From Leucobacter chromiireducens subsp. chromiireducens (lineage in GTDB: Bacteria > Actinomycetota > Actinomycetes > Actinomycetales > Microbacteriaceae), in contig NZ_QYAD01000001.1 in assembly GCF_016758255.1 (NCBI RefSeq), positions 868,001 to 932,000 on the forward strand: 64,000 nt of DNA. The letters run 5' to 3'. Made by a program: the position numbers and the translations under genes. Below are positions 1-64,000 of the stretch, one piece after another. Each line of letters begins with the position of its first letter. Position 1 is the stretch's first letter. The notes beneath the pieces were generated by a model. It saw nothing but the letters and a program-made list of their open reading frames with translations, had not been told where the DNA came from and did not search any database.

Positions 1-1771
1 TCTTCCCCGCGATGTTGGAGAGCACGTTGAGGCGGCCGCGGTGGGCCATGCCGACGTCGACCGAATCGACGCCGTCCTCAGCCGCGTCGATGAGCATGGC
101 ATCGAGCAGCGGAATGACGGATTCGCCGCCCTCCAAGCTGAAGCGCTTCTGGCCGACGTACTTCGTCTGCAGGAAGGTCTCGAAGGCCTCGGCCTCGTTG
201 AGCTTCTCGAGAATGCGCATCTGCTCATCGCGGCTCGGCTTCGCGTAGTTCACCTCGAGCTGCTCGCGCAGCCAGAGCCGCTGCGCGGGATCCTGGATGT
301 GCATGTACTCGATGCCGATCTTGCGGCAGTAGGAATCGCGCAGCACGCCGAGGATATCGCGCAGCTTCATGCTCCGCTGCCCGCCGATGCCGCCGGTGAC
401 GAACTCACGGTCGAGGTCCCAGAAGGTGAGGCCGTGCGACTCGATTTCGAGGTCGGGGTGCGTGCGCTGCACGTACTCGAGCGGGTCGGTGTCGGCCATG
501 AGGTGGCCGCGCACGCGGAAGGAGTTGATGAGCTCCTGCACGCGCGCCGACTTGTCGACCGCGCCGGAGATGTCGACGTGAATATCGGACGCCCACTGCA
601 CCGGCTTGTAGGGGATACGCAGCGCGGCGAAGATCTCCTCGTAGAAGCGGTGGCCGCCGGTGAGGCGCTCATGCACGAGCTTCAGGAACTCGCCCGATCC
701 CGCACCCTGAATGACGCGGTGGTCGTACGTGCTCGTCAGCGTGATCGTCTTCGAGATGCCGAGCTGGGTGAGCACTTCCTCCGATGCGCCCTGGAACTCG
801 GCCGGGTACTCGAGCGCGCCCGCGCCGATGATGCAGCCCTGGCCCTGCATGAGGCGCGGAACCGAGTGCACGGTGCCGATGCCGCCGGGGTTCGTCAGTG
901 AAACGGTGCCGCCCTGGAAATCGCTCGCGGTGAGCTTGCCGCCGCGGGCGCGCTTCACGAGATCCTCGTACGCGGCGAGGTACTCGTTGAAGTCGAGGGT
1001 TTCCGCGCGCTTCACGACCGGAACCATGAGTGAGCGCGTGCCGTCGGGCTTCGGGAGATCGATGGCGATGCCAATACCGACGTGCGCGGGCACGAGGAGC
1101 GAGGGCTTGCCGTCGACCTCGGTGTACGCGACGTTCTGGCTCGGGAACTCCTTCAGCGTCTGGATCAGCGCCCAGCCGATCAGGTGCGTGAAGGAGACCT
1201 TGCCGCCGCGGCTGCGACGCAGGTGGTTGTTGATGACGATGCGGTTGTCGATGAGCAGCTTCGCCGGGATCGTGCGCACACTCGTTGCCGTGGGAACGGT
1301 GAGCGACTGATCCATGTTTTTCGAGAGTGTGCGCGCCATGCCTTTGAGCGGGGTGACCACATCCTCGTGCGTCTCGGGAGCCTCGGGCTCAACCGGAGTG
1401 CGTGCGGCGCGCGGTGCGCGGGGCGCGTCAGCGGGAATCGGCGTTTGGCGCGGCGCAGTATTCGTGGTGCGCGCAGGCTGCGCGGGGGTAGTCACCGGCG
1501 CAGTGGCGGGTGGTGCTGCGGGGGGCGGCGTCGTCGCTGCCGGAGCTGCCGGGGCCGCACTGCCCTGCTGCGTGCTCTCTCCGGAGGCTACGGTTGCGCC
1601 GTATCGCTCCAGCACCGGCCACCACGATTGGTCGACCGAGTTCTTGTCGACCTGGAACTGTTTCCACAATTCATCGACGAGCCAAGCATTTGCGCCAAAA
1701 TCTTCTGCGGGACCCGCCTGGTCGGGGGTCTCCGTGCGCTCTGCCAAAGCGATTCCTCTCGGTCGTGCCAT
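1..1771 (-). CDS. kgd: Multifunctional 2-oxoglutarate decarboxylase/dehydrogenase, N-terminal part
   Basis: The 5' 590 codons are present; the rest lies beyond base 1. Family role: TPP-dependent decarboxylation of 2-oxoglutarate in the TCA cycle, with a fused succinyltransferase-like domain typical of actinobacteria. Seen: an E1o-type N-terminal segment (NAWLVDELWKQF), an Ala/Pro/Thr-rich linker at about residues 60-130, then an acyltransferase-like domain with SLTNPGGIGTVHSVPRLM and the DHRVIQG catalytic signature, followed by the start of the E1 domain (VDVGMAHRGRLNVLSNIAGK at the edge). The ATG at 1771 follows AGGAAA about 11 nt upstream. Identification is firm; only the right end of the gene can be examined. 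Confidence 0.95.
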   Translation of the reverse strand, partial: MARPRGIALAERTETPDQAGPAEDFGANAWLVDELWKQFQVDKNSVDQSWWPVLERYGATVASGESTQQGSAAPAAPAATTPPPAAPPATAPVTTPAQPARTTNTAPRQTPIPADAPRAPRAARTPVEPEAPETHEDVVTPLKGMARTLSKNMDQSLTVPTATSVRTIPAKLLIDNRIVINNHLRRSRGGKVSFTHLIGWALIQTLKEFPSQNVAYTEVDGKPSLLVPAHVGIGIAIDLPKPDGTRSLMVPVVKRAETLDFNEYLAAYEDLVKRARGGKLTASDFQGGTVSLTNPGGIGTVHSVPRLMQGQGCIIGAGALEYPAEFQGASEEVLTQLGISKTITLTSTYDHRVIQGAGSGEFLKLVHERLTGGHRFYEEIFAALRIPYKPVQWASDIHVDISGAVDKSARVQELINSFRVRGHLMADTDPLEYVQRTHPDLEIESHGLTFWDLDREFVTGGIGGQRSMKLRDILGVLRDSYCRKIGIEYMHIQDPAQRLWLREQLEVNYAKPSRDEQMRILEKLNEAEAFETFLQTKYVGQKRFSLEGGESVIPLLDAMLIDAAEDGVDSVDVGMAHRGRLNVLSNIAGK

Positions 1772-1889
1772 TTGTGTGGCAAGTTTCCTGGATCGGGGTG
1801 CAGCACCGTAGCCGTACCACACACCAGCCTACGCCTTTCCCGGGGAACTTTCGGCAACACTCCCTCGCACGTTTCCCAGTGGGTGCTGA

Positions 1890-1895
1890 TAAAAT
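1890..1895 (+). promoter_or_regulatory. Probable -10 element of the CNNM operon
   Basis: TAAAAT preceded by TGCTGA resembles an extended -10. Transcription would start near 1902, only two or three bases before the ATG of the leader ORF at 1905. No convincing -35 is seen. The rest of the 1772-1890 gap shows nothing else I can support. Confidence 0.45.
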
Positions 1896-1904
1896 CGTCT
1901 GACC

Positions 1905-1994
1905 ATGGATGCTGATTCTCGAAGACCCTCCGACCCTCCGAGTAGTTGCCGCGCGCTGGCGCGGCAACCTGAACGTCTGGGGAGTCGCAGGTGA
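1905..1994 (+). CDS. Candidate 29-codon leader peptide upstream of CNNM gene
   Basis: An ATG at 1905 opens a 29-residue frame that begins MDADSRRPSDPPSS and closes with TGA at 1992-1994, overlapping the GTG start of the next gene by four bases (GTGA). The ATG lies almost at the predicted transcription start, so it would be translated leaderless. The peptide has early Asp and Pro residues and a PP pair, and the second half of the frame contains a perfect 10-bp hairpin (1945-1968). Short acidic, proline-rich leader peptides control Mg2+ transporter genes in enterobacteria, and CNNM/CorB proteins act in Mg2+ homeostasis, so a sensing role is inferred. It may instead be a chance frame serving only translational coupling. 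Confidence 0.4.
   Translation: MDADSRRPSDPPSSCRALARQPERLGSRR
1945..1968 (+). promoter_or_regulatory. 10-bp hairpin within leader ORF
   Basis: GTTGCCGCGC at 1945-1954 pairs perfectly with GCGCGGCAAC at 1959-1968 around the tetraloop GCTG. It lies inside the leader ORF, 22 bases before the CNNM start, where ribosome position could change folding. No U-run follows, so it is not a simple intrinsic terminator. Confidence 0.5.
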
Positions 1995-3337
1995 ACGACT
2001 GGCTCCTTCTGCTGATCGGCCTCATTCTGACTGTCGGCACCGGCATTTTTGTCGCCGCCGAGTTTTCCTTGGTCGCCCTTGATCGACAGGATCTCGAGCG
2101 GCGCCGAGAGAGCGGCGAGCGTGGCCTCGACCGTGTCATTCGCGGGCTCTCGATCACCTCGACGCACCTCTCCAGTGCGCAGCTCGGCATCACGCTCACC
2201 ACGCTGCTTGCCGGCTACACGCTCGAACCCTCGATCAGTAGCTTCTTGAACGGTCCGCTCGGCGCGCTCGGCGTGCCCGAGGAGTTGCGTCGCGCGATCA
2301 GCGCCCCGGTGGCCATCGCGCTTGCGACGGTGTTCTCGATGATCGTGGGTGAGCTTGTGCCCAAGAATTTTGCGCTGGCTCGTCCCCTCGCGACCGCGAA
2401 GCTCGTGATGCCCGCGCAGGCAGCGTTTACGGCCACCTTCAAGCCCGCAGTTCTGGTGCTGAACGGCAGCGCGAACGGCATGCTCCGCGCCATCGGCATC
2501 GAGCCGAAGGAAGAGCTGTCCGGTGCGCGCTCGGCCGAGGAGCTGTCCTCGCTCGTGCGGCACTCCGCGAGCGCCGGCCTGCTGGAGGCCGACACGGCGA
2601 CCCTGCTCGACCGCACGCTCCGTTTCTCCGAGCTGACCGCCGCCGACGTGATGACGCCGCGGCTGAAGATCGAGAGCGTGCAGCGGCTCGAGCCGGCCCA
2701 GGCTGTGCTCGAGCTCTCCGGCCGGTCGGGGTACTCGCGATTCCCGGTGATCGATGAAGACCGGGATGACATCGTGGGCGTGGTGCACGTGAAGCACGCG
2801 GTCGCCGTGCCGCGCGCAAAGCGCGGCGAGGTGCCGGTTGCGGCGCTCGTTGAAGACGTGGTGCGCGTGCCCGACACGATGCGGCTCGACCAGCTGCTCG
2901 GCGCGCTCCGCTCGAGCGGCTTCCAGCTCGCCATCGTTGTGGACGAGTACGGCGGCACCGCCGGCATCGTGACGCTCGAGGACCTCGTCGAGGAAATCGT
3001 CGGCGAAGTCGCGGATGAGCACGACCGTGCGGCGGCTGGCGTCGTTGGCACGGCCGAGGAGATGACGTTCCCCGCAGACCTGCGCCCTGACGAGGTGCGC
3101 GAGCAGACGGGGGTGGAGATCCCCGAGGACGATGACTACGACACGGTCGCGGGCTTTGTGCTTCGCGAGCTTGGCCGAATCCCCGAGGTGGGTGAGACCG
3201 TCGAGCTGGCCGACGGCGGTACCCTGCGCGTTGAGCGCATGGACGGGCGCCGGATCGCGCGACTGCGCTACACCGGTGCGCTGATTCCGGCGGACGCCGA
3301 AGAGCACGCCGAGCCCGAGAACGGAGGCGAACGATGA
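1991..3337 (+). CDS. CNNM/CorB-family membrane protein with CBS pair (hemolysin C family)
   Basis: 448 residues from GTG. Family knowledge: DUF21/CNNM proteins are implicated in Mg2+ (or Co2+) export or homeostasis; the old name hemolysin is misleading. Seen: N-terminal membrane segment starting MNDWLLLLIGLILTVG and the DUF21 helices to about residue 190, a CBS pair at about 205-335 (LTAADVMTPRLKIESVQ and FQLAIVVDEYGGTAGIVTLE), and a C-terminal CorC/HlyC domain at about 345-430 ending in a charged tail. The GTG start overlaps the TGA of a short upstream frame, and the stop overlaps the next gene by ATGA, so the operon appears translationally coupled throughout. Confidence 0.9.
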   Translation: MNDWLLLLIGLILTVGTGIFVAAEFSLVALDRQDLERRRESGERGLDRVIRGLSITSTHLSSAQLGITLTTLLAGYTLEPSISSFLNGPLGALGVPEELRRAISAPVAIALATVFSMIVGELVPKNFALARPLATAKLVMPAQAAFTATFKPAVLVLNGSANGMLRAIGIEPKEELSGARSAEELSSLVRHSASAGLLEADTATLLDRTLRFSELTAADVMTPRLKIESVQRLEPAQAVLELSGRSGYSRFPVIDEDRDDIVGVVHVKHAVAVPRAKRGEVPVAALVEDVVRVPDTMRLDQLLGALRSSGFQLAIVVDEYGGTAGIVTLEDLVEEIVGEVADEHDRAAAGVVGTAEEMTFPADLRPDEVREQTGVEIPEDDDYDTVAGFVLRELGRIPEVGETVELADGGTLRVERMDGRRIARLRYTGALIPADAEEHAEPENGGER

Positions 3338-4386
3338 GCGACTGGATGGGACTCGTCTGGCTCGTGATCTTGCTGATCGCGAACGCCTTCTTTGTCGGTG
3401 CGGAGTTTGCGGTGATCTCCGCGCGGCGCTCGCAGATCGAACCGCGCGCCGAGGCCGGATCAAAGCGCGCGAAGACCGCGCTCTACGCGATGGAACACGC
3501 GACGCTGATGCTGGCCACGAGTCAGCTCGGCATCACGGTGTGTTCGCTGCTCATCCTGAACGTCTCGGAACCCGCGATCCACCACCTGCTCGAGGGGCCG
3601 CTATCGTGGACGGGGCTGTCGGCAGAGGTGGTCAGCATCACCGCGTTCGTGCTGACGCTGCTCATCGTCACCTACCTGCACGTCGTGTTCGGCGAGATGA
3701 TCCCGAAGAACGCTGCGTTCTCGATTCCGGATCAGGCCGTGCTGCTGCTCGCGCCGCCGCTGGTCGCGGTGTCGCGGGTGTTCAAGCATGTCATCGCCGC
3801 ACTCAATGCGATCGCGAACGGCGTGCTGCGCCTCTTCAAGGTGGAGCCGAAATCGGAAACGAACAGCACCTTCACGCTCGAGGAAGTCGCGAGTATCGTG
3901 AATCACTCCACACGCGAGGGCGTGTTGGAGGACCGCAGCGGCGCACTGACCGCGGCGTTCGAGTTCACCACGAAGCGTGCGGTTGACCTTCTCGTCCCTG
4001 AGGAGCGACTCATCGTGCTGCCGTGGGGCGCAACCCCGGAGGACGTCGACGCGGCAGTGGCGAAGCACGGCTTCTCGCGCTACCCGATCGCCGGTGAGAA
4101 CGGCGGTCTCGCGGGCTACGTGCACATCAAGGACCTGGTGCGGCTGGGGGAGGAACGGATCACCGAGCCGATCCCCGCGAAGCGCATCCGCGAGATGGTC
4201 TCGCTGCACGCAGAGACTGAGCTGGAGGATGTGCTCGCGCGCATGCAGGCGCGGGGCATCCACCTCGCGCGCATCCACGATGCGGCCGGGACTGAGCTCG
4301 GCGTTGTCTTCTTGGAGGACGTCATTGAGGAGCTCGTCGGCGAGGTGCATGACGCGACGCGTCGACAGCGCCACATCGAACACTAG
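3334..4386 (+). CDS. CNNM/CorB-family membrane protein lacking the C-terminal CorC domain
   Basis: 350 residues, a paralogue of the preceding gene, starting four bases inside it (ATGA). It has the same plan: a DUF21 membrane domain to about residue 195 (NAFFVGAEFAVISARRSQIE, GEMIPKNAAFSIP) and a CBS pair at about 210-335 (VVFLEDVIEELVGEVHD). It then ends after about 15 residues, so the CorC/HlyC domain present in its neighbour is absent. A tandem pair of a full and a short CNNM protein is common in actinobacteria; a heteromeric membrane complex is plausible but inferred. Confidence 0.88.
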   Translation: MSDWMGLVWLVILLIANAFFVGAEFAVISARRSQIEPRAEAGSKRAKTALYAMEHATLMLATSQLGITVCSLLILNVSEPAIHHLLEGPLSWTGLSAEVVSITAFVLTLLIVTYLHVVFGEMIPKNAAFSIPDQAVLLLAPPLVAVSRVFKHVIAALNAIANGVLRLFKVEPKSETNSTFTLEEVASIVNHSTREGVLEDRSGALTAAFEFTTKRAVDLLVPEERLIVLPWGATPEDVDAAVAKHGFSRYPIAGENGGLAGYVHIKDLVRLGEERITEPIPAKRIREMVSLHAETELEDVLARMQARGIHLARIHDAAGTELGVVFLEDVIEELVGEVHDATRRQRHIEH

Positions 4387-4393
4387 AACGTAT

Positions 4394-4424
4394 CGGGGTG
4401 ATCGCGGGTTCCGCGGTCACCCCG
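4394..4424. terminator. Bidirectional hairpin between convergent genes
   Basis: A 14-bp stem (4394-4407 with 4411-4424, one G-U pair, three-base loop) fills the gap between the CNNM operon and the leftward lipoprotein gene. It is GC-rich without a clear U-run on either side. Confidence 0.65.
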
Positions 4425-4429
4425 GCACG

Positions 4430-5020
4430 CTAGCGCGCAGTGAGTACCACGTGCGCAGCGACCTCGTCGATGCTCGGGTCTTCGCCCGCGTAGAAGGGGT
4501 TGTCGGGGACCGCGAGGTTGAGGTCGAACTCAACCGAGTCGGAGCCCAATACGGTGGGGGTGAGCTTCAGGCGGATCCCGGGTCGCTCGGCGCCGCCCAC
4601 CGACAGCGTGCCGACGGCCGTGACCGTGCCGTCGGGACTGCCCTCGGGGCGAAGCACCGTTGGCTCGGTGAGGACAAAAGTGGCCTCGGGGAAACCGGCG
4701 AGCGCGAGGCCAAACTGTGCCTGGGTGATCACACCGTCGGTGAGCACTAGGAAACCGTGCGATTCGAGCTCGCCATCAACGGTGCCGCCGAGGGGAAGCG
4801 CGATCGGCTCAGTGAGCGTGGTCTCAGCGATTTCGTACTGGCGTTCGGCGGGTCGGGCCAGAAAGCCTGACTCCGCGGACGCACGCAGTTCGGTCGCCTG
4901 CGGCGCTGCTGCCTTTGGTGCGGGAGCGCAACCGGTGAGGCAGAGCGGGATCGATGCGGTCACCGCAGCGGCAAAGCCCAGCGTGCGTACCGAACGATTG
5001 ACGGTCGAAGCCACCACCAC
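4430..5020 (-). CDS. Putative lipoprotein, function unknown
   Basis: About 196 residues. A hydrophobic leader ends in the lipobox LTGC, so the product is probably anchored to the outer face of the membrane. The mature part is beta-rich in appearance, for example IALPLGGTVDGELESHGFLV and SVEFDLNLAVPDNPF. It loosely recalls YceI-like lipid-binding barrels, but the similarity is too weak to name. The message begins GTGGTGGTG directly after CAGGAG; the third GTG (5014) has the best spacing from that Shine-Dalgarno, so the protein is probably two residues shorter. It lies 81 bases after the end of the exporter operon, in the same direction, and could be its last gene. Confidence 0.7.
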   Translation of the reverse strand: MVVASTVNRSVRTLGFAAAVTASIPLCLTGCAPAPKAAAPQATELRASAESGFLARPAERQYEIAETTLTEPIALPLGGTVDGELESHGFLVLTDGVITQAQFGLALAGFPEATFVLTEPTVLRPEGSPDGTVTAVGTLSVGGAERPGIRLKLTPTVLGSDSVEFDLNLAVPDNPFYAGEDPSIDEVAAHVVLTAR

Positions 5021-5101
5021 CTCCTGCGCTCTGTCCGGGACAACCGGTGGAGAGCTTACGCGGGGAAGGTGGGAGCGCGCCGATAGCCCGGTGTGAAGCG
5101 A

Positions 5102-6316
5102 TCAGGAGTCGCGCAGCGCGTCGACCGGTTCCACCCTGGCGGCCTTGATAGCCGGGTACCCGCCCGCGAGGAGACCCACGAGCGCGCCGACGACCACGCC
5201 GACGGGCGCGGCCCAGAGCGCGAGCACCGGTGTCCAGTTCTGCACGAGGCAGACCGCGATGAGCGCAAAGAGCCCCACCACCACACCGATGAGCCCGCCC
5301 AGGATGCCGATCGTCACCGACTCAAGCATGAACTGCTGCGCAATGTCACGGGTGCGAGCGCCCAGCGCGCGGCGCAGGCCGATCTCGCCGCGGCGCTCGG
5401 AGACCGAGAGCAGGGTGACGTTGGCGATACCAATGCCGCCGCCGATGAGAGCGACGATGCCGATTGCGAGGAACAGCACATTGATGTCTGACTCGACGTT
5501 GGCCTGAAGCGAGCTGGTGTTTGTGGGCGCGCCCACCTTGAACGCATCGGGGGAGTTCGGATTGAGCGCGATGGGAGCCTGCTTGGCCACCACGGACCCC
5601 GCGCCGACATCGATGCGGATGTCGAGGTTCTGCGCCGTGCCGAGCCCCAGCTCTGAGCGTGCGGTCTCGAGCGGCACGATGACGGAGTCGAGGAGTGTGG
5701 CGCGCGTGCCGACCTTCCCGAGGATCCCGATCACGGTGTAGGCCCTGCCGTCGACGAACACGGCCGGCTGGCCGGTGATACGGTTCACGCCGAGCCGCTT
5801 CGCCGCTTCGGCGCCGAGCACCGCGACGCGGTCGTGGCGTGCATCGTGACCTGCGTCAAAGAAGCGCCCCGCCCGGATCTTGCCCTGCACCACGTCGAGC
5901 AGCTCGGGGGAGGCCCCGAGCACGGGCGGCGACGCCTTCTGCGATTCGGAGGGGTCGGTGATCTGCACTGCCTCAACCTCGAGCGAGGCGGGCAGCTTCC
6001 CGATGAGTGCGGCGCTCTCCACGCCCGCAAGCGGCGTGACCCGGTCGACGGAGTCCCAGGGCAGCTTTGCGGTGGCGCGCTCCTTTCCGCCTGCGGCCTT
6101 GGTCGACCCTGGTTCAACCGTGACGCGCGTCGCGGCGAGCGCGTCGAACTGTTGCGAGATCTGACCCGCTGCGGTCTGCGCAAAACCGATGGTCGCGACG
6201 AGCGAGGCGATGCCGAGCACGGTGCCGATGAGCGTGATGACGAGCCGCGAAGGGCGTGAACCGATGCCCTCAAACGCCTCGTGGATCAGCGCCCGGAATG
6301 AGATGCGGCCGCTCAT
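5102..6316 (-). CDS. MacB/FtsX-type ABC transporter permease
   Basis: 404 residues. Architecture of MacB-like permeases: first membrane helix at about residues 20-42 (LVITLIGTVLGIASLVATIG), a large extracytoplasmic domain to about residue 285 (LGASPELLDVVQGKIRAGRF), then three helices forming the FtsX domain, including SVSERRGEIGLRRALGAR. Unlike Gram-negative MacB the ATPase is a separate gene. The ATG overlaps the stop of the ATPase gene upstream by four bases. Family knowledge points to export, or extrusion from the membrane, of peptides, antibiotics or lipids. The substrate is not determined; the divergently encoded peptide at 11322 is one candidate. Confidence 0.9.
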   Translation of the reverse strand: MSGRISFRALIHEAFEGIGSRPSRLVITLIGTVLGIASLVATIGFAQTAAGQISQQFDALAATRVTVEPGSTKAAGGKERATAKLPWDSVDRVTPLAGVESAALIGKLPASLEVEAVQITDPSESQKASPPVLGASPELLDVVQGKIRAGRFFDAGHDARHDRVAVLGAEAAKRLGVNRITGQPAVFVDGRAYTVIGILGKVGTRATLLDSVIVPLETARSELGLGTAQNLDIRIDVGAGSVVAKQAPIALNPNSPDAFKVGAPTNTSSLQANVESDINVLFLAIGIVALIGGGIGIANVTLLSVSERRGEIGLRRALGARTRDIAQQFMLESVTIGILGGLIGVVVGLFALIAVCLVQNWTPVLALWAAPVGVVVGALVGLLAGGYPAIKAARVEPVDALRDS

Positions 6317-7170
6317 GACAGCTCCTGAAGTTCGCCGTCGCTGATGCGGACCCGGCGACGGGCCGCGTCAGCCACCTTGGCGTCGTGGGTGATCATGACG
6401 ATGGTGAGGCCGTCGGCGCCGAGCTCGTCGAAGAGCCGCATGATGGACGCGGAGTTCTCACGGTCGAGGTTGCCCGTCGGCTCATCGGCGAGGAGGAGTC
6501 GCGGAGAGGTGCATACGGCGCGGGCGATGGCCACGCGCTGACGCTCGCCGCCCGAGAGCGTGTTCGGCGAGAAGTCGACGCGGTGGCTGAGACCCACGCG
6601 CTCGAGCGCAGTGCGGGCAAGCGGTTCGCGCTCCTCTCGGGTGAGGCCCGCGTAGGTGCCGGCAAGCATGACGTTCTCGAGCACGGTCCGTGTGGGCATG
6701 AGGTGAAACGATTGGAAGACGAACCCGACTGCCCGGCCGCGGAGTGCGGATCGCTGGTCGTCGCTCAGCTCGGAGACGTCGATCCCCTCGAAGAGAAAGC
6801 GGCCGGTGCTTGGGCGGTCGAGCAGGCCGAGCGTGTTCAGCATCGTCGACTTTCCCGAGCCAGACGGGCCGACAATCGCGAGGTAGTCTCCTCGCTCCAC
6901 GGTGAGGTTCACGCCGCGCAGCGCGTTCACCGGCGGCGGGCCAGGGAAGAACCGCGTGACATCCTCCAGCTGGACGATCGGGCCGGCAAAGTCAGGGTTG
7001 CCCGCTGCAAGTGCGCCACCGTCGCTCTGCGCCTCGCGCGCGTTCGCGCGGGCGCGCTTGCGCGCGCGGCGCACCACATCGCGGTCTCGCTCAGGCTTCG
7101 CGGACTCGTCCGGCGTGGGTTCCGCGCCAGCCGGCTCCGACTCGGCGAAGAGCGCCTCGACCGAGCTCAT
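6313..7170 (-). CDS. ABC transporter ATP-binding protein (MacB/LolD type)
   Basis: 285 residues. An approximately 60-residue charged N-terminal extension rich in Arg, Ala and Glu precedes a canonical ATPase domain. Walker A GPSGSGKS, the Q-loop in VGFVFQSFHLMP, signature LSGGERQRVAIARA, Walker B LLLADEPT and the switch His in MITHD are all present, so it should be catalytically active. It overlaps the adaptor gene upstream and the permease downstream by ATGA on both sides, giving strict translational coupling. The N-terminal extension is longer than usual for this family and has no recognisable motif. Confidence 0.93.
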   Translation of the reverse strand: MSSVEALFAESEPAGAEPTPDESAKPERDRDVVRRARKRARANAREAQSDGGALAAGNPDFAGPIVQLEDVTRFFPGPPPVNALRGVNLTVERGDYLAIVGPSGSGKSTMLNTLGLLDRPSTGRFLFEGIDVSELSDDQRSALRGRAVGFVFQSFHLMPTRTVLENVMLAGTYAGLTREEREPLARTALERVGLSHRVDFSPNTLSGGERQRVAIARAVCTSPRLLLADEPTGNLDRENSASIMRLFDELGADGLTIVMITHDAKVADAARRRVRISDGELQELS

Positions 7171-8708
7171 CGACCAACCACGACGCGGGCACCCGCGGTG
7201 ATCCGCGAGTCATCGGAGGTGATCTCAACGTAGCCGTCAGCCGCAAGGCCGGTCTTGACCTTGACGATCTCAGTCTTCGCGTCAGCGCCCTGGTCTTCCG
7301 AGACGAGTAGCTCGACGCGATCCTCGCCGCTCGAACCTGCGGACAGCGCCGCGATGGGCACCGCGAGCACCTCGCCGTCGGTTGCCGCGACGGGCACCCG
7401 AACGCGCACGTTGGTGCCGCGGAGCGCGTCGATCTGTTCGGGCTTCAGGTCCACGGGCGTGAGACGTACCGTGTAGCGGCTCGAGTCGCCGCCCGCGGAA
7501 CCACCGCCGCCACCGGCGTTGCCGCCCTCGCCGCCGGACTCCCCTTCGCCCGCGGCCTTCTTGCTCTTCGGTGCGACGATCTGCGCCACCTTCGCGGTGA
7601 GATCGGTTCCGTCGGGCCCCGGATACGTTGCGATGAGGCCCTCGCTCAGCAGCTCAGCGTCCTGCTTTGAGATGCTGCCCTCGATGGTGAGGGTGGCGCC
7701 CGACACCGTCATCGGCGAACCGGAGAGGATGTCGCCGCGCGCAACCGACACCTCGTCCACGCGGCGGGGGAGCCCCCCGAGGAACAGTGCCTCGCTCGAG
7801 GGGAGCGTGGGCAGTACGCCCTGCTGCGCGGTCGCGAGCGCGTCCTGTGCGTCGACGAGCGCATCGTTTGCCGAGGTCACGGCAGCCTGCTCAGAGAGGA
7901 GATTCTTCGCGCCGCCCGACGTCGCCTCCTGAAGTGCGGCCTGCGCCTGCGCGAGCTGCACGCCCGCGTCTCGTGCCGCGCGTTCGGCGGTCTGGAGCGT
8001 TTCCTGCGCCTGGCTTCCGCCCGCTGGTGCCGAGTACCCGATCTGCTCGTAGAGCGCGCCGAGCGCGGTTGCCGTGTCGTACTCGAACACGTCGGAAGCG
8101 GTGTCGCCCGCCCAGAAACCCATCCCGTCGAGTGCCTGCTTCAGCTGCGTCACATCCGGGCCGCGCATCCCGATGCTCAGCGTGCGGTAGGCGGGGAGTG
8201 CGCCGGGGAGCACGATGACTGGTCGCCCGGCCACCTCAAGCGCGATGTTCGCTGCGTTGAGCACCGTGCCGACCTCGGGCACGTGGCCCGTGACAACGGG
8301 GCGGTCTTCCGAGCCCGCGGCGTCGAGCGTGACGCTCACGGCGTCCGCGTACGTTACCTCGCCGCGGGTCACCACGGTGTTCTCGAGCTCGCGCTCCTCG
8401 ATGGGCGCCGTGACCGGTCCAGCCTTCGGCGGCGCAGTGCGTGCGGCGAGCTCCGCAGGGGAGACGATGAACTGCATCACGGCAACGCCGATCAGCAGCG
8501 AGACGACCGCGACCGCGGCGATGAGCCCAACGAGTCGGGTCCCCGACCAGTTCCCCCGCAACCCGCGACGCGCACGCCCCGGTGCGGCGTCTGTGCCGTC
8601 GCTCGACGGCTCGCCAGCCTCGGTGAGGTCGGCCGAGGTGACCGTCGAATCGGCAGGCTGCTGCGCCGCCCGGGCACGCTTGCGCTTCGGGCGCTGGGGG
8701 AACTTCAC
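7167..8708 (-). CDS. HlyD/MacA-type efflux adaptor with peptidoglycan-binding domain
   Basis: 513 residues. Order: a basic, disordered cytoplasmic stretch (1-55), one membrane anchor at about 58-80 (TRLVGLIAAVAVVSLLIGVA), a beta/lipoyl-like region, a PG_binding_1 segment at about 185-235 (LSIGMRGPDVTQLKQALDGM), an Ala/Gln-rich coiled coil at about 250-300, a Gly-rich linker near 400, and a C-terminal beta domain. This plan is typical of Gram-positive adaptors paired with MacB-like permeases. The GTG start lies five bases after the stop of the lipoprotein gene and the end overlaps the ATPase gene. It probably links the permease to the cell wall. Coordinates of the inner domains are approximate. 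Confidence 0.88.
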   Translation of the reverse strand: MKFPQRPKRKRARAAQQPADSTVTSADLTEAGEPSSDGTDAAPGRARRGLRGNWSGTRLVGLIAAVAVVSLLIGVAVMQFIVSPAELAARTAPPKAGPVTAPIEERELENTVVTRGEVTYADAVSVTLDAAGSEDRPVVTGHVPEVGTVLNAANIALEVAGRPVIVLPGALPAYRTLSIGMRGPDVTQLKQALDGMGFWAGDTASDVFEYDTATALGALYEQIGYSAPAGGSQAQETLQTAERAARDAGVQLAQAQAALQEATSGGAKNLLSEQAAVTSANDALVDAQDALATAQQGVLPTLPSSEALFLGGLPRRVDEVSVARGDILSGSPMTVSGATLTIEGSISKQDAELLSEGLIATYPGPDGTDLTAKVAQIVAPKSKKAAGEGESGGEGGNAGGGGGSAGGDSSRYTVRLTPVDLKPEQIDALRGTNVRVRVPVAATDGEVLAVPIAALSAGSSGEDRVELLVSEDQGADAKTEIVKVKTGLAADGYVEITSDDSRITAGARVVVGR

Positions 8709-8713
8709 CGGAG

Positions 8714-9739
8714 TTAGTCCTTCTTCTTCGTGCTGTACTTCGAGGTCAGTGCCTCGAGCTCGGACTTGTGCTCGTCAACAAACTTCTGCTGCGCGTCGAA
8801 CATGATCTTCTGCTCGGTCTTTTCGAAGTCGACCTTCTTCTTGCAGCTGAAGTCTGCGGTGGCCATCTCGATCTCGCGCTTCTGGAACTCGTCCTTCTGC
8901 TTCTTGCTCGGCTCCTTGTACTCCTCGTCCGTGGACTCACCCAGGCTGTAGTACTCCTCGTTCATGGAGTTCTGAGCGGTCATGGGGGACGTGAGGTCAG
9001 GGTAGCCCGCATCAGCCATGCAGTCTGACCACTTCGTGTTCAGCTTCTCAATCTCGGGGCTCAGGTTCTCCTCGTCCCACATGCCGTTGTACATCTCGTT
9101 CATCGCGGCGAAGAGATCAGCGAACTCGGGGTCCTCGTAGGCCCCGGCCATGTCGCCGTTCACCTCGTGCTGTGCGGCGCCGTAGCAGCCCTCCTGCGTC
9201 CAGTCGCTCTGGTAGCTGCCGCTCTCCTCCATCTCGGCCATCTGCTCTTCGGTGGGGCCGGTGCCGTGGAGGGTCTCGTAGAAGGCCTGCTGCTCGGAGT
9301 CGCTGAGCGACTCAACGTACTTCTGGTTCGGATCAACCTGCTCCTCGCCGGGCTCTTCGGGCTGGTCGTTCATGCCCGGCCAGTTGACGATGCCGTAGCC
9401 GTACTCCTTGACGAACTCTTCACTGCCCCACGCCGGGCCGTCCTGTTCGTCTTCCGAGGAGATGACCACGCCGCCTGACTGCGTGTTGGGCTTGTACTCG
9501 AAGCCCTCCTTCGTCATGCACTCGGCGACGAGCTCTTCGATCTTCAGCTGATCCTTGTCGAGCTTCTCCTGCGTGTACTCCTCGCCGTCCCAGAGCACGG
9601 AGAGGTACTTGTCGAGCGGCCCCTCCTCAACCTCGGCGTTCGACCCGCCCTTCGCGGAGCTGCAGCCGCTGAGCGCGAGCGCAGCGATCGCCAGAGACGC
9701 GGGAAGCCAAATGCGTGCGGAACGTGTGCGTGAAGACAT
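8714..9739 (-). CDS. Large acidic lipoprotein, first gene of exporter operon
   Basis: 341 residues from the ATG at 9739, which has a strong GAGGTGG ribosome site; a frame extension to 9799 lacks one. Signal peptide with lipobox ALSGC, then a very acidic mature protein (many Glu, Asp, Gln) with isolated Cys residues (VAECMTKEGFEY, CYGAAQHE, DCMADAGYPDL, DFSCKKKVDF). I recognise no family. The conserved-looking Cys-Met pairs resemble those of other uncharacterised actinobacterial lipoproteins encoded beside MacAB-like systems. Its position as leader gene of the exporter operon suggests a substrate-capture or accessory role, which is inference. Confidence 0.82.
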   Translation of the reverse strand: MSSRTRSARIWLPASLAIAALALSGCSSAKGGSNAEVEEGPLDKYLSVLWDGEEYTQEKLDKDQLKIEELVAECMTKEGFEYKPNTQSGGVVISSEDEQDGPAWGSEEFVKEYGYGIVNWPGMNDQPEEPGEEQVDPNQKYVESLSDSEQQAFYETLHGTGPTEEQMAEMEESGSYQSDWTQEGCYGAAQHEVNGDMAGAYEDPEFADLFAAMNEMYNGMWDEENLSPEIEKLNTKWSDCMADAGYPDLTSPMTAQNSMNEEYYSLGESTDEEYKEPSKKQKDEFQKREIEMATADFSCKKKVDFEKTEQKIMFDAQQKFVDEHKSELEALTSKYSTKKKD

Positions 9740-9752
9740 GCCACCTCGATTG

Positions 9753-9796
9753 TGAGTAGTTCGTTGCAGAGACCCCGCAACACATGAGTAGTTCGT
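9753..9796 (-). repeat. 12-bp direct repeat, candidate operator of exporter operon
   Basis: TGAGTAGTTCGT occurs at 9753-9764 and again at 9785-9796, 32 bases apart (about three helical turns), immediately upstream of the lipoprotein ribosome site. Between them is the inverted repeat GTTGC/GCAAC (9763-9767, 9777-9781). Paired half-sites on one DNA face are typical for response-regulator dimers, and a LuxR-type regulator is encoded divergently at 11612. The rest of the 302-base gap up to 10041 holds the kinase promoter and the short frame described separately. Confidence 0.5.
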
Positions 9797-9970
9797 CAAG
9801 CTAGCACAGCGACGGCGGCGCGAGCGTCGTTTTCCACAAGGTCGGTACCCGGGTACTACGGTCGAATGTGAAAACTGCGCACGCCTGTGTGCCCGGCGAG
9901 CCCTCCGCGCAGACTATGCGCACGAAACCGTGCGCCACATCCCTCAGCTGAGGGGTCTGCGCTGGGCGTT

Positions 9971-9976
9971 TATACT
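9971..9976 (+). promoter_or_regulatory. -10 element of the kinase-peptide-regulator operon
   Basis: TATACT is the best -10 match in this divergent region. Transcription would begin near 9983, directly at an ATG (9984) that is out of frame with the kinase. Confidence 0.5.
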
Positions 9977-9983
9977 GGGGCGC

Positions 9984-10058
9984 ATGCACACTCCGCAGTT
10001 TGGCGCCGCTTCCGCGCCTCGCTCTCGCTCGTGCCGCGCGCATGTCCAGCTCGGCTGA
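9984..10058 (+). CDS. Possible leaderless 24-residue uORF overlapping the kinase start
   Basis: ATG at 9984, 13 nt after the start of TATACT, opens a 24-codon frame ending in TGA at 10056-10058, beyond the likely kinase start at 10042. It could couple or attenuate kinase translation. Alternatively, a single-base sequence error between 9984 and 10042 could hide the true kinase N-terminus. Weakly supported. Confidence 0.25.
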   Translation: MHTPQFGAASAPRSRSCRAHVQLG

Positions 10059-11325
10059 GACCCGCACGCCCGCCTGGTCGCTCCCCGCATGGGTTGAGCG
10101 TTCGCCAGTCCGGGCGAAGATTGCGCGCTGGGCACTCGGCACGCGCTTCGTCGATCCGCCCATTCGCGGCTTCGCGTTGCTCCTCGGCCTGTCCGGGCTG
10201 CTTCCTTCCGCTGCGGAGAGTTCGGAACCGCTCTACCTCCTGTTTCACTACGCATCGGGCCTGCTCGTCATCGCGAGTGCGTTTATCCCGCTCGCGAGCG
10301 GCACGGTTGCCGCCGCGCTCTTCGTGGTGTTCCTCTTCGTCTTCCCCGAATACCTCAACCCGTTCTATACGGCGCTCGAGTTCGCTTCGGGGCTGCTGCT
10401 CGTGCGGTTTGCGTGGCGCTGGTCGCTCGTGATGCTCGGTGTGCTGGTGGGAGCTGGCTGGTTGGCTCGCACACTCACCCCGGAGACCGCGATGCCGCTC
10501 GGGATGCAGCTCTACTCGTGGGCGTACATCGCGCTGCTCGGTGCTGCGGCGTACCTGGTCGAGGCCCGCATCCGCCGCGAGATCGCGCAACGTGAGCAGA
10601 ACGCACGTGATCACGAGCGGGAACTCCAACGGATGCGCTTGGGCGTCGCGACGGACGTGCACGACACGGTGTCGCACGGTCTCGCCACTCAGCTCGCCAT
10701 CGTGCGCTTGCTCTCGGTTGAGCAGGACCGCGATGAGTCCGCGCGCATGCTGGGCGAACTCGCGGTGCGCACGGAGAGTGCGCAGGACGAGCTCCGCGCG
10801 CTGCTTACCGGGCTGCACGGGGGAAACGGTGCTGGCGCGCCGGCGGTGCCGGTGGGGGCCGCCGAGCTGAGAAGCGCCGTGGCGCGGCTCAGTGAGGCCG
10901 CTGCGGCGGGCGGATCCCGCATCGTCACCACATATGGTGAGTTGCCCGAGGCGATTCGCGCAGACACGCTCGATGACGCAGTGTTTGTGCTCCGCGAATT
11001 GGTCACCAACATCATCAAGCACGCCTCTGGTGAGGGGGAGCGTGCGCTTCGCGTGCGCACGATCACTGATGCCCGGGGCACGTGGCTGCTGCTTGCGTCG
11101 GAGAATCCGGTGGCGAGCCCCGTCACCCAGGTGCCCTGGAGCCTCTCGGCTCGCGTCACCCAGCGCGGTGGCGTGTGCGAGGCAGAGACCGTGCAGGATC
11201 GCTACGGTGTGCGCGTGCTCCTGCCGCTCAGCGGCGCGCAGATTTCCACACACGGTTTGGCTTCGGAATCGTCCCCCGAGCGGGGGATGCTGGATTCTGG
11301 GAAGGTCGATGAAATGAGGGTGTGA
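10042..11325 (+). CDS. Membrane sensor histidine kinase (NarL/DesK-type, HisKA_3)
   Basis: 427 residues from ATG 10042; a TTG at 10000 would add 14. The N-terminal 180 residues contain several hydrophobic helices (GFALLLGLSGLLPS, LLVIASAFIPLASGTVAAAL, VMLGVLVGAGWL, YIALLGAAAYLVEA) and no large extracellular domain, as in kinases that sense membrane or peptide signals. Dimerisation helix with DVHDTVSHGLATQLA, phosphoacceptor His about residue 207; a HATPase domain follows, with N-box LRELVTNIIKHASGEGE. The last glycine box is weak. No Shine-Dalgarno precedes 10042. The stop overlaps the secreted-peptide gene by four bases, so the kinase and peptide are co-translated. Confidence 0.88.
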   Translation: MSSSAETRTPAWSLPAWVERSPVRAKIARWALGTRFVDPPIRGFALLLGLSGLLPSAAESSEPLYLLFHYASGLLVIASAFIPLASGTVAAALFVVFLFVFPEYLNPFYTALEFASGLLLVRFAWRWSLVMLGVLVGAGWLARTLTPETAMPLGMQLYSWAYIALLGAAAYLVEARIRREIAQREQNARDHERELQRMRLGVATDVHDTVSHGLATQLAIVRLLSVEQDRDESARMLGELAVRTESAQDELRALLTGLHGGNGAGAPAVPVGAAELRSAVARLSEAAAAGGSRIVTTYGELPEAIRADTLDDAVFVLRELVTNIIKHASGEGERALRVRTITDARGTWLLLASENPVASPVTQVPWSLSARVTQRGGVCEAETVQDRYGVRVLLPLSGAQISTHGLASESSPERGMLDSGKVDEMRV

Positions 11326-11615
11326 AAGCCCTCTTTGCTACTCTTGCCGCCACTGTCCTGCTGCTGCTCGGAGCGGTCGCTCAGCCCGCCTCAGCGACCG
11401 CGAATACGGAGGCGGTGACGATGGTCTCGGCCGAGGTGCTCGGCGCGACCGGCGTGGGTGCCGACGAGGCAAGCGACGGCGGCATCAATCTCATGGGAGA
11501 CGAGATCATTCCTGGCGATCCGTATGCTGGCCAGGAAGATGCGCGCGCCACGCTTGCCGAGTGCAAGTTCTGGTTCATCCACAACAAGCCCCTGTACCGA
11601 AAGTACTGCCTGTGA
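11322..11615 (+). CDS. Small secreted peptide with two cysteines, encoded between kinase and regulator
   Basis: 97 residues from GTG. Seen: a signal peptide (MKALFATLAATVLLLLGAVA) with likely cleavage after PASA near residue 25, an acidic Gly/Ala/Asp-rich middle (26-80), and a basic aromatic tail in which C81 and C96 bracket KFWFIHNKPLYRKY before a final Leu. A disulfide- or thioether-closed loop of 16 residues is possible. Both ends overlap the neighbouring genes by GTGA, so expression is locked to the kinase and the response regulator. I recognise no family. Pheromone, antimicrobial prepropeptide or small accessory sensor subunit are all possible. Confidence 0.8.
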   Translation: MKALFATLAATVLLLLGAVAQPASATANTEAVTMVSAEVLGATGVGADEASDGGINLMGDEIIPGDPYAGQEDARATLAECKFWFIHNKPLYRKYCL

Positions 11616-12289
11616 GTTTCCCCGCCCCCGCTGCTGCACCCGCTCCGCTTCGCGTGCTCGTCGTCGACGATGATCCGTGGACCACGCGCGCGGTTGTGCA
11701 CGCACTCGCAGGGGATCCGGGCCTCAGCCCGCTCGTCCCCGTACACAGCGGAGAGGCGGCGGTTGCGGCCTACGAGGAGCACCGGCCGGATGTGGTGCTC
11801 ATGGACCTCAGCATGCCCCCCGGAATGAGTGGGGTCGAGGCGACCGCGCTCATCCGGCGGGTGAACCCCGACGCGTGCGTCGTGGTGCTCACGACCGTGT
11901 CGCCCGGGCCCGGGGTGGCGCGTGCGCTCGAGGCCGGAGCGATCTGCGCGCTGCAGAAGACCGCGCCGCCGGACACCCTGTGCGCTGCCGTGAAGCTTGC
12001 GGCTGAGGGCGGGGCGCCCACCCTGCTGAAGCGACTCGCGAGCGACATCTCGATCGCGGGGGATACGCTCCCGGACGCGCCGATCGTTGCTCCGGTGCTC
12101 ACCCCGTCGGAGTACGCAATCCTCTTGCTGGTGTGCGAGGGCCGCAGCTATGAGGAGATCGCCGAGTCGCAGGGCATTACGGTGTGGACCGCGAAGTCGC
12201 ACGTGAAGCGGCTCCGCGAGAAGCTCGCCGCCGAGAACCTCGCGCAACTCGTGGTGCGCGCGCTTCAGTTCCGCTTTATTGGCGGCTGA
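11612..12289 (+). CDS. LuxR/NarL-type response regulator
   Basis: 225 residues from the GTG at 11612, which overlaps the stop of the peptide gene. The receiver domain has the acidic triad in RVLVVDDDPW, phosphoacceptor Asp65 in VVLMDLSMPPGMSG, the Thr of VVLTT and the Lys of ALQKTAPP. A C-terminal LuxR helix-turn-helix follows at about 165-220 (LTPSEYAILLLVCEGRSYEE, GITVWTAKSHVKRLREKL). It is the obvious partner of the kinase two genes upstream. Direct repeats in front of the divergent exporter operon are candidate targets. Confidence 0.92.
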   Translation: MSFPAPAAAPAPLRVLVVDDDPWTTRAVVHALAGDPGLSPLVPVHSGEAAVAAYEEHRPDVVLMDLSMPPGMSGVEATALIRRVNPDACVVVLTTVSPGPGVARALEAGAICALQKTAPPDTLCAAVKLAAEGGAPTLLKRLASDISIAGDTLPDAPIVAPVLTPSEYAILLLVCEGRSYEEIAESQGITVWTAKSHVKRLREKLAAENLAQLVVRALQFRFIGG

Positions 12290-12313
12290 GCGCGCGGCAC
12301 CACGCGAGCCGAG

Positions 12314-13528
12314 CTAGCGCGCGGCCGTCTCGATCAAGCGAGTGAGCTGAGCGCCCACGCGCTCGAACTCGATGAGAAACGCGTCGTGCCCGAACGGGGA
12401 ATCGATGCGGGTGGCCTGATCCCCATCGAGACTGCCCGGAGTGTGCCGCGCGATCTCGTCTTGTCCCTCGATCGTGAAGAGCCGATCGCTCGGGATGCCG
12501 ATGATGAGCGTCGGCAGATCGAGGGTTGAGAGCGCCGCGCGCACACCGCCACGACCGCGCCCGACATCGTGGGAGTTCATGGCTTGCACGAGCGTGACGT
12601 AGCTGCCTGCGTCGAAGCGGCGCGTGAACTTGTTTCCGTGGAAGTCGAGGTACGACTCCACCGCGAAGCGGCCGCCGCCGCCGAGCGGGCTCACCGCCGA
12701 CTGCCAGGACCGGCCGAAGCGCTCGTCGAGCTCCGTGTTGCTGCGGTAGTTCAGGAGCGCGAGGCGGCGCGCGGTGGCGAGGCCGTGATGCGGGCCGATC
12801 CCATCGGGGGCGTCGTAGTAGTTCCCCTCGCGGAAGCTGGGATCGGAGCGGATCGCCTCGAGCTGCACGAGATTCAGGCCGATCTGATCCGCCGTCGTGA
12901 CGGGTGGCGCGGCGATGACCGCGAGCCGGTCGACGCGATCACGGTGAGTGATGCCCCACTCCAGCGCGTGCATGCCGCCCATCGAGCCGCCGATGACGGT
13001 GTGGAATCGGTCAATGCCGAGCTCGTCGGCGAAGCGGGCGGTTGCTGCGACCTGGTCGCGCACGGTCAGGTACGGGAAGCGGCCGCCCCACTCCTGCCCC
13101 TCGGGGGAGAGCGAAGCGGGGCCCGTGCTGCCCTGGCAGCCGCCTAGCACGTTCGGCGCGATGATACAGAACCGATCGGTGTCGAGCGGGCGCCCGGGCC
13201 CCACGATCTCGGTCCACCAGCCATCGGTGGGATGCCCCGGCCCGGCCGAGCCGACCAGGTGGCTGTCGCCCGTGAGCGCGTGGAACACGAGGATCGCGTT
13301 GTCGCGCGCTTCGTTCAGTTCACCGAAGGTCTCGTAGGCGATCCGCACCGCGGGGAGCTCCCCGCCGAACTCGGTGGCGAAGGCGCCGATCGATACGAAC
13401 TGCCGCGCCCCGACCGGGTCGCCATCACGCCACGCACCAGAGATCGGGGGGCGACCCATGAGTGCGCGCAGCTGCGCGTCGGTGATGAAGTCGGTGGGAA
13501 ACGAATCCTCAGGGGTCTGCCAGTCCAT
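12314..13528 (-). CDS. metX: Homoserine O-acetyltransferase
   Basis: 404 residues, alpha/beta-hydrolase fold. It transfers acetyl from acetyl-CoA to homoserine, first step of methionine synthesis. Nucleophile elbow GGSMGG (Ser182), catalytic Asp in GIPSDRLFTI and His in FGHDAFL are present; length matches the family. ATG at 13528 follows GAGGAG closely. It lies 126 bases downstream of metY on the same strand, separated by a strong hairpin, so it may be read both from metY and from its own promoter. Some family members use succinyl-CoA; acetyl is assumed because metY follows the acetylhomoserine route. Confidence 0.94.
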   Translation of the reverse strand: MDWQTPEDSFPTDFITDAQLRALMGRPPISGAWRDGDPVGARQFVSIGAFATEFGGELPAVRIAYETFGELNEARDNAILVFHALTGDSHLVGSAGPGHPTDGWWTEIVGPGRPLDTDRFCIIAPNVLGGCQGSTGPASLSPEGQEWGGRFPYLTVRDQVAATARFADELGIDRFHTVIGGSMGGMHALEWGITHRDRVDRLAVIAAPPVTTADQIGLNLVQLEAIRSDPSFREGNYYDAPDGIGPHHGLATARRLALLNYRSNTELDERFGRSWQSAVSPLGGGGRFAVESYLDFHGNKFTRRFDAGSYVTLVQAMNSHDVGRGRGGVRAALSTLDLPTLIIGIPSDRLFTIEGQDEIARHTPGSLDGDQATRIDSPFGHDAFLIEFERVGAQLTRLIETAAR

Positions 13529-13576
13529 AGCTCCTCATTGTGCCCGTCCTGCGGGGCGGGCGGGTGAATATTACGA

Positions 13577-13616
13577 CGCGGGGGTGGGGTGCTGTTGAAA
13601 ACACCCCACCCCCGCG
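13577..13616 (-). terminator. 15-bp perfect hairpin between metY and metX
   Basis: CGCGGGGGTGGGGTG (13577-13591) pairs with CACCCCACCCCCGCG (13602-13616) around a ten-base loop. In the metY to metX direction no U-run follows, so it may be a partial terminator, a 3'-end stabiliser of the metY message or an attenuator of read-through into metX. Confidence 0.6.
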
Positions 13617-13654
13617 TGGAAACTGTGCCCTGGTGGGCGCGCGCCGTGCCCGTG

Positions 13655-14977
13655 TTACGCGCGTGCCGCCGCAACGACCGCGCGTGCGGCAGCGAAGCCC
13701 TTCTCCAGGTCCGCCTTGATGTCGTCGATGTGCTCGAGACCCACCGAGAGGCGCACGAGGCCGGGCGTCACACCAGCCGTGAGCTGCTGCTCGGGCGTGA
13801 GCTGCGAGTGCGTGGTCGACGCGGGGTGGATGATCAGCGAGCGGACGTCGCCGATGTTCGCGACGTGGCTGAACAGCTCGACGTTCTCGACGACCGCGCG
13901 GCCGGCGTCGACCCCGCCCTTCAGCTCGAACGAGAGCACGGCGCCTACGCCCTTCGGCGCGTACTGGTTCGCCGCGGCGTACCAGGGGCTCGTGGGGAGG
14001 CCGGAGTAGTAGACCGTTGCGACATCGTCGTGCGAGTCGAGCCACTCGGCGATCGCCTGCGCGTTCTGCACGTGACGCTCAATGCGCAGCGACAGGGTTT
14101 CGATGCCCTGGAGCAGCAGCCAGGCGCTCAGTGGCGCGATGGCGGAACCGAGGTCGCGCAGCAGCTGCACGCGGGCCTTGATAATGTACGCGATCGGATC
14201 GCCCACCGCGCCCGTGTAGCTGACGCCGTTGTAGGAGGGATCCGGCTCGGTGAGCCCCGGGAACTTGTCCGCGTGCTGCGACCAGGGGAAGGTGCCGCCA
14301 TCGACGATCACGCCGCCGAGGGTCGTGCCGTGGCCCCCCAGGAACTTGGTTGCCGAGTGCAGCACGATGTCGGCACCGTGCTCGAACGGGCGCACGAGGT
14401 ACGGGCTTGCGACGGTGTTGTCGACGATCAGGGGGAGGTGGTTCTCGTGCGCCACGTCCGCGACCGCGCGGATGTCCAGCACGTTCGAGCGCGGGTTCGC
14501 GATCGACTCGGCGAAGAAGAGCTTCGTGTTCGGGCGCACGGCGCGCTGCCACGCGGCGGGGTCGTCCTGATCCTCAACGAAGGTGACCTCGATGCCGAGC
14601 TTGGCAAGCGAGTACTTGAACAGGTTGTACGTGCCGCCGTAGATGGAGCTGGAGGAGACGATGTGGTCGCCGGCGTTGGCGATGTTCAGCACGGCGAACG
14701 TCGACGCAGCCTGGCCGCTCGCGAGGAGGAGCGCTCCCGTGCCGCCCTCAAGCGCGGCGATGCGCTGCTCGGCGACTTCCTGGGTCGGGTTCGTGATGCG
14801 GGTGTAGATGGGGCCGAGCTCGGCGAGCGCGAAGCGGTTCGCGGCCTGCGCCGAGTCCTCGAACACGAACGCCGTGGTCTGGTGGATCGGCAGTGCGCGC
14901 GAACCCGTCGTCGGGTCGGGCTCCTGGCCGGCGTGGATCTGCTTGGTCTCAAAGCCCCAAACGTTCTGATCAGTCAT
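13655..14977 (-). CDS. metY: O-acetylhomoserine sulfhydrylase
   Basis: 440 residues from ATG 14977, which is preceded by AAGGAG; a much longer open extension upstream to 15643 has no support and runs antisense to the SDR gene. A Cys/Met metabolism PLP enzyme making homocysteine from O-acetylhomoserine and sulfide. PLP lysine at about 211 in [13 protein letters not shown], Asp in [15 protein letters not shown], and the typical start [13 protein letters not shown]. Length about 430-445 agrees with MetY rather than the shorter MetB/MetC. Forms a methionine pair with metX. Confidence 0.94.
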
Positions 14978-15140
14978 GGTTGCTCCTTGATGCGTGTGCG
15001 CCTGGCGGCGGGAAAAGTCTGTGACGGGTGAGGGAGGTGCTGCTGGGAACGAGCGTACGAGGTTCCGCGCACCCGAGGCAACGCGGGGCGACACTGCGCG
15101 TAATGAAACCGGCGCGTGCGTGGACGCTACGCTGGCAGCA

Positions 15141-15183
15141 ACACCGGGCAGTACCGGGCAGTACCGGGGCAGTACCCGGCAGC
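15141..15183. repeat. Imperfect tandem repeat upstream of metY and SDR gene
   Basis: Three to four copies of a ten-base unit ACCGGGCAGT, the third with an extra G. They lie between the divergent metY and SDR genes, in the 259-base gap 14978-15236. I looked for the conserved core of a SAM riboswitch in this gap and did not find one. Confidence 0.6.
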
Positions 15184-15236
15184 GGTGCGGTGCGCCGACG
15201 CCGGAATGACGTGCAAGGACAGGAATGGAGCGTCGC

Positions 15237-16007
15237 ATGACACAGCGAGTAGTGGTGACCGGAGCAAGCTCGGGAATCGGCGCGGCGACGGTGCGGCGGT
15301 TCGCCGAGCGGGGCTGGCAGACGGTCGCTGTGGCGCGCCGGGCCGACCGCCTGGCGGCGCTCGCTGCGGAAACGGGTGCGCACCCCATCGTGTGCGACGT
15401 GACCGACGAGGCCGCGGTTGCCGCGCTCGCTGCGGAGGTCGCGGCGAGCGGTGGCGCGACGGGCCTCGTCAACAATGCCGGTGGCGCGCTCGGCACCGAG
15501 TCCGTCGAAGCGTCGTCGAACGACGACTGGCGACGCATGTTTGAAGTGAACGTGCTCGGACTGCGCTCGGTCACCGCCGCGCTGCTCCCGATTCTCCGGG
15601 CGGGGGCCGCCGAGAGCGGCTGGGCTTCCCTCCTGAACGTCACCTCGACCGCCGGACACAGCGTGTACCCGGGCGGTGCGGGCTACAACGCCGCCAAGTT
15701 CGCGGCGCACGCGGTCACCGGGGTCCTGCGGTTGGAGCTTGCGGGGGAACCGATTCGCGTGATGGAACTCGCGCCCGGCCTCGTGCACACGGAGGAGTTC
15801 ACGCTCAACCGCCTGCGTGGCGACGCGGCCGCCGCGGCGAAACCCTATGCTGACGTTCTGCCGCTGCAGGCGAGTGAGGTTGCCGAGGTGCTCGTCGGTG
15901 CGTTTGAGCAGCCCCCGCACGTGAACCAGGATTTGATCGTGCTGCGCCCGGTCGCCCAGTCGAGTGTCTTCCACACACACCGCGGCCCGCTCACGCCGCG
16001 GGTCTGA
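15237..16007 (+). CDS. Short-chain dehydrogenase/reductase
   Basis: 256 residues from ATG 15237, which has GGAG six bases upstream; an ATG at 15225 would add four. A Rossmann enzyme with the TGASSGIG nucleotide-binding motif, NNAGG, catalytic Ser in LLNVTSTAGHS, and the YNAAK Tyr-Lys pair. An Ala-Arg-Arg-Ala-Asp after the second strand suggests NADP preference. Classic SDR length. The closest general type is the YdfG / 3-hydroxy acid dehydrogenase group (serine or 3-hydroxypropionate oxidation), given ELAPGLVHTEEF, but the substrate is not certain. It ends nine bases before ung. Confidence 0.88.
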   Translation: MTQRVVVTGASSGIGAATVRRFAERGWQTVAVARRADRLAALAAETGAHPIVCDVTDEAAVAALAAEVAASGGATGLVNNAGGALGTESVEASSNDDWRRMFEVNVLGLRSVTAALLPILRAGAAESGWASLLNVTSTAGHSVYPGGAGYNAAKFAAHAVTGVLRLELAGEPIRVMELAPGLVHTEEFTLNRLRGDAAAAAKPYADVLPLQASEVAEVLVGAFEQPPHVNQDLIVLRPVAQSSVFHTHRGPLTPRV

Positions 16008-16016
16008 GGGCAGCGC

Positions 16017-16778
16017 ATGGTTTCCACGACACTTTCCGAGCACGGCGACTCCGCGCCCGCGGCTGGCACTCTCGACGGGCTCGTCGCCGCCGGTCGAATC
16101 GCGGCCGACTGGGGGAGCGCGCTCGCCGCAGAGGCGCCGCAGTTTGACGCCGTCACCGAGTGGCTTGCGGCAGAGCGAGAGGCACATGCGGTGCTGCCGG
16201 ATCCCGAGCTGGTGTTCGCTGCCTTTGCGCGACCGCTCGCGGATGTTCGTGTACTGATCGTGGGGCAGGATCCGTACCCCACCCCGGGCCACCCCATTGG
16301 ACTGTCGTTTGCGACGGACCTGGCCGTGCGCCCGCTGCCGCGCAGCCTGCAGAACATTTCACGCGAGTTGGAGAGCGATGTCGGCGCCACGCCGCTGCCG
16401 AACGGTGACCTGCGCGCGTGGGCGGACCAGGGTGTGCTGCTGCTCAACCGCGTGCTGACCGTGCGCGCGGGCGAGGCGGGGTCGCACCGCGGCCGAGGGT
16501 GGGAAGCCATCACCGAGTGCGCGATCCGCGCGCTGGCCGCGCGCGGGGGCCCGCTCGTCGCGATCCTGTGGGGCAACGATGCGCGAGCGCTCGCCCCGCT
16601 GCTCGGCGAGACGCCCGTGATCGAGAGCGCGCACCCGTCGCCGCTGTCCGCGTCACGCGGTTTCTTCGGATCCCGGCCGTTCAGTCGCGCAAACGAGGCA
16701 CTCGTCGCGCAGGGCGCGCAGCCCATCGACTGGCAGATTGCGGGCGCGGCTCCGGCGCAGCCGACACTCTGGGACTGA
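16017..16778 (+). CDS. ung: Uracil-DNA glycosylase, family 1
   Basis: 253 residues. Removes uracil from DNA in base excision repair. The water-activating loop [16 protein letters not shown] (Asp85) and the DNA-intercalating [10 protein letters not shown] with the catalytic His are intact, as is the uracil-pocket [10 protein letters not shown]. An extension of about 30 residues precedes the conserved core, usual in actinobacteria. Starts nine bases after the SDR gene, probably co-transcribed. Confidence 0.96.
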
Positions 16779-16797
16779 GTGGTCGCTGCGCATCGTG

Positions 16798-16961
16798 TAG
16801 ACTTGGCAGCTGTACTTCGGCGAGGGGCGCTTCGGCGCCCGTTATCGACGCGGGACGGAACGCCTCTGCGGGCCATCTTGCTGCGTTGCAACGCAAGTGC
16901 GAGACACCAGATCTGGCGGCCCGGCCGCCCTGACCGGGCTGCGGCCCGCAAGGAGAACATC
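16798..16961 (+). promoter_or_regulatory. Promoter and long structured leader of rplY
   Basis: A -10-like TAGACT at 16798-16803 implies a leader of about 150 bases. It contains GGGCGC-TTCG-GCGCCC (16825-16840), a UUCG-capped stem, followed by further inverted repeats including CGGGC-TGCG-GCCCG just before the AGGAG ribosome site. Such length and structure suggest translational control, possibly autogenous as for other ribosomal proteins. Confidence 0.5.
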
Positions 16962-17546
16962 ATGACGGACACCAACCAGCTCGTCGCTTCCGCTCGCGAG
17001 AGCTTCGGCAAGGGCGTCGCCCGCAAGCTCCGCGCTATCGGCCAGACCCCCGCGGTCATCTACGGCCACGGCACCGATCCCGTGCACATCTCGGTTGAGA
17101 CGCACCCGCTGAGCCTCATCATCCGCCAGGCGAACGCGCTCATCGAGCTCGACATCGAGGGCAAGAAGCAGCTCGTGCTCGTCAAGGACGTGCAGAAGGA
17201 TCCGGTACGCCAGATCATCGAGCACGTCGACCTCGTGATCGTCAAGAAGGGCGAGACCGTTGAGGTCGAGGTTCCCCTGCACGTGACGGGCGAGCCCTTC
17301 AACGGCGCAAACGCGCTGCAGGAGCTCAACACCATCCGCCTGAGCGCTCCCGCAACCTCGATCCCCGAGAACGTGACCGTTGACGTCGAGGGCCTCGAGG
17401 ACGGCACGCAGATCCTCGCCGGCGCGATCGAGCTCCCCAAGGGCGCATCGCTCCTCGACGCTGCTGACGCACTCGCCGTCAACATCGTGGCACCTCGTGC
17501 GGCTTCGGCTGACGAGGCTGAGGGCGAAGAGGCCGCTGCCGAGTAA
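16962..17546 (+). CDS. rplY: Ribosomal protein L25 / general stress protein Ctc
   Basis: 194 residues from ATG 16962, with AAGGAG eight bases upstream. Binds 5S rRNA in the large subunit. The N-terminal L25 domain (residues 1-90: ESFGKGVARKLRAIGQTPAV, IYGHGTDPVH) is followed by the TL5/Ctc beta domain (about 95-180: HVTGEPFNGANALQELNTIR) and an acidic tail ending GEEAAAE. The two-domain Ctc form is normal for actinobacteria. The location directly before pth is also conserved there. Confidence 0.95.
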   Translation: MTDTNQLVASARESFGKGVARKLRAIGQTPAVIYGHGTDPVHISVETHPLSLIIRQANALIELDIEGKKQLVLVKDVQKDPVRQIIEHVDLVIVKKGETVEVEVPLHVTGEPFNGANALQELNTIRLSAPATSIPENVTVDVEGLEDGTQILAGAIELPKGASLLDAADALAVNIVAPRAASADEAEGEEAAAE

Positions 17547-17562
17547 GCAGCCAAGTCTTTCG

Positions 17563-17600
17563 GGCCCGTCGGTCCGGCGTTCGCGCCGGGCCGGCGGGCC
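17563..17600 (+). terminator. Terminator of rplY
   Basis: A 17-bp stem with two G-U pairs (17563-17579 with 17584-17600) capped by a UUCG tetraloop, then GTTTGTCTCTCT. Strong candidate. Confidence 0.8.
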
Positions 17601-17729
17601 GTTTGTCTCTCTGCCGAGCGCCCGGGTGGTGTGCGGCCGACGCGGCCAGTGTCAGAGGGGTCTGCGAGGATAGTGTGCGCGGAGGTGCGAGTGTTCTGGC
17701 GAAAACTGCAGGGGAAAGTGGAGAAGCAC

Positions 17730-18317
17730 GTGGCTGAAGACAGCTGGCTGATTGTTGGGCTTGGCAACCCGGGCGCAAAGTACGAGGCGACCCGGCACAA
17801 CGTCGGCCAGATGGCGCTCGACGTGCTCGCCGACCGCATCGGTGGCAAGTTCTCGCCTCACAAGACGGGTTCGCGCATCGCCGAGGGGCGCATTCGCCCG
17901 GGCGGCGCAAAGCTGATCCTTGCGAAGTCGAACGGCTACATGAACACGTCGGGCGGGCCGGTGAGCGCGCTCGCGAAGTACTTCGGCGTGCCCGCCGACC
18001 GCGTCATTGTGCTGCACGACGAACTCGACCTGCCGTTTGACACGCTGAAGCTCAAGCAGGGCGGTGGCCACGGTGGCCACAACGGCCTGCGCGACATCGC
18101 GAAGGCGCTCGGCACTCCGGATTATCTGCGTGTGCGGATTGGGATCGGGCGGCCCCCCGGGCAGCAGGATCCCGCCGACTTCGTGCTGAAGCCGTTCGCA
18201 TCGGCCGAGCGCGCCAACCTGCCCGTGCTGCTCGAGGAGTCCGCGGACGCGGCCGAGGCACTCATCGACGATGGGCTGCTCGCCGCGCAGCAGCGATTCC
18301 ACGGAGCGGGCAAGTGA
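17730..18317 (+). CDS. pth: Peptidyl-tRNA hydrolase
   Basis: 195 residues from GTG 17730, the start that aligns with the family (LIVGLGNPGAKYEATRHNVG). An upstream GTG at 17691 has a better GGAGG site and would add 13 residues, so the true start is open. Recycles peptidyl-tRNAs released from stalled ribosomes. Catalytic His23 in TRHNVG, tRNA-binding Asn in KSNGYMNTSGG, and Asp in VLHDELDLPF are present. Its stop overlaps the mfd start by GTGA. A -10-like GATAGT at 17669 suggests its own promoter. Confidence 0.94.
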   Translation: MAEDSWLIVGLGNPGAKYEATRHNVGQMALDVLADRIGGKFSPHKTGSRIAEGRIRPGGAKLILAKSNGYMNTSGGPVSALAKYFGVPADRVIVLHDELDLPFDTLKLKQGGGHGGHNGLRDIAKALGTPDYLRVRIGIGRPPGQQDPADFVLKPFASAERANLPVLLEESADAAEALIDDGLLAAQQRFHGAGK

Positions 18318-21300
18318 GCCTCGCCGGGCTTGATCTGCTGCTCGAACGCTCCGAGTCGTTCGCGCGTGCACTTGACGCCGCCGCGACGGACGCGGAGTTC
18401 TCCGTCGCAGACGGTCTGCGTGCGCCGCTGATCGCCGGGCTTCTGCGCCGGCGTCGGGCCGCGGGCGACCGCGGCGCGCTCCTTGTGATCGCGGCGACGA
18501 GCCGTGAGGCCGATGCGATTCGGCAGTCGCTCGCCTCGCTGATCCCCGACGCGGTGACCGCGGAGTTTCCCGCGTGGGAGACGCTGCCACACGAGCGGCT
18601 GAGCCCGAGCGCCGAGACCGTGGGGCGCCGCGCGCACGCACTGCGCCTGCTGCGCGAGCATGACGTCGCAGACCCGGCCGCGCCGCCGCTCGTGCTCGTC
18701 GCCTCCGTGCGCGCTGCTCTGCAGCCGGTCTCGCCGCACGCGTCGCAGGCCGAGCCGGTGGTGCTGCGGGCGGGGCACGATCTCGTGCTCGCAGACACCC
18801 CCGAGGGCGGCGCCGGCGGAGGCGGGCTCGAGGCGCTGTCGCGCCGCCTCGTCGACTACGCATACACGCGCGTTGACATGGTGACCAGGCGCGGTGAGTT
18901 CGCCGTGCGCGGTGGAATCCTTGACGTGTTCCCGCCCACGGCCGAGCAGGCCATGCGCGTGGACTTTTTCGGCGACGAGGTGGATCAGATCCGCCGCTTC
19001 GCGGTGTCTGACCAGCGTTCCGCCGGAGACCCGGTGCCCGAGCTCGAACTGTGGCCGGCGCGTGAGCTGCTGCTCACCGATGCGGTGCGTGAGCGTGCCG
19101 CCGAGCTGCTGCCGCGTTTCCCCGCGCTCGCGCCCATGCTCGAGAAGATGAGCGCGGGGATCGCGGTCGAGGGCATGGAGAGCCTCCTGCCGCAGCTCGT
19201 GCCAGGTCTCGCACCGATCACGAAGTTGCTGCCCGCGGGCGGCGCCGTGCTCGTTGTGGCACCCGAGCGGGTTGCCGGGCGTGCGGTCAGCCTTGCCGAG
19301 ACGAACCGCGAGTTCCTCGAGGCGGCCTGGCACGCCGCCACCGCGGGAGCCGATGCTCCCGTCCCCACAGACGACGCCGGCCTGCTCTCCGTGACGGAGC
19401 TCCGCTCCGCGTCAGCAGGGCGCCCGTGGTGGAGCACGACCGGCTTTGTGCGCGACGCTGCAGACGACACGGCCGAGCTCGCAGCGGCGCAGCCCGCGGA
19501 CGGCGCCGAGACGGACGCCGCTGAGGGATCCCGCGCTGCCGGGTCTGAGACGACCGGCGCCGAGGCGGCGATGCCCGAGCCCCGCGGCCTCACCGTCATC
19601 GACGGCGTCGACGACGCGATCTACACCGTGCGCGGCGGTTCCGTGACGCGGGCCCCCGGGGCCGAGCCCACAGCGGCTGCGATCCAACACCTGAGTCGTC
19701 GGCTCGGGGAAGGATGGCGCGCGGTCGTCACCGCACAGGGCATCGGCCTCGTGGAGCGCGCACGCGATCTCCTCGCCGAAGCCGGCGCCGCCGCGCGCAT
19801 CGTCGACGCGCTGCCGGACGAGCTCGACACCGGCGTGATCTACCTCGTCACGGGGACCGCCTGGCAGGGTTTTGAAAACGACGAAGCCCAGCTGCTGCTC
19901 GAGACCGAGGCCGAATTCTTTGGTCGCACGGTGTCGGCGCAGGCAGCGAGCGGGCAGAAGCTCGCGCGCCGCCGCGGCAAGAACGTGGTCGACCCGCTCA
20001 AGCTGGTCGCTGGCGACTTCGTGGTGCACGAGACGCACGGCATCGGCCAGTTCGTCGAGCTGACCCAGCGCATGGTGCCCACCGGTATCGGGCGCGACGC
20101 GACGAAGGCGCTGCGCGAGTACCTGGTCATCGAGTACGCCTCGACCAAGCGCGGCATGCCGAAGGACAAGCTGTACGTGCCAACGGACCAGCTCGACCAG
20201 CTGTCCCGCTACGTCGGCGGTGAGGCACCCGCGCTGTCCAAGATGGGCGGGAGCGACTGGTCGAACGCGAAGAAGAAGGCCCGCAAGGCCGTTCGCGACA
20301 TCGCGGTGGAGCTCGTGAAGCTCTACTCAGCGCGCATGGCGTCACCGGGCTTCGCGTTCTCGCAGGACACCCCGTGGCAGCGCGAGCTCGAGGAGGCGTT
20401 CCCGTACGCGGAAACGATCGACCAGCTCACCACCATCGACGAGGTGAAGCGTGACATGGAGCGGCCCGTGCCCATGGACAGGCTCCTCGCGGGCGACGTG
20501 GGCTTCGGCAAGACCGAGGTTGCCATCCGTGCGGCGTTCAAGGCTGTGCAGGATGGGAAGCAGGTTGCCATGCTCGTGCCCACCACGCTGCTCGCAAACC
20601 AGCACTTCGAGACCTTCCAGAACCGCTTCGCCGGCTTCCCCGTGCAATTGCGTGCGCTCAGCCGTTTCCAGACGGACAAGGAAGCGAAGGAGACGCTCGA
20701 GGGTCTCGCCGCTGGAACCGTCGACGTGGTGATTGGCACGCACCGCCTGCTGTCGAACAACATCATTTACAAGGATCTGGGTCTCCTCATCATCGACGAG
20801 GAGCAGCGCTTCGGTGTGGAGCATAAGGACGCGCTGAAGAAGCTCAAGACTGGCGTCGACATTCTCGCGATGAGCGCGACGCCGATCCCGCGCACGCTCG
20901 AGATGGCGGTCACGGGCATCCGCGAGATGTCCACGCTCGCGACGCCGCCGGAGGATCGTCACCCCATCCTCACCTTTGTGGGCCCACGCAGCGACAAGCA
21001 GATCACCGCGGCGATCCGGCGCGAGCTGCTGCGCGAGGGGCAGGTGTTCTTCGTGCACAACCGCGTCTCGTCGATCAGCCGGGTCGCCGCCCAGATCGCC
21101 GAGCTGGTTCCCGAAGCCCGCGTTGCGGTGGCGCACGGCAAACTGAGCGAGCACCAGCTCGAGCAGGTGGTGCAGGACTTCTGGGAGCGCAAGTTCGACG
21201 TGCTCGTCTCCACCACGATCGTGGAGACCGGCCTCGATATCGCCAACGCGAACACGATCATCATCGACCAGGCCGACAAGTACGGGCTAAGTCAGCTGCA

Positions 21301-22102
21301 CCAGCTGCGCGGACGCGTGGGGCGCAGTCGCGAGCGCGCGTACGCGTACTTCCTGTACGACCCCGAGAAGCCCCTCACCGAGCACGCGAACGAGCGACTC
21401 GAGACGCTCGCCGCGAACAACGAGCTCGGCTCGGGCATGCAGGTGGCGCTCAAGGACCTCGAGCTGCGCGGCGCGGGCAACCTCCTGGGCGGCGAGCAGT
21501 CCGGGCACATCGCAGGGGTCGGTTTCGATCTCTACCTCCGCATGATCGGCGAAGCGGTGAGTACGTTCAAGGGCGAGGAGGTTGCCGGCACGGTCGAGCT
21601 GGTGCTCGAGTTGCCCGTTGACGCGCACATTCCCGAAGAGTACGTCGAGAGCGAGCGGCTGCGCCTCGAGGCGTACCAAAAGTTCTCCGCGGCCTCCCAC
21701 CCGCAGGCACCCGAGGAACACGTCGGACTCGTGCTTGAAGAGCTCACCGACCGCTACGGCGCACCTCCCGAGGAGGTGGAACGGCTCGCCGCGGTATCTG
21801 CGCTGCGTCGCCGCGCTTCACGCCTCGGCCTCGCGAAGGTGGTCGCGGCCGGGCCGTCGCTGCGCCTCGAACCGGTGAAACTGCTCGATTCGCGCCGCAT
21901 GCGCATGAACCGCATGTATCCCGGGTCCCGCTACACGGAAGCCACGCACTCGCTGCAGATTCCGCTGCCGGGCGGCACCGCCTTGTCACGCAGCCCGCTC
22001 GCAGGCGTGGGGCAGCGGCACACGGGCGACGAGGGCGACATCGTGGCCTGGACGGGGCGCGTCCTCGCAACGCTGCTCGAGGAGGATCCGCCAGCGGTGT
22101 AA
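18314..22102 (+). CDS. mfd: Transcription-repair coupling factor
   Basis: 1262 residues. Displaces stalled RNA polymerase and recruits UvrA. Order: UvrB-homology N-terminal domains ([39 protein letters not shown]), CarD-like RNA-polymerase-interaction domain ([17 protein letters not shown]), the SF2 translocase with Walker [16 protein letters not shown] box [10 protein letters not shown] and [11 protein letters not shown], the helicase C lobe ([20 protein letters not shown]), and the TRCF C-terminal domain. An Ala/Glu/Thr-rich stretch of about 40 residues near 390-425 looks like a low-complexity insertion and explains the extra length. GTG start overlaps the pth stop. Confidence 0.97.
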
Positions 22103-22109
22103 AGCGTTC

Positions 22110-22139
22110 CGGCGCGGCGCGGGATCGGCTTCCGCGCCG
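22110..22139. terminator. Weak hairpin between mfd and convergent lipoprotein gene
   Basis: CGGCGCGG (22110-22117) and CCGCGCCG (22132-22139) form an 8-bp stem in the convergent gap. No U-run, so termination is only presumed. Confidence 0.4.
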
Positions 22140-22166
22140 CGGTTCGCTCCGACACGTGCGCACGCG

Positions 22167-22718
22167 CTACTGCGCTGTGCAGGCCTCCTGCAGCTCCTGT
22201 CCGGTCTGCTGCAAGGCCGGGAGGCGCTTCGTGAAGAGCGCGGACACCTCGGAACCGTAGGACTGCAGCTCGCCGATGGCCGACAGGTCGCCCTCACCGA
22301 GACCACTGAGATCTGGCAGCGCGAGCGAACCGAGGTCACCCGCGAAGCCGCTCCACTCGACCCGAGCCGCGTCGATCGCGGTGAGCACCGCGGGATCGGT
22401 GATCGATGCCGTCGCGGCGTCGAGCGCCTCGATCGCGGGGTCGACCAGTGCGCCGGCATCCACCGGGTTCCCCGCGATGCCGTCGGCGACGAGCTGGGAG
22501 ATTTCCTTGCCCGCCTCATCGGTGACTCGCTGAATCGCCTCGCTCGCCACCTGGCACGTCGACTGCGTGCCACCGCTCGTGCCGCCAGCAGACCCGGCGC
22601 TGCTCCCGCCGCTGCCAATGCTCGGGATCGCGCACCCGGAGAGTGGGATCGCAACGAGCGCGAGTGTGGCCACGCCTGCGGCGGTGCGGGTGTGCCGTGC
22701 GGTGGAGAAACGAAGCAT
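22167..22718 (-). CDS. Putative lipoprotein, function unknown
   Basis: 183 residues. Signal peptide ending in lipobox LSGC, a Gly/Ser-rich spacer (about 30-52), then a helical, acidic domain (TCQVASEAIQRVTDEAGKEI through QSYGSEVSALFTKRLPAL) with one Cys near its start and one near the C-terminus (ACTAQ) that could form a disulfide. AAAGGA precedes the ATG. No family recognised. It stands alone, convergent to mfd and divergent from mazG. Confidence 0.75.
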   Translation of the reverse strand: MLRFSTARHTRTAAGVATLALVAIPLSGCAIPSIGSGGSSAGSAGGTSGGTQSTCQVASEAIQRVTDEAGKEISQLVADGIAGNPVDAGALVDPAIEALDAATASITDPAVLTAIDAARVEWSGFAGDLGSLALPDLSGLGEGDLSAIGELQSYGSEVSALFTKRLPALQQTGQELQEACTAQ

Positions 22719-22870
22719 GGGGGTCCTTTCGAGCTGCGGCTCTCGTGGGGCGGATCGCGCAGCGGATCCACGGTCAACGGTAGCCTGGGCGGCTCAGGAT
22801 CGGCTGAGCCGCACGCCGCGGCGCCCAGCTCAGCGTGAGCCCGCACCCAGCCAGACTCCAGAAGCGTGGG

Positions 22871-22876
22871 TAGGCT
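22871..22876 (+). promoter_or_regulatory. -10-like element of mazG (leaderless)
   Basis: TAGGCT begins 12 bases before the mazG ATG, and no Shine-Dalgarno lies in a useful position. Transcription would start at the ATG. Confidence 0.5.
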
Positions 22877-22882
22877 GGGGGC

Positions 22883-23689
22883 ATGGACAGCGCGAGCGCA
22901 GGAGCCACGGCCGGCAGCCACTCATCGGAGGCGGACAGTCCCGAGGCGGTTCCGATCGCCCCTGCCCCCGAAGACCCGCCGCACAGCGACACGTCTCGCG
23001 CGGCTGAAGCGGTTGCTCGCGCCGCACAGACCGTGCGCACCATGGTTGAGGAGGGCGGCTGCGCGTGGCATGCCGCGCAAACCCACGCCTCGCTGACCCC
23101 CTTCCTCATTGAGGAGACCGCGGAGTTCGTCGACGCGGTGGAGCGTGAGCTCCCGCCCGCCGAGCAGAGCTCAGAGCTCGGCGACGTGCTGTACCAGGTG
23201 CTGTTCCACGCGGCGATCGCGGAGCGCGACGGCGAGGGCTACGACCTTGCGAGCGTCGCGGCGAGGCTGTCGGACAAGTTGATCGCGCGCCACCCGCACG
23301 TGTTCGGCGACCGTGGCTACATGAGCGTGGAAGAGCTCCACGCGGAGTGGGAACGACTCAAGGAGGACGCGGCCGGCGAGGAACGAGGCTCCCGCGGCGC
23401 GCTCGACGGTATCCCCGCGGGGATGCCCACACTGGCACGTGCGGCGAAGGTGGTCGAACGGTTGAAGCGTGCCGGGCTCGTGCAGCCAAACGCGGGCGAG
23501 GGGAGCCCGGAAGACCCGCTCGCAGCGGCGATCGGTCCCGACGAGCAGCGCCTCGCCGAAGTGGGTATCGGCGATGCCATGCTCGCGCTCGTCATGCGGG
23601 CAAACGCTGCGAGCATTGATCCGGATCGGGCACTCCGCCAGGCGGTTGACCGGCTCGCCGCGCGCGTGATGCACAACGGCGACAGCTAG
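22883..23689 (+). CDS. mazG: MazG-family nucleotide pyrophosphohydrolase
   Basis: 268 residues. Hydrolyses NTPs to NMP and PPi, with house-cleaning and stringent-response roles in the family. An N-terminal extension of about 45 residues precedes the catalytic MazG helices: GCAWHAAQTHASLTPFLIEE, then EETAEFVDAVERE and SELGDVLYQVLFHA supply the metal-binding Glu/Asp set. The substrate-loop region KLIARHPHVFGD is intact. A second, degenerate MazG repeat (IGDAMLALVMRANAASIDPD) ends the protein, as in typical full-length MazG. Its TAG overlaps the stop of the opposite-strand regulator by three bases. Confidence 0.92.
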   Translation: MDSASAGATAGSHSSEADSPEAVPIAPAPEDPPHSDTSRAAEAVARAAQTVRTMVEEGGCAWHAAQTHASLTPFLIEETAEFVDAVERELPPAEQSSELGDVLYQVLFHAAIAERDGEGYDLASVAARLSDKLIARHPHVFGDRGYMSVEELHAEWERLKEDAAGEERGSRGALDGIPAGMPTLARAAKVVERLKRAGLVQPNAGEGSPEDPLAAAIGPDEQRLAEVGIGDAMLALVMRANAASIDPDRALRQAVDRLAARVMHNGDS

Positions 23690-24528
23690 GGCAGGATCCC
23701 CAACCGCCGCGCAGCCGCCACCGCGGCGTGCCGTGTGTTCACGTCGAGCTTCGACATCGCCGTGCGCAGGTAGCTTTTTACCGTGCTCTCGGCGAGCTGG
23801 AGCGCGCGCCCGATGTCCGCGTTCGTCGCCCCGAGGGCGGTGTGGGCGAGCACGTCGACCTCGCGCGGGGAGAGATGCACGGCCTCCGCTGTCGGGTCGG
23901 GGGAGCCGAGGCGTGCGAGCCGATCAGCGAGTGCGATGATGCGCTCGCGCACGTCGGGGTCGGCGACGGCTGCTGCGATACTGCGCAATTCCGCGTGCTC
24001 CCCGCGCAACTGCTCGAGCGGCTCTCCCTCGATATCGAGCACATCGGTTCTCACTGCCCGAGAGCGTGCAGCCGAGACCTGATCTTGAACGCCGATTTCG
24101 CGCGCAAGCGCCCGAGCGACCGAGGCACCTGCGCCGAGCCTTGGCACCTCAGCGCAGTGCCGATCACGGCTTCCGCCATAGAGCACGGCGCGCACGTCGC
24201 CGTCAACGATGACCGGCATCGCGAGTAGCGTGACGATGCCTTCGCCGCCGATCTGCTCATCGTAGTCGTGGGTAATGAGCGCTGAGCGTGCGTAGTCCTG
24301 CGCAAGGCGTGCACGATGCTCAGTCATGGCTTTTCCGCCAAGCCCGCGGTCGGCACGGACCGTGAGCCCGGTGAGGCTCCGGGTCCGGACACCCGCAAAA
24401 GCAGTCACTCGAGTGGTGCCATCCGCATTGAATCCGCCGAATGCCACGGGAAACCTGGTCTCTCGTGCGAACTCCTGCACGGCAGCATCGAGCGTTTCAC
24501 GCAGCAGCGTGTGTGAAAGGTGGGTCAT
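23686..24528 (-). CDS. GAF-domain LuxR-family transcription regulator
   Basis: 280 residues from the ATG at 24528, which has GGGAG six bases before it; the ATG at 24540 lacks a site. A GAF-like domain at about 15-150 (FARETRFPVAFGGF, GIVTLLAMPVIVDGDVRAVL) probably binds a small aromatic or CoA-type ligand. A helical linker and a LuxR helix-turn-helix follow at about 215-275 (LSPREVDVLAHTALGATNAD, STVKSYLRTAMSKL). Not a response regulator: no receiver domain. It sits alone between mazG and hisS on the opposite strand, so its targets cannot be read from context. Related regulators usually sit beside catabolic genes. Confidence 0.85.
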   Translation of the reverse strand: MTHLSHTLLRETLDAAVQEFARETRFPVAFGGFNADGTTRVTAFAGVRTRSLTGLTVRADRGLGGKAMTEHRARLAQDYARSALITHDYDEQIGGEGIVTLLAMPVIVDGDVRAVLYGGSRDRHCAEVPRLGAGASVARALAREIGVQDQVSAARSRAVRTDVLDIEGEPLEQLRGEHAELRSIAAAVADPDVRERIIALADRLARLGSPDPTAEAVHLSPREVDVLAHTALGATNADIGRALQLAESTVKSYLRTAMSKLDVNTRHAAVAAARRLGILP

Positions 24529-24615
24529 CGTCGCTCCCATCGTTCGGAGTACTCGATGCTAACTGGTTTTTCCACGTGTGCGTGGACGTCGTCCACTCGG
24601 GCCGCGCGGAGATGG

Positions 24616-24621
24616 AAGAAT
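24616..24621 (+). promoter_or_regulatory. -10-like element of hisS (leaderless)
   Basis: AAGAAT begins 12 bases before the hisS ATG. The sequence between is purine-rich (GGGGGA) but too close to act as a normal ribosome site. Confidence 0.45.
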
Positions 24622-24627
24622 GGGGGA

Positions 24628-25926
24628 ATGGCCACCCCCGTGAATCCTCCGCGCGGCATGCGCGACTTCCTGCCCTCAGACAAGGCGCGTCGCGAGCACG
24701 CGCTCGGCATCATCAAGGGGGTGTACCGCGCCCACGGCTTCGACGAGATCGAGACGCCCGTGGTCGAGGACTGGTCACGGCTGCACGCTGGGCTCGGCGG
24801 TGACAACGAGAAGCTGTCGTTCTCGATCCTGAAGCGTGGAATCACGCCAGAGGCGCTCGCTGCAGCGGCGGAGGCCGGCGATGTTGAACAGCTCGCCGAT
24901 CTCGGCCTGCGCTTTGACCTCACGGTGCCGCTCACCCGGTTCTACGCGTCGCACCGCGCAGAGCTGCCGCCTGTGTTCCGCTCGATCCAGATCGCGCCCG
25001 TGTGGCGCGCGGAGCGCCCGCAGAAGGGACGTTACCGCCAGTTTGTACAGGCCGACATCGACATCATCGGCGAGCCGGGCCTCCTCGCGGAGATCGAACT
25101 CATCACCGCCACATCGCAGGCGCTGTCCGAACTCGGGCTCGCCGGGTGCGTGATTCGTGTGAACGATCGCCGCATCCTGTTCGGTCTGCTCGAGCACTGC
25201 GGTTTCGCCGCCGAGGTGCACGATCGCGCGCTCATCACGATCGACAAGCTCGACAAGATCGGCGCGGCTGGCGTCGTTGACGAACTCCGCGAGATCGATG
25301 CGGCGGCCGCCGAGCGGCTCGGCGCGGTCCTCGCCGAGGTCGAGCCGGCCATCGCGGGCGACGGGATCCCGCTCACGGGAGAGCGCATCGCTGCAGTGCT
25401 CCCGGCGGGTGCCGCGGCCGACGGCATCGCGAACCTCACCGAGCTCGGCGCTGCCCTTGCGGGCTCGCTGCCCGCGGGGGTCGAGCTGCGCTTCGATCCA
25501 ACGCTCGTGCGCGGGATGGGGTACTACACCGGCACGATCTTCGAGGTCGCGCACCCGGGCTCCGGCAGCTCGGTCGGCGGCGGCGGCCGCTACGACGGCA
25601 TGGTGGGGCGCTTCCTCGGGCAGGACGTGCCCGCGGTCGGCTTCTCGATTGGTTTCGAGCGCGTGGTCGATCTGATCACGCTTCCCGAGGCGAGCGGGCC
25701 GGAGGCCGTCGCGCTCATCGCGGACGCGGACGTTGAGTTCGCACAGCTTGTCGCCCTGAAACGTGAGCTCGTGGCGCGCGGCCACCGTGTGCGCCTGGAG
25801 AAGCGACAGAAGAACATGAAGACGCTGCTCGCCCGCGTCGCGGAGGAAGGCTTCACGAGCGTGGCCAACGTGCGCGCGGGGATGACGACCGCGGATGAGC
25901 TGGAGCTGCGCGCGCTCGATGCCTGA
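24628..25926 (+). CDS. hisS: Histidyl-tRNA synthetase
   Basis: 432 residues from ATG 24628. Class II synthetase: motif 1 region RGMRDFLPSDKARREHALG, motif 2 (SIQIAPVWRAERPQKGRYRQ), histidine-specific LVRGMGYYTGTIFEV, motif 3 GFSIGFERVVDL and GGGGRYDGMVGRF are all present. A C-terminal anticodon-binding domain follows (residues 340-432). The insert around 55-90 (GDNEKLSFSILKRGI) matches the bacterial long form. An upstream extension of the frame to 24520 is not supported by spacing or conservation. Confidence 0.96.
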   Translation: MATPVNPPRGMRDFLPSDKARREHALGIIKGVYRAHGFDEIETPVVEDWSRLHAGLGGDNEKLSFSILKRGITPEALAAAAEAGDVEQLADLGLRFDLTVPLTRFYASHRAELPPVFRSIQIAPVWRAERPQKGRYRQFVQADIDIIGEPGLLAEIELITATSQALSELGLAGCVIRVNDRRILFGLLEHCGFAAEVHDRALITIDKLDKIGAAGVVDELREIDAAAAERLGAVLAEVEPAIAGDGIPLTGERIAAVLPAGAAADGIANLTELGAALAGSLPAGVELRFDPTLVRGMGYYTGTIFEVAHPGSGSSVGGGGRYDGMVGRFLGQDVPAVGFSIGFERVVDLITLPEASGPEAVALIADADVEFAQLVALKRELVARGHRVRLEKRQKNMKTLLARVAEEGFTSVANVRAGMTTADELELRALDA

Positions 25927-25978
25927 TACACAGCTGGCAGTGCTCGGAGACACCTGAGAACCCCCTTGACGGGGGCCG

Positions 25979-26018
25979 CGCGCGGTGCGACTCTTTCCGC
26001 GAAGGGTCGCACCGCGCG
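25979..26018 (+). terminator. 13-bp perfect hairpin between hisS and VOC gene
   Basis: CGCGCGGTGCGAC (25979-25991) pairs with GTCGCACCGCGCG (26006-26018) around a 14-base loop containing TCTTTCC. It ends 17 bases before the next ATG. It may terminate hisS or act in the leader of the VOC gene. Confidence 0.5.
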
Positions 26019-26035
26019 ACCGGATGGGGAGCACC

Positions 26036-26470
26036 ATGTCCACGCAAATCTTCGTCAACATCGCAACCAGCGACCTCGAGCGTTCGAAAGCGTTCTACAC
26101 GGCTCTCGGCTGCGAGATCAACCCGCTCTTCACCGACGAGAATGCCGCGTGCGTCGTGTGGGACGAGCAGGTCTACTTCATGGTGCTCACGCGCGAGTAC
26201 TTTGCGACCTTCACGGATAAGCAGGTGGTCGACGCGAGTGGCAGCGCGCAGGTGCTGATCGCGCTGTCGCGCGAGTCGCGCGAAGACGTCGACGCGGTAC
26301 TTGCTGCGGGGCTCGCAGCCGGGGGAACGGAGCCGCGCGACGCACAAGACTACGGCTTCATGTACTCGCGTGACCTCGAGGATCCCGATGGCACCATTCT
26401 CGAGTTCATGTACATGGATCCGGCGGCCGCCGAGCAGGGGCCGGAAGCGTTCCTCGCTGCCGACGCATAG
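26036..26470 (+). CDS. VOC/glyoxalase-fold protein
   Basis: 144 residues from ATG 26036 with GGGGAG upstream. Two beta-alpha-beta-beta-beta modules of the vicinal oxygen chelate fold: QIFVNIATSDLERSKAFYTA at the start and MYSRDLEDPDGTILEFMYM at the end, where Asp and Glu would be metal or active-site ligands. Related proteins are often called glyoxalase-like or bleomycin-resistance-like, with unknown substrates. It has no obvious operon partner: eno downstream has its own -10-like element. Confidence 0.85.
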   Translation: MSTQIFVNIATSDLERSKAFYTALGCEINPLFTDENAACVVWDEQVYFMVLTREYFATFTDKQVVDASGSAQVLIALSRESREDVDAVLAAGLAAGGTEPRDAQDYGFMYSRDLEDPDGTILEFMYMDPAAAEQGPEAFLAADA

Positions 26471-26543
26471 GCGGCCCCGCGGCCGGGTCCCCGCACACGC
26501 AGCGCCGATCCCGCGCACAGGGGAGGCCGCGGTGCCTGGCCGC

Positions 26544-27896
<1,353 letters not shown>

Positions 27897-27921
27897 TTCG
27901 ACACGGAACGAGAGCAGCACG

Positions 27922-28416
27922 GTGAAGCGCGGAACGGGGGAGCTGGGGGCTTGGGCCTCGAGCCTGCGTTTCAGCGTCTTCACCGTGCTGATCGTGGGGC
28001 TGGTGCTGGCGGGCGCCGTCATCGTCAGCCCCAGCCTCTCCACGTTTGTGCAGCAGCGGCGCGAAATCTCGGAGCTGCGTGAGAGCGTGCGTCTGCACCA
28101 GGAAGCCGTCACCGAGATCGACGCCGAGCGCGCGAAGTGGAAGGACCCGGTCTACGTTCGCGCGCAGGCCCGAGACCGCCTCTTCTATGTGCTGCCCGGC
28201 GAGACGCAGCTCAACGTCATCGACGACGTGACCATGCCGATCGAGTCCGATGAGGAAACGAGCGCCGAGCTTTCGCGCATCGAGACGAATTGGGCCGAGG
28301 GGCTCGTCGGCTCATTCCTCAGCGCCGGGACGGCTACGCCGGATCCCGCGCAGAATGAAGATCCAGCAACCGATCCGGATCCCGCAGCCCCGAAAGATGC
28401 CAGCGCTGCGGGGTAA
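27922..28416 (+). CDS. Septum formation initiator family protein (DivIC/FtsB)
   Basis: 164 residues from GTG 27922. A divisome protein bridging FtsQ and FtsL in the family. Short cytoplasmic N-terminus, one membrane helix at about 17-38 (FSVFTVLIVGLVLAGAVIVS), a coiled coil at about 42-72 (QQRREISELRESVRLHQEAV), then the DivIC hallmark WKDPVYVRAQARDRLFYVLP. The C-terminal 55 residues are acidic and Pro/Asp-rich and look disordered. It starts 25 bases after eno, probably co-transcribed. Confidence 0.9.
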   Translation: MKRGTGELGAWASSLRFSVFTVLIVGLVLAGAVIVSPSLSTFVQQRREISELRESVRLHQEAVTEIDAERAKWKDPVYVRAQARDRLFYVLPGETQLNVIDDVTMPIESDEETSAELSRIETNWAEGLVGSFLSAGTATPDPAQNEDPATDPDPAAPKDASAAG

Positions 28417-28564
28417 GATTCCGCGCAGGCCCCACGCGGTGAGTCCATGCACTCGCTGCCCCACGACCACCCGAGCGCACGCTGCGCTGCGGGTTTCCAC
28501 TCTGCGAGGCCGCCCGCACCGGCTGGCTCGCACTGCCCGATCCTGACGCCCGAGGAGACCCACC

Positions 28565-29047
28565 ATGAGCCGTCCGCCCTTCCCCGCACCGACCGAGGCT
28601 GACATCGCCGCTGTGAGCGAGCAGCTCGAGCGCGAAGCGCGCGGCGTCATCGGCATCGCCGCACGCACGGCAGATGGTGCGCCCACCGTCGTCGCCACGG
28701 CGCCGCGGCTGCCCGACGGTTCGCCGTTCCCCACCTTCTACTACCTGTCGCACCCCGAGGCGGTCGCCGCAGCGTCGCGCCTCGAGGCCGGCGGGATGAT
28801 GGTCGAGTTCAACGAGATGCTGGCCGAGGACGAGGAGCTGCGTGCGCAGTACCAGGCCGCGCACGAGCAGTACATCGCCGATCGCGAGCAGATCGGTGAG
28901 GTGCCGGAACTCGCGGGAGTCTCCGCTGGCGGAATGCCCACGCGCGTGAAGTGCCTGCACGCGCTGATCGGCCACGCACTCGCGGCCGGGCCGGGCGTAA
29001 ACCCGATCGGTGACCTCGCGCTTGAGCGCTGCGGCTGGCGCCCCTGA
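28565..29047 (+). CDS. DUF501 family protein
   Basis: 160 residues. Family conserved next to eno and divIC in actinobacteria; biochemical role unknown. Seen: GIAARTADGAPTVVATAPRL, FPTFYYLSHPEAVAAASRLE, and a C-terminal His/Cys motif VKCLHALIGHALAAGPG followed by LALERCGW. The Cys-x-x-His plus distal His/Cys arrangement could bind metal. GAGGAG precedes the ATG. The 148-base gap upstream shows no gene or RNA. Confidence 0.9.
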   Translation: MSRPPFPAPTEADIAAVSEQLEREARGVIGIAARTADGAPTVVATAPRLPDGSPFPTFYYLSHPEAVAAASRLEAGGMMVEFNEMLAEDEELRAQYQAAHEQYIADREQIGEVPELAGVSAGGMPTRVKCLHALIGHALAAGPGVNPIGDLALERCGWRP

Positions 29048-29157
29048 ATCAGGCGTCGGAAACGCGGAACTTTCGTCGACCGGGGGTTTCGCCCGAATTT
29101 TCGACTGCTTTCGCTCAGATTCCCGCGGAAGCGGCTGAGCAGACAGGAAATGCACGG

Positions 29158-29212
29158 TAGACTGAGCCGTAGGGCAGCAGTCTGCCCGTTCCGCTGTGTC
29201 CGCACTCGGACA
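29158..29212 (+). promoter_or_regulatory. ndh promoter (TAGACT) and two tandem leader hairpins
   Basis: TAGACT at 29158-29163 is followed in the predicted leader by GGGCAG-CAGT-CTGCCC (29172-29187) and TGTCCG-CACT-CGGACA (29197-29212), both perfect 6-bp stems with four-base loops. They precede AAGGAG at the GTG start. Regulatory folding or message stabilisation is possible. Confidence 0.45.
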
Positions 29213-29244
29213 GTTCCCGCACAGAGCATCAAGGAGACCGCCCC

Positions 29245-30585
29245 GTGGCGAAGAAGATTCTGATCGTTGGCGGTGGCTACGCCGGCTTCTACACCGCATG
29301 GAAGCTGGAGAAGCTCCTCCGCGCCGGTGAGGCCGAGGTCACGATCGTCGACCCGCTGCCCTACATGGCGTACCTGCCGTTCCTCCCCGAGGTCGCTGCA
29401 GGCTCGATCGAGCCGCGTCACGCGGTCGTCGCGCGTCGCCGCCACCTCAAGAGCACCGCGAACATCGCGGGCAAGGTGACGGGCATCTCGCACGCCACGA
29501 AGACGGCAACGATCACTCCCAACGTTGGCGAGGCGTACGACTTCGAGTACGACCAGATCGTGGTCACCACGGGCTCCGTGTCCCGCACCTTCCCGATCGC
29601 CGGCATCGCCGACAACGCGATCGGCATGAAGACGATCGAGGAAGCCGTTGCGATCCGCGATCGCATGGTCGGCAACTTCGAGCGCGCCGCCTCGCTGCCG
29701 AAGGACTCGGCTGAGCGCGCGCGTCTCCTCACCGTGACCGTCGTTGGCGGTGGCTTCGCCGGTATCGAGTCGGTGTCCGAGCTCCGCTCGTTCGCGACGA
29801 GCCTGCTGCGCCGCTACCCCGAGATCACCTTCGACGAGACGAAGTTCCACCTCGTCGAGGCCATGGGCCGCATCATGCCCGAGGTTACCGAGGGTCTCGC
29901 TGACTGGGTGGTCAAGGACCAGACCCGTCGTGGTGTAAACATCCACCTCAACACGCAGCTCTCCTCGGCTGTGGACGGCAAGATTGAGCTCTCCACCGGC
30001 GAGAACTACGAGTCCGATCTCATCGTCTGGACCGCTGGCGTGATGCCCCGTCCGTTCCTCCGCGGCACCGACCTGCCGATCGGCGCGCGCGGCCACGTCG
30101 TGGGCACCCCGTCGCTCCGCGTTGCGACCGAGGACGGCGAGATCATCGAGGGCGCATGGACCGCTGGTGACACCTCACAGGTTCCCGACATCTCGTCGAC
30201 CCCTGGCCCCGGCGGCTTCTGCGTTCCCAACGCACAGCACGCAGTGCGCCAGGGCAAGCTGCTCGCGAAGAACATCGTTGCGTCGCTGCGCGGCGAGGGC
30301 ATCGCTGAGTACAACCACAAGAACGCTGGCGCGGTTGCTGGCCTCGGCATGAACACCGGCGTGTTCCGCTCGGGCAACTTCACGCTCAAAGGCTACATCG
30401 CGTGGCTCGCGCACCGCTTCTACCACGGCCTCGCGATCCCCACGTGGGAGCGCAAGTGGCGCGTGTTCGGTGGCTGGGTCAGCCACTTCTTCCTGGGCCG
30501 CGACATCGTCAACATTGAGGCGACGCAGGAGCCCCGTGCGATCTTCGAGGAGTTCGCATCGCGGCCGAAGCCCGCAGCAGAGTAA
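29245..30585 (+). CDS. ndh: Type II NADH dehydrogenase (NDH-2)
   Basis: 446 residues from GTG with AAGGAG upstream. Single-subunit membrane-associated flavoprotein oxidising NADH and reducing menaquinone without proton pumping. FAD site ILIVGGGYAGFYTAWKLEKL, quinone-region PYMAYLPFLPEVAAGSIEPR, NADH Rossmann VTVVGGGFAGIE, and the third FAD motif AWTAGDTSQVPD are intact. The C-terminal amphipathic helices (YIAWLAHRFYHG, WVSHFFLGRDIV) are the usual membrane anchor. It appears monocistronic, with its own promoter and a strong terminator. Confidence 0.95.
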   Translation: MAKKILIVGGGYAGFYTAWKLEKLLRAGEAEVTIVDPLPYMAYLPFLPEVAAGSIEPRHAVVARRRHLKSTANIAGKVTGISHATKTATITPNVGEAYDFEYDQIVVTTGSVSRTFPIAGIADNAIGMKTIEEAVAIRDRMVGNFERAASLPKDSAERARLLTVTVVGGGFAGIESVSELRSFATSLLRRYPEITFDETKFHLVEAMGRIMPEVTEGLADWVVKDQTRRGVNIHLNTQLSSAVDGKIELSTGENYESDLIVWTAGVMPRPFLRGTDLPIGARGHVVGTPSLRVATEDGEIIEGAWTAGDTSQVPDISSTPGPGGFCVPNAQHAVRQGKLLAKNIVASLRGEGIAEYNHKNAGAVAGLGMNTGVFRSGNFTLKGYIAWLAHRFYHGLAIPTWERKWRVFGGWVSHFFLGRDIVNIEATQEPRAIFEEFASRPKPAAE

Positions 30586-30595
30586 CCACTCGCTG

Positions 30596-30645
30596 AACGC
30601 AGCGCGCCCCCGGAGACCACACGGTCGCCGGGGGCGCGCTGCGTT
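30596..30645 (+). terminator. Terminator of ndh
   Basis: An 18-bp perfect stem (30596-30613 with 30628-30645), extended inward by GACC/GGTC around ACAC, then TTTTCC. Strong intrinsic terminator. Confidence 0.85.
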
Positions 30646-30682
30646 TTCCACTCACCCCGCGCCCAGCCGCCGCCTCCCCAGC

Positions 30683-30753
30683 GAATCGGGGTCACTTCGG
30701 CAGGGTGTCGTCGTGGTCGCCCAGGCGACACCCTGCCGAAGTGACCCCGATTC
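30683..30753. repeat. 28-bp perfect inverted repeat with 15-base loop
   Basis: Positions 30683-30710 are the exact reverse complement of 30726-30753 (arms begin GAATCGGGGTCACTTCGGCA). It lies after the ndh terminator and before the 3' end of ramB. It is far longer than a terminator needs and has no U-run, so it looks like a mobile or repetitive palindromic element, or a structured RNA end. Confidence 0.8.
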
Positions 30754-30810
30754 AGGGGGGGGCAGGGGCAGGGGCAGGTGGCAGGGGCGGTGGGAGTGGA
30801 AGGGGAGGGG
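30754..30810 (+). repeat. G-rich tract with GGGGCA repeats, possible G-quadruplex
   Basis: Directly after the inverted repeat come a run of eight G and three GGGGCA units, then more G-runs separated by one or two bases, ending at the ramB stop. At least four closely spaced tracts of four or more G occur on the plus strand. Confidence 0.6.
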
Positions 30811-32280
30811 CTACGCGTCCGGGGCGTGCTTGCTGAGGAACTGGTACATCTCGGTATCGTCAACGCCCGGGAACGTGCCCGCGGGAAGCGGCGACAACAC
30901 GTGAGCGTGCATGCGCGCGCTCGGCCAGGCCTTCCCCTCCCACCGCGAGAGCAGTCCCGGCTCCGGGGTGCGGCAGCAGGCCGGATCTGGACAGGTGGAG
31001 GACTTTCGCACATCGGTGTCGCGTCCGCGGAACCACTTCGCGTCGTCGAAGGCCACACCACAAGCGATCGCGAAGGGACCGAGCTCAGCGTCACCCGTCT
31101 GCACGCTGGTCCAGTAGGTTCCGTTCGGTGTGTCTGTGTACTGGTAGAACTCGCTCGTGCGGTTCGTGCGGTTGAATGCCGTGCGGCCGCCCCACTTGTG
31201 GCACAGAGACTCGCCCTCGATTGAGCCCTCCTCGTCGCTCGGGAAGGGGAGGCCGTCGTTCTCGTAGCCGCGCACGAGCGTTCCCGCACCGTCTGCGCGG
31301 TAGTGGTGCACCCTCAGCCCGAGGTGCTGCGTCGCGATGTTCGTGAAGCGATGGGCCGCCGCCTCGTGTGTCACGCCGAACGCGTCACGAAAATCCTCGA
31401 TCGCGAGGTTGCGATTGCGCTTGGCCTGCTGCAAGAAATCAACGGCCCGTGCCTCCGGCATGAGGCAGGCAGCGGCGAAGTAGTTGATCTGGAGCCGCTG
31501 CTCGAGAAATTCCGCATAACTTTTCGGTTCGGAATGACCGAGCACGCGGTGCGCCATCGCCTGCAGTGCGAGCGAGCGGAGGCCGTGCCCGCCCGGGATC
31601 GAGGCGGGCGGGAGGTAGATGCGCCCGTTTTCGAGGTCCGTGATGCTTCGCGTGTTGGAGGGGAGGTCGTCAACGAAGATCAGTGTGAAGCCCAGCATCT
31701 CGGCAAGCATGGCCACCTGCCGGTGCGTGACGGCTCCCGTGGTGTGACCGATGCGACGCATGAGGTCGGACGCGATCAGCTCAATGTCCTGCACGTAGTT
31801 GTCTTGCTCGCGCATCTTGAGACGAATCTCCGTGTTCGCGCGCCGCGCCTCCTCGGACGTCGTTGCAGCCGCGCGGGAGCGGTGCGCGAGCTCGCGATGC
31901 AGGCCGACCAGCGCCTCGAGCGTCTCGTCGCCGAGCGTGCGCGGTGCACGCACGTGGGGGAGTCCCAGCCGTTGGTAGCCCTGCGTGGCCTGCGCGCGCT
32001 CGAGCTCCACCTCGAGCTCGCTGCGCCGATCCGGAGCCTCGCCGGTCAAAAACGCGGCGGGATCGACGCTCAGTTCGCGGCCGAGCGCCTGGAGCAGACT
32101 GAGCTTGGGTTCGCGCCGCCCATTCTCGATCAGGGAAAGCTGGCTCGCCACCACGCCGACCCGTTCACCGAGCTGTTCGAGGGTGAGACCCGCCTGTGTG
32201 CGGAAGAAACGAAGTCGCTTGCCGAGCACCAGTCGATCGAGCTCAGCCTCGGTCGCTGGGGAAACACTGTTTGGTGCCAT
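30811..32280 (-). CDS. ramB: RamB/ScfR-type regulator (XRE + IrrE-like + short-chain fatty acid domain)
   Basis: 489 residues from ATG 32280; a TTG at 32298 is less likely. The helix-turn-helix at about 15-70 (RLRFFRTQAGLTLEQLGERV, QLSLIENGRREPKLSLLQAL) is followed by a central IrrE/ImmA-like domain at about 170-300. There the metalloprotease HExxH is degenerate (MAHRVLGHSE), so proteolysis is doubtful. A C-terminal domain has a CPDPACC cluster. RamB represses acetate and glyoxylate genes in corynebacteria and mycobacteria. Its divergent placement against pckG fits control of gluconeogenesis and acetate use. The assignment to RamB proper is by architecture and context. Confidence 0.85.
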   Translation of the reverse strand: MAPNSVSPATEAELDRLVLGKRLRFFRTQAGLTLEQLGERVGVVASQLSLIENGRREPKLSLLQALGRELSVDPAAFLTGEAPDRRSELEVELERAQATQGYQRLGLPHVRAPRTLGDETLEALVGLHRELAHRSRAAATTSEEARRANTEIRLKMREQDNYVQDIELIASDLMRRIGHTTGAVTHRQVAMLAEMLGFTLIFVDDLPSNTRSITDLENGRIYLPPASIPGGHGLRSLALQAMAHRVLGHSEPKSYAEFLEQRLQINYFAAACLMPEARAVDFLQQAKRNRNLAIEDFRDAFGVTHEAAAHRFTNIATQHLGLRVHHYRADGAGTLVRGYENDGLPFPSDEEGSIEGESLCHKWGGRTAFNRTNRTSEFYQYTDTPNGTYWTSVQTGDAELGPFAIACGVAFDDAKWFRGRDTDVRKSSTCPDPACCRTPEPGLLSRWEGKAWPSARMHAHVLSPLPAGTFPGVDDTEMYQFLSKHAPDA

Positions 32281-32309
32281 AACTTGACCATACGGCAAAA
32301 AGCTGAAAA

Positions 32310-32331
32310 GTTTACGCCTGATTTGGTAAAC
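32310..32331. promoter_or_regulatory. Inverted repeat in ramB-pckG divergent promoter
   Basis: GTTTAC-N10-GTAAAC (32310-32315, 32326-32331), in an AT-richer patch that stands out in this genome. It is a plausible operator, perhaps for RamB autoregulation and pckG control. AGAATGGAGATGTC follows toward pckG. Confidence 0.45.
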
Positions 32332-32407
32332 GGGGCGTGAATGCGTTCATCAGAATGGAGATGTCACCGATTCTTCGCGGTGTGATCTTGAGGAGCACGA
32401 CATAGAC

Positions 32408-34255
32408 ATGGGTACCAGCCAGATCGTCGAGAACGAGATTTCGTTCGCGGACCTCGTCGCCGCAGAAGCGACCACGAACAACGCAGAGGTGCTGCAGTGG
32501 GTGACCGAGGTCGCCGAGCTGACGCAGCCCGACTCCGTGGTCTGGTGCACGGGCTCCCAGGATGAGTGGAACCGCATCACTTCCGAGATGGTCGAGGCGG
32601 GCACCCTGATCCCGCTCAATAAGGACCTGCGCCCGGGCAGCTTCCTCGCACGCTCGCACCCCGCCGATGTGGCGCGCGTGGAGGATCGCACCTTCATCTG
32701 CTCCGAGAACGAGGCAGACGCAGGCCCCACGAACAACTGGGTGGCCCCCGAAGCCATGAAGGCCGAGCTCATGCCCCTCTTCGAGGGCTCCATGCGCGGC
32801 CGCACCATGTACGTTGTGCCCTTCTCGATGGGCCCGGTTGGCGGCGCCATCACGCAGCTCGGCATCGAGATCACTGACTCACCCTACGCCGTGCTCAACA
32901 TGCGCATCATGACCCGCATGGGGCAGTCGGCGCTCGACGGCATTCTGCCCGGTGGCGAGTGGGTGCGCACCGTGCACTCGGTCGGTGCTCCGCTAATCGC
33001 CGGCGAAGAAGATGTTGCTTGGCCCTGCAACGACACGAAGTACATCACGCACTTCCCCGAGACCCTCGAGGTCTGGTCGTACGGCTCGGGCTACGGCGGG
33101 AACGCGCTCCTGTCGAAGAAGTGCTTCGCGCTTCGCATCGCAAGCGTCATGGGCAAGAAGGAGGGCTGGCTCGCTGAGCACATGCTGCTCCTGAAGCTCA
33201 CGAACACCGCGACCGGCAAGGCCTACCACCTCTCGGCGGCGTTCCCCTCGGCCTGTGGCAAGACGAACCTCGCCATGCTGCAGCCGACGATTCCCGGCTG
33301 GAAGGTCGAGACGATCGGTGACGACATCGCTTGGCTGCGTCCCGGCACCGACGGCCGCCTCTACGCGATCAACCCCGAGGCTGGTTTCTTCGGTGTTGCT
33401 CCCGGCACCGGTGAGTCCACCAACCCGGTTGCGATGGAGACCCTCTGGGGCAACACCATCTACACGAACGTCGCGCTGACCGATGACGGCGATGTGTGGT
33501 GGGAGGGCAAGACCGATGAGGTCCCCGCGCACCTGATCGACTGGCAGGGCAACGACTGGACCCCCGAGTCCGGCCGCGTTGCGGCGCACCCGAACTCGCG
33601 CTTCACCGTGCCGATTCAGCAGACCCCCACCCTCGCGCAGGACTGGTACGAGCAGAACGGCGTTCCGCTCGACGCAATCCTGTTCGGTGGCCGTCGCGCC
33701 ACCAACGTGCCGCTCGTTGCTCAGTCGCTCTCGTGGGATCATGGCGTCTTCGTCGGCGCGACGATCTCCTCGGAGAAGACCGCCGCGCAGGAGGGCACCG
33801 TCGGCGAGCTGCGCCGCGACCCCTTCGCCATGCTTCCCTTCTGCGGCTACAACATGGCCGACTACTGGGGCCACTGGCTCGAGATGGGCGAGCAGCTCGG
33901 CGACAAGGCTCCCAAGATCTTCCAGGTCAATTGGTTCCGTAAGGGTGCCGATGGCCGCTTCCTGTGGCCGGGCTTCGGTGACAACTCGCGCGTGATCGAC
34001 TGGGTGATTCGCCGGGTTGAGGGCGACGTGACGGGCCGCGAGACCGCGGTCGGCACCGTGCCCGCCGCCGGTGAGCTGAACCTCGACGGCATCGAGGTGC
34101 CCGAGGCAGACTTCGCTGAGCTGTTCGCGATCGATCCCGCGTCGTGGCTCGCAGAGTCCGACCTCACCGAAGAGTTCTTCGCTCAGTTCGGTGACCGCGT
34201 GCCTGCCGCGCTGCGCGAGCAGCTCGCAGGTCTCCGCGCACGCCTCAGCGCGTAG
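32408..34255 (+). CDS. pckG: Phosphoenolpyruvate carboxykinase (GTP)
   Basis: 615 residues. Decarboxylates and phosphorylates oxaloacetate to phosphoenolpyruvate, first step of gluconeogenesis. The kinase loop [12 protein letters not shown] with the reactive Cys, metal ligands and lid regions ([44 protein letters not shown]) and the substrate-binding Arg regions ([13 protein letters not shown]) are intact. Length fits the GTP-dependent family. Divergent from ramB. Confidence 0.97.
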
Positions 34256-34290
34256 CGCTCGGCGCCACTCAGGCGCCTCACAGTCCGTAG

Positions 34291-34329
34291 GCCCCGTCGT
34301 TCTGCCCAACGACGGGGCTTACTCTTTTT
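34291..34329 (+). terminator. Terminator of pckG
   Basis: An 11-bp stem (GCCCCGTCGTT with AACGACGGGGC, 34291-34318) and then TTACTCTTTTT. Classical intrinsic terminator. Confidence 0.9.
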
Positions 34330-34462
34330 CCCCGTGCATTCCGCCGGTCACTACTCAGCTCCTAGCGTCGCCCTACCTTGTTGGAATGGGTTCGGGCTCG
34401 GAATCGTGACGCCGATCCAGAGTCCGTTGACTCGAGTGGTGAGCTCTGTTGGAGTGGAACAC

Positions 34463-34774
34463 ATGAGCATTCTTGGTTGGGTTCTTGCGACCGCCGGGAG
34501 CGTGCTGGTGGTCGCCTACGCGGTGACGCTGGTGCGGGCAAACCCCGGCACACGGATATCGCTCTGGCGGCGCGCTGAGACAGTGCCCGAGCGTGCGACA
34601 CAGTCGCTCACCTTTGGCAGCGGTGCTGTGATCTTCAGCGGCCTGTTTCTCACGGATGCGCAGCGGTATGTGCCCGCCGCGATGTACCTCATCGCGCTCT
34701 TGTGCTTGGTCACCGTACTCGGCGTGCACAACTGGCGGCTCCGCCGCAAAGGTGGCAGTCAAAACGCCGAGTAA
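34463..34774 (+). CDS. Small membrane protein, unknown function
   Basis: 103 residues from ATG 34463, which has GGAGTGG at good spacing. Three probable membrane helices: SILGWVLATAGSVLVVAYAV, SLTFGSGAVIFSGLFL and AAMYLIALLCLVTVLGVHNW, with a basic C-terminal tail (RLRRKGGSQ). No conserved catalytic motif and no family that I recognise. Confidence 0.65.
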   Translation: MSILGWVLATAGSVLVVAYAVTLVRANPGTRISLWRRAETVPERATQSLTFGSGAVIFSGLFLTDAQRYVPAAMYLIALLCLVTVLGVHNWRLRRKGGSQNAE

Positions 34775-34886
34775 GCGCCGACCCAGCGGGCATGATCGCT
34801 CACGTTCATCGATGAAATGCACTACAGGGGTGCAGCTGGGTTGTTCGCGCTCCCTGTGATGTCAGCGCATGGGTGTCAGGCTGCGC

Positions 34887-35159
34887 CTAGCGGTCGCTGC
34901 GACGGAGAAGCACGAGTTCGGCGATGATGGCCGCGCTGGTGAGGGTGATACCGCAGCCAATCAGCAGGAGACCGAGTGCGCCGAGCAGGAGTTCTGCCGG
35001 GTACATGTCGAGGGTGGAGCCACCGGCATCGCGGATCGCGTTGATCTGGCCGCTGAACACCGCGGCGCCACCGGCAATGAGTGCGAGGGCACCGAGATAC
35101 GCAACGATGCGGATCCCGCCGCGCGCGGTAATCGGACGATTCATCACACTCTCGTTCAC
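34887..35159 (-). CDS. Small membrane protein, unknown function
   Basis: 90 residues from GTG 35159 (GAGGGAG eight bases upstream) or 85 from ATG 35144. Two or three hydrophobic stretches: IVAYLGALALIAGGAAVFSG, ELLLGALGLLLIGCGITL and TSAAIIAELVLL. Ends with a basic RRSDR tail. Located 72 bases from the tRNA gene on the same strand. No family recognised. Confidence 0.6.
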   Translation of the reverse strand: MNESVMNRPITARGGIRIVAYLGALALIAGGAAVFSGQINAIRDAGGSTLDMYPAELLLGALGLLLIGCGITLTSAAIIAELVLLRRSDR

Positions 35160-35231
35160 GCGTGCGGCTCCCTCACCGTGTATGTGGTCAGCTTCTCTGA
35201 TGCGACACCGCGCTGCGGAACGCGCACGGGC

Positions 35232-35308
35232 GGTGGTCCCCCCACTGGGATTCGAACCCAGACTGTGCCGATTTTAAGTCGGCTGCCTCTGCCGGTTGGG
35301 CTATGGGG
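35232..35308 (-). tRNA. tRNA with anticodon UAA (Leu), short variable arm, CCA encoded
   Basis: The complement folds as a cloverleaf: acceptor CCCCCCA/TGGGGGG, D-stem GCC/GGC, anticodon stem GCCGA/TCGGC with loop CTTAAAA (anticodon TAA), variable loop of only five bases (ACAGT), T-arm CTGGG-TTCGAAT-CCCAG, discriminator A and encoded CCA. 77 bases including CCA. The anticodon predicts leucine (UUA codons), but normal bacterial tRNA-Leu is class II with a long variable arm, and C1-G72 is also atypical for it. The amino acid actually charged is therefore open. Confidence 0.85.
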
Positions 35309-35367
35309 GGCCGCACCTATGTTCCCACAGGTCGCGCGGCACGCGTTCGGCTCCACAGCTCGGCGAG

Positions 35368-35373
35368 TAGGCT
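35368..35373 (+). promoter_or_regulatory. -10-like element of small membrane-protein gene
   Basis: TAGGCT begins exactly 12 bases before GTG 35380. The same spacing is seen at mazG, hisS, lemA and others, implying a leaderless message. Confidence 0.45.
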
Positions 35374-35379
35374 TGCCAC

Positions 35380-35529
35380 GTGGTCTTTGCAAAGATTCTG
35401 CTCGTCGTCCTGCTGCTCGGCGCAGCCGCCGTCGCGCTGCTGATGCGCGTGCGCGTGTGGCGTGCCCGCCGCGCCGAGGCTCGCGCCAAGTGGCAGGCGG
35501 ACGTGGATCGCGCGATCCGGGACAGCTAG
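35380..35529 (+). CDS. 49-residue single-pass membrane protein
   Basis: From GTG, a hydrophobic helix (AKILLVVLLLGAAAVALLMR) is followed by a strongly basic then mixed-charge helical tail (RVWRARRAEARAKWQADVDR, AIRDS). It lies between the tRNA and the PLP-enzyme gene, 42 bases before the latter. Codon use has the GC-rich third positions of its neighbours, and a -10-like hexamer is perfectly placed for leaderless expression. The positive-inside pattern predicts a cytoplasmic tail. Function unknown. Confidence 0.6.
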   Translation: MVFAKILLVVLLLGAAAVALLMRVRVWRARRAEARAKWQADVDRAIRDS

Positions 35530-35559
35530 GACCCACACAGGCGCGCAGCGTGAAGGGCA

Positions 35560-35565
35560 TACACT
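35560..35565 (+). promoter_or_regulatory. -10-like element of PLP aldolase/racemase-fold gene
   Basis: TACACT begins 12 bases before ATG 35572; no Shine-Dalgarno precedes that ATG. Confidence 0.45.
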
Positions 35566-35571
35566 TCGGGT

Positions 35572-36822
35572 ATGACTCTCGACCTCACCTCGGCCGAGAC
35601 CGTGAACGCAGCGGCGAAGCAGCCGTGGCGGGATCCGGCTCGCTACTGGGGCGCACTGCACGCAGCCACTGTAGATTTGCCCGCGCCGCTCGTTGCGCTA
35701 TCGCCCGCGGCTCTGCGCTGGAACGCTGACGAACTGCGGCGGCGGGCCGGCGGCCTCCCCGTTCGCGTTGCGAGCAAGTCGGTGCGGTCCCGCGCCGTGT
35801 TGGATGCGGTGCTTGCGTTGCCCGGCTTTCACGGGGTGCTTGCGTACACGCTCCCTGAAGCGCTCTGGCTTGCTGAGACGATCGACGATGTCGTGGTCGG
35901 ATACCCGAGCGTGGATCGGGCAGCCATCGCGCGGCTCGCCGCGTCCCCGCAGCTTGCCGAGCGCGTCACCCTCATGATCGACAGCGCCGAGCAGCTCGAC
36001 CTCATTGACGCGGTCGCCCCGCCCGCTGGGCGTGCCGAGGTTCGCGTCTGCCTCGACTTCGATGCCTCCTGGCGCACTCGCGCGCTCGGCCACATTGGCG
36101 TGCGACGCTCGCCCGTGCGAGAGCCGGATCAGCTGCGTGCGCTTGCTGAGACTGTGGTTGGGCGCGCGGGTTTCGCCCTCGTTGGGGTGATGGCCTACGA
36201 AGCGCAGATCGCGGGCGTCGCCGACCGGCCGGGCGGCCGTGCGGAGGCCGCGCTGCTGCGCACAGTGCAGCGGGCGAGCGCGGCTGAGCTGGCCGAGCGG
36301 CGCGCAGCCGCCGTCGCCGCGGTGCGCGAGATCGCGCCGCTCGAGTTCGTGAACGGGGGAGGCACCGGCTCACTCGAGCGCACCGCCGCGGAACCCGCGG
36401 TGACCGAACTTGCCGCGGGGAGTGGCCTCTACGGGCCCCACCTCTTCGACCACTACTCGGCGTTCACGGTTGCGCCTGCGCTCGGCTTCGCGCTCGACGT
36501 CGTACGGAAGCCGACACCGGATCGCGCGACGCTGCTGGGCGGGGGATGGATCGCCTCCGGGCCCGCGGCGCCAGACCGCCTCCCGCTGCCCGTGTGGCCG
36601 GCGGGTCTCAGCTACGAGCCACGCGAGGGCGCCGGCGAGGTGCAGACTCCGGTGCGAGGTGCCGCCGCGGCGGGGCTCCGCGCGGGCGACCGCGTGTGGC
36701 TGCGGCACGCAAAAGCCGGCGAGCCGCTGGAACACGCGACTGAGCTCGTGCCGGTCACAGATGACGGACGCGCGGGGGAGCCGCTTGCGAGCTACCGCGG
36801 AGAGGGAAAGTGTTTCCTATGA
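35572..36822 (+). CDS. Alanine-racemase-fold PLP enzyme (amino acid deaminase/aldolase type)
   Basis: 416 residues. The fold-type III N-terminal barrel has the PLP lysine in PVRVASKSVRS (about residue 68), CLDFDASWRTRALGHIGVRR and EFVNGGGTGSLER for phosphate binding. The C-terminal D-serine dehydratase-like domain has VWPAGLSYEPREGAGEVQTP and DRVWLRHAKAGEPLEH, including probable metal ligands. This matches proteins annotated as D-threonine aldolase or amino acid deaminase/aldolase rather than true alanine racemase. Substrate undetermined. The stop overlaps the FAD-oxidase gene by ATGA, so the two probably act in one pathway. Confidence 0.85.
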   Translation: MTLDLTSAETVNAAAKQPWRDPARYWGALHAATVDLPAPLVALSPAALRWNADELRRRAGGLPVRVASKSVRSRAVLDAVLALPGFHGVLAYTLPEALWLAETIDDVVVGYPSVDRAAIARLAASPQLAERVTLMIDSAEQLDLIDAVAPPAGRAEVRVCLDFDASWRTRALGHIGVRRSPVREPDQLRALAETVVGRAGFALVGVMAYEAQIAGVADRPGGRAEAALLRTVQRASAAELAERRAAAVAAVREIAPLEFVNGGGTGSLERTAAEPAVTELAAGSGLYGPHLFDHYSAFTVAPALGFALDVVRKPTPDRATLLGGGWIASGPAAPDRLPLPVWPAGLSYEPREGAGEVQTPVRGAAAAGLRAGDRVWLRHAKAGEPLEHATELVPVTDDGRAGEPLASYRGEGKCFL

Positions 36823-38135
36823 GTCAGCCCACTCAGCAGATCTGGCGCAACTGGGCGCGCACGGAGAGTTCACTCCCCGCGTTGACCGTAGCGCCGCGCA
36901 CTGCGGAACAGGTCGTCCGCGTTGTCGAGCGCGCCCGCGAGACCGGGCACGCGGTAAAGCCCATTGGCGCCTCACACAGCTTCACTGCGATCGGGGCAAC
37001 CGACGGGATCCGGATCGATATGGACCGGATGCGCGGCCTCGTGTCAGCGGACCTTGAGCGCGGTCATGTCACGCTTCGGGGTGGCACGCGACTGTGGGAA
37101 CTCCCGGCGATTCTGGGCCCGCTCGGCCTCGCGCTCCCCAACATGGGCGACATCGACCGGCAGTCGATTACCGGCGCAACGCAGACGGGAACGCACGGCA
37201 CAGGCCTTGCGCTCGGAGGCATCTCGACCGGGATCGTGGGTCTGCGGCTGGTCACCGGCACCGGAGAGGTGCTCATGATCGATGAGACGAGCAACCCGGA
37301 GCTGCTCCCGGCGGCCGCGCTCGGGCTCGGCGCTCTCGGCGTCGTCACCGAGGTCACCCTGCAGTGCGTGCCGCGCTTCCTGCTCGAGGCCGAGGAGGCT
37401 CCCGCGCAACTCGACGAGGTGCTGGACACGTTCGTCGCGCGCTCGCGCGCCGCCGACCACTTCGAGTTCTTCTGGTTCCCGCACACGACCTCGGTGCGGA
37501 CGAAGACGAACACGCGGCTGCCGCTCGCGCGCGGCACAGAGCCGCTCGGCCGGGTGTCCCGTTTCGTCGACGAGGAACTCGCGAACAACCTTGCGTTCGG
37601 AGCTTGCTGCGGGGTCGGTGCGTTCGCGCCGCGGGCGACGCCGAGCATCAACCGCTTCGTTGAGACCGTGTCGAGCAGGCGCCGCTACGTCGACGAGTCG
37701 CATCGCGTGTTCATCACGAACCGCCGCATTCGTTTCCGCGAGATGGAGTACTCGGTGCCGCTCGATGCGGTCCCTGAGGCGATCCGCGAGCTGCGGGCGA
37801 TGATCGAGCGGAAGCGCTACACCGTGTCGTTTCCGATCGAAGTGCGCTCAGCCGCGGCCGACAATCTGCTGCTCTCCACTGCGCAGGGCAGGGAATCTGG
37901 CTACATCGCGGTGCATCGCTTCCATCGGGATCGCGACCTCGGCTATTTCCGCGATGCAGAGGAAATCCTCGCCGCACACTCGGGCCGCCCCCACTGGGGG
38001 AAGATGCATACCCGGGGCGCCGAGGAGCTGAGCTCGGTGTACCCCGAGTTCGCGCGCTTCCGCGGCGTGCGCGACCGCCTCGATCCCGATCGAGTGTTCG
38101 CGAACCCGTATCTCACCCGCGTGCTTGGAGTCTGA
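36819..38135 (+). CDS. FAD-linked D-arabinono-1,4-lactone oxidase family protein
   Basis: 438 residues from ATG 36819. FAD-binding PCMH domain at about 15-180 with PIGASHSFTAIGATDGI, whose His may carry covalent flavin, and TGATQTGTHGTGLALGGIST. The C-terminal ALO domain ends in the signature GRPHWGKMHTRGAEEL and DPDRVFANPYL. Relatives oxidise sugar lactones or alditols (alditol oxidase, L-gulonolactone oxidase). The coupling with the upstream PLP enzyme is common in actinobacteria but has no defined pathway that I can name. Confidence 0.9.
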   Translation: MSQPTQQIWRNWARTESSLPALTVAPRTAEQVVRVVERARETGHAVKPIGASHSFTAIGATDGIRIDMDRMRGLVSADLERGHVTLRGGTRLWELPAILGPLGLALPNMGDIDRQSITGATQTGTHGTGLALGGISTGIVGLRLVTGTGEVLMIDETSNPELLPAAALGLGALGVVTEVTLQCVPRFLLEAEEAPAQLDEVLDTFVARSRAADHFEFFWFPHTTSVRTKTNTRLPLARGTEPLGRVSRFVDEELANNLAFGACCGVGAFAPRATPSINRFVETVSSRRRYVDESHRVFITNRRIRFREMEYSVPLDAVPEAIRELRAMIERKRYTVSFPIEVRSAAADNLLLSTAQGRESGYIAVHRFHRDRDLGYFRDAEEILAAHSGRPHWGKMHTRGAEELSSVYPEFARFRGVRDRLDPDRVFANPYLTRVLGV

Positions 38136-38176
38136 CGGAGGTGGATGTTCCACAGCAGTTTCCGGGGAATGCTGGA

Positions 38177-38182
38177 TAGGAT
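38177..38182 (+). promoter_or_regulatory. -10-like element of lemA (leaderless)
   Basis: TAGGAT begins 12 bases before the lemA ATG and no ribosome site is visible. Confidence 0.5.
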
Positions 38183-38188
38183 GCACAC

Positions 38189-38758
38189 ATGTCTGGTGGA
38201 TTGATTGCCACGCTGATTGTCGTCGGCGTCCTCGTAATTCTTGGTGTGTATGTCTGGGCGACGTACAACTCGCTCGTGACGCTGCGCGTGCGCGTCGACG
38301 AGGCGTGGAGCGACATCACGGTGCAGCTGAAGCGCCGAGCTGATCTCATCCCCTCACTCATCGAGACGGTGAAGGGCTACGCCGCCCACGAGAAGAGTGT
38401 GTTCGACTCGGTGACGCGCGCCCGCGCGGAGACGATCTCGGCCCAGGGGCCCGCCGAAGCATCCCAGGCAGAGAACCACATGCAGTCGGCGCTGAAGAGC
38501 ATCTTCGCGGTCGCCGAGGCCTACCCGCAGCTCCAGGCGAGCCAGAACTTCCTGCAGCTGCAGAGCGAACTCGTGGACACGGAGAACAAGATTCAGGCCT
38601 CGCGCCGGTTCTTCAATGGGGGCGTGCGCGAGTACAACACCAAGATCCAGGTGTTCCCGAACACCATCTTCGCCCGGGGCATGGGCTTCACGGAGCGGGA
38701 GTTCTTCGAGGTGACCGACGTCGCCGCGATCTCCGAGCCGCCCCGCATCCAGTTCTAA
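38189..38758 (+). CDS. lemA: LemA family membrane protein
   Basis: 189 residues. One N-terminal membrane helix (GLIATLIVVGVLVILGVYVW), then the LemA helical bundle: SLVTLRVRVDEAWSDITVQL, KRRADLIPSLIETVKGYAAH, and the C-terminal FPNTIFARGMGFTEREFFEV. The topology is a short outside N-terminus with a mostly helical domain. LemA is found beside HtpX-type proteases in many Gram-positive bacteria; its molecular role is unclear. It is followed after 12 bases by htpX, so the two form an operon. Confidence 0.94.
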   Translation: MSGGLIATLIVVGVLVILGVYVWATYNSLVTLRVRVDEAWSDITVQLKRRADLIPSLIETVKGYAAHEKSVFDSVTRARAETISAQGPAEASQAENHMQSALKSIFAVAEAYPQLQASQNFLQLQSELVDTENKIQASRRFFNGGVREYNTKIQVFPNTIFARGMGFTEREFFEVTDVAAISEPPRIQF

Positions 38759-38770
38759 CCGGGGAGCGCC

Positions 38771-39643
38771 GTGTACCGCGCAGTACGCCGCAACAAGGTC
38801 AACAGCTTTCTGATCGTTCTGCTCTTCGTCGGGATTGTTGGTGGGCTCGGCTGGCTCGCAGGGTGGATCTATAATTCGCCCGGCATGGTCATTACGGTTG
38901 TGGCGATCTCGATCGGGTACGCCCTCTTCCAGTACTTCATGGCCGGTCGACAGGCCATCTCGATGAGCGGTGCCCAGCAGATCACCGAGGCTGACAACCC
39001 CCGGCTCTACCGCATCGTCGAGAACCTCGCGATCACCACGGGCACGCCGATGCCCGAGGTATATATCGTGCAGGATCCCGCCCCGAATGCGTTTGCTACG
39101 GGCCGCGATCCCGAGCATGCGATGGTCGCCGCCACCACCGGACTCCTCGACATCATGACGGATGCGGAGCTTGAGGGCGTGATGGCGCACGAGCTCGGCC
39201 ACGTCCGCAACTACGACATTCGTGTGTCGATGATTGTCTACGGCCTCGTCGTCGCCGTGGGCATGATTGCCGACATGCTCATGCGCATGGCGTTCTTTGG
39301 GCGAAACAACAACAACGGCAACCCGATCGTCATGGTGTTCGGGCTCGTTGCCATGCTGGTTGCCCCGCTTGTCGCGAGCCTCGTGCAGCTCGCGGTCTCG
39401 CGTCAGCGCGAGTACCTCGCCGACGCCACCGGCGCGCTCACCACGCGCCACCCAGAGGCGCTCGCGAGTGCGCTGCACAAGCTCTCCGAATACGGTCGAC
39501 CGCTGCAGAAGCAGCAGTCGAGCATGGCGCATCTGTGGATCGCCGACCCGCTGAAGCCCGGCATGATGCAGCGCCTGTTTGCGACGCACCCCCCGATCCC
39601 GGACCGGATTCGCCGCCTGCTCGACATGGGTGATAAGTTCTAG
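38771..39643 (+). CDS. htpX: HtpX-family membrane zinc metalloprotease
   Basis: 290 residues from GTG with GGGGAG upstream. Two N-terminal membrane helices, then the M48 catalytic domain with zinc motif HELGH in GVMAHELGHVRNYDIRVS, the third ligand Glu in QREYLADATGAL, and two further helices between them. It degrades misfolded membrane proteins, complementing FtsH. The C-terminal HPPIPDRIRRLLDMG is the typical HtpX end. Partner of lemA. Confidence 0.94.
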   Translation: MYRAVRRNKVNSFLIVLLFVGIVGGLGWLAGWIYNSPGMVITVVAISIGYALFQYFMAGRQAISMSGAQQITEADNPRLYRIVENLAITTGTPMPEVYIVQDPAPNAFATGRDPEHAMVAATTGLLDIMTDAELEGVMAHELGHVRNYDIRVSMIVYGLVVAVGMIADMLMRMAFFGRNNNNGNPIVMVFGLVAMLVAPLVASLVQLAVSRQREYLADATGALTTRHPEALASALHKLSEYGRPLQKQQSSMAHLWIADPLKPGMMQRLFATHPPIPDRIRRLLDMGDKF

Positions 39644-39730
39644 CAGCCCCGCGCAAGAGACCGTGCGCCCCGCGGACGATGTCGCCCGGCGGGGATAGGG
39701 TAGAGGGAGCCGAAGGAGGTTCCCCGCACC

Positions 39731-41215
39731 GTGTCAAGCATGTTCCGATCGCTCTCCGTGCGTAACTATCGCATCTGGTTCGGGGGCGCGTTCGTATCGA
39801 ACATTGGTGCCTGGATGCAGGCCACGACGCAGAACTGGGTCGTGCTGACCGAGCTCACCGACACGAATGCCGCGGCGGTCGGCACGACAATGGCGCTGCA
39901 GTTTGGCCCGCAGCTGCTGCTCGTGCCATTCAGCGGTGCCGTGGCGGACCGCTTCGACCGGCGCAAGGTGCTGCTCGTCACGCAGTCACTCCTCATGCTG
40001 CTCGCGTTTGGCCTCGGCACGATGCTCGTGCTCGATGCGGCGTCCATCTGGCACCTGTACGGCTTCGCGCTCGCGCTCGGTATCGTCAACGCATTCGACA
40101 CCACATCGCGGCAGGCCTTCGTCTCCGATCTTGTTGAGTCAGACCAGCTCTCTAACGCCGTCGCGCTCAACTCGGCCTCGTTCAACTCCGCACGGCTTGT
40201 GGGCCCCGCTGTTGCTGGCGTGCTCATCGCCGCGGTCGGCTCCGGGTGGGTGTTCATCATCAACGGTGTCTCGTTCGTGGCGGTGCTCGGCGCGCTGCTC
40301 ATGATCACGACGCGGCGGGCGGCCCCGAAGAACACCGGACCGCGCGAATCACAGCTTCGACAACTCTCCGCGGGGTTCCGCTACGTTCGGCAACGACAGG
40401 ACCTGCTCATCATCTTCCTGATCGTGTTCCTCGTGGGCGCCTTCAGCATGAACTTCCCGGTGATGTCCTCCACCATGGCAGTGGAGTTCGGCCGCGGCGC
40501 CGGCGACTACGGGCTCCTGTCGTCGATCCTCGCGATTGGCTCGCTCTCCGGGGCGCTCCTGTCCGCGCGGCGGCCCGAGGCTCGCATGCGCGTGGTGATT
40601 ATCTCGGTGGGCGGCATTGGCCTCGTGAGCCTCGTCGCAGCGTTGATGCCCTCGTTCTGGACGTTCGCGCTGACGCTCGTGTTCCTCGGCTTTGCGATCT
40701 CCACGATGCTCACCACGGCGAACGGCTTCGTGCAAACGACCGCCGATCCCGCGGTGCGCGGACGCGTGCTTGCGCTCTACATGGCGATCCTCATGGGTGG
40801 CACGCCCATCGGTGCACCGCTCGTGGGCGCAGCGGCCGATGCCCTGGGCCCCCGATCCACCCTGGTGATTAGCGCGGTCGCGGCGTTTGTCGCGTTCGGC
40901 ATTGGCATGGCGTGGCTCCTCACTGCCCGAGAACTCCGTTTCCACCGCGATGGGTGGAACTGGCGCGTCACACACGTTGGGCGCCCCGGTCTCGACGACG
41001 ATCCGGCACGGCAGTTGGAGACGCTCACCGCGCCCATCTCCGTGCTGCGGCGCGACCCGGAGCCGCTGGGGGAGTCGGCGCCGCAGGAGGGCGCGACGGG
41101 GGCGATCCCCATCGACCAGATCCCCAAGTCGGAGCGCCCCGAACCGCCCGAGGAATCGGAGGCGTCTGGCGACGAAACAGGCCCGCACACCGGGCCGTTC
41201 CCGGCCCGCAGCTGA
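39731..41215 (+). CDS. MFS transporter (MFS_3/enterobactin-exporter-like group)
   Basis: 494 residues. Twelve predicted helices over residues 10-405, beginning FRSLSVRNYRIWFGGAFVSN, with the loop 2-3 motif GAVADRFDRRKVLLVTQSLL. The C-terminal 90 residues are hydrophilic, acidic and Pro-rich, probably disordered. The group includes drug and siderophore exporters; no substrate can be inferred. GTG start with AAGGAGG; a -10-like TAGGGT lies shortly before. Monocistronic. Confidence 0.88.
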   Translation: MSSMFRSLSVRNYRIWFGGAFVSNIGAWMQATTQNWVVLTELTDTNAAAVGTTMALQFGPQLLLVPFSGAVADRFDRRKVLLVTQSLLMLLAFGLGTMLVLDAASIWHLYGFALALGIVNAFDTTSRQAFVSDLVESDQLSNAVALNSASFNSARLVGPAVAGVLIAAVGSGWVFIINGVSFVAVLGALLMITTRRAAPKNTGPRESQLRQLSAGFRYVRQRQDLLIIFLIVFLVGAFSMNFPVMSSTMAVEFGRGAGDYGLLSSILAIGSLSGALLSARRPEARMRVVIISVGGIGLVSLVAALMPSFWTFALTLVFLGFAISTMLTTANGFVQTTADPAVRGRVLALYMAILMGGTPIGAPLVGAAADALGPRSTLVISAVAAFVAFGIGMAWLLTARELRFHRDGWNWRVTHVGRPGLDDDPARQLETLTAPISVLRRDPEPLGESAPQEGATGAIPIDQIPKSERPEPPEESEASGDETGPHTGPFPARS

Positions 41216-41276
41216 CTCGCCGCGCGGGCCAACCGAGTGCCAGCGCTCACAGGTAGCCCCGGCATGCTTTGAGGGG

Positions 41277-41282
41277 TAGGCT
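41277..41282 (+). promoter_or_regulatory. -10-like element of aspA
   Basis: TAGGCT lies 62 bases before the aspA start, giving a leader of about 50 bases. AGGAG is present but 13 bases from the GTG. Confidence 0.35.
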
Positions 41283-41338
41283 GGACGAGTTCCCGGCGGC
41301 CTGTCCGCACCCTTTCCGACACAGGAGCTAGATACCCG

Positions 41339-42814
41339 GTGAGTGACTTCCTCTCCGCCCAGACTCGTACCGAAACGGACTCTCTCGGTAGCGTTGAGAT
41401 CCCGGCGTCCGCATACTGGGGGGTGCACACGGCTCGTGCCCACGAGAACTTCCCGATCGCACGTCGCCCCATCTCGGTCTACCCCGACTTCATCCGTGCG
41501 TTCGCGTGCGTGAAGCAGGCCGCGGCGCGCGCCAACCTCGAGATCGGTGCGCTCGATGAGCAGCGCGCCACGCTGATCGATCGCGCCTGCGAAGAGATCA
41601 AGACCGGCATGCTCCACGACCAGTTCGTCGTTGGTGTCGTGCAGGGCGGCGCAGGCACCTCGAGCAACATGAACGCGAACGAGGTCATCACGAACCGCGC
41701 GCTCGAGCTCGCAGGTCACGCCAAGGGTGATTACTCGTACATCAACCCCAACGACCACACGAACCACAGCCAGTCGACGAACGACACCTACCCGACCGCA
41801 ATCAAGATCGCGCTCGCGTTCTCGCTCGGCAGCCTGCTCGAGGAGCTGCGCCTGCTGTCGGAGTCTTTCGCTGCAAAGGGCCGCGAGTTCTCGCACATCA
41901 TCAAGGTCGGCCGCACGCAGCTGCAGGACGCCGTTCCGATGACGCTGGGCCAGGAGTTCAACGCGTTCGCCGTGACCCTGCGCGAGGACATTGAGCGCCT
42001 CCAGGAGGCCGTCTCGCTGCTCGGCGAGGTCAACATGGGCGCCACGGCCATCGGCACGGGCATCAACGCGCCGAAGGGCTACAAGGAGTCCGTGATCCGC
42101 CACCTGCGCGAGATCACCGAGCTCAACCTGGTGACCGCGGGTGACCTCGTCGAGTCCACGAGTGACACCGGCGTGTTCGTCACCTTCTCGGGTGCGCTGA
42201 AGCGTTCGGCACTGAAGCTCTCGAAGATCTCGAACGATCTCCGCCTGCTCTCCTCGGGCCCGCAGGCGGGTCTCGGCGAGATCAACCTCCCCGCGCGCCA
42301 GGCTGGCTCGTCCATCATGCCCGGCAAGGTGAACCCTGTGATCCCCGAGGCCGTGTCGCAGGTCGCGTACTCGGTTGCCGGCGCTGACGTGACAGTGTCG
42401 ATGGCGGTCGAGGCGGGCCAGCTGCAGCTGAACGCCTTCGAGCCGATCATCGCGCACTCGCTGTTCCAGTCGATCACGTGGCTCGAGCGCGCGTGCCAGA
42501 CCCTGCGCGTCAACTGCGTGGACGGCATCACCGCGAACGAGGATCGCCTCGAGGACATGGTGGCACGTTCCGTGACCGTCATCACCGCGCTTGCGCCGGT
42601 GATCGGCTACGCTGAGGCCGCGAAGCTTGCGAAGGAGGCGCTCGCGACGAACGCGAAGGTCTCCGAGCTCGTCGTGTCCCGTGGGCTGCTCGACCAGGAT
42701 GAGCTCGACGACATTCTGCAGCCGCAGAAGCTCGCCGGCCTCGCCCCCGAGACCGACGCGATCGACATTATCCCGGGCGCTCCGCAGAAGCTCGAGGACG
42801 ACGCCGCAGAGTAG
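41339..42814 (+). CDS. aspA: Aspartate ammonia-lyase
   Basis: 491 residues. Fumarase/aspartase superfamily signature GSSIMPGKVNP with the catalytic Ser, plus TSSNMNANEVITNRALEL, NDHTNHSQSTNDTYPTAIK and VGRTQLQDAVPMTLGQEF. The EIPASAYWGVHTARAHENFP start and C-terminal length favour aspartase over class II fumarase. Converts aspartate to fumarate and ammonium. The last 20 residues are an acidic tail. Stand-alone gene closed by a strong terminator. Confidence 0.92.
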   Translation: MSDFLSAQTRTETDSLGSVEIPASAYWGVHTARAHENFPIARRPISVYPDFIRAFACVKQAAARANLEIGALDEQRATLIDRACEEIKTGMLHDQFVVGVVQGGAGTSSNMNANEVITNRALELAGHAKGDYSYINPNDHTNHSQSTNDTYPTAIKIALAFSLGSLLEELRLLSESFAAKGREFSHIIKVGRTQLQDAVPMTLGQEFNAFAVTLREDIERLQEAVSLLGEVNMGATAIGTGINAPKGYKESVIRHLREITELNLVTAGDLVESTSDTGVFVTFSGALKRSALKLSKISNDLRLLSSGPQAGLGEINLPARQAGSSIMPGKVNPVIPEAVSQVAYSVAGADVTVSMAVEAGQLQLNAFEPIIAHSLFQSITWLERACQTLRVNCVDGITANEDRLEDMVARSVTVITALAPVIGYAEAAKLAKEALATNAKVSELVVSRGLLDQDELDDILQPQKLAGLAPETDAIDIIPGAPQKLEDDAAE

Positions 42815-42826
42815 CGTCGAGCGCAC

Positions 42827-42867
42827 ACAAAAGGGGCGGTGGGAGAAAAACCCACCGCCCCTTTTGT
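42827..42867. terminator. 17-bp terminator shared by aspA and the FAH-family gene
   Basis: ACAAAAGGGGCGGTGGG pairs perfectly with CCCACCGCCCCTTTTGT around AGAAAAA. The AAAA/TTTT base of the stem gives U-runs on both strands, so it serves both convergent genes. Confidence 0.9.
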
Positions 42868-42914
42868 ATGCGCGGTGCCTGCGCCGAAACGCAGGAACCG
42901 CGCACGCGCGGCTG

Positions 42915-43781
42915 CTACGCGCGGACGCAGTGCGAGGTCAGCGTGCCCACGTTCTCGATGGTCACGGTGACCTCGGTGCCCGGCTTCAAGTACAGCGGCG
43001 GCTTCCGCGAGCGGCCCGCGCCGCCGGGGGAGCCAGTAGAGATGACGGTGCCCGGGAGCAGCGTCAGCGACTCCGAAATCGACGAGATGAGCTGTGCGAC
43101 CGTGCGCACCATGAACTCAGTCGTGGAGTCCTGCACGCGCAGCCCGTCCACATCGGTGGTGATCGCGAGCGCCTGCGGATCCGGGATCTCGTCAGCGGTG
43201 ACCACCACCGGGCCCACCGGGGTGAACCCGTCGAAGGACTTGCAGCGTGACCACTGCGGCTCCTGGAACTGGATGTTGCGCGCGGTGATGTCGTTGATCG
43301 TTGTGTAGCCGAAGACGTAGTCGAGTGCTTCCTCGGGCGTCACGTTCTTGGCGGCACGACCGATGACGACGCCAAGCTCGCCCTCGTAGTCGACCTCTTC
43401 ACTGATCTCGACCGGGATTGGCACCTCGCCGAGGTGAGCGCCCAAGGAATTCGGGAACAGTGAGAACAGCACGGGGCCGGAATCATTGTCGAGGCTGAGC
43501 TCGCTCGCGTGCTCGTCGTAGTTCAGGCCGACGGCAAGCACGATCGGGGGAGTGATGATGGCGGGCGCGTACTGCGCCTCGCTGATCTCACGCCACTCGG
43601 TCGCGGGGAGCTGCGCGGCGGCGGCGCGGATCTCGTCCACTCGCTCAGGCCCGGCTTCGATGAGCTGCTGCAGGGAGGCGTAGTCGCCGCCGAGCGCGCG
43701 CACGGGAGCGAAGCGCTCCTCCTGCACGACAACGAGTTCGGGAGTGGAAGCGGGGGCCAAGACTAGGTGCGCGAATCTCAC
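42915..43781 (-). CDS. Fumarylacetoacetate hydrolase family protein
   Basis: 288 residues from GTG 43781 (RFAHLVLAP); a long frame extension to 44219 is antisense to the FKBP gene and rejected. FAH catalytic domain at about 75-285 with the metal-binding Glu-x-Glu in VDYEGELGVVIGRA, GYTTINDITARNIQ and GSPGGAGRSRKPPLYLKPGT. Members hydrolyse or decarboxylate beta-keto acids, for example acylpyruvases and oxaloacetate decarboxylases. The exact substrate is not deducible. It is divergent from fkpA-like FKBP. Confidence 0.9.
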   Translation of the reverse strand: MRFAHLVLAPASTPELVVVQEERFAPVRALGGDYASLQQLIEAGPERVDEIRAAAAQLPATEWREISEAQYAPAIITPPIVLAVGLNYDEHASELSLDNDSGPVLFSLFPNSLGAHLGEVPIPVEISEEVDYEGELGVVIGRAAKNVTPEEALDYVFGYTTINDITARNIQFQEPQWSRCKSFDGFTPVGPVVVTADEIPDPQALAITTDVDGLRVQDSTTEFMVRTVAQLISSISESLTLLPGTVISTGSPGGAGRSRKPPLYLKPGTEVTVTIENVGTLTSHCVRA

Positions 43782-43787
43782 CTCTCT

Positions 43788-43793
43788 AGGGTA
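43788..43793 (-). promoter_or_regulatory. -10-like element of FAH-family gene (leaderless)
   Basis: On the minus strand TACCCT begins 12 bases before GTG 43781. Confidence 0.4.
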
Positions 43794-43889
43794 TCTGAAC
43801 CGGGGCACGCGGTGGGCGCGCTCCGCGCCCGGAGCGCGGTTGGGGTTCCCTCTGAGCGAACTCGGAGGCGCGACCCCTTCCGGATCGGG

Positions 43890-43895
43890 GAGAAT
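43890..43895 (+). promoter_or_regulatory. -10-like element of FKBP gene (leaderless)
   Basis: GAGAAT begins 12 bases before ATG 43902, mirroring the element of the divergent gene about 100 bases away. Confidence 0.4.
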
Positions 43896-43901
43896 GAGTG
43901 C

Positions 43902-44273
43902 ATGACTGAAACACCGATGACGAAGCCGGAGATCGAGTTCCCCGAGGGGCCCGCCCCCACGGAGCTGCAGATCGTAGACCTGGTGGAGGGCAGCGGCGAC
44001 GAGGCGCTCGCAAGCTCCACCGTTGACGTGCACTACTTGGGTGTCGAGTTCGATTCGGGCGAGGAGTTCGACTCGTCGTGGGGTCGCGGCGAATCCATCA
44101 ACTTCCCGCTGCGCGCCCTCATCCAGGGCTGGCAGGTCGGCATCCCCGGCATGAAGGTCGGCGGCCGTCGCAAGCTCATCGTGCCCCCGGCCCAGGCCTA
44201 CGGCACCGCTGGTGGTCACCCGCTCGCGGGCAAGACCCTCATCTTCGTGATCGACCTCCTCGGCGTGAGCTAA
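43902..44273 (+). CDS. FKBP-type peptidyl-prolyl cis-trans isomerase
   Basis: 123 residues, cytoplasmic (no signal peptide). Complete FKBP domain: VDVHYLGVEFDSGEEFDSSW, the hydrophobic pocket INFPLRALIQGWQVGIPGMK, and VGGRRKLIVPPAQAYGTAGG ending in LIFVIDLLGVS. The Tyr, Phe, Ile, Trp and Tyr pocket residues are conserved. It catalyses proline isomerisation in protein folding. A later ATG (43917) is possible but loses five residues only. Confidence 0.94.
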   Translation: MTETPMTKPEIEFPEGPAPTELQIVDLVEGSGDEALASSTVDVHYLGVEFDSGEEFDSSWGRGESINFPLRALIQGWQVGIPGMKVGGRRKLIVPPAQAYGTAGGHPLAGKTLIFVIDLLGVS

Positions 44274-44315
44274 GCGCTCCTCTTACTCACACGCGGGAGG
44301 TGTTCCCGCGTGAGC

Positions 44316-44348
44316 CACAGGCCCACCCGGTTTCCGGGTGGGCCTGTG
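44316..44348 (+). terminator. Terminator of FKBP gene
   Basis: A 15-bp perfect stem CACAGGCCCACCCGG with CCGGGTGGGCCTGTG, three-base loop. A second, bulged hairpin (CTCACACGCGGGA with TCCCGCGTGAG, about 44287-44314) lies directly upstream. Confidence 0.7.
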
Positions 44349-44424
44349 CGCGTTGTGAGGCGTGTACTCCGCCGCGCCGCAAGTGGTAGCGTTCTTATGT
44401 TCAGGAAACGCCCAGCTTGAGGGA

Positions 44425-45912
44425 ATGGAGCAGCCTGTGGCAGAGGCCCAGCAGGAAACGAGTCAGCGGAGCACCGTGGAGCCGAAGGGCGGACTCGACC
44501 GCTTCTTCCACATCACGGAGCGCGGATCCACGATCGGTACGGAAATCCGCGGCGGTCTCGTGACCTTCGTGACGATGGCGTACATCGTGATCCTCAACCC
44601 GATCATCCTTTCGGGGAAGGAAGACATCGCGGGGAACGTCCTTGATTTCGGGCAGGTGAGCGCCGTCACCGCGCTCGCGGCCGGCATCATGACGATCCTC
44701 TTCGGTCTCGTCTCTCGCCTCCCCTTCGCGTTCGCAGCGGGGCTCGGGATCAACGCGTTCCTCGCGTTCTCCGTGGTGCAGGAGGTCACCTGGCCTGAGG
44801 CCATGGCCATCGTGGTCATCAACGGTGTGCTCATCGTGCTGCTCGCCGCCACCGGCCTGCGCCGCATGATCTTCGACGCGGTTCCCGTGCAGCTGAAGCT
44901 CGCGATCACCGTGGGCATCGGCTTCTTCATCGCGTTCATCGGTTTCGTGAACTCCGGCTTCGTTGATGCGACCGGCCAGTCTTCGCCTCCCGTGGGCCTT
45001 GGCCCGTCGGGCGTTGGCTTCATCGCCACCATTCCCACCCTGATCTTCGTGATCACCCTCGTGCTCACGGGCGTGCTCGTTGCAAAGAAGGTCAAGGGCG
45101 GCATCCTCATCGGTCTCGTGAGCGGCACGGTCATCGCCGTGATCGTCGAGGCGATCTGGAAGATTGGTCCGAAGTTTGGCGCCGACGGCAGCGTCAACCC
45201 CGGCGGCTGGAGCCTCACCGAGCCCGTCCTCGGTGCAAACCCGTTCGCGGTTCCCGATCTGAGCCTCGTCGGAGCTGTCAGCTTCGACTTCGGCAAGGTT
45301 GGTTTCGTGACCGTCGTGATGCTCGTTTTCACGCTGCTCTTCACGAACTTCTTCGATGCGATGGGCACCATGACGGGTCTGTCCCGCGAGGCTGGCCTCG
45401 CGGACGAGAAGGGCAACTTCCCCCGCATCAAGTCGGCGCTCGTTGTCGAGGGCATCGGCGCGGTCGTGGGCGGCGGCACCTCCTCGTCCTCCACCACGGT
45501 GTTCATCGAGTCGGGCGCGGGCATCGGTGAGGGTGCACGCACCGGCCTCGCAAACGTCGTGACCGGCCTGGTCTTCCTGCTGGCGATGTTCTTCACGCCG
45601 CTCACGGAGATCGTGCCGACCGAGGTTGCGGCTGCCGCCCTCGTCATCGTCGGCGCGATGATGATGTCGCAGATCTCGAACATCGATCTGAGTGACTTCC
45701 GCGTGCTGCTGCCCGTCTTCCTGACGGCAGCCGTCATGCCGCTCAGCTACTCGATCGCAAACGGTATCGGCGCGGGCTTCGTGTCGTGGGTGCTCGTGCA
45801 CGCACTCACGGGCAAGGCCAAGCAGGTGCACTGGCTGCTGTGGATCGTGTCCGCAGGCTTCGTGATCTTCTTTGCTCGTGGCCCCATCGAGGCGCTGCTC
45901 GGCGTCGCGTAG
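44425..45912 (+). CDS. NCS2-family nucleobase permease (AzgA-like)
   Basis: 495 residues from ATG 44425; a GTG at 44437 has better GGAG spacing and would remove four. About twelve membrane helices. AzgA-type features: TEIRGGLVTFVTMAYIVILN at the start, FAAGLGINAFLAFSVV, FFDAMGTMTGLSREAGLADE, and ALVVEGIGAVVGGGTSSSST, the last two corresponding to the substrate-site helices 8 and 10. Imports purines (adenine, guanine, hypoxanthine) with protons in characterised relatives. Single gene with its own terminator. Confidence 0.93.
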   Translation: MEQPVAEAQQETSQRSTVEPKGGLDRFFHITERGSTIGTEIRGGLVTFVTMAYIVILNPIILSGKEDIAGNVLDFGQVSAVTALAAGIMTILFGLVSRLPFAFAAGLGINAFLAFSVVQEVTWPEAMAIVVINGVLIVLLAATGLRRMIFDAVPVQLKLAITVGIGFFIAFIGFVNSGFVDATGQSSPPVGLGPSGVGFIATIPTLIFVITLVLTGVLVAKKVKGGILIGLVSGTVIAVIVEAIWKIGPKFGADGSVNPGGWSLTEPVLGANPFAVPDLSLVGAVSFDFGKVGFVTVVMLVFTLLFTNFFDAMGTMTGLSREAGLADEKGNFPRIKSALVVEGIGAVVGGGTSSSSTTVFIESGAGIGEGARTGLANVVTGLVFLLAMFFTPLTEIVPTEVAAAALVIVGAMMMSQISNIDLSDFRVLLPVFLTAAVMPLSYSIANGIGAGFVSWVLVHALTGKAKQVHWLLWIVSAGFVIFFARGPIEALLGVA

Positions 45913-45928
45913 TACGGCGCGCACAATG

Positions 45929-45964
45929 CAGAAGGGCCCCGGGGTGATCCCCGGGGCCCTTCTG
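45929..45964. terminator. 16-bp bidirectional terminator
   Basis: CAGAAGGGCCCCGGGG pairs perfectly with CCCCGGGGCCCTTCTG around TGAT, between two convergent genes. Confidence 0.9.
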
Positions 45965-45984
45965 TGCTTTGGCGTCTCTGCGCG

Positions 45985-47184
45985 CTAGTTGCCGAGTACC
46001 TTCTGGAACGCCTGGGTGTAGCGGTTGTCTTCCTCCGCGGTGAGTGAGCGCATGTCAAAGATTCGCTTGGACATCTCCTCGTCGGGGAAGATGAGCGGGT
46101 TCTCAGCGAGCTCCGGGTTCAGTTTCGCCATCTCCTCCTGCGCGCCGGCCACTGGGCAGACGTACTGCACATATTCGGCAACCTGAGCTGCGACCTCGGG
46201 CTCGTAGTAGTAGTCGACGAGCTCGTGGGCCTGCTCGAACGCCTGCGTGGCCTTCGGCATCGAGAAGGAGTCGATGAAGACGGACGCGCCCGACTCGGGC
46301 ACGACGAACTTCCAGATCTCCTCGCCGGCTTCCTCGTTGAGGATGGCGATGTCACCGGACCAGCACATGCCAGCCCACACATTGCCCTGTTCCAGATCCT
46401 GCGTGTATGAGTTTCCTTTCACCGTCGACACCTGGCCACTGTCGATGTGCTTCTTCGCGACCGCAAGTGCGGCCTCGAACTCGGGGTCACCCCAATTGCC
46501 CTCGATGTCTACACCCTGCTCGAGCATGATGAGGGCGAGCGTGTCATCCTGTTCGGTGAGGAGGTTGACCTTGCCCTTGAGTTCGGAGGCCCACAGATCG
46601 GAGACCTCCCGCACGCCCTTGGGGTAGAGCTGGGTGTTGTAGACGAGGCCGGTCATGCCCGCCTGGTAGGGAACCGACCAGACTCGATCGGGATCGAAAC
46701 TTGCGTGCTTCACCATGTCGATCATGTTGGCGTCGACGTTCGGCATGAGCGAGCGATCGAACTCGAGAAGTTGATCCTGCTCGACCAGGCGCACGGTGGT
46801 CGTGTCCGACGGCACGATGAGGTCGTACCCCGTATCCTGCTCGAGCTTCAGTTGGTCCTTGATCTTCGCGATGAAGGTCTTGTTGTCGTCGATGTCCTCG
46901 TAGTACTCGACGTTGATGTTCGTGCGCTCCATGAACTCGTTCAGGGACGGCCAATCGCCCGTGTTCTCGTCGTAGTCGAGGTAGTAGGTCCAGTTGGCCC
47001 AGCGCAGCGTGCCGCCGGAACCGTCGCCCGGGCCGCTCTGACCCGAGCATGCGGCGAGGGACCCCGCCCCAATCATGGCCGCGCCGAATGCGGAACCGCG
47101 CAGCAGCTGCCTCCGGCTGAGCTGAGCGGCGCGTGCGCGGCGGACAAGTTCCTGGACGACGGGATCGGACGTCGAGTGGGACAT
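45985..47184 (-). CDS. Orphan PotD-like polyamine-binding protein
   Basis: 399 residues. Twin-arginine-like LSRRQLLRGSAFGAAM combined with a lipobox (SLAAC), so it is probably exported folded and lipid-anchored. The mature part is a type-II periplasmic binding fold of the PotD/PotF group: LRWANWTYYLDYDENTGDWP, YDLIVPSDTTTVRLVEQDQL, VWAGMCWSGDIAILNE. It resembles the binding protein encoded at 52763 closely in plan and motifs, but no permease or ATPase gene adjoins it. It probably shares the transporter at 53977-56829, which is inference. A perfect AAAGGAGG ribosome site precedes the ATG. Confidence 0.9.
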   Translation of the reverse strand: MSHSTSDPVVQELVRRARAAQLSRRQLLRGSAFGAAMIGAGSLAACSGQSGPGDGSGGTLRWANWTYYLDYDENTGDWPSLNEFMERTNINVEYYEDIDDNKTFIAKIKDQLKLEQDTGYDLIVPSDTTTVRLVEQDQLLEFDRSLMPNVDANMIDMVKHASFDPDRVWSVPYQAGMTGLVYNTQLYPKGVREVSDLWASELKGKVNLLTEQDDTLALIMLEQGVDIEGNWGDPEFEAALAVAKKHIDSGQVSTVKGNSYTQDLEQGNVWAGMCWSGDIAILNEEAGEEIWKFVVPESGASVFIDSFSMPKATQAFEQAHELVDYYYEPEVAAQVAEYVQYVCPVAGAQEEMAKLNPELAENPLIFPDEEMSKRIFDMRSLTAEEDNRYTQAFQKVLGN

Positions 47185-47202
47185 GTTTCCTCCTTTGGAA
47201 AC
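47185..47202 (-). promoter_or_regulatory. Hairpin enclosing the ribosome site of the orphan PotD gene
   Basis: In the message, GTTTCC pairs with GGAAAC directly before the ATG, with AAAGGA in the loop and the GG of the Shine-Dalgarno in the stem. It could modulate translation. The rest of the gap to 47318 shows nothing clear. Confidence 0.4.
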
Positions 47203-47318
47203 AGGCAGCGGAAAGGTGTGCTGGCCCCATCCTCACACATCTGGTGCGGGAACGTAAATGCTCGTGTCAGGATCGTTGACGAACGGAGTGTCGACGCGCC
47301 ACCCCGGCGTCGAGTGGC

Positions 47319-48155
47319 CTACGCTTCGGCCGCGCCGAGCACCACGTCGCGCAGCTCGTGGACGAGTTCGGGCGCGGCCGCGAAGAGCAGCGGCTCTCCG
47401 GGCGGCGTCGCGTCATCGCGGCCGATCAGCGATGCGCCGGCTTCGCGCGCGATAAGCGCGGCGGCTGCATAGTCCCAGGGCTGCAGGCCGCGCTCGAAGA
47501 ATGCGTCGAGCCTCCCCGCCGCGAAGGAGCACAGATCGTAGGCTGCGGAGCCGAGGCGGCGAATGTCGCGTGCTCGGGGGAGGAGCCGGGACACCATCGC
47601 GGCCTGCTCGATGCGGCGCTCAACGGTGTAGCCGAATCCCGTGCCCACGAGCGAGGTGGCGAGTTCAGTGTTGCCGGAAATCGAGATTTCCTTCCCATTG
47701 AGGCGCGCGCCGCCGCCCTCGTGGGCCTCGAACAGCTCGTCGAGCCGCGGCGCGTACACGGCCCCGGCAATACCGCGACGGCCATCTGCCATCGCCGTGG
47801 GGTCCGCGACCGTCGCCGCAATGCTCACCGCGTACACGGGCAGATCGTAGAGGTAGTTCACGGTGCCATCGATGGGGTCGACAACCCAGGTGATGCCCGA
47901 CGTGCCCTCCACACCAGCGCCCTCCTCGCCCAAGATTCCGTCGTCCGGGCGCGCAGCGCGCAGCGCCCGGACGACCAGCTCCTCGGCCTCGCGGTCCGCG
48001 GCGGTGACGACGTCGGTGATGCTCGACTTGCTTGCCGCGACGTCCACGCCCGCCGCACGCAGTTCCTGGATGCGCCGGCCCGTGTCCACGGCGATGCGCG
48101 CTGCGATCGCGCTGAGCTCTGCGGCGGAAACAGTGGGGGCCTGCGCATCAGTCAT
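47319..48155 (-). CDS. Inositol monophosphatase family protein
   Basis: 278 residues. Mg2+-dependent, Li+-sensitive phosphatase fold: metal ligands Glu in GILGEEGAG and Asp in WVVDPIDGTVNYLYDLPVYA, plus the C-terminal GLQPWDYAAAALIAREAGAS with the last Asp. In the family, substrates include inositol-1-phosphate, fructose-1,6-bisphosphate, histidinol phosphate and PAP. Length and motifs fit SuhB/ImpA-type enzymes. Starts nine bases upstream of, and is read away from, the amt stop. Confidence 0.92.
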   Translation of the reverse strand: MTDAQAPTVSAAELSAIAARIAVDTGRRIQELRAAGVDVAASKSSITDVVTAADREAEELVVRALRAARPDDGILGEEGAGVEGTSGITWVVDPIDGTVNYLYDLPVYAVSIAATVADPTAMADGRRGIAGAVYAPRLDELFEAHEGGGARLNGKEISISGNTELATSLVGTGFGYTVERRIEQAAMVSRLLPRARDIRRLGSAAYDLCSFAAGRLDAFFERGLQPWDYAAAALIAREAGASLIGRDDATPPGEPLLFAAAPELVHELRDVVLGAAEA

Positions 48156-48164
48156 GCCTTGAGC

Positions 48165-49406
48165 CTACCGCCGTGCCGTGGCGGCGGGGAGGCTCGGCGC
48201 GACGTCGAGCGCGTAGGCGTCTTCTCCGTGGGCGGTGGCATCGATCCCAAGCTGTTCCATGCGAGGTGGCACCCGCAGTCCAGTCAGCGCCCGGACCGCG
48301 CCCGCGATCGCGAGGGACACGACGAAGGAGTAGAGCATGACGCCGAGCACCGAGATGGTCTGCACGAGAAGGAGGCCGGCGTCGCCACCCACGAGGAGGC
48401 CGCGCCCTTCACTCGCGAAGAACCCGAGGTAGAGCGTGCCGAGCACTCCCGCAACGAGGTGGAGGCCCACGACATCGAGCGAGTCATCGAAGCCCAGTCG
48501 GTACTTCCAGTCGATTGCGAGCGCGCAGATTGCCCCGGCGAGGAGCCCGAGCAGCAGCGCCCAGAGCGGCGCGAGATCGGCGCAGGCTGGGGTAATCGCG
48601 ACGAGGCCCGCCACGGCGCCCGAGGTGGCACCGACAACCGAGGGCTTCTTGCCGCGCAGTCGGTCCGTTGCAAGCCAGCCCAGGATCGCCGCCGCCGGCG
48701 CCCCAATCGTGTTCACGAGGATGAGGCCGGCCGTGCCCGGCGTGTCTGCGGCGCCCGCGTTGAAGCCAATCCAGCCGAACCAGAGGAGCGCCGCGCCGAT
48801 CGTTACGAGCGGCAGGCTGTGCGGGCGGTGCGAGCCCGGGGCGAAGCCGGTGCGCTTGCCGGCGACGAGCGCGAGGGCGAGCGCTGCGGCCCCCGCGTTG
48901 ATGTGCACCGCGGTGCCGCCCGCCCAGTCGATGACCTCCGGGGTGCCAAGCGCGGTACCGAGGTTCTGGATCCAGCCCCCGCCCCACACCCACGCCGCGA
49001 CGGGGAAGTACACGAGTGTTGCCCACAGGCCAGCGAAGATCACCCAGGAGCCGAGGCCGACCCGATCAGCGATCGCCCCCGAGATGAGGGCCGTGGCGAT
49101 CATTGCAAACGTGGATCCGAAGCCGAGGCCGATGAACTCGGCCGGATCGGTGTGAAGCAGCCCGAGGTCAGCCGCGGGGTTTCCAGCCCAGCCGCCCTCG
49201 CCCGCGGCAAAGCTGCTCATCCCGTAGCCAACGAGGATCCAGAGCACGCCGACGACTCCCATCGCGCTGATGCTGAAGAGCATCATGTTGACCACCGAGC
49301 GGACCCGCACGAGGCCCCCGTAGAACAGCGCGAGGCCGGGGGTCATGACGAGCACGAGGGCTGAGCTGGCAAGCACCCAGACGTCGTGCGGAGTGAGCTG
49401 TTCCAT
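48165..49406 (-). CDS. amt: Ammonium transporter Amt
   Basis: 413 residues from ATG 49406, preceded by GGAAGG; a frame extension to 49781 overlaps rpsO and is rejected. Eleven membrane helices: [40 protein letters not shown], and the pore regions [18 protein letters not shown] and [20 protein letters not shown] with the twin His. The stretch [20 protein letters not shown] is the Amt signature. No glnK or glnD follows; the downstream gene is the inositol phosphatase. The unusual pairing suggests amt stands alone here. Confidence 0.94.
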
Positions 49407-49549
49407 GCGGCACCACCTTCCCCCGGGGCGGGCCCGGGAATCTGTTGTGGCACCAGTGTGCGGGCGCGCCGTTTCGCGAGGGTTCCCGCGCGATCTCAGT
49501 TCGGGGTCGAGTGCGTCACGGTCGTGTTTCGTGGGGGAGCGCGGGGTGC

Positions 49550-49555
49550 TAAGAT
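49550..49555 (+). promoter_or_regulatory. -10 element and leader of rpsO
   Basis: TAAGAT gives a leader of about 80 bases with GCCGT-TTA-ACGGC near its start and AGGAAGGGG before the ATG. Autogenous control is known for S15 in other bacteria. Confidence 0.45.
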
Positions 49556-49641
49556 GTACAGGTTGCCGTTTAACGGCCGCGGATAAAGAGAGCCCCAGCA
49601 TCCCGCTGACGGCGCCGCGCAGCAACAGGAAGGGGATCCCT

Positions 49642-49911
49642 ATGGCACTGGAAGCAGACGTCAAGAAGGCGATCATCGACGAGTACGCAACCAAGCCCGG
49701 CGACACCGGTTCCCCCGAGGTGCAGGTTGCTATGCTCACGCAGCGTATCAAGGACCTGACCGAGCACCTCAAGGAGCACAAGCACGACCACCACTCGCGT
49801 CGTGGCCTCCTGCTGCTCGTTGGTCAGCGCCGTCGCCTGCTGAGCTACCTCCAGAACGTGGACATCACGCGCTACCGTTCGCTCATCGAGCGTCTCGGCC
49901 TGCGCCGATAG
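49642..49911 (+). CDS. rpsO: Ribosomal protein S15
   Basis: 89 residues, full length. All-helical 16S rRNA-binding protein of the small-subunit platform. Motifs [40 protein letters not shown] and the C-terminal [12 protein letters not shown] are diagnostic. The usual neighbour pnp is not within reach downstream; instead a hairpin and a degenerate stretch follow. Confidence 0.98.
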
Positions 49912-49941
49912 TTTGCGGCTGATCGTCAGCTGACTTTCTGC

Positions 49942-49976
49942 GAAGCGCCCGTCACCCCTGTGGTGGCGGGCGCTTC
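49942..49976 (+). terminator. Terminator of rpsO
   Basis: A 15-bp stem with one G-U pair (49942-49956 with 49962-49976) and a five-base loop. Only a weak U content follows. Confidence 0.7.
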
Positions 49977-50004
49977 CGCGTTCCCGGGGCTCGGTGCGGG
50001 GGTG

Positions 50005-50027
50005 CTGAGCTGAGCTGAGCTGAGCTG
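50005..50027. repeat. CTGAG pentamer repeat
   Basis: Four tandem CTGAG units plus CTG. A simple repeat in the gene-free stretch between rpsO and the aminotransferase. Confidence 0.8.
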
Positions 50028-50101
50028 CGGCGCGCTCTGTCCCCAGCGGCGCCCAGCCGGATCGATCGGGATCAGAGACGCCGAGCTGTGCCGCGGTACA
50101 G

Positions 50102-50395
50102 CGCCACCGGCTGGAGCTCGCTGAGGCGGACATCGTCACCGTGGCAGGCGTGAAGTGCACCGGCCTGCTCCGAACACTCATCGATGTCGGACGGACCGCG
50201 AGTGACGAGCAAGCCGCGGTGGTGCTGGACGCGGGGTCGCGGCTGAACAACAAGTTTGGCAGGGCGACCGAGACAAAGGTTTGGCGAACCGAGGTGCTGC
50301 AGCACCTTGAGTGGCTGCCACCCGGACCAGGAAGGGCGCGAGCGCTCGGCGAGAGGCTCGCGGCCTTCGGACTGCACCCGGCAGCTACCTGCGCG
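50102..50395 (+). pseudogene. Remnant of an AbiEi/DUF559-like protein
   Basis: An open stretch without its own start encodes RHRLELAEADIVTVAGVKCT, then GLLRTLIDVGRTASDEQAAV, VLDAGSRL and, after a gap, EVLQHLEWLPPGPGRARALG. This order resembles the middle of actinobacterial proteins with an AbiEi-like N-terminal and a DUF559 C-terminal domain, in which a phrase like TSPARTLVDLAR and a Arg/Ala-rich helix follow each other. The N-terminal winged helix and the nuclease-like end are missing. It occupies most of the 560-base gap 49912-50471. The family resemblance is from memory and tentative. Confidence 0.4.
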
Positions 50396-50420
50396 TGCGA
50401 CGCGGGCGGGCCACAACGGG

Positions 50421-50452
50421 AACGGCCCCCTCGCCGAAGCGAGGGGGCCGTT
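50421..50452. terminator. Terminator at the end of the aminotransferase gene
   Basis: AACGGCCCCCTCG pairs perfectly with CGAGGGGGCCGTT around CCGAAG, 19 bases after the leftward aminotransferase stop. Confidence 0.75.
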
Positions 50453-50471
50453 CTGGCAGTCCGTGAAGAAC

Positions 50472-51866
50472 TTAGATCTTCGAGGACGCGTCCTTCAGGA
50501 CGCTGCGCAGGATGCCGCCGATCTCTGCGAACTCAGCCGGACCAATGGTCAGCGGCGGAGCGAGCTGGATGACGGGGTCTCCACGGTCGTCGGCGCGGCA
50601 GTACAGGCCGGCGTCCCACAGCGCGGGGGAGAGGTAATCGCGGAGCAGTCGGTTCGACTCCTCCTCGTTGAAGGTCTCCTTGGTCGCCTTGTCCTTGACA
50701 AGCTCGATGCCGAAGAAGTATCCCTCGCCACGCACGTCACCGACGATGTCGATGTCGAGCAGCTTCTCGAGCTCGGCGCGGAACAGCGGGCTGTTCTCGC
50801 GCACGCGGCCGTTGAGGTCCTCTTCCTCGAAGATGTCGAGGTTCTCGAGGGCCGCAGCAGCTGCCGCCGGGTGACCAGCGAAGGTGAAGCCGTGGTAGAA
50901 GGTGTTGTCCTCCGAGTTGAAGGGCTCCGACACCTTGTCCGAGACGATCATGGCACCGAGGGGGACGTAGCCCGAGGTGATGCCCTTTGCCGAGGTGATG
51001 ATGTCGGGCTCGTAGCCGAGCGCCTTCGAGGCGAAGAAGTCGCCCACGCGGCCGTAGGCACAGATGACCTCGTCCGAAACGAGCAGCACGTCGTACTGGT
51101 CGCAGATCTCGCGCACGCGCTTGAAGTATCCGGGGGGCGGCGGGAAGCAGCCACCGGAGTTCTGCACGGGCTCAAGGAAGACAGCAGCAACGGTCTCGGG
51201 ACCCTCGAAGAGGATCGCCTCCTCGATGCGGTTTGCTGCCCACTGGCCGAATGCCTCGAGGTCGTTGGACGGAGCGCCCATCTCCTCAGCACGGTAGAAG
51301 TTCGTGTTGGGCACGCGGTGACCACCGGGGGTCAGCGGCTCGTAGAACTTCTTCATGTCGGGGATACCGGTGATCGCCAGGGCGCCCTGCGGGGTGCCGT
51401 GGTAGGCAACCGAACGCGAGATGACCTTGTGCTTCATCGGCTGGCCCTTGATCTTCCAGAAGTGCTTCGCCAGCTTGAATGCCGACTCCACAGCCTCGCC
51501 ACCACCGGTGGTGAAGAAGACCTTGTTCATCTCGCCGGGAGCGTACGAAGCGAGACGCTCCGAGAGCTCGATGGCTGCCGGGTGGCCGTAGGACCAGATC
51601 GGCATGAAGTCAAGCTGCTTCATCTGCTTGGCTGCTGCCTGAACGATGCGATCGCGGCCGTGGCCAGCGTTCACAACGAAGAGACCTGCAAGGCCGTCGA
51701 TGTACTCCTTGCCAGCAGCATCGTAGATGTGGTGGCCCTCGGCGCGCGTGATGACGGGGATGCCGTCGTTCAGCACCTTGCGGTTCGTGAAGTGCGGCCA
51801 CATGTGGCGCTTGGCCGAAGCCTGGAGCGCCGCGGTGTCAACCGCCGCAGTGGGATCGAATGACAT
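50472..51866 (-). CDS. Class III aminotransferase, probably polyamine/omega-amino
   Basis: 464 residues from ATG 51866; a TTG at 51884 would overlap the Lrp gene. PLP fold type I: GGGEAVESAFKLAKHFWKIK, the Asp in LLVSDEVICAYGRVGDFFAS and the PLP lysine in DIITSAKGITSGYVPLGAMI, followed by GFTFAGHPAAAAAALENLDI. The N-terminal HMWPHFTNRK and SRSVAYHGTPQGALAITGIP are typical of putrescine/beta-alanine-pyruvate type enzymes. With a pot transporter and PuuP-like permease next door, putrescine or a related diamine is the likely donor. No partner aldehyde dehydrogenase is in the window. Two bases separate it from the Lrp gene. Confidence 0.9.
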   Translation of the reverse strand: MSFDPTAAVDTAALQASAKRHMWPHFTNRKVLNDGIPVITRAEGHHIYDAAGKEYIDGLAGLFVVNAGHGRDRIVQAAAKQMKQLDFMPIWSYGHPAAIELSERLASYAPGEMNKVFFTTGGGEAVESAFKLAKHFWKIKGQPMKHKVISRSVAYHGTPQGALAITGIPDMKKFYEPLTPGGHRVPNTNFYRAEEMGAPSNDLEAFGQWAANRIEEAILFEGPETVAAVFLEPVQNSGGCFPPPPGYFKRVREICDQYDVLLVSDEVICAYGRVGDFFASKALGYEPDIITSAKGITSGYVPLGAMIVSDKVSEPFNSEDNTFYHGFTFAGHPAAAAAALENLDIFEEEDLNGRVRENSPLFRAELEKLLDIDIVGDVRGEGYFFGIELVKDKATKETFNEEESNRLLRDYLSPALWDAGLYCRADDRGDPVIQLAPPLTIGPAEFAEIGGILRSVLKDASSKI

Positions 51867-51868
51867 GG

Positions 51869-52336
51869 TTATCTTGTTCCCCAATCGTATTTCTGTTTGG
51901 TGAGTTGGAGGTATACAAACGTCTCCGTCGCCGCGACGCCTTCGACCGCACGAATCTTCTCGTTGAGAAGCTCGATGAGTCCGTCGTCATCCTCACACAC
52001 CACCTCGACGATGATGTCGAAGGAGCCTGCGCTGAGCACGACGTAGCTGATCTCGGGGATGGCGGAGAGCTGATCAGCGACGACACGGGTGTCGCCGGAG
52101 ACCCGGATACCGAGCATTGCCTGGCGGGTAAAGCCAAGGCGCATGGGATCGGTCACTGCAACGATCTGCATGACCCCGGTATCCGTGAGTTTTTGCACGC
52201 GCTGACGCACGGCGGCCTCACTGAGGCCGACCGCTTTCCCGATCTCCGCGTACGAGCGGCGGCCATCGCGCTGAAGTTGCTCGATGATCGCCTTCGACGT
52301 TGGGTCGAGAGCCTGCGACGTGCGTTTGCTGCTCAC
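51869..52336 (-). CDS. Lrp/AsnC-family transcription regulator
   Basis: 155 residues from GTG 52336. An N-terminal helix-turn-helix (LDPTSKAIIEQLQRDGRRSY, EIGKAVGLSEAAVRQRVQKL) and a C-terminal RAM ligand domain (AMLGIRVSGDTRVVADQLSA, IIVEVVCEDDDGLIELLNEK). It is first in an operon with the aminotransferase and divergent from the polyamine transporter, so it probably senses an amino acid or polyamine product and controls both directions. A -10-like AAGAAT places the transcription start at or next to the GTG. Confidence 0.93.
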   Translation of the reverse strand: MSSKRTSQALDPTSKAIIEQLQRDGRRSYAEIGKAVGLSEAAVRQRVQKLTDTGVMQIVAVTDPMRLGFTRQAMLGIRVSGDTRVVADQLSAIPEISYVVLSAGSFDIIVEVVCEDDDGLIELLNEKIRAVEGVAATETFVYLQLTKQKYDWGTR

Positions 52337-52343
52337 GTTACTG

Positions 52344-52349
52344 ATTCTT
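52344..52349 (-). promoter_or_regulatory. -10-like element of Lrp-aminotransferase operon
   Basis: On the minus strand AAGAAT begins 13 bases before GTG 52336; no ribosome site is visible. Confidence 0.45.
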
Positions 52350-52671
52350 GCAGTGAGAACCTGAAAAAGCAAAGGAATCCGAAGATAACGGAGACGATTT
52401 CTGTTGATTTCGCCCTTTTAGACGAGGAGCGGGCGCGCGCGATGGGTGCACAACGGCGCGGGATCGCCGCACTGCCGAGCATAACCCTGGGCCCCGCGCG
52501 CTTCCACCTTTTTCCCTGGTCCGTTCGGTGAACTTGCAGCTCTGCTCCGCAGCCGAACCACGCCAATTGCGGGCGTACCCGGGCCAGCGATTCGTGCTCT
52601 TCATTTCGCACAAAATGTAACCGTTTCATGAAGAATTCCGGTTCCAGAGGTTATCTTCTTTGCATCGAGTC

Positions 52672-52686
52672 ACTGTCTGTGACAGT
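52672..52686. promoter_or_regulatory. Palindrome in the polyamine-operon promoter region
   Basis: ACTGTC-TGT-GACAGT is a perfect 6-3-6 palindrome, followed by a partial copy (CAGTGTCACC) and GACTGTCGG further on. It lies 77 bases before the binding-protein ATG. The 426-base gap 52337-52762 holds two divergent promoters, an AT-rich patch near 52360-52410 and this site; no further gene is seen. Confidence 0.5.
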
Positions 52687-52762
52687 CTCAGTGTCACCAC
52701 CCGGCAGTGTCGCCGTTTGTGCGACTGTCGGTTCGCCTATGAGAAACCAAGGGAGATCTCTC

Positions 52763-53974
52763 ATGGTCCGTCAGCCTGAAGACCCGATCGTTCGGAATAT
52801 TGTGCAGATGCTTCGCGGCGCACAGCTCAACCGTCGCCAGCTGCTGCGCGGCGCTGCGGCCGGCGCCGCAGGAGCTAGCGCACTCGGTCTCGCCGCCTGC
52901 GCCCCGAATTCCGGCGGTGGAGGAGGAGGTGAAGGCGGCGAGGGTATCGCGTGGGGCAACTGGACCTACTACCTCGATTTTGATGAGCAGACCCAGTCAT
53001 ACCCGTCACTCGACGCATTCATGGAGCAGGCCGGCTTCACGGTTGACTACATCGAGGACATCGATGACAACAACACGTTCTACGGCAAGATCAAGGATCA
53101 GCTGAAGCTCGGTCAGTTCACGGGCTACGACACGATCACGTTCACCGACTGGATGAACGCGCGCCTGATCCAGGACGAGCAGGTCCAAGAGTTTGACTAC
53201 GCAAACCTGCCGAACGTGAAGGCGAACCTCGTCGACGCCCAGTGGGACGCGCTCGATGTGGATCCGGGCCGAAAGTTCACGATCCCGTGGCAGCTGCCCG
53301 CGTCGGGCTGGGTGTGGAACACGAAGGAAGTGCCGAAGGGCATCAAGACGCTCGACGACTTCCTGCGCCCGGAACTCAAGGGGAAGGTGGTCGTGCTCAG
53401 CGAAATGCGCGACACCATGGGCATGGTCATGGCTGGCCTCGGCACCGATCCCAATGGTGCGTGGGGCGACAAGGAGTTCGACGCGGCCCTTGCGTGGCTC
53501 GACGATGCGCTGCAGAGCGGCCAGATCGGCAACGTGAAGGGCAACAGCTACACGCAGGACCTCATTCGGGGTGACGCGCTCGCGGCCATGGCATGGACGG
53601 GTGACGTCATCATGCTGAACACCGAGAACGACAATCAGTGGACGCTCGAGATCCCCGAGTCGGGCGGCATGATCGCGGCCGACTCGTTCACGGTGCCGAA
53701 CGGCACGACCCCCGAGGCGAAAGCCAAGGTCGAGGAGATGATCAACTACTACTACGACCCGGAAGTGATGGCGGAGGTCGCGGACTACGTGACATTCGTG
53801 CCCCCAGTGAAGGGCACGCAGGAGGCCATGCAGAAGGTGAACCCGGAGAACGCCGACAACCCGCTGATCTTCCCGAGCGAAGAGGACTGGAAGCACCTCC
53901 ACACATTCCGCACACTGACGGCAGAGGAAGACAAGAAGTACTCCACCGCGTTCCAGAACGTGCTGGGGCTGTGA
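52763..53974 (+). CDS. Polyamine ABC transporter substrate-binding lipoprotein
   Basis: 403 residues from ATG 52763, preceded by GGGAG; upstream in-frame ATGs have no site. N-terminal LNRRQLLRGAAAGAAG twin-arginine-like signal with lipobox GLAAC and a Gly-rich spacer. PotD/PotF-type binding protein: IAWGNWTYYLDFDEQTQSYP, IKDQLKLGQFTGYDTITFTD, ALAAMAWTGDVIMLNTEND. Acidic residues lining the cleft in relatives bind the amines; which ones do so here was not mapped. First gene of the four-gene pot operon; the stop abuts the ATPase gene. Confidence 0.92.
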   Translation: MVRQPEDPIVRNIVQMLRGAQLNRRQLLRGAAAGAAGASALGLAACAPNSGGGGGGEGGEGIAWGNWTYYLDFDEQTQSYPSLDAFMEQAGFTVDYIEDIDDNNTFYGKIKDQLKLGQFTGYDTITFTDWMNARLIQDEQVQEFDYANLPNVKANLVDAQWDALDVDPGRKFTIPWQLPASGWVWNTKEVPKGIKTLDDFLRPELKGKVVVLSEMRDTMGMVMAGLGTDPNGAWGDKEFDAALAWLDDALQSGQIGNVKGNSYTQDLIRGDALAAMAWTGDVIMLNTENDNQWTLEIPESGGMIAADSFTVPNGTTPEAKAKVEEMINYYYDPEVMAEVADYVTFVPPVKGTQEAMQKVNPENADNPLIFPSEEDWKHLHTFRTLTAEEDKKYSTAFQNVLGL

Positions 53975-53976
53975 TC

Positions 53977-55155
53977 ATGGCAGCACACGGTTCATTTGCA
54001 GAGTCCGGCGCCGACCTCGAACTGGTCGGCATCCAGAAGCGGTTCCCGGGGTTCACCGCGATCGAGCACCTCGACCTCACCATCCCCGCGGGATCGTTCT
54101 TTGCCCTGCTCGGCCCGTCCGGCTGCGGCAAGACGACCACCCTGCGACTCGTCGCGGGGCTCGAAGACCCGACTGAGGGTCGGATCCTGATCGGCGGCAC
54201 AGACGTGAGTGCGCTAAAGCCGCACAAGCGTCCGGTCAACACGGTGTTCCAGTCGTATGCGCTGTTCCCGCACATGACGATCCTGGAGAATGTCGCGTTC
54301 GGGCTGCGCCGCCGCAAGATCGGCGACGCGACCGCGAAGGCCCACGAGGCGCTCCGTCTCGTGGAGCTCGACCACATTGCGGACCGCAAGCCCGCGCAGC
54401 TCTCGGGCGGTCAGCAGCAGCGCGTGGCACTCGCCCGCGCAGTTGTGAACCGCCCCGCACTCCTGCTCCTCGACGAGCCGCTCGGCGCGCTCGACCTCAA
54501 GTTGCGTCGCCAGATGCAGCAGGAGCTGAAGCAGATTCAGCAGGAGGTGGGGCTCACCTTCCTCCACGTCACGCACGATCAGGAGGAGGCCATGACCATG
54601 GCTGACACCGTGGCCGTGATGAACAAGGGGCGGATCGAGCAGATGGGTGCGCCCGAGGAACTGTACGAGCTGCCGCGCACGGTGTTCGTTGCGAATTTCC
54701 TTGGCCAGTCGAACCTGTTCCACGTCGATGTGGTCGGCGGCACGGACCAGGTCGTGCACACGGATATGGACGGCACCCGCCTGTCCGTGCCGAAAGCACG
54801 CACGCAGCGCGACTCGGGCTCGATCACCATCGGGGTGCGACCCGAGAAGCTGTCGCTCACCATGACGCCGCCGGAGCCAGACGCATCGCGCAACGTGGTC
54901 GGCCCCGGCCGCATCACCGATGTGTCGTTCATCGGTGTGAGCACGCAGTACACCGTCGAGGTGCCGGGTGCCGGCCCGCTCCAGGTGTTTGCGCAGAACC
55001 TGCAAGCCGGCCCCGCTGCGCGCCTCGGCGACGAGGTGTGGCTGAGCTGGCTCACGGAGCACACCTTCGGGCTTGCCGATGACCGGCTCGACACGGGCGC
55101 GCTCACCACCGAGGATTCCACCCGGGCGATTGCCGCCCAGGCGGCGCTCGGGTAG
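53977..55155 (+). CDS. potA: Polyamine ABC transporter ATP-binding protein
   Basis: 392 residues from ATG 53977, or 394 from the GTG at 53971 that overlaps the previous stop. Walker A GPSGCGKTT, Q-loop TVFQSYALFPHMTILENVAF, signature LSGGQQQRVALARAVVNRPA, Walker B LLLLDEPLGALD and switch His VTHDQEEAMTMAD are intact. A C-terminal TOBE domain (about 290-370: SITIGVRPEKLSLTM, PGRITDVSFIGVSTQYTVEV) is the regulatory domain of the PotA/CysA class. Confidence 0.95.
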   Translation: MAAHGSFAESGADLELVGIQKRFPGFTAIEHLDLTIPAGSFFALLGPSGCGKTTTLRLVAGLEDPTEGRILIGGTDVSALKPHKRPVNTVFQSYALFPHMTILENVAFGLRRRKIGDATAKAHEALRLVELDHIADRKPAQLSGGQQQRVALARAVVNRPALLLLDEPLGALDLKLRRQMQQELKQIQQEVGLTFLHVTHDQEEAMTMADTVAVMNKGRIEQMGAPEELYELPRTVFVANFLGQSNLFHVDVVGGTDQVVHTDMDGTRLSVPKARTQRDSGSITIGVRPEKLSLTMTPPEPDASRNVVGPGRITDVSFIGVSTQYTVEVPGAGPLQVFAQNLQAGPAARLGDEVWLSWLTEHTFGLADDRLDTGALTTEDSTRAIAAQAALG

Positions 55156-55171
55156 CGAAGGGGGAGAGGCT

Positions 55172-56032
55172 ATGGCTTTTACCGCCTTTTCGGGCAACAC
55201 GCAGGCTGTCGAACAGGCTCCGCGCAAGCGGGGCTGGGTTGCGCTCCTGCTGCTTGCCCCCGGCATTGCCTACATGCTGTTGTTCTTTGTGGCGCCGTTC
55301 GTGCAGCTGGCGATCACGTCGCTGCAGGCGCCCGCTGACAGCGGAGGCATCGGCCAGTACGTGGCTGCGCTGCAGTTCTCGAACTACTGGGCCGCGCTCC
55401 AGGAGTACTGGCCGCACCTGCTGCGCTCCTTTATCTATGCGATCGTGGCGACGATCATTGGGCTCTGCATCAGCTACCCGGTGGCGTACCTCATCGGGGT
55501 GAAGGTGCGTTCGCGGCCCATGCTGCAGGGAATCCTGCTGATCCTGGTGGTCGCTCCGTTCTTCATCAGCTTCCTGCTGCGCACCCTCGCGTGGAAGTCG
55601 ATCCTGCCGAGTGAGCTCGTCGGCACGCACTTCTCCGTGATCTTCGGTTTGGTCTACAACTTCATTCCGTTCATGGTGCTGCCGATGTTCTCCTCGCTGC
55701 AGGCGCTCGACCTGCGGCTCCTCGAAGCGGGATCGGATCTGTACGCCTCACCGGTGACGACGTTCCGGCGGGTCACCCTGCCGCTGTCGATGCCGGGCGT
55801 CGTATCGGGAACGCTGCTCAGCTTCATCCCGATGTCCGGTGACTACGTGAACGCATCCCGAGAGTTCCTCGGTGGCACGTCGACGACCATGATCGGCAAC
55901 GTGATCGAGTCGAACTTCCTGCAAACACAGAACTATCCGATGGCGGCAACGCTGTCGATCATCCTGATGGTGGTGATTCTCGTGATTGTTGCGAGCTACG
56001 TGCGCAAGAGCGGGGCGGAGGATTTGCTGTGA
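55172..56032 (+). CDS. potB: Polyamine ABC transporter permease (PotB-type)
   Basis: 286 residues from ATG 55172 with GGGGGAGAGG. Six membrane helices beginning WVALLLLAPGIAYMLLFFVA, and the ATPase-coupling EAA-like loop EAGSDLYASPVTTFRRVTLP followed by LSMPGVVSGTLLSFIPMSGD. Its stop overlaps the potC-type start by GTGA. Forms the heterodimeric channel with the next gene product. Confidence 0.93.
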   Translation: MAFTAFSGNTQAVEQAPRKRGWVALLLLAPGIAYMLLFFVAPFVQLAITSLQAPADSGGIGQYVAALQFSNYWAALQEYWPHLLRSFIYAIVATIIGLCISYPVAYLIGVKVRSRPMLQGILLILVVAPFFISFLLRTLAWKSILPSELVGTHFSVIFGLVYNFIPFMVLPMFSSLQALDLRLLEAGSDLYASPVTTFRRVTLPLSMPGVVSGTLLSFIPMSGDYVNASREFLGGTSTTMIGNVIESNFLQTQNYPMAATLSIILMVVILVIVASYVRKSGAEDLL

Positions 56033-56829
56033 AGGGCTTTACTCTCGGCAAGGCGTTCGTACCCGTCGTTGCCTCGATCGCGCTCATCTACTTGCTGATC
56101 CCGATCGTCCATGTGATCGTGTTCTCGTTCAACGATGCGGGGCGCAACAACATCCTGTGGCGTGGCTTCACGCTCGACAATTGGCAGAACCCGTGTGGCG
56201 CTCCGCAGGTGTGTACAGCGTTCGGCAACTCGATCCTCGTCGGCGTCGTCGCTACCGTGATCGCAACGGTGCTCGGCACGATGATCGCGCTCGCCCTCGT
56301 GCGGTACCGCTTCAAGTTCCGCTCGACGATCAGCCTGCTCCTGTTCACCCCGATGGCAACCCCTGAGGTGGTGCTCGGAGCCGGTCTCGCCGCGCAGTTC
56401 CTGCTCGCCGGTGTGGAGAAGGGCCTCGGCACGATCATCCTCGCGCACACGATGTTCTGCATCTCGTACGTGGTGGTGGCGGTGAAGGCGCGCGTTGCGA
56501 GCCTGAACCCGGCGATCGAAGAAGCAGGGCGAGATCTCTACGCGTCACCCGGCCAGGTGTTCTGGCGCATCACACTTCCAATGCTCATGCCGGGCATCAT
56601 CGGTGCTGCGCTGCTCAGCTTCGCGCTGTCGTTCGATGACTTCATCATCACGAACTTCAACTCGGGCACGGCGACCACCTTCCCGAAGTTCATCTACGTG
56701 TCCGCGCTGAAGGGCGTGCCCGCGCAGGCGAACGTGCTCGCATCCATCGTGTTCTTCGGCGCGCTTGCGCTGGTGATCATTGTGCAGATGGTGAACATCA
56801 ACAAGCAAAAGCGGTTGCAGCGCCAGTAG
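56029..56829 (+). CDS. potC: Polyamine ABC transporter permease (PotC-type)
   Basis: 266 residues from GTG. Six helices; coupling loop EEAGRDLYASPGQVFWRITL, and SFALSFDDFIITNFNSGTAT characteristic of PotC. C-terminal helix followed by a basic tail NKQKRLQRQ. Fourth gene of the operon; a strong terminator follows. Confidence 0.93.
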   Translation: MKGFTLGKAFVPVVASIALIYLLIPIVHVIVFSFNDAGRNNILWRGFTLDNWQNPCGAPQVCTAFGNSILVGVVATVIATVLGTMIALALVRYRFKFRSTISLLLFTPMATPEVVLGAGLAAQFLLAGVEKGLGTIILAHTMFCISYVVVAVKARVASLNPAIEEAGRDLYASPGQVFWRITLPMLMPGIIGAALLSFALSFDDFIITNFNSGTATTFPKFIYVSALKGVPAQANVLASIVFFGALALVIIVQMVNINKQKRLQRQ

Positions 56830-56854
56830 CGCTGTGATCTGCGATAACGCTGCA

Positions 56855-56887
56855 CCCGGGGGGCCGAAGAATCTTCGGCCCCCCGGG
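56855..56887 (+). terminator. Terminator of pot operon
   Basis: CCCGGGGGGCCGAAG pairs perfectly with CTTCGGCCCCCCGGG around AAT, then TGTCCTTTTG. Confidence 0.85.
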
Positions 56888-57012
56888 TGTCCTTTTGCGT
56901 CAGGAGGCTCGCGGGTGGAGGATAAGTGCCGGCGGGACACGATCCCACTCCACCCCATGTCGCAGCGAGGCGCAGAGGCCCCGGTGCGACCCTTCTTTTT
57001 TGAGGAGAGCAC

Positions 57013-58434
57013 ATGACGAAGACGTTGATGCCTGCTGCCAAGCGCGGCGGGTCGCTCAAACGGAACCTCGGCCTGTGGGCAATCGTCGGCCTCGGCCTCG
57101 GCTACATGACGCCGACCGTGGTGTTTGACACCTTCGGCATGGTGGCTCGCGACACGAACAATGTTGTGCCGCTCGCATACCTCGTGGCACTCATCGTGAT
57201 GGTGTTCACCGCGGTCAGCTACGGCAAGATGGCGGGAGCGATCCCGAGCGCAGGCTCCGCGTACACCTACGTCAAGGAGTCGATGCACCCGAACGTCGGC
57301 TTTATCGTCGGCTGGACGTCGCTCATCGACTACATGCTGCTGCCCATGGTGAACTGCCTCATCATCCGCAGCTACCTTGAGGCCGTGTTCCCCGGGATCC
57401 CCGGTTGGATCTGGGTGGTGCTCTACTGCATCCTCGTCACGGGGGTCATCTACCTCACGATGCGCGGCACCTCGAACGTCAACATGATTCTGCTCGTCTT
57501 CTCGATCATCGTCATGACGGTGTTCGTGGTGATGGTGTGGGCGCAGCTCGCGGGTGGCGAGGGCGTCGGCTCGGTCGCGTCGATGCAGCCGTTCATTCAT
57601 GACGGGGTCACGATGGGTGCCGTGCTCATGGGCGCCACGATTGTCTGCTTCTCCTTCATCGGCTTCGACGCGGTGACCATGTACGTCGAGGAGGCGAAGA
57701 GCCCGAAGATTGTGCCCCGGGCCATCCTGCTCACCGTGGTGCTCGGCGGTGCGATCTTCCTCATCGCGGGCTACTTCACCCAGCTGCGCTTCCCTGACTG
57801 GGAGGTCTTCGCGCCGGGCGGCGACATGCAGTATGTCGAGGACTCGACCTTGCCGCTCATCGGCAACTTCGTTGGTGGCCCGGTGCTGCAGGCCGTGCTC
57901 ACGGCGGCCGGCTTCGCCGCGACCCTCGCGTCGGGTCTCGCCTCGCACGCCTCGGTGTCGCGCATGCTGCTCGTGATGGGCCGCAACAACGTGCTCCCGA
58001 AGAAGTTCTTCGGCTACATCAACCCGAAGACGCACACCCCGACCTTCAACATCGTGCTGACCGGCCTCGTGTGCCTGCTCGCCATCGCGTTCACGCTCGA
58101 GATGATCGCCGCGTTCATCAACTACGGCGCGCTCATCGCATTCACATTCGTGAACCTCTCGGTGATCGCCTGGTTCGCGATTCGCCAGGGTCGCCGCAAG
58201 ACCCCGGGTGACATCTTCAAGTTCATTGTGATGCCCGGCATCGGCACGGCGCTCACCGGCGTGCTGTGGGCGAACCTCCACGCTGACGCGCTCATCGGCG
58301 GTGTGATCTGGACCCTCATCGGACTGGCATACCTCGTGTTCCTCACGAAGGGCTTCAAGCGGAAGGTCGCCGGCTTCGACGAGAGCCAGCCCGTCACCGG
58401 CTACAACAAGGTGCCGGTCGACGAGCTCGACTAG
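57013..58434 (+). CDS. APC-superfamily permease, PuuP-like
   Basis: 473 residues with twelve predicted helices. The first helix has the APC substrate motif GLGLGYMTPTVVFDTFGMVA. Further motifs are YGKMAGAIPSAGSAYTYVKE, FSFIGFDAVTMYVEEAKSPK and the helix-10 region ASGLASHASVSRMLLVMGRN. Ends with a hydrophilic tail KVPVDELD. The closest characterised type is the putrescine importer PuuP; the location next to potDABC and an amine aminotransferase supports polyamine uptake. GAGGAG precedes the ATG. Separate promoter implied by the terminator upstream. Confidence 0.9.
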   Translation: MTKTLMPAAKRGGSLKRNLGLWAIVGLGLGYMTPTVVFDTFGMVARDTNNVVPLAYLVALIVMVFTAVSYGKMAGAIPSAGSAYTYVKESMHPNVGFIVGWTSLIDYMLLPMVNCLIIRSYLEAVFPGIPGWIWVVLYCILVTGVIYLTMRGTSNVNMILLVFSIIVMTVFVVMVWAQLAGGEGVGSVASMQPFIHDGVTMGAVLMGATIVCFSFIGFDAVTMYVEEAKSPKIVPRAILLTVVLGGAIFLIAGYFTQLRFPDWEVFAPGGDMQYVEDSTLPLIGNFVGGPVLQAVLTAAGFAATLASGLASHASVSRMLLVMGRNNVLPKKFFGYINPKTHTPTFNIVLTGLVCLLAIAFTLEMIAAFINYGALIAFTFVNLSVIAWFAIRQGRRKTPGDIFKFIVMPGIGTALTGVLWANLHADALIGGVIWTLIGLAYLVFLTKGFKRKVAGFDESQPVTGYNKVPVDELD

Positions 58435-58445
58435 TTCGCGTGCGA

Positions 58446-58492
58446 ACGGCGGCGGCCCCCGCAGAGAGATCTGCGGGGGCCGCCGCCGTTTT
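58446..58492. terminator. 20-bp terminator between permease and YczE-like gene
   Basis: A perfect 20-bp stem (58446-58465 with 58470-58489, loop GAGA) followed by TTTT. Between convergent genes. Confidence 0.9.
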
Positions 58493-58504
58493 GCCGTGCA
58501 CGCG

Positions 58505-59164
58505 CTACGCGGGGAGCGGGATCTCGCCGGTAGGGGTGGCAGAACGCGCCGGGTCGGCCGCGGCCGCGCGAGCGAGGCGGTCCGCGCGTCGTCGCTCGGG
58601 ATCGAAGAGCGGCAGCGTGATCCCGCACAGCGGTCCGATGAGCAGCGCGAACGCGACTGTCCCGAGGCCGACGTTGCCGCCGAGCAGCCAGCCGATCAGC
58701 AGCACGGTGAGCTCGACGCCCGTCCGGCCGATCCAGAGCGGGGTGCCAAAGCGAGCGTGGATGCCGGTCATGAGACCGTCGCGCGGGCCGGGGCCGAGGT
58801 GTGCGCCAATGTAGATGCCGCTCGCGACCGCGAGAAGGAGCAGGCCGATCGCGAAGAACGCGATGCGCGCCCACAAGGCCTCGGGAGCAGGGAGCAGCCA
58901 GAGGCCCAGGTCGATTCCCGGCCCGACGAGCAGGATGTTCAGGATGGTGCCGAGGCCGGGGCGCTGGCGGAGAGGGATCCAGAGGAGGAGCACGCAGAGC
59001 CCGATGATGTTCGTGAGGAGGCCGATGCTCAGTCCGGTGTGCAGCGCGACGCCCTGCCCAAAGACCGTCCACGAGTCGACTCCGACGGCCGCGCGAATCA
59101 TGAACGCGTCGGCGATGCCGTAAAGGAGGAGTCCGGGGATGAGTCGTGAGAGTCGTGCAAGCAT
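58505..59164 (-). CDS. YczE/YitT-like integral membrane protein
   Basis: 219 residues, five predicted helices (RLIPGLLLYGIADAFMIRAA, GLLTNIIGLCVLLLWIPL, LGTILNILLVGPGIDLGLWL, IAFFAIGLLLLAVASGIYIG, ELTVLLIGWLLGGNVGLGTV), then a 45-residue hydrophilic tail rich in Arg and Ala. The motif HLGPGPRDGLMTGIHARFG is characteristic of YczE proteins, which often lie next to MocR regulators. Function unproven. The intergenic region to the divergent MocR gene is 62 bases. Confidence 0.85.
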   Translation of the reverse strand: MLARLSRLIPGLLLYGIADAFMIRAAVGVDSWTVFGQGVALHTGLSIGLLTNIIGLCVLLLWIPLRQRPGLGTILNILLVGPGIDLGLWLLPAPEALWARIAFFAIGLLLLAVASGIYIGAHLGPGPRDGLMTGIHARFGTPLWIGRTGVELTVLLIGWLLGGNVGLGTVAFALLIGPLCGITLPLFDPERRRADRLARAAAADPARSATPTGEIPLPA

Positions 59165-59220
59165 GTGGATCAGTCCACTTCATTTTGGCCTGGTGCTCAA
59201 GATGCCAATCTGCGTATAGT
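59165..59220. promoter_or_regulatory. Shared YczE-MocR regulatory region
   Basis: GTGGA-TCAG-TCCAC (59165-59178) is a perfect palindrome touching the yczE start. TTGGC/GCCAA (59185-59189, 59204-59208) is a second inverted repeat. TATAGT (59215-59220) begins 12 bases before the MocR ATG and fits a leaderless -10 element. Confidence 0.5.
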
Positions 59221-59226
59221 GGCCCC

Positions 59227-60666
59227 ATGATTGCGCAGCGACTCTCCGCACGTCGGCTCTCCCAGCTGCTTGGGGAGTGGCGTGGCGCGGGCCACGGGTA
59301 CGAGGAGCTGAGCGACAGCATCGGGTTGCTCGTGCGCGACGGCGCGATCCCCGCGGGCACCGCGCTTCCCGCCGAGCGGCCGCTCGCCGAGGCGCTGGGG
59401 GTGAGCCGCACGACGGTTGCCGCGGGCTACCGTCGTCTACGCGAGGGCGGCACCGCTCTGTCGCGCCGCGGATCCGGCACGGTCGTGCGAGCCCCGCGCC
59501 CTGAGGGTGGGCCCTCGCTGCAGGAGCCCGGGGGAGAGCTGCACGTCGATCTCTCGACCGCCTGCCCCGCCGGGTGGGAGGGGCTCCCAGCGCTGGGAGC
59601 GCGCGCCACCACCGAGTTCCCCGGGCTATTTGCGCAGCCGGGCTACGACACCGTCGGGCTGCCCGAGCTGCGGCAAGCGATCGCCGAGCGCTTCACCCGG
59701 CGCGGGCTCGCCACCTCGCCCGAGCAGATCATGGTGACGCTCGGCGCGCAGCACGCGATCTTCCTCGTCGCGCGCACGCTGCTTGCCCGTGGTGACCGCG
59801 CGCTCATCGAATCGCCGAGCTACCCGCACGCGCGCGAGGCGCTCGCCGCAACGGGTGCGCTTGTGGCCGAACTGCCCGTTGGTCGTCTCGACTACGATGC
59901 GGCCGCAATGCTCGACATCGCCGCGCGGGTGGCGCCGCGCCTCGCGTACCTGATCCCGGATCATCACAACCCGACGGGGCTCAGCATGCCGCGCGAGCTG
60001 CGCAGCCACCTGATCCATGCGCTCAGCGCCGCCGGCACGCACGTGATCGCTGACGAGACCACGGCAGAGCTCGTGCTCGGGGAGTCGCGCCTGGTCGAAC
60101 CCTTCGCCGCGGCCGCCGAGCTGCCGCACCAGCGAGACGCCATCATCACGATTGGGTCCCTGGGGAAGACGGTGTGGGGCGGATTGCGGGTCGGGTGGAT
60201 CCGGGCGACGCCCGAGTTGATTGCGCGGCTCGAGGCCGCCCGGCGCGTGAGTGACCTCGGCACGGGCGCGTGGGAGCAGGCAACGGCGGCCCTCGCGCTC
60301 GAACGCTACGACGAGATCCTCGCCGACCGCAGCCGCGAGCTCACCGCCAAGCACCGGGTGCTCTCCGAACAGATCGCGGCCCGCCTGCCGGGGTGGGCGG
60401 CAAGCCCCGCGGCGGGAGGCGTGTGCACTTGGGTGGATATCGGTGAGCAGCGCAGCACGGCGCTTAGCCGCGAGGCCGCACGCCGCGGCGTGCGGCTCAC
60501 GCCCGGACCGCGCTTTGGGAGCCCGGGCGTCTTCGAGCGCTTCGTGCGGCTCCCGTTCACCGCGCCAGAAGCGGATCTCGTCACCGCCGTCAAGGTGCTG
60601 GCCGCCGCCCGCGGGGCGGCGCCAGCTGCGGCGCCCGTGCTGCACGAGAGCGACGCAGTGATCTGA
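59227..60666 (+). CDS. MocR-family regulator (GntR HTH fused to aminotransferase)
   Basis: 479 residues from ATG 59227. Winged helix at about 20-90 (PAGTALPAERPLAEALGVSR, TTVAAGYRRLREGGTALSRR), short linker, then a fold-type I aminotransferase domain. PLP lysine at about 320 in ITIGSLGKTVWGGLRVGWIR, with YLIPDHHNPTGLSMPRELRS upstream. Such regulators use PLP or an amino-acid-PLP adduct as effector and do not normally catalyse. The arrangement divergent to a YczE protein matches the YczR group of MocR proteins. Confidence 0.93.
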   Translation: MIAQRLSARRLSQLLGEWRGAGHGYEELSDSIGLLVRDGAIPAGTALPAERPLAEALGVSRTTVAAGYRRLREGGTALSRRGSGTVVRAPRPEGGPSLQEPGGELHVDLSTACPAGWEGLPALGARATTEFPGLFAQPGYDTVGLPELRQAIAERFTRRGLATSPEQIMVTLGAQHAIFLVARTLLARGDRALIESPSYPHAREALAATGALVAELPVGRLDYDAAAMLDIAARVAPRLAYLIPDHHNPTGLSMPRELRSHLIHALSAAGTHVIADETTAELVLGESRLVEPFAAAAELPHQRDAIITIGSLGKTVWGGLRVGWIRATPELIARLEAARRVSDLGTGAWEQATAALALERYDEILADRSRELTAKHRVLSEQIAARLPGWAASPAAGGVCTWVDIGEQRSTALSREAARRGVRLTPGPRFGSPGVFERFVRLPFTAPEADLVTAVKVLAAARGAAPAAAPVLHESDAVI

Positions 60667-60748
60667 TCCCGCGCCGCGTGGGCCCGCCGCGGCATGTGTC
60701 CGCGGCGCCAGCGTGAGAAAGCGACGTCGGAGCAGGGGCGCAGGGCGG

Positions 60749-60754
60749 TAGACT
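60749..60754 (+). promoter_or_regulatory. -10-like element of prfB (leaderless)
   Basis: TAGACT begins 14 bases before the prfB ATG. The intervening CGAGGA is too close for a normal ribosome site, so the message probably starts one or two bases before the ATG. Confidence 0.5.
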
Positions 60755-60762
60755 CGAGGATC

Positions 60763-61869
60763 ATGCTCGAACTTGATTTCAGCGCCCGCATCCGTTCGCT
60801 GCGCGCAACCTACGCAGACATCGCCGCCGTGCTCGACCTCGAAAAGCTGGATCGCGAGATCGTGGAGCTCGAGGAGCAGGCCGCGGCGCCGGATCTGTGG
60901 GACGACCCCGCCGCTGCGCAGCAGGTGACGAGCGGACTGTCGCACCGCCAGGCAACGGTGAAGCGACTGCGCGCCGTCGAATCCCGCCTCGACGACCTCG
61001 AGGTGCTCGTCGAGCTCGCCCTCGAAATGGAGGACGAGGAGTCGGGCGCCGAGGCAACCGCGGAACTCGCAGCGCTCGAGACGGTCATTCAGAACCTCGA
61101 GGTGCAGACCATGCTCTCGGGGGAGTACGACGAGCGGTCTGCGGTCGTCACGATTCGTTCGGGCGCCGGCGGCGACGACGCCACCGACTTTGCAGAGATG
61201 CTGCTGCGCATGTACCTGCGCTGGGCGGAGCACCGCGGATACAAGACGAAGATGCTCGACACCTCCTATGCGGAGGGCGCAGGAATCAAGTCGGCCACCT
61301 TCGAGGTGGATGCCCCGTACGCCTTCGGTACGCTCTCGGTCGAGGCCGGCACACACCGCCTCGCGCGCATCAGCCCGTTCGGCTCGGCCGACAAGCGCCA
61401 GACGAGCTTCGCCGGCGTCGAGGTGATCCCGCTGCTCGAGGAGGCGACGCAGGTCGAGATCCCCGAGAACGAGATTCGCGTGGACGTGTACCGCTCCTCG
61501 GGCCCCGGCGGACAGTCGGTGAACACGACGGACTCGGCGGTGCGCCTGACGCACATCCCGACCGGCATCGTCGTGTCGATGCAGAACGAGAAGTCGCAGA
61601 TCCAGAACCGTGCCGCCGCGATGCGCGTGCTCCAGACCCGCCTGCTCCTCCTGCAGCGCGAGCAGGAGGCCGCCAAGAAGAAGGAGCTCGCCGGCAGCGT
61701 CACCGCCAGCTGGGGTGACCAGATCCGCTCCTACTTCCTGTACGGTCAGCAGCTCGTCAAGGACCTCCGCACGGGCCACGAGTCGTCGCAGCCCGACGCC
61801 GTGTTCGACGGGGATCTCGACGGGTTCATCGCGGCCGGTATCCGCTGGCGCTCGCTCAAGAAGGACTAG
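60763..61869 (+). CDS. prfB: Peptide chain release factor 2
   Basis: 368 residues from ATG 60763. Terminates translation at UGA and UAA. Coiled N-terminal domain ([20 protein letters not shown]), the codon-recognition SPF tripeptide in [17 protein letters not shown], and GGQ catalytic loop [20 protein letters not shown]. The frame is uninterrupted: the in-frame UGA and +1 frameshift that autoregulate prfB in many bacteria are absent. The leading order prfB-ftsE-ftsX is conserved in actinobacteria. Confidence 0.97.
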
Positions 61870-61981
61870 CTGCTCCGCGGATCAACCCGCGCTCGGCTGC
61901 GCTGTGCTGGTTGGGCGCCGCGAAACCGAGAGGTCCCCGCGTATCCCAGCGCGCCTGCAGCGGGCGCGCGCGCTGGGGGCG

Positions 61982-61987
61982 TAGGGT
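61982..61987 (+). promoter_or_regulatory. -10-like element of ftsE
   Basis: TAGGGT begins 15 bases before the ftsE ATG with no clear ribosome site between. The 127-base gap after prfB shows no strong terminator. Confidence 0.35.
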
Positions 61988-61996
61988 CGAATCGTC

Positions 61997-63325
61997 ATGA
62001 TCCTCTTTGAGAACGTCACCAAGAAGTACCGGGGCACCGCGAAACCAGCGCTCGACGGTATCGACCTGCAGGTCGACCGTGGCGAGTTCGTGTTTATCGT
62101 GGGCGCGTCCGGTTCCGGCAAGTCAAGCTGCCTGCGCCTCATCCTGCGCGAGGACCAGCCCAGCGCGGGCAAGATCCACGTGCTGGGGCAGGACCTCAGC
62201 AAGATCTCCTCGCGAAAGGTGCCGTATTTCCGGCGCAACCTGGGCACGGTGTTCCAGGACTTCCGCCTGCTCACGAACAAGACCGTGTACGACAATGTGG
62301 CGTTCTCGCTGCAGGTGATCGGCAAGTCGCGCGGCTTCATCCAGGAGGCCGTCCCCGACACACTCGAGATGGTCGGTCTCGCGAATAAGGCGAAGCGCTA
62401 CCCGCACGAGCTCTCGGGCGGTGAGCAGCAGCGTGTCGCGATCGCGCGCGCCATCGTGAACAAGCCGGCGATCCTCCTCGCCGATGAGCCGACGGGCAAC
62501 CTCGACCCGGCGACGAGTCTCGGCATCATGCAGCTGCTCCGCGCGATCAACGCAGCGGGCACCACCGTCGTCATGGCGACGCACGAGGCCACGTTCGTGG
62601 ACATCATGCAGCAGCGCGTGGTCGAGCTCTCGCAGGGTGTTATTGTGCGCGACGAGGTGGGCGGCGGTTACGGCGAGACCGCATCGATCCCGGTCGCTGA
62701 CCTTTCTGCGGCCGGCGTGCAGGTGCTGCGCACCACCGAGGCTGTGGTGCGCGCGGCGCTCGCACCCGAGGAGATCGCGCGCGCTGCCGCTGTCGCCACC
62801 GCGGGCGCAGCGGCGCTCGCCCACGGGGGAGCTGGTACGGAACCCGCAGCTTCGGATCAGGGCTCACCCTCGAACGCAGTCTCCGCGCCTGAGGCCACCC
62901 CCGAGGCCGCTCCTGTTCCCGACGAGTCTGCGCGTGCAGCAGAGGCTGCTGACTCGGCGCTTCGCGATCCCGATCGAGAGACCGTTGCGGCCGAGCCTGC
63001 CGAGCCGGTTGACCCCGAGACGCTTCCCGCGGTTCCCGTCATTGCGGAGCCGCAGGCGCCGCAGGCACCCGAACCGCGTGGCCCCGAAGCCTCGGTGTTC
63101 GAGGAGCCGCAGCCGTTCGGGCCGGAAGACGATGAGATCGACGGCACCGACTTCGACCAGACAGTGCGCGCCGATGGTGGCCCGCAGGCGAAGCGGATTC
63201 CCGCGTTCCTGGATCCGGGGCGTCCGCTCGACCCCATTGAAATGTCCGAGACCGGCAACCTCGCCGCGCACCTCGGGCTCGACCGTAACGATGACGATCA
63301 GACAGATGTGGGGCCGGTTCGATGA
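61997..63325 (+). CDS. ftsE: Cell division ATP-binding protein FtsE with long C-terminal tail
   Basis: 442 residues, about twice the usual 220-230. Residues 1-225 are a normal FtsE: Walker A GASGSGKSS, TVFQDFRLLTNKTVYDNVAF, signature LSGGEQQRVAIARAIVNKPA, Walker B ILLADEPTGNLD, switch MATHE. Residues about 226-442 are Ala/Pro/Glu-rich with low complexity, ending in a more conserved-looking segment (KRIPAFLDPGRPLDPIEMSE, NLAAHLGLDRNDDDQ). FtsEX couples ATP hydrolysis to peptidoglycan hydrolase activation at the septum. The tail might bind other divisome proteins. The stop overlaps ftsX by ATGA. Confidence 0.95.
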   Translation: MILFENVTKKYRGTAKPALDGIDLQVDRGEFVFIVGASGSGKSSCLRLILREDQPSAGKIHVLGQDLSKISSRKVPYFRRNLGTVFQDFRLLTNKTVYDNVAFSLQVIGKSRGFIQEAVPDTLEMVGLANKAKRYPHELSGGEQQRVAIARAIVNKPAILLADEPTGNLDPATSLGIMQLLRAINAAGTTVVMATHEATFVDIMQQRVVELSQGVIVRDEVGGGYGETASIPVADLSAAGVQVLRTTEAVVRAALAPEEIARAAAVATAGAAALAHGGAGTEPAASDQGSPSNAVSAPEATPEAAPVPDESARAAEAADSALRDPDRETVAAEPAEPVDPETLPAVPVIAEPQAPQAPEPRGPEASVFEEPQPFGPEDDEIDGTDFDQTVRADGGPQAKRIPAFLDPGRPLDPIEMSETGNLAAHLGLDRNDDDQTDVGPVR

Positions 63326-64000
63326 GAGTGGGGCTCGTGCTCGGCGAGGTCTGGAATGGCCTGCGCCGCAACATGTCCGTGGTCATCTCGGTGATCCTCG
63401 TGACGTTTGTGTCGCTCACCTTCGTGGGCGCCGCGATCATCATGCAGCTGCAGGTGCAGCAGATGAAGACGTTCTGGTACGACCGTGCGCAGGTGGCCGT
63501 CTACCTCTGCACGGACGCTGATCAGAGCGCTACCTGCTCAGGCGCGGACGCGGGCGAGGAGGAGATCGCCGCGGTCGAAGCCGCGCTGAAGTCTGACACG
63601 CTCGCGCCCTATGTTGACGACTACTTCTTCGTGACGCACGAGCAGGCGTTCGAGGAGTTCAAGAAGCAGTTCGAGGGCAACCCGATCGTCGACATTACGA
63701 AGCCCGAGCAGCTGAACCAGACCTTCTGGGTGAAGCTCACTGATCCCTCGCGCTCCGACATCATCACCGAGACCTTCACCGGGATTCCCGGGGTGCAGAG
63801 CGTGTCCGATCAGCGCAGCTTGCTCGATCGGATCTTCCTCTTCCTCGGGGTGGCGAGCTACACCGCCATCGCGATTGCTGGACTGATGCTCGTCGCGGCG
63901 ATGCTGCTGATCTCGACCACGATCCGCTTGTCCGCATACTCGCGGCGTCGGGAGATTGGGATCATGCGTCTCGTTGGCGCGTCGAACCGCTTCATTCAAA
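63322..64000 (+). CDS. ftsX: Cell division protein FtsX, N-terminal part
   Basis: The first 226 codons are in the window. The topology matches FtsX: a cytoplasmic N-terminus (VGLVLGEVWNGLRRN), a first membrane helix (MSVVISVILVTFVSLTFVGA), an extracellular domain at about 45-165 with two Cys (YLCTDADQSATCSG) and PFAM-FtsX_ECD-like GNPIVDITKPEQLNQTFWVK, a second helix (AIAIAGLMLVAAMLLISTTI), and the conserved RREIGIMRLVGASNRFIQ at the edge. Partner of ftsE; its extracellular loop should contact a NlpC/P60 hydrolase. Confidence 0.95.
   Translation, partial: MRVGLVLGEVWNGLRRNMSVVISVILVTFVSLTFVGAAIIMQLQVQQMKTFWYDRAQVAVYLCTDADQSATCSGADAGEEEIAAVEAALKSDTLAPYVDDYFFVTHEQAFEEFKKQFEGNPIVDITKPEQLNQTFWVKLTDPSRSDIITETFTGIPGVQSVSDQRSLLDRIFLFLGVASYTAIAIAGLMLVAAMLLISTTIRLSAYSRRREIGIMRLVGASNRFIQ

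Follow-up and report, generated by a model that had tools for sequence, protein, structure and literature searches.

A short gene on the forward strand (11322..11615) has a GTG start and encodes a protein of 97 residues that ends in C81...C96-L. It lies in the window, by which we mean the whole stretch of 64,000 nucleotides that was analysed, between a sensor histidine kinase gene (10042..11325, forward strand) and the gene of a NarL/LuxR-type response regulator (11612..12289, forward strand; Response_reg 9e-20, GerE 4.5e-9). Both flanks are 4-nt GTGA overlaps, the kinase frame ending at 11325 and a possible regulator start lying at 11612. The sequence-only reading had claimed a 97-codon gene coupled in this way, with a Cys pair at C81 and C96 near the C-terminus; the ORF coordinates bear out the arrangement, and Cys is present at both positions. 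The observation is correct and the peptide gene is a real feature. From this ORF and its relatives at other loci it was annotated as a prepropeptide gene with three parts, all read on the forward strand. The first is a signal-peptide-like start (11322..11396), recognised by a hydrophobic window and an A-x-A motif, with a candidate cut after ASA-25. A variable acidic pro-region follows (11397..11561), delimited by the precursor alignment and pairwise pN/pS comparison. The 17-residue tail CKFWFIHNKPLYRKYCL (11562..11612) is the candidate mature peptide, marked out by a motif found in 16/16 aligned precursors, by pN and by the helices of a structural model.

No Pfam family came near its cut-off with the peptide (best DUF7315, E 0.09, 13.7 bits against 27), NCBIfam gave no match at E 0.1, and the tail profile gave no convincing match among PDB sequences (best E 1.2). 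These searches agree with the earlier remark that no described family was recognised. Lactococcin 972 and other bacteriocin families in Pfam and NCBIfam likewise gave no match. A search of the open-access literature, with subscription papers and preprints outside it, found no paper on this peptide family.

Occurrence of the gene and its C-terminal tail

A gene of 62-101 codons between a related kinase and regulator was found at 17 loci in 17 genomes of four genera: five in Leucobacter (Microbacteriaceae), two in g51 of the same family, and five each in g91 and g96, one genus each of two further families within the order. The sequence-only reading would have been refuted by absent or frameshifted homologues, and it passed this check: in all 17 genomes the homologue is open and placed between kinase and regulator genes, with one confirmed copy per genome; the kinase of G539 is split by an insertion. 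Reading of 16 triads showed the ORF flanked by a kinase belonging to the same family and by a regulator, with the kinase of G841 cut by a contig end; a further triad, that of G452 (L111), has the same arrangement. Response_reg and GerE were present in 3/3 regulators scanned (window, L092 and L093), and the regulators of the remaining loci were assigned by reading. The regulator-side junction is an NTGA or TAATG overlap in 14/16 loci and a 7-nt gap in L091 and L092. At L097, the G539 locus, the insertion carries a 450-codon transposase-like ORF (kinase and insertion at about 5809-8811), and the peptide motif and regulator are still open.

Within Leucobacter 5/54 genomes were positive (the window, G029, G007, G053 and G052). 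It was the regulator and not the peptide that led to the loci of G053 and G052 (L086 and L087); the motif is present there nonetheless, in short ORFs ending CALWKRVDMPRYRKYCL or CALWRETNPALYRKYCL. Among 398 sampled genomes of the family the tail profile gave three rows below E 1e-5, the window among them, and the other two belong to g51 (2/2 genomes); at E 0.5, 124 genomes pass, mostly by chance. Fifteen of 396 sampled order genomes pass E 0.01, of which 12 were read, nine being confirmed (window included) and three rejected. The gene is carried by 5/57 genomes of g91, where three weak rows were rejected, and by 4/38 genomes of g96 according to the tail profile, to which G452 was added through its kinase. 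In 394 genomes of the class, strong rows came from the window and G447 only. Because the tail profile missed at least one member (L111), all locus counts are lower bounds.

When profiles were built without them, 4/4 further rows below E 1e-5 (G172, G103, G627 and G676) proved to lie between kinase and regulator. Agreement between motif and context was the ground for accepting seven weaker rows, from E 2e-4 to 0.008 (G750, G447, G686, G509, G753, G539 and G841). Several weak profile matches were rejected as chance: L016, which has an internal stop and lies in another gene, and, after reading, L050, L051, L055, L066, L067, L068 and L073. L004 (E 0.005) and L005 (E 0.009) each fall within an unrelated open frame, of 850 codons for the former and 344 for the latter.

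The precursor alignment (A7) holds 16 sequences of 62-101 aa; L094 was left out, as it differs from L093 by one residue outside the tail. The signal and middle regions are strongly divergent and the tail is kept. All 16 precursors end in C-x2-W-x3-[DN]-x3-[YF]-x3-C followed by one or two residues. Cys, Trp and Cys are invariant; tail position 8 is Asp/Asn and position 12 is Tyr/Phe, each in 16/16. Conservation of the two Cys, a second point on which the sequence-only reading could have been refuted, holds throughout the alignment. The last residue varies (L, R, T, K, V or MG) and tracks the overlap, while the final Cys is constant. An acidic middle had also been described: it stands for the window (charge -10 over 52 residues) and its two nearest relatives (-8 and -9) but not for the other 13 precursors measured (-3 to +2), so that an acidic pro-region is a trait of the three closest Leucobacter only. 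The most hydrophobic window is N-terminal (start 1-13) in 13/16 precursors and lies further in for L085, L089 and L090. Tail charge is +1 to +5 in 15/16 and 0 in L111. In L085 (G007, 9033-9338) the signal region is swollen by Ala/Leu-rich segments and the tail is nearly unchanged.

The spacing of the two Cys is by itself a weak argument, since pairs of Cys at this distance (14) often arise by chance close to a stop: C-x14-C-end has 67 matches in 307,182 bases read in six frames and 18 in 137,995 background bases. The fuller pattern C-x2-W-x7-[YF]-x3-C-end gave 16 matches in the same 307,182 bases, one per source, and none in 46 background loci. These 16 sources had been picked for motif or operon, and the informative part of the count is that no second copy appears and that each copy stands at a kinase-regulator junction.

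Six precursor pairs were compared for substitutions, with the tail defined as the final 18 codons. In 5/6 pairs, three of which share members, pN was 0-0.08 in the tail versus 0.18-0.35 in the rest, and the sixth pair, L093/L094, is near-identical throughout. In the four Leucobacter and g51 pairs pS was also low in the tail (0-0.20 versus 0.50-0.56), a value that depends on about 10 synonymous sites only. In L091/L092 pS was equal in both parts (0.44 and 0.43), which places the tail constraint in that pair on the protein. Amino-acid constraint on the tail is clear from these comparisons. Added constraint at the DNA level is possible, as part of the DNA identity in the Leucobacter and g51 pairs may serve the ribosome site of the regulator.

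The AlphaFold model of the precursor, built on the 16-row alignment, has a mean pLDDT of 64.7 and a pTM of 0.34. In ten-residue blocks pLDDT is 49-56 up to residue 60 and then 74, 84, 92 and 88. The tail is modelled with confidence as a helix-kink-helix (helices 78-87 and 89-95), and the conserved Asn/Asp (N88) falls at the helix break, where it may serve as an N-cap. A straight helix, in which C, W, D/N, Y and C would all share a face and an internal disulfide would be precluded, was considered and set aside, since the model breaks at 88.

The kinase sensor domain

The kinase of the window was assigned to the HisKA_3 type by Pfam (1.5e-5, above cut-off). Nine kinases were scanned with HisKA_3 (cut-off 24 bits). 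Those of the window (25.9) and L088 (24.3) pass; L086, L087, L090, L093 and L096 fall under the cut-off (18.1-20 bits), and L091 and L095 gave no match at E 0.01. Kinases below the cut-off were placed in the family by alignment and the sensor profile. The AlphaFold model (mean pLDDT 78, pTM 0.46) shows six membrane-type helices without any outer domain; the helices before the core are at 38-52, 63-79, 83-100, 108-121, 125-145 and from 153 onward. With the catalytic part inside and six transmembrane (TM) helices, loops 53-62 and 101-107 of the model would be outside, and the 101-107 loop, between TM3 and TM4, leads into Asn106-Pro107-Phe108. Foldseek of the model against the PDB returned cytoplasmic kinase parts, DesK among them, and no sensor-domain match was recognised among the best 50 matches listed.

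A sensor profile (A6) was made whose eight members are peptide-bearing kinases and all contain NP[FW]. In 297 order genomes, most of them scored on 10 first-look candidates, it found the kinase in at least 20, eight with an adjacent peptide and 12 without. In 199 family genomes it found three kinases, all with the peptide. Of the 12 peptide-free order genomes, 10 have the regulator directly after the kinase (in G587 the contig is broken); the other two, G574 and G666, showed no such regulator on the kinase strand. The 12/20 sensor-domain genomes with no adjacent peptide point either to another sensor input or to a peptide that is dispensable.

NP[FW] occurs in the TM3-TM4 loop of 11/16 peptide-bearing kinases with a readable loop versus 0/11 peptide-free kinases (Fisher p 0.0003, no independent test, given the relatedness of the rows and the bias of the profile towards NP[FW]). 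This count leaves out the split kinases of G539 and G587; the N-terminal piece of the former reads GNFF. The L090 kinase has a longer N-terminus with NPF present, and NP[FW] is also present in L098. In 9/11 peptide-free kinases the loop is PDLENM[FY] or PSLENMY.

A kinase tree of 26 rows needs two changes of label; clades without the peptide sit among clades that have it, and the families are mixed. This topology suits loss and transfer of the cassette, a reading that long branches and weak inner forks leave unsure. Two further kinase observations were made. G029, which has a full triad, also carries a paralogous kinase-regulator pair without a peptide (C1, L011): its second regulator homologue (57%) is not preceded by a peptide gene, and the sensor region of the kinase is shortened by eye. 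G509 has a second sensor-domain fragment (L120, C10:40953-41177), immediately past the regulator and on the other strand, which is perhaps a decayed duplicate kinase.

The divergent operon and other neighbours

Divergent from the kinase gene, on the reverse strand, is a possible target operon. Its first gene (8714..9739) encodes a lipoprotein-like protein with an LSGC lipobox, seen by eye; it had no Pfam or NCBIfam match, and a similar protein is encoded at the equivalent position in both of the nearest relatives. The next gene (7167..8708) is, from its position, probably that of the fusion protein of an ABC exporter. It had no Pfam match at 1e-5 and weak NCBIfam matches, and the L093 gene in this position matches HlyD_3 and PG_binding_1. 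An ABC exporter ATPase (6313..7170; Pfam ABC_tran 1e-33, with NCBIfam LolD, MacB and L_ocin_972_ABC below cut-offs) and a MacB-type permease (5102..6316; Pfam MacB_PCD 1e-21, FtsX 1.1e-18) complete the set.

Blocks of the region between the kinase gene and this operon are kept among the three Leucobacter. Two candidate sites lie at 9735-9865 and are preserved in part in two relatives. A direct repeat found by repeat search, two copies of TGAGTAGTTCGT at a spacing of 32 (9753..9796, forward strand), is a candidate regulator site before the divergent operon. Its 11-nt core has no further copy in the window at up to one mismatch, and at least two copies arose in 6/100 window shuffles, which makes the support modest. 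The same search found a 10-nt, 90% version at a spacing of 33 in L084 and none in L085. Comparison of the intergenic regions gave a second candidate site, the partly palindromic GGTACCCGGGTACTACG (9844..9860, forward strand), which is mostly kept in the three species.

In the window, L084, L085, L093 and L094 the kinase gene and an ABC ATPase operon are arranged head to head, and in L090 and L097 the regulator is followed by a small protein and an ABC ATPase. ABC_tran was confirmed in 7/7 of these ATPases, which are thus adjacent in 7/16 loci. Neighbours of the other nine loci were judged by eye, and L091 and L098 are on short contigs. No protease, exporter or immunity gene common to all loci was seen, the last as judged by eye. 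Small proteins of 122-147 aa were noted beside four triads (L090 7574-8017, L093 6584-6952, L095 6669-7037 and L097 9771-10178). Three have a signal-like start by eye, and the setting is bacteriocin-like; none matched a Pfam or NCBIfam family at cut-off, bacteriocin families included. At L098 a DUF6973 protein with a signal-like start (1306-1989) comes right after the regulator and is followed by a lipoprotein-like gene.

Candidate function and known systems

The computation supports a gene family with a fixed position, a conserved tail and a fast-changing remainder. We consider that the gene probably encodes an autoinducing prepropeptide, perhaps with good probability disulfide-closed, that is sensed by its own kinase. 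Export, cutting, the disulfide, binding and the targets are steps that we infer. The precursor would be exported via the Sec pathway and the variable pro-region removed. The last 17-18 residues or so, probably closed by a C81-C96 disulfide, would form the short helix-kink-helix; one guess is that the cut follows the Ala that precedes the first Cys by two places, which would leave E-C or Q-C. Once processed, the tail would work from the cell exterior on the six-TM sensor domain of the kinase encoded next to it, and that kinase would phosphorylate the LuxR-type regulator. The regulator would in turn act on the operon that encodes it; in the window it would probably act on the divergent lipoprotein-ABC exporter operon as well. 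Several findings weigh against this reading: five peptide-bearing kinases have no NP[FW], 12/20 sensor-domain genomes have no adjacent peptide, no protease or exporter common to all loci was seen, tail pS is low in the Leucobacter and g51 pairs, and the tail is undiversified within three close species, unlike in many pheromone groups. The sequence-only reading had named a signal, an antimicrobial and a small accessory sensor subunit. All three are possible, and the analysis supports ranking the signal first.

The accessory subunit is the stronger of the other two, and we regard it as rather unlikely. The secreted protein would here be retained at the membrane as a small outer partner or inhibitor of the kinase, in an envelope-stress or redox response based on the Cys pair and with no signal between cells. 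A kinase modelled without an outer domain and the coupling of the kinase, peptide and regulator genes would suit such a role; an invariant Cys pair could act as a redox switch, and an ABC ATPase beside 7/16 loci would suit an envelope response. However, conservation is confined to the 17-residue tail, and the spacer differs greatly between precursors in both length and sequence; such a pattern is more in keeping with a released end than with a folded subunit. Less probable again is an antimicrobial under its own sensor, in which a cationic, aromatic tail would kill relatives, the kinase would measure the tail and the ABC operon would provide export or immunity. Tail charges of +1 to +5 in 15/16 precursors, the ABC genes at the same 7/16 loci and the small 122-147-aa proteins beside some loci are consistent with it. 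A gene between kinase and regulator fits low, regulated expression, however, an immunity gene shared by all loci was not seen by eye, and the L111 tail carries a charge of 0. That the ORF is leader-like and has no peptide function, its end preserved solely because it couples translation to that of the regulator, is very improbable: the 4-nt NTGA or TAATG junctions at 14/16 loci and the low tail pS in Leucobacter and g51 pairs agree with it, but the pattern Cys, Trp, Asp/Asn, Tyr/Phe, Cys persists over 48 nt, the last residue varies with the overlap, and L091 and L092, with a 7-nt gap, keep the motif with pS not reduced.

Returning to the autoinducing peptide, the system is best read, by analogy, as working like known peptide-kinase-regulator circuits. 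Peptide signalling via sensor kinases is textbook knowledge for Firmicutes. The class II bacteriocin and competence systems ComCDE and PlnABCD combine an inducing peptide, an HPK10 kinase and a LytTR regulator. They share with the present loci the grouping of peptide, multi-TM kinase and regulator, a small precursor with a conserved C-terminal part, and ABC genes near some loci. The present loci differ in a Sec-type start, a HisKA_3-type kinase, a NarL-type regulator and a peptide gene between the two. The defining features of the ComC type were not found: alignment A7 has no GG common to the precursors before the tail and has a hydrophobic start instead, and none of the three scanned regulators is of the LytTR type. 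The agr-type cyclic peptide systems have in common with these loci a multi-TM sensor kinase with no outer domain and a likely ring. Membership there is unlikely; two invariant Cys with one or two residues after the last make a disulfide likelier than an agr-type thiolactone, and no AgrB-like gene was noted among the listed neighbours, part of which were scanned with models.

On sequence grounds both the kinase and the regulator fit the HisKA_3/NarL two-component systems. The DesK/LiaS-type members share the cytoplasmic part of the kinase and the regulator class, and differ from these loci in the embedded peptide and in a sensor domain with G-x-R-x-[VI]-D and NP[FW] (11/16). We propose, tentatively and with less assurance than the autoinducing role itself, that the loci represent an undescribed actinobacterial pheromone class. 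It would be characterised by Sec-exported precursors, a disulfide-closed 17-residue helix-kink-helix, six-TM HisKA_3-type kinases with an outer NP[FW] loop, transfer of the cassette between families, and local wiring to ABC exporter or bacteriocin-like genes. To our knowledge, peptide-kinase signalling has been little worked out in Actinomycetota. What the family offers is a candidate ligand that is short and chemically accessible, together with a named candidate receptor and an operon as candidate target; a single synthetic peptide and a single reporter would be enough to address the signalling question. A 2016 review describes communication in Actinomycetota as scarcely explored apart from the Streptomyces butyrolactones, and quorum-sensing evidence in Microbacterium as absent, even at the bioinformatic level (PMC4748050).

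The present loci also resemble two-component systems with an exported partner encoded beside them, with export predicted here. Such partners are known as HbpS (SenS/SenR) and CseA (CseBC), which are folded proteins or lipoproteins; in the family described here, by contrast, only the 17-residue end is kept.
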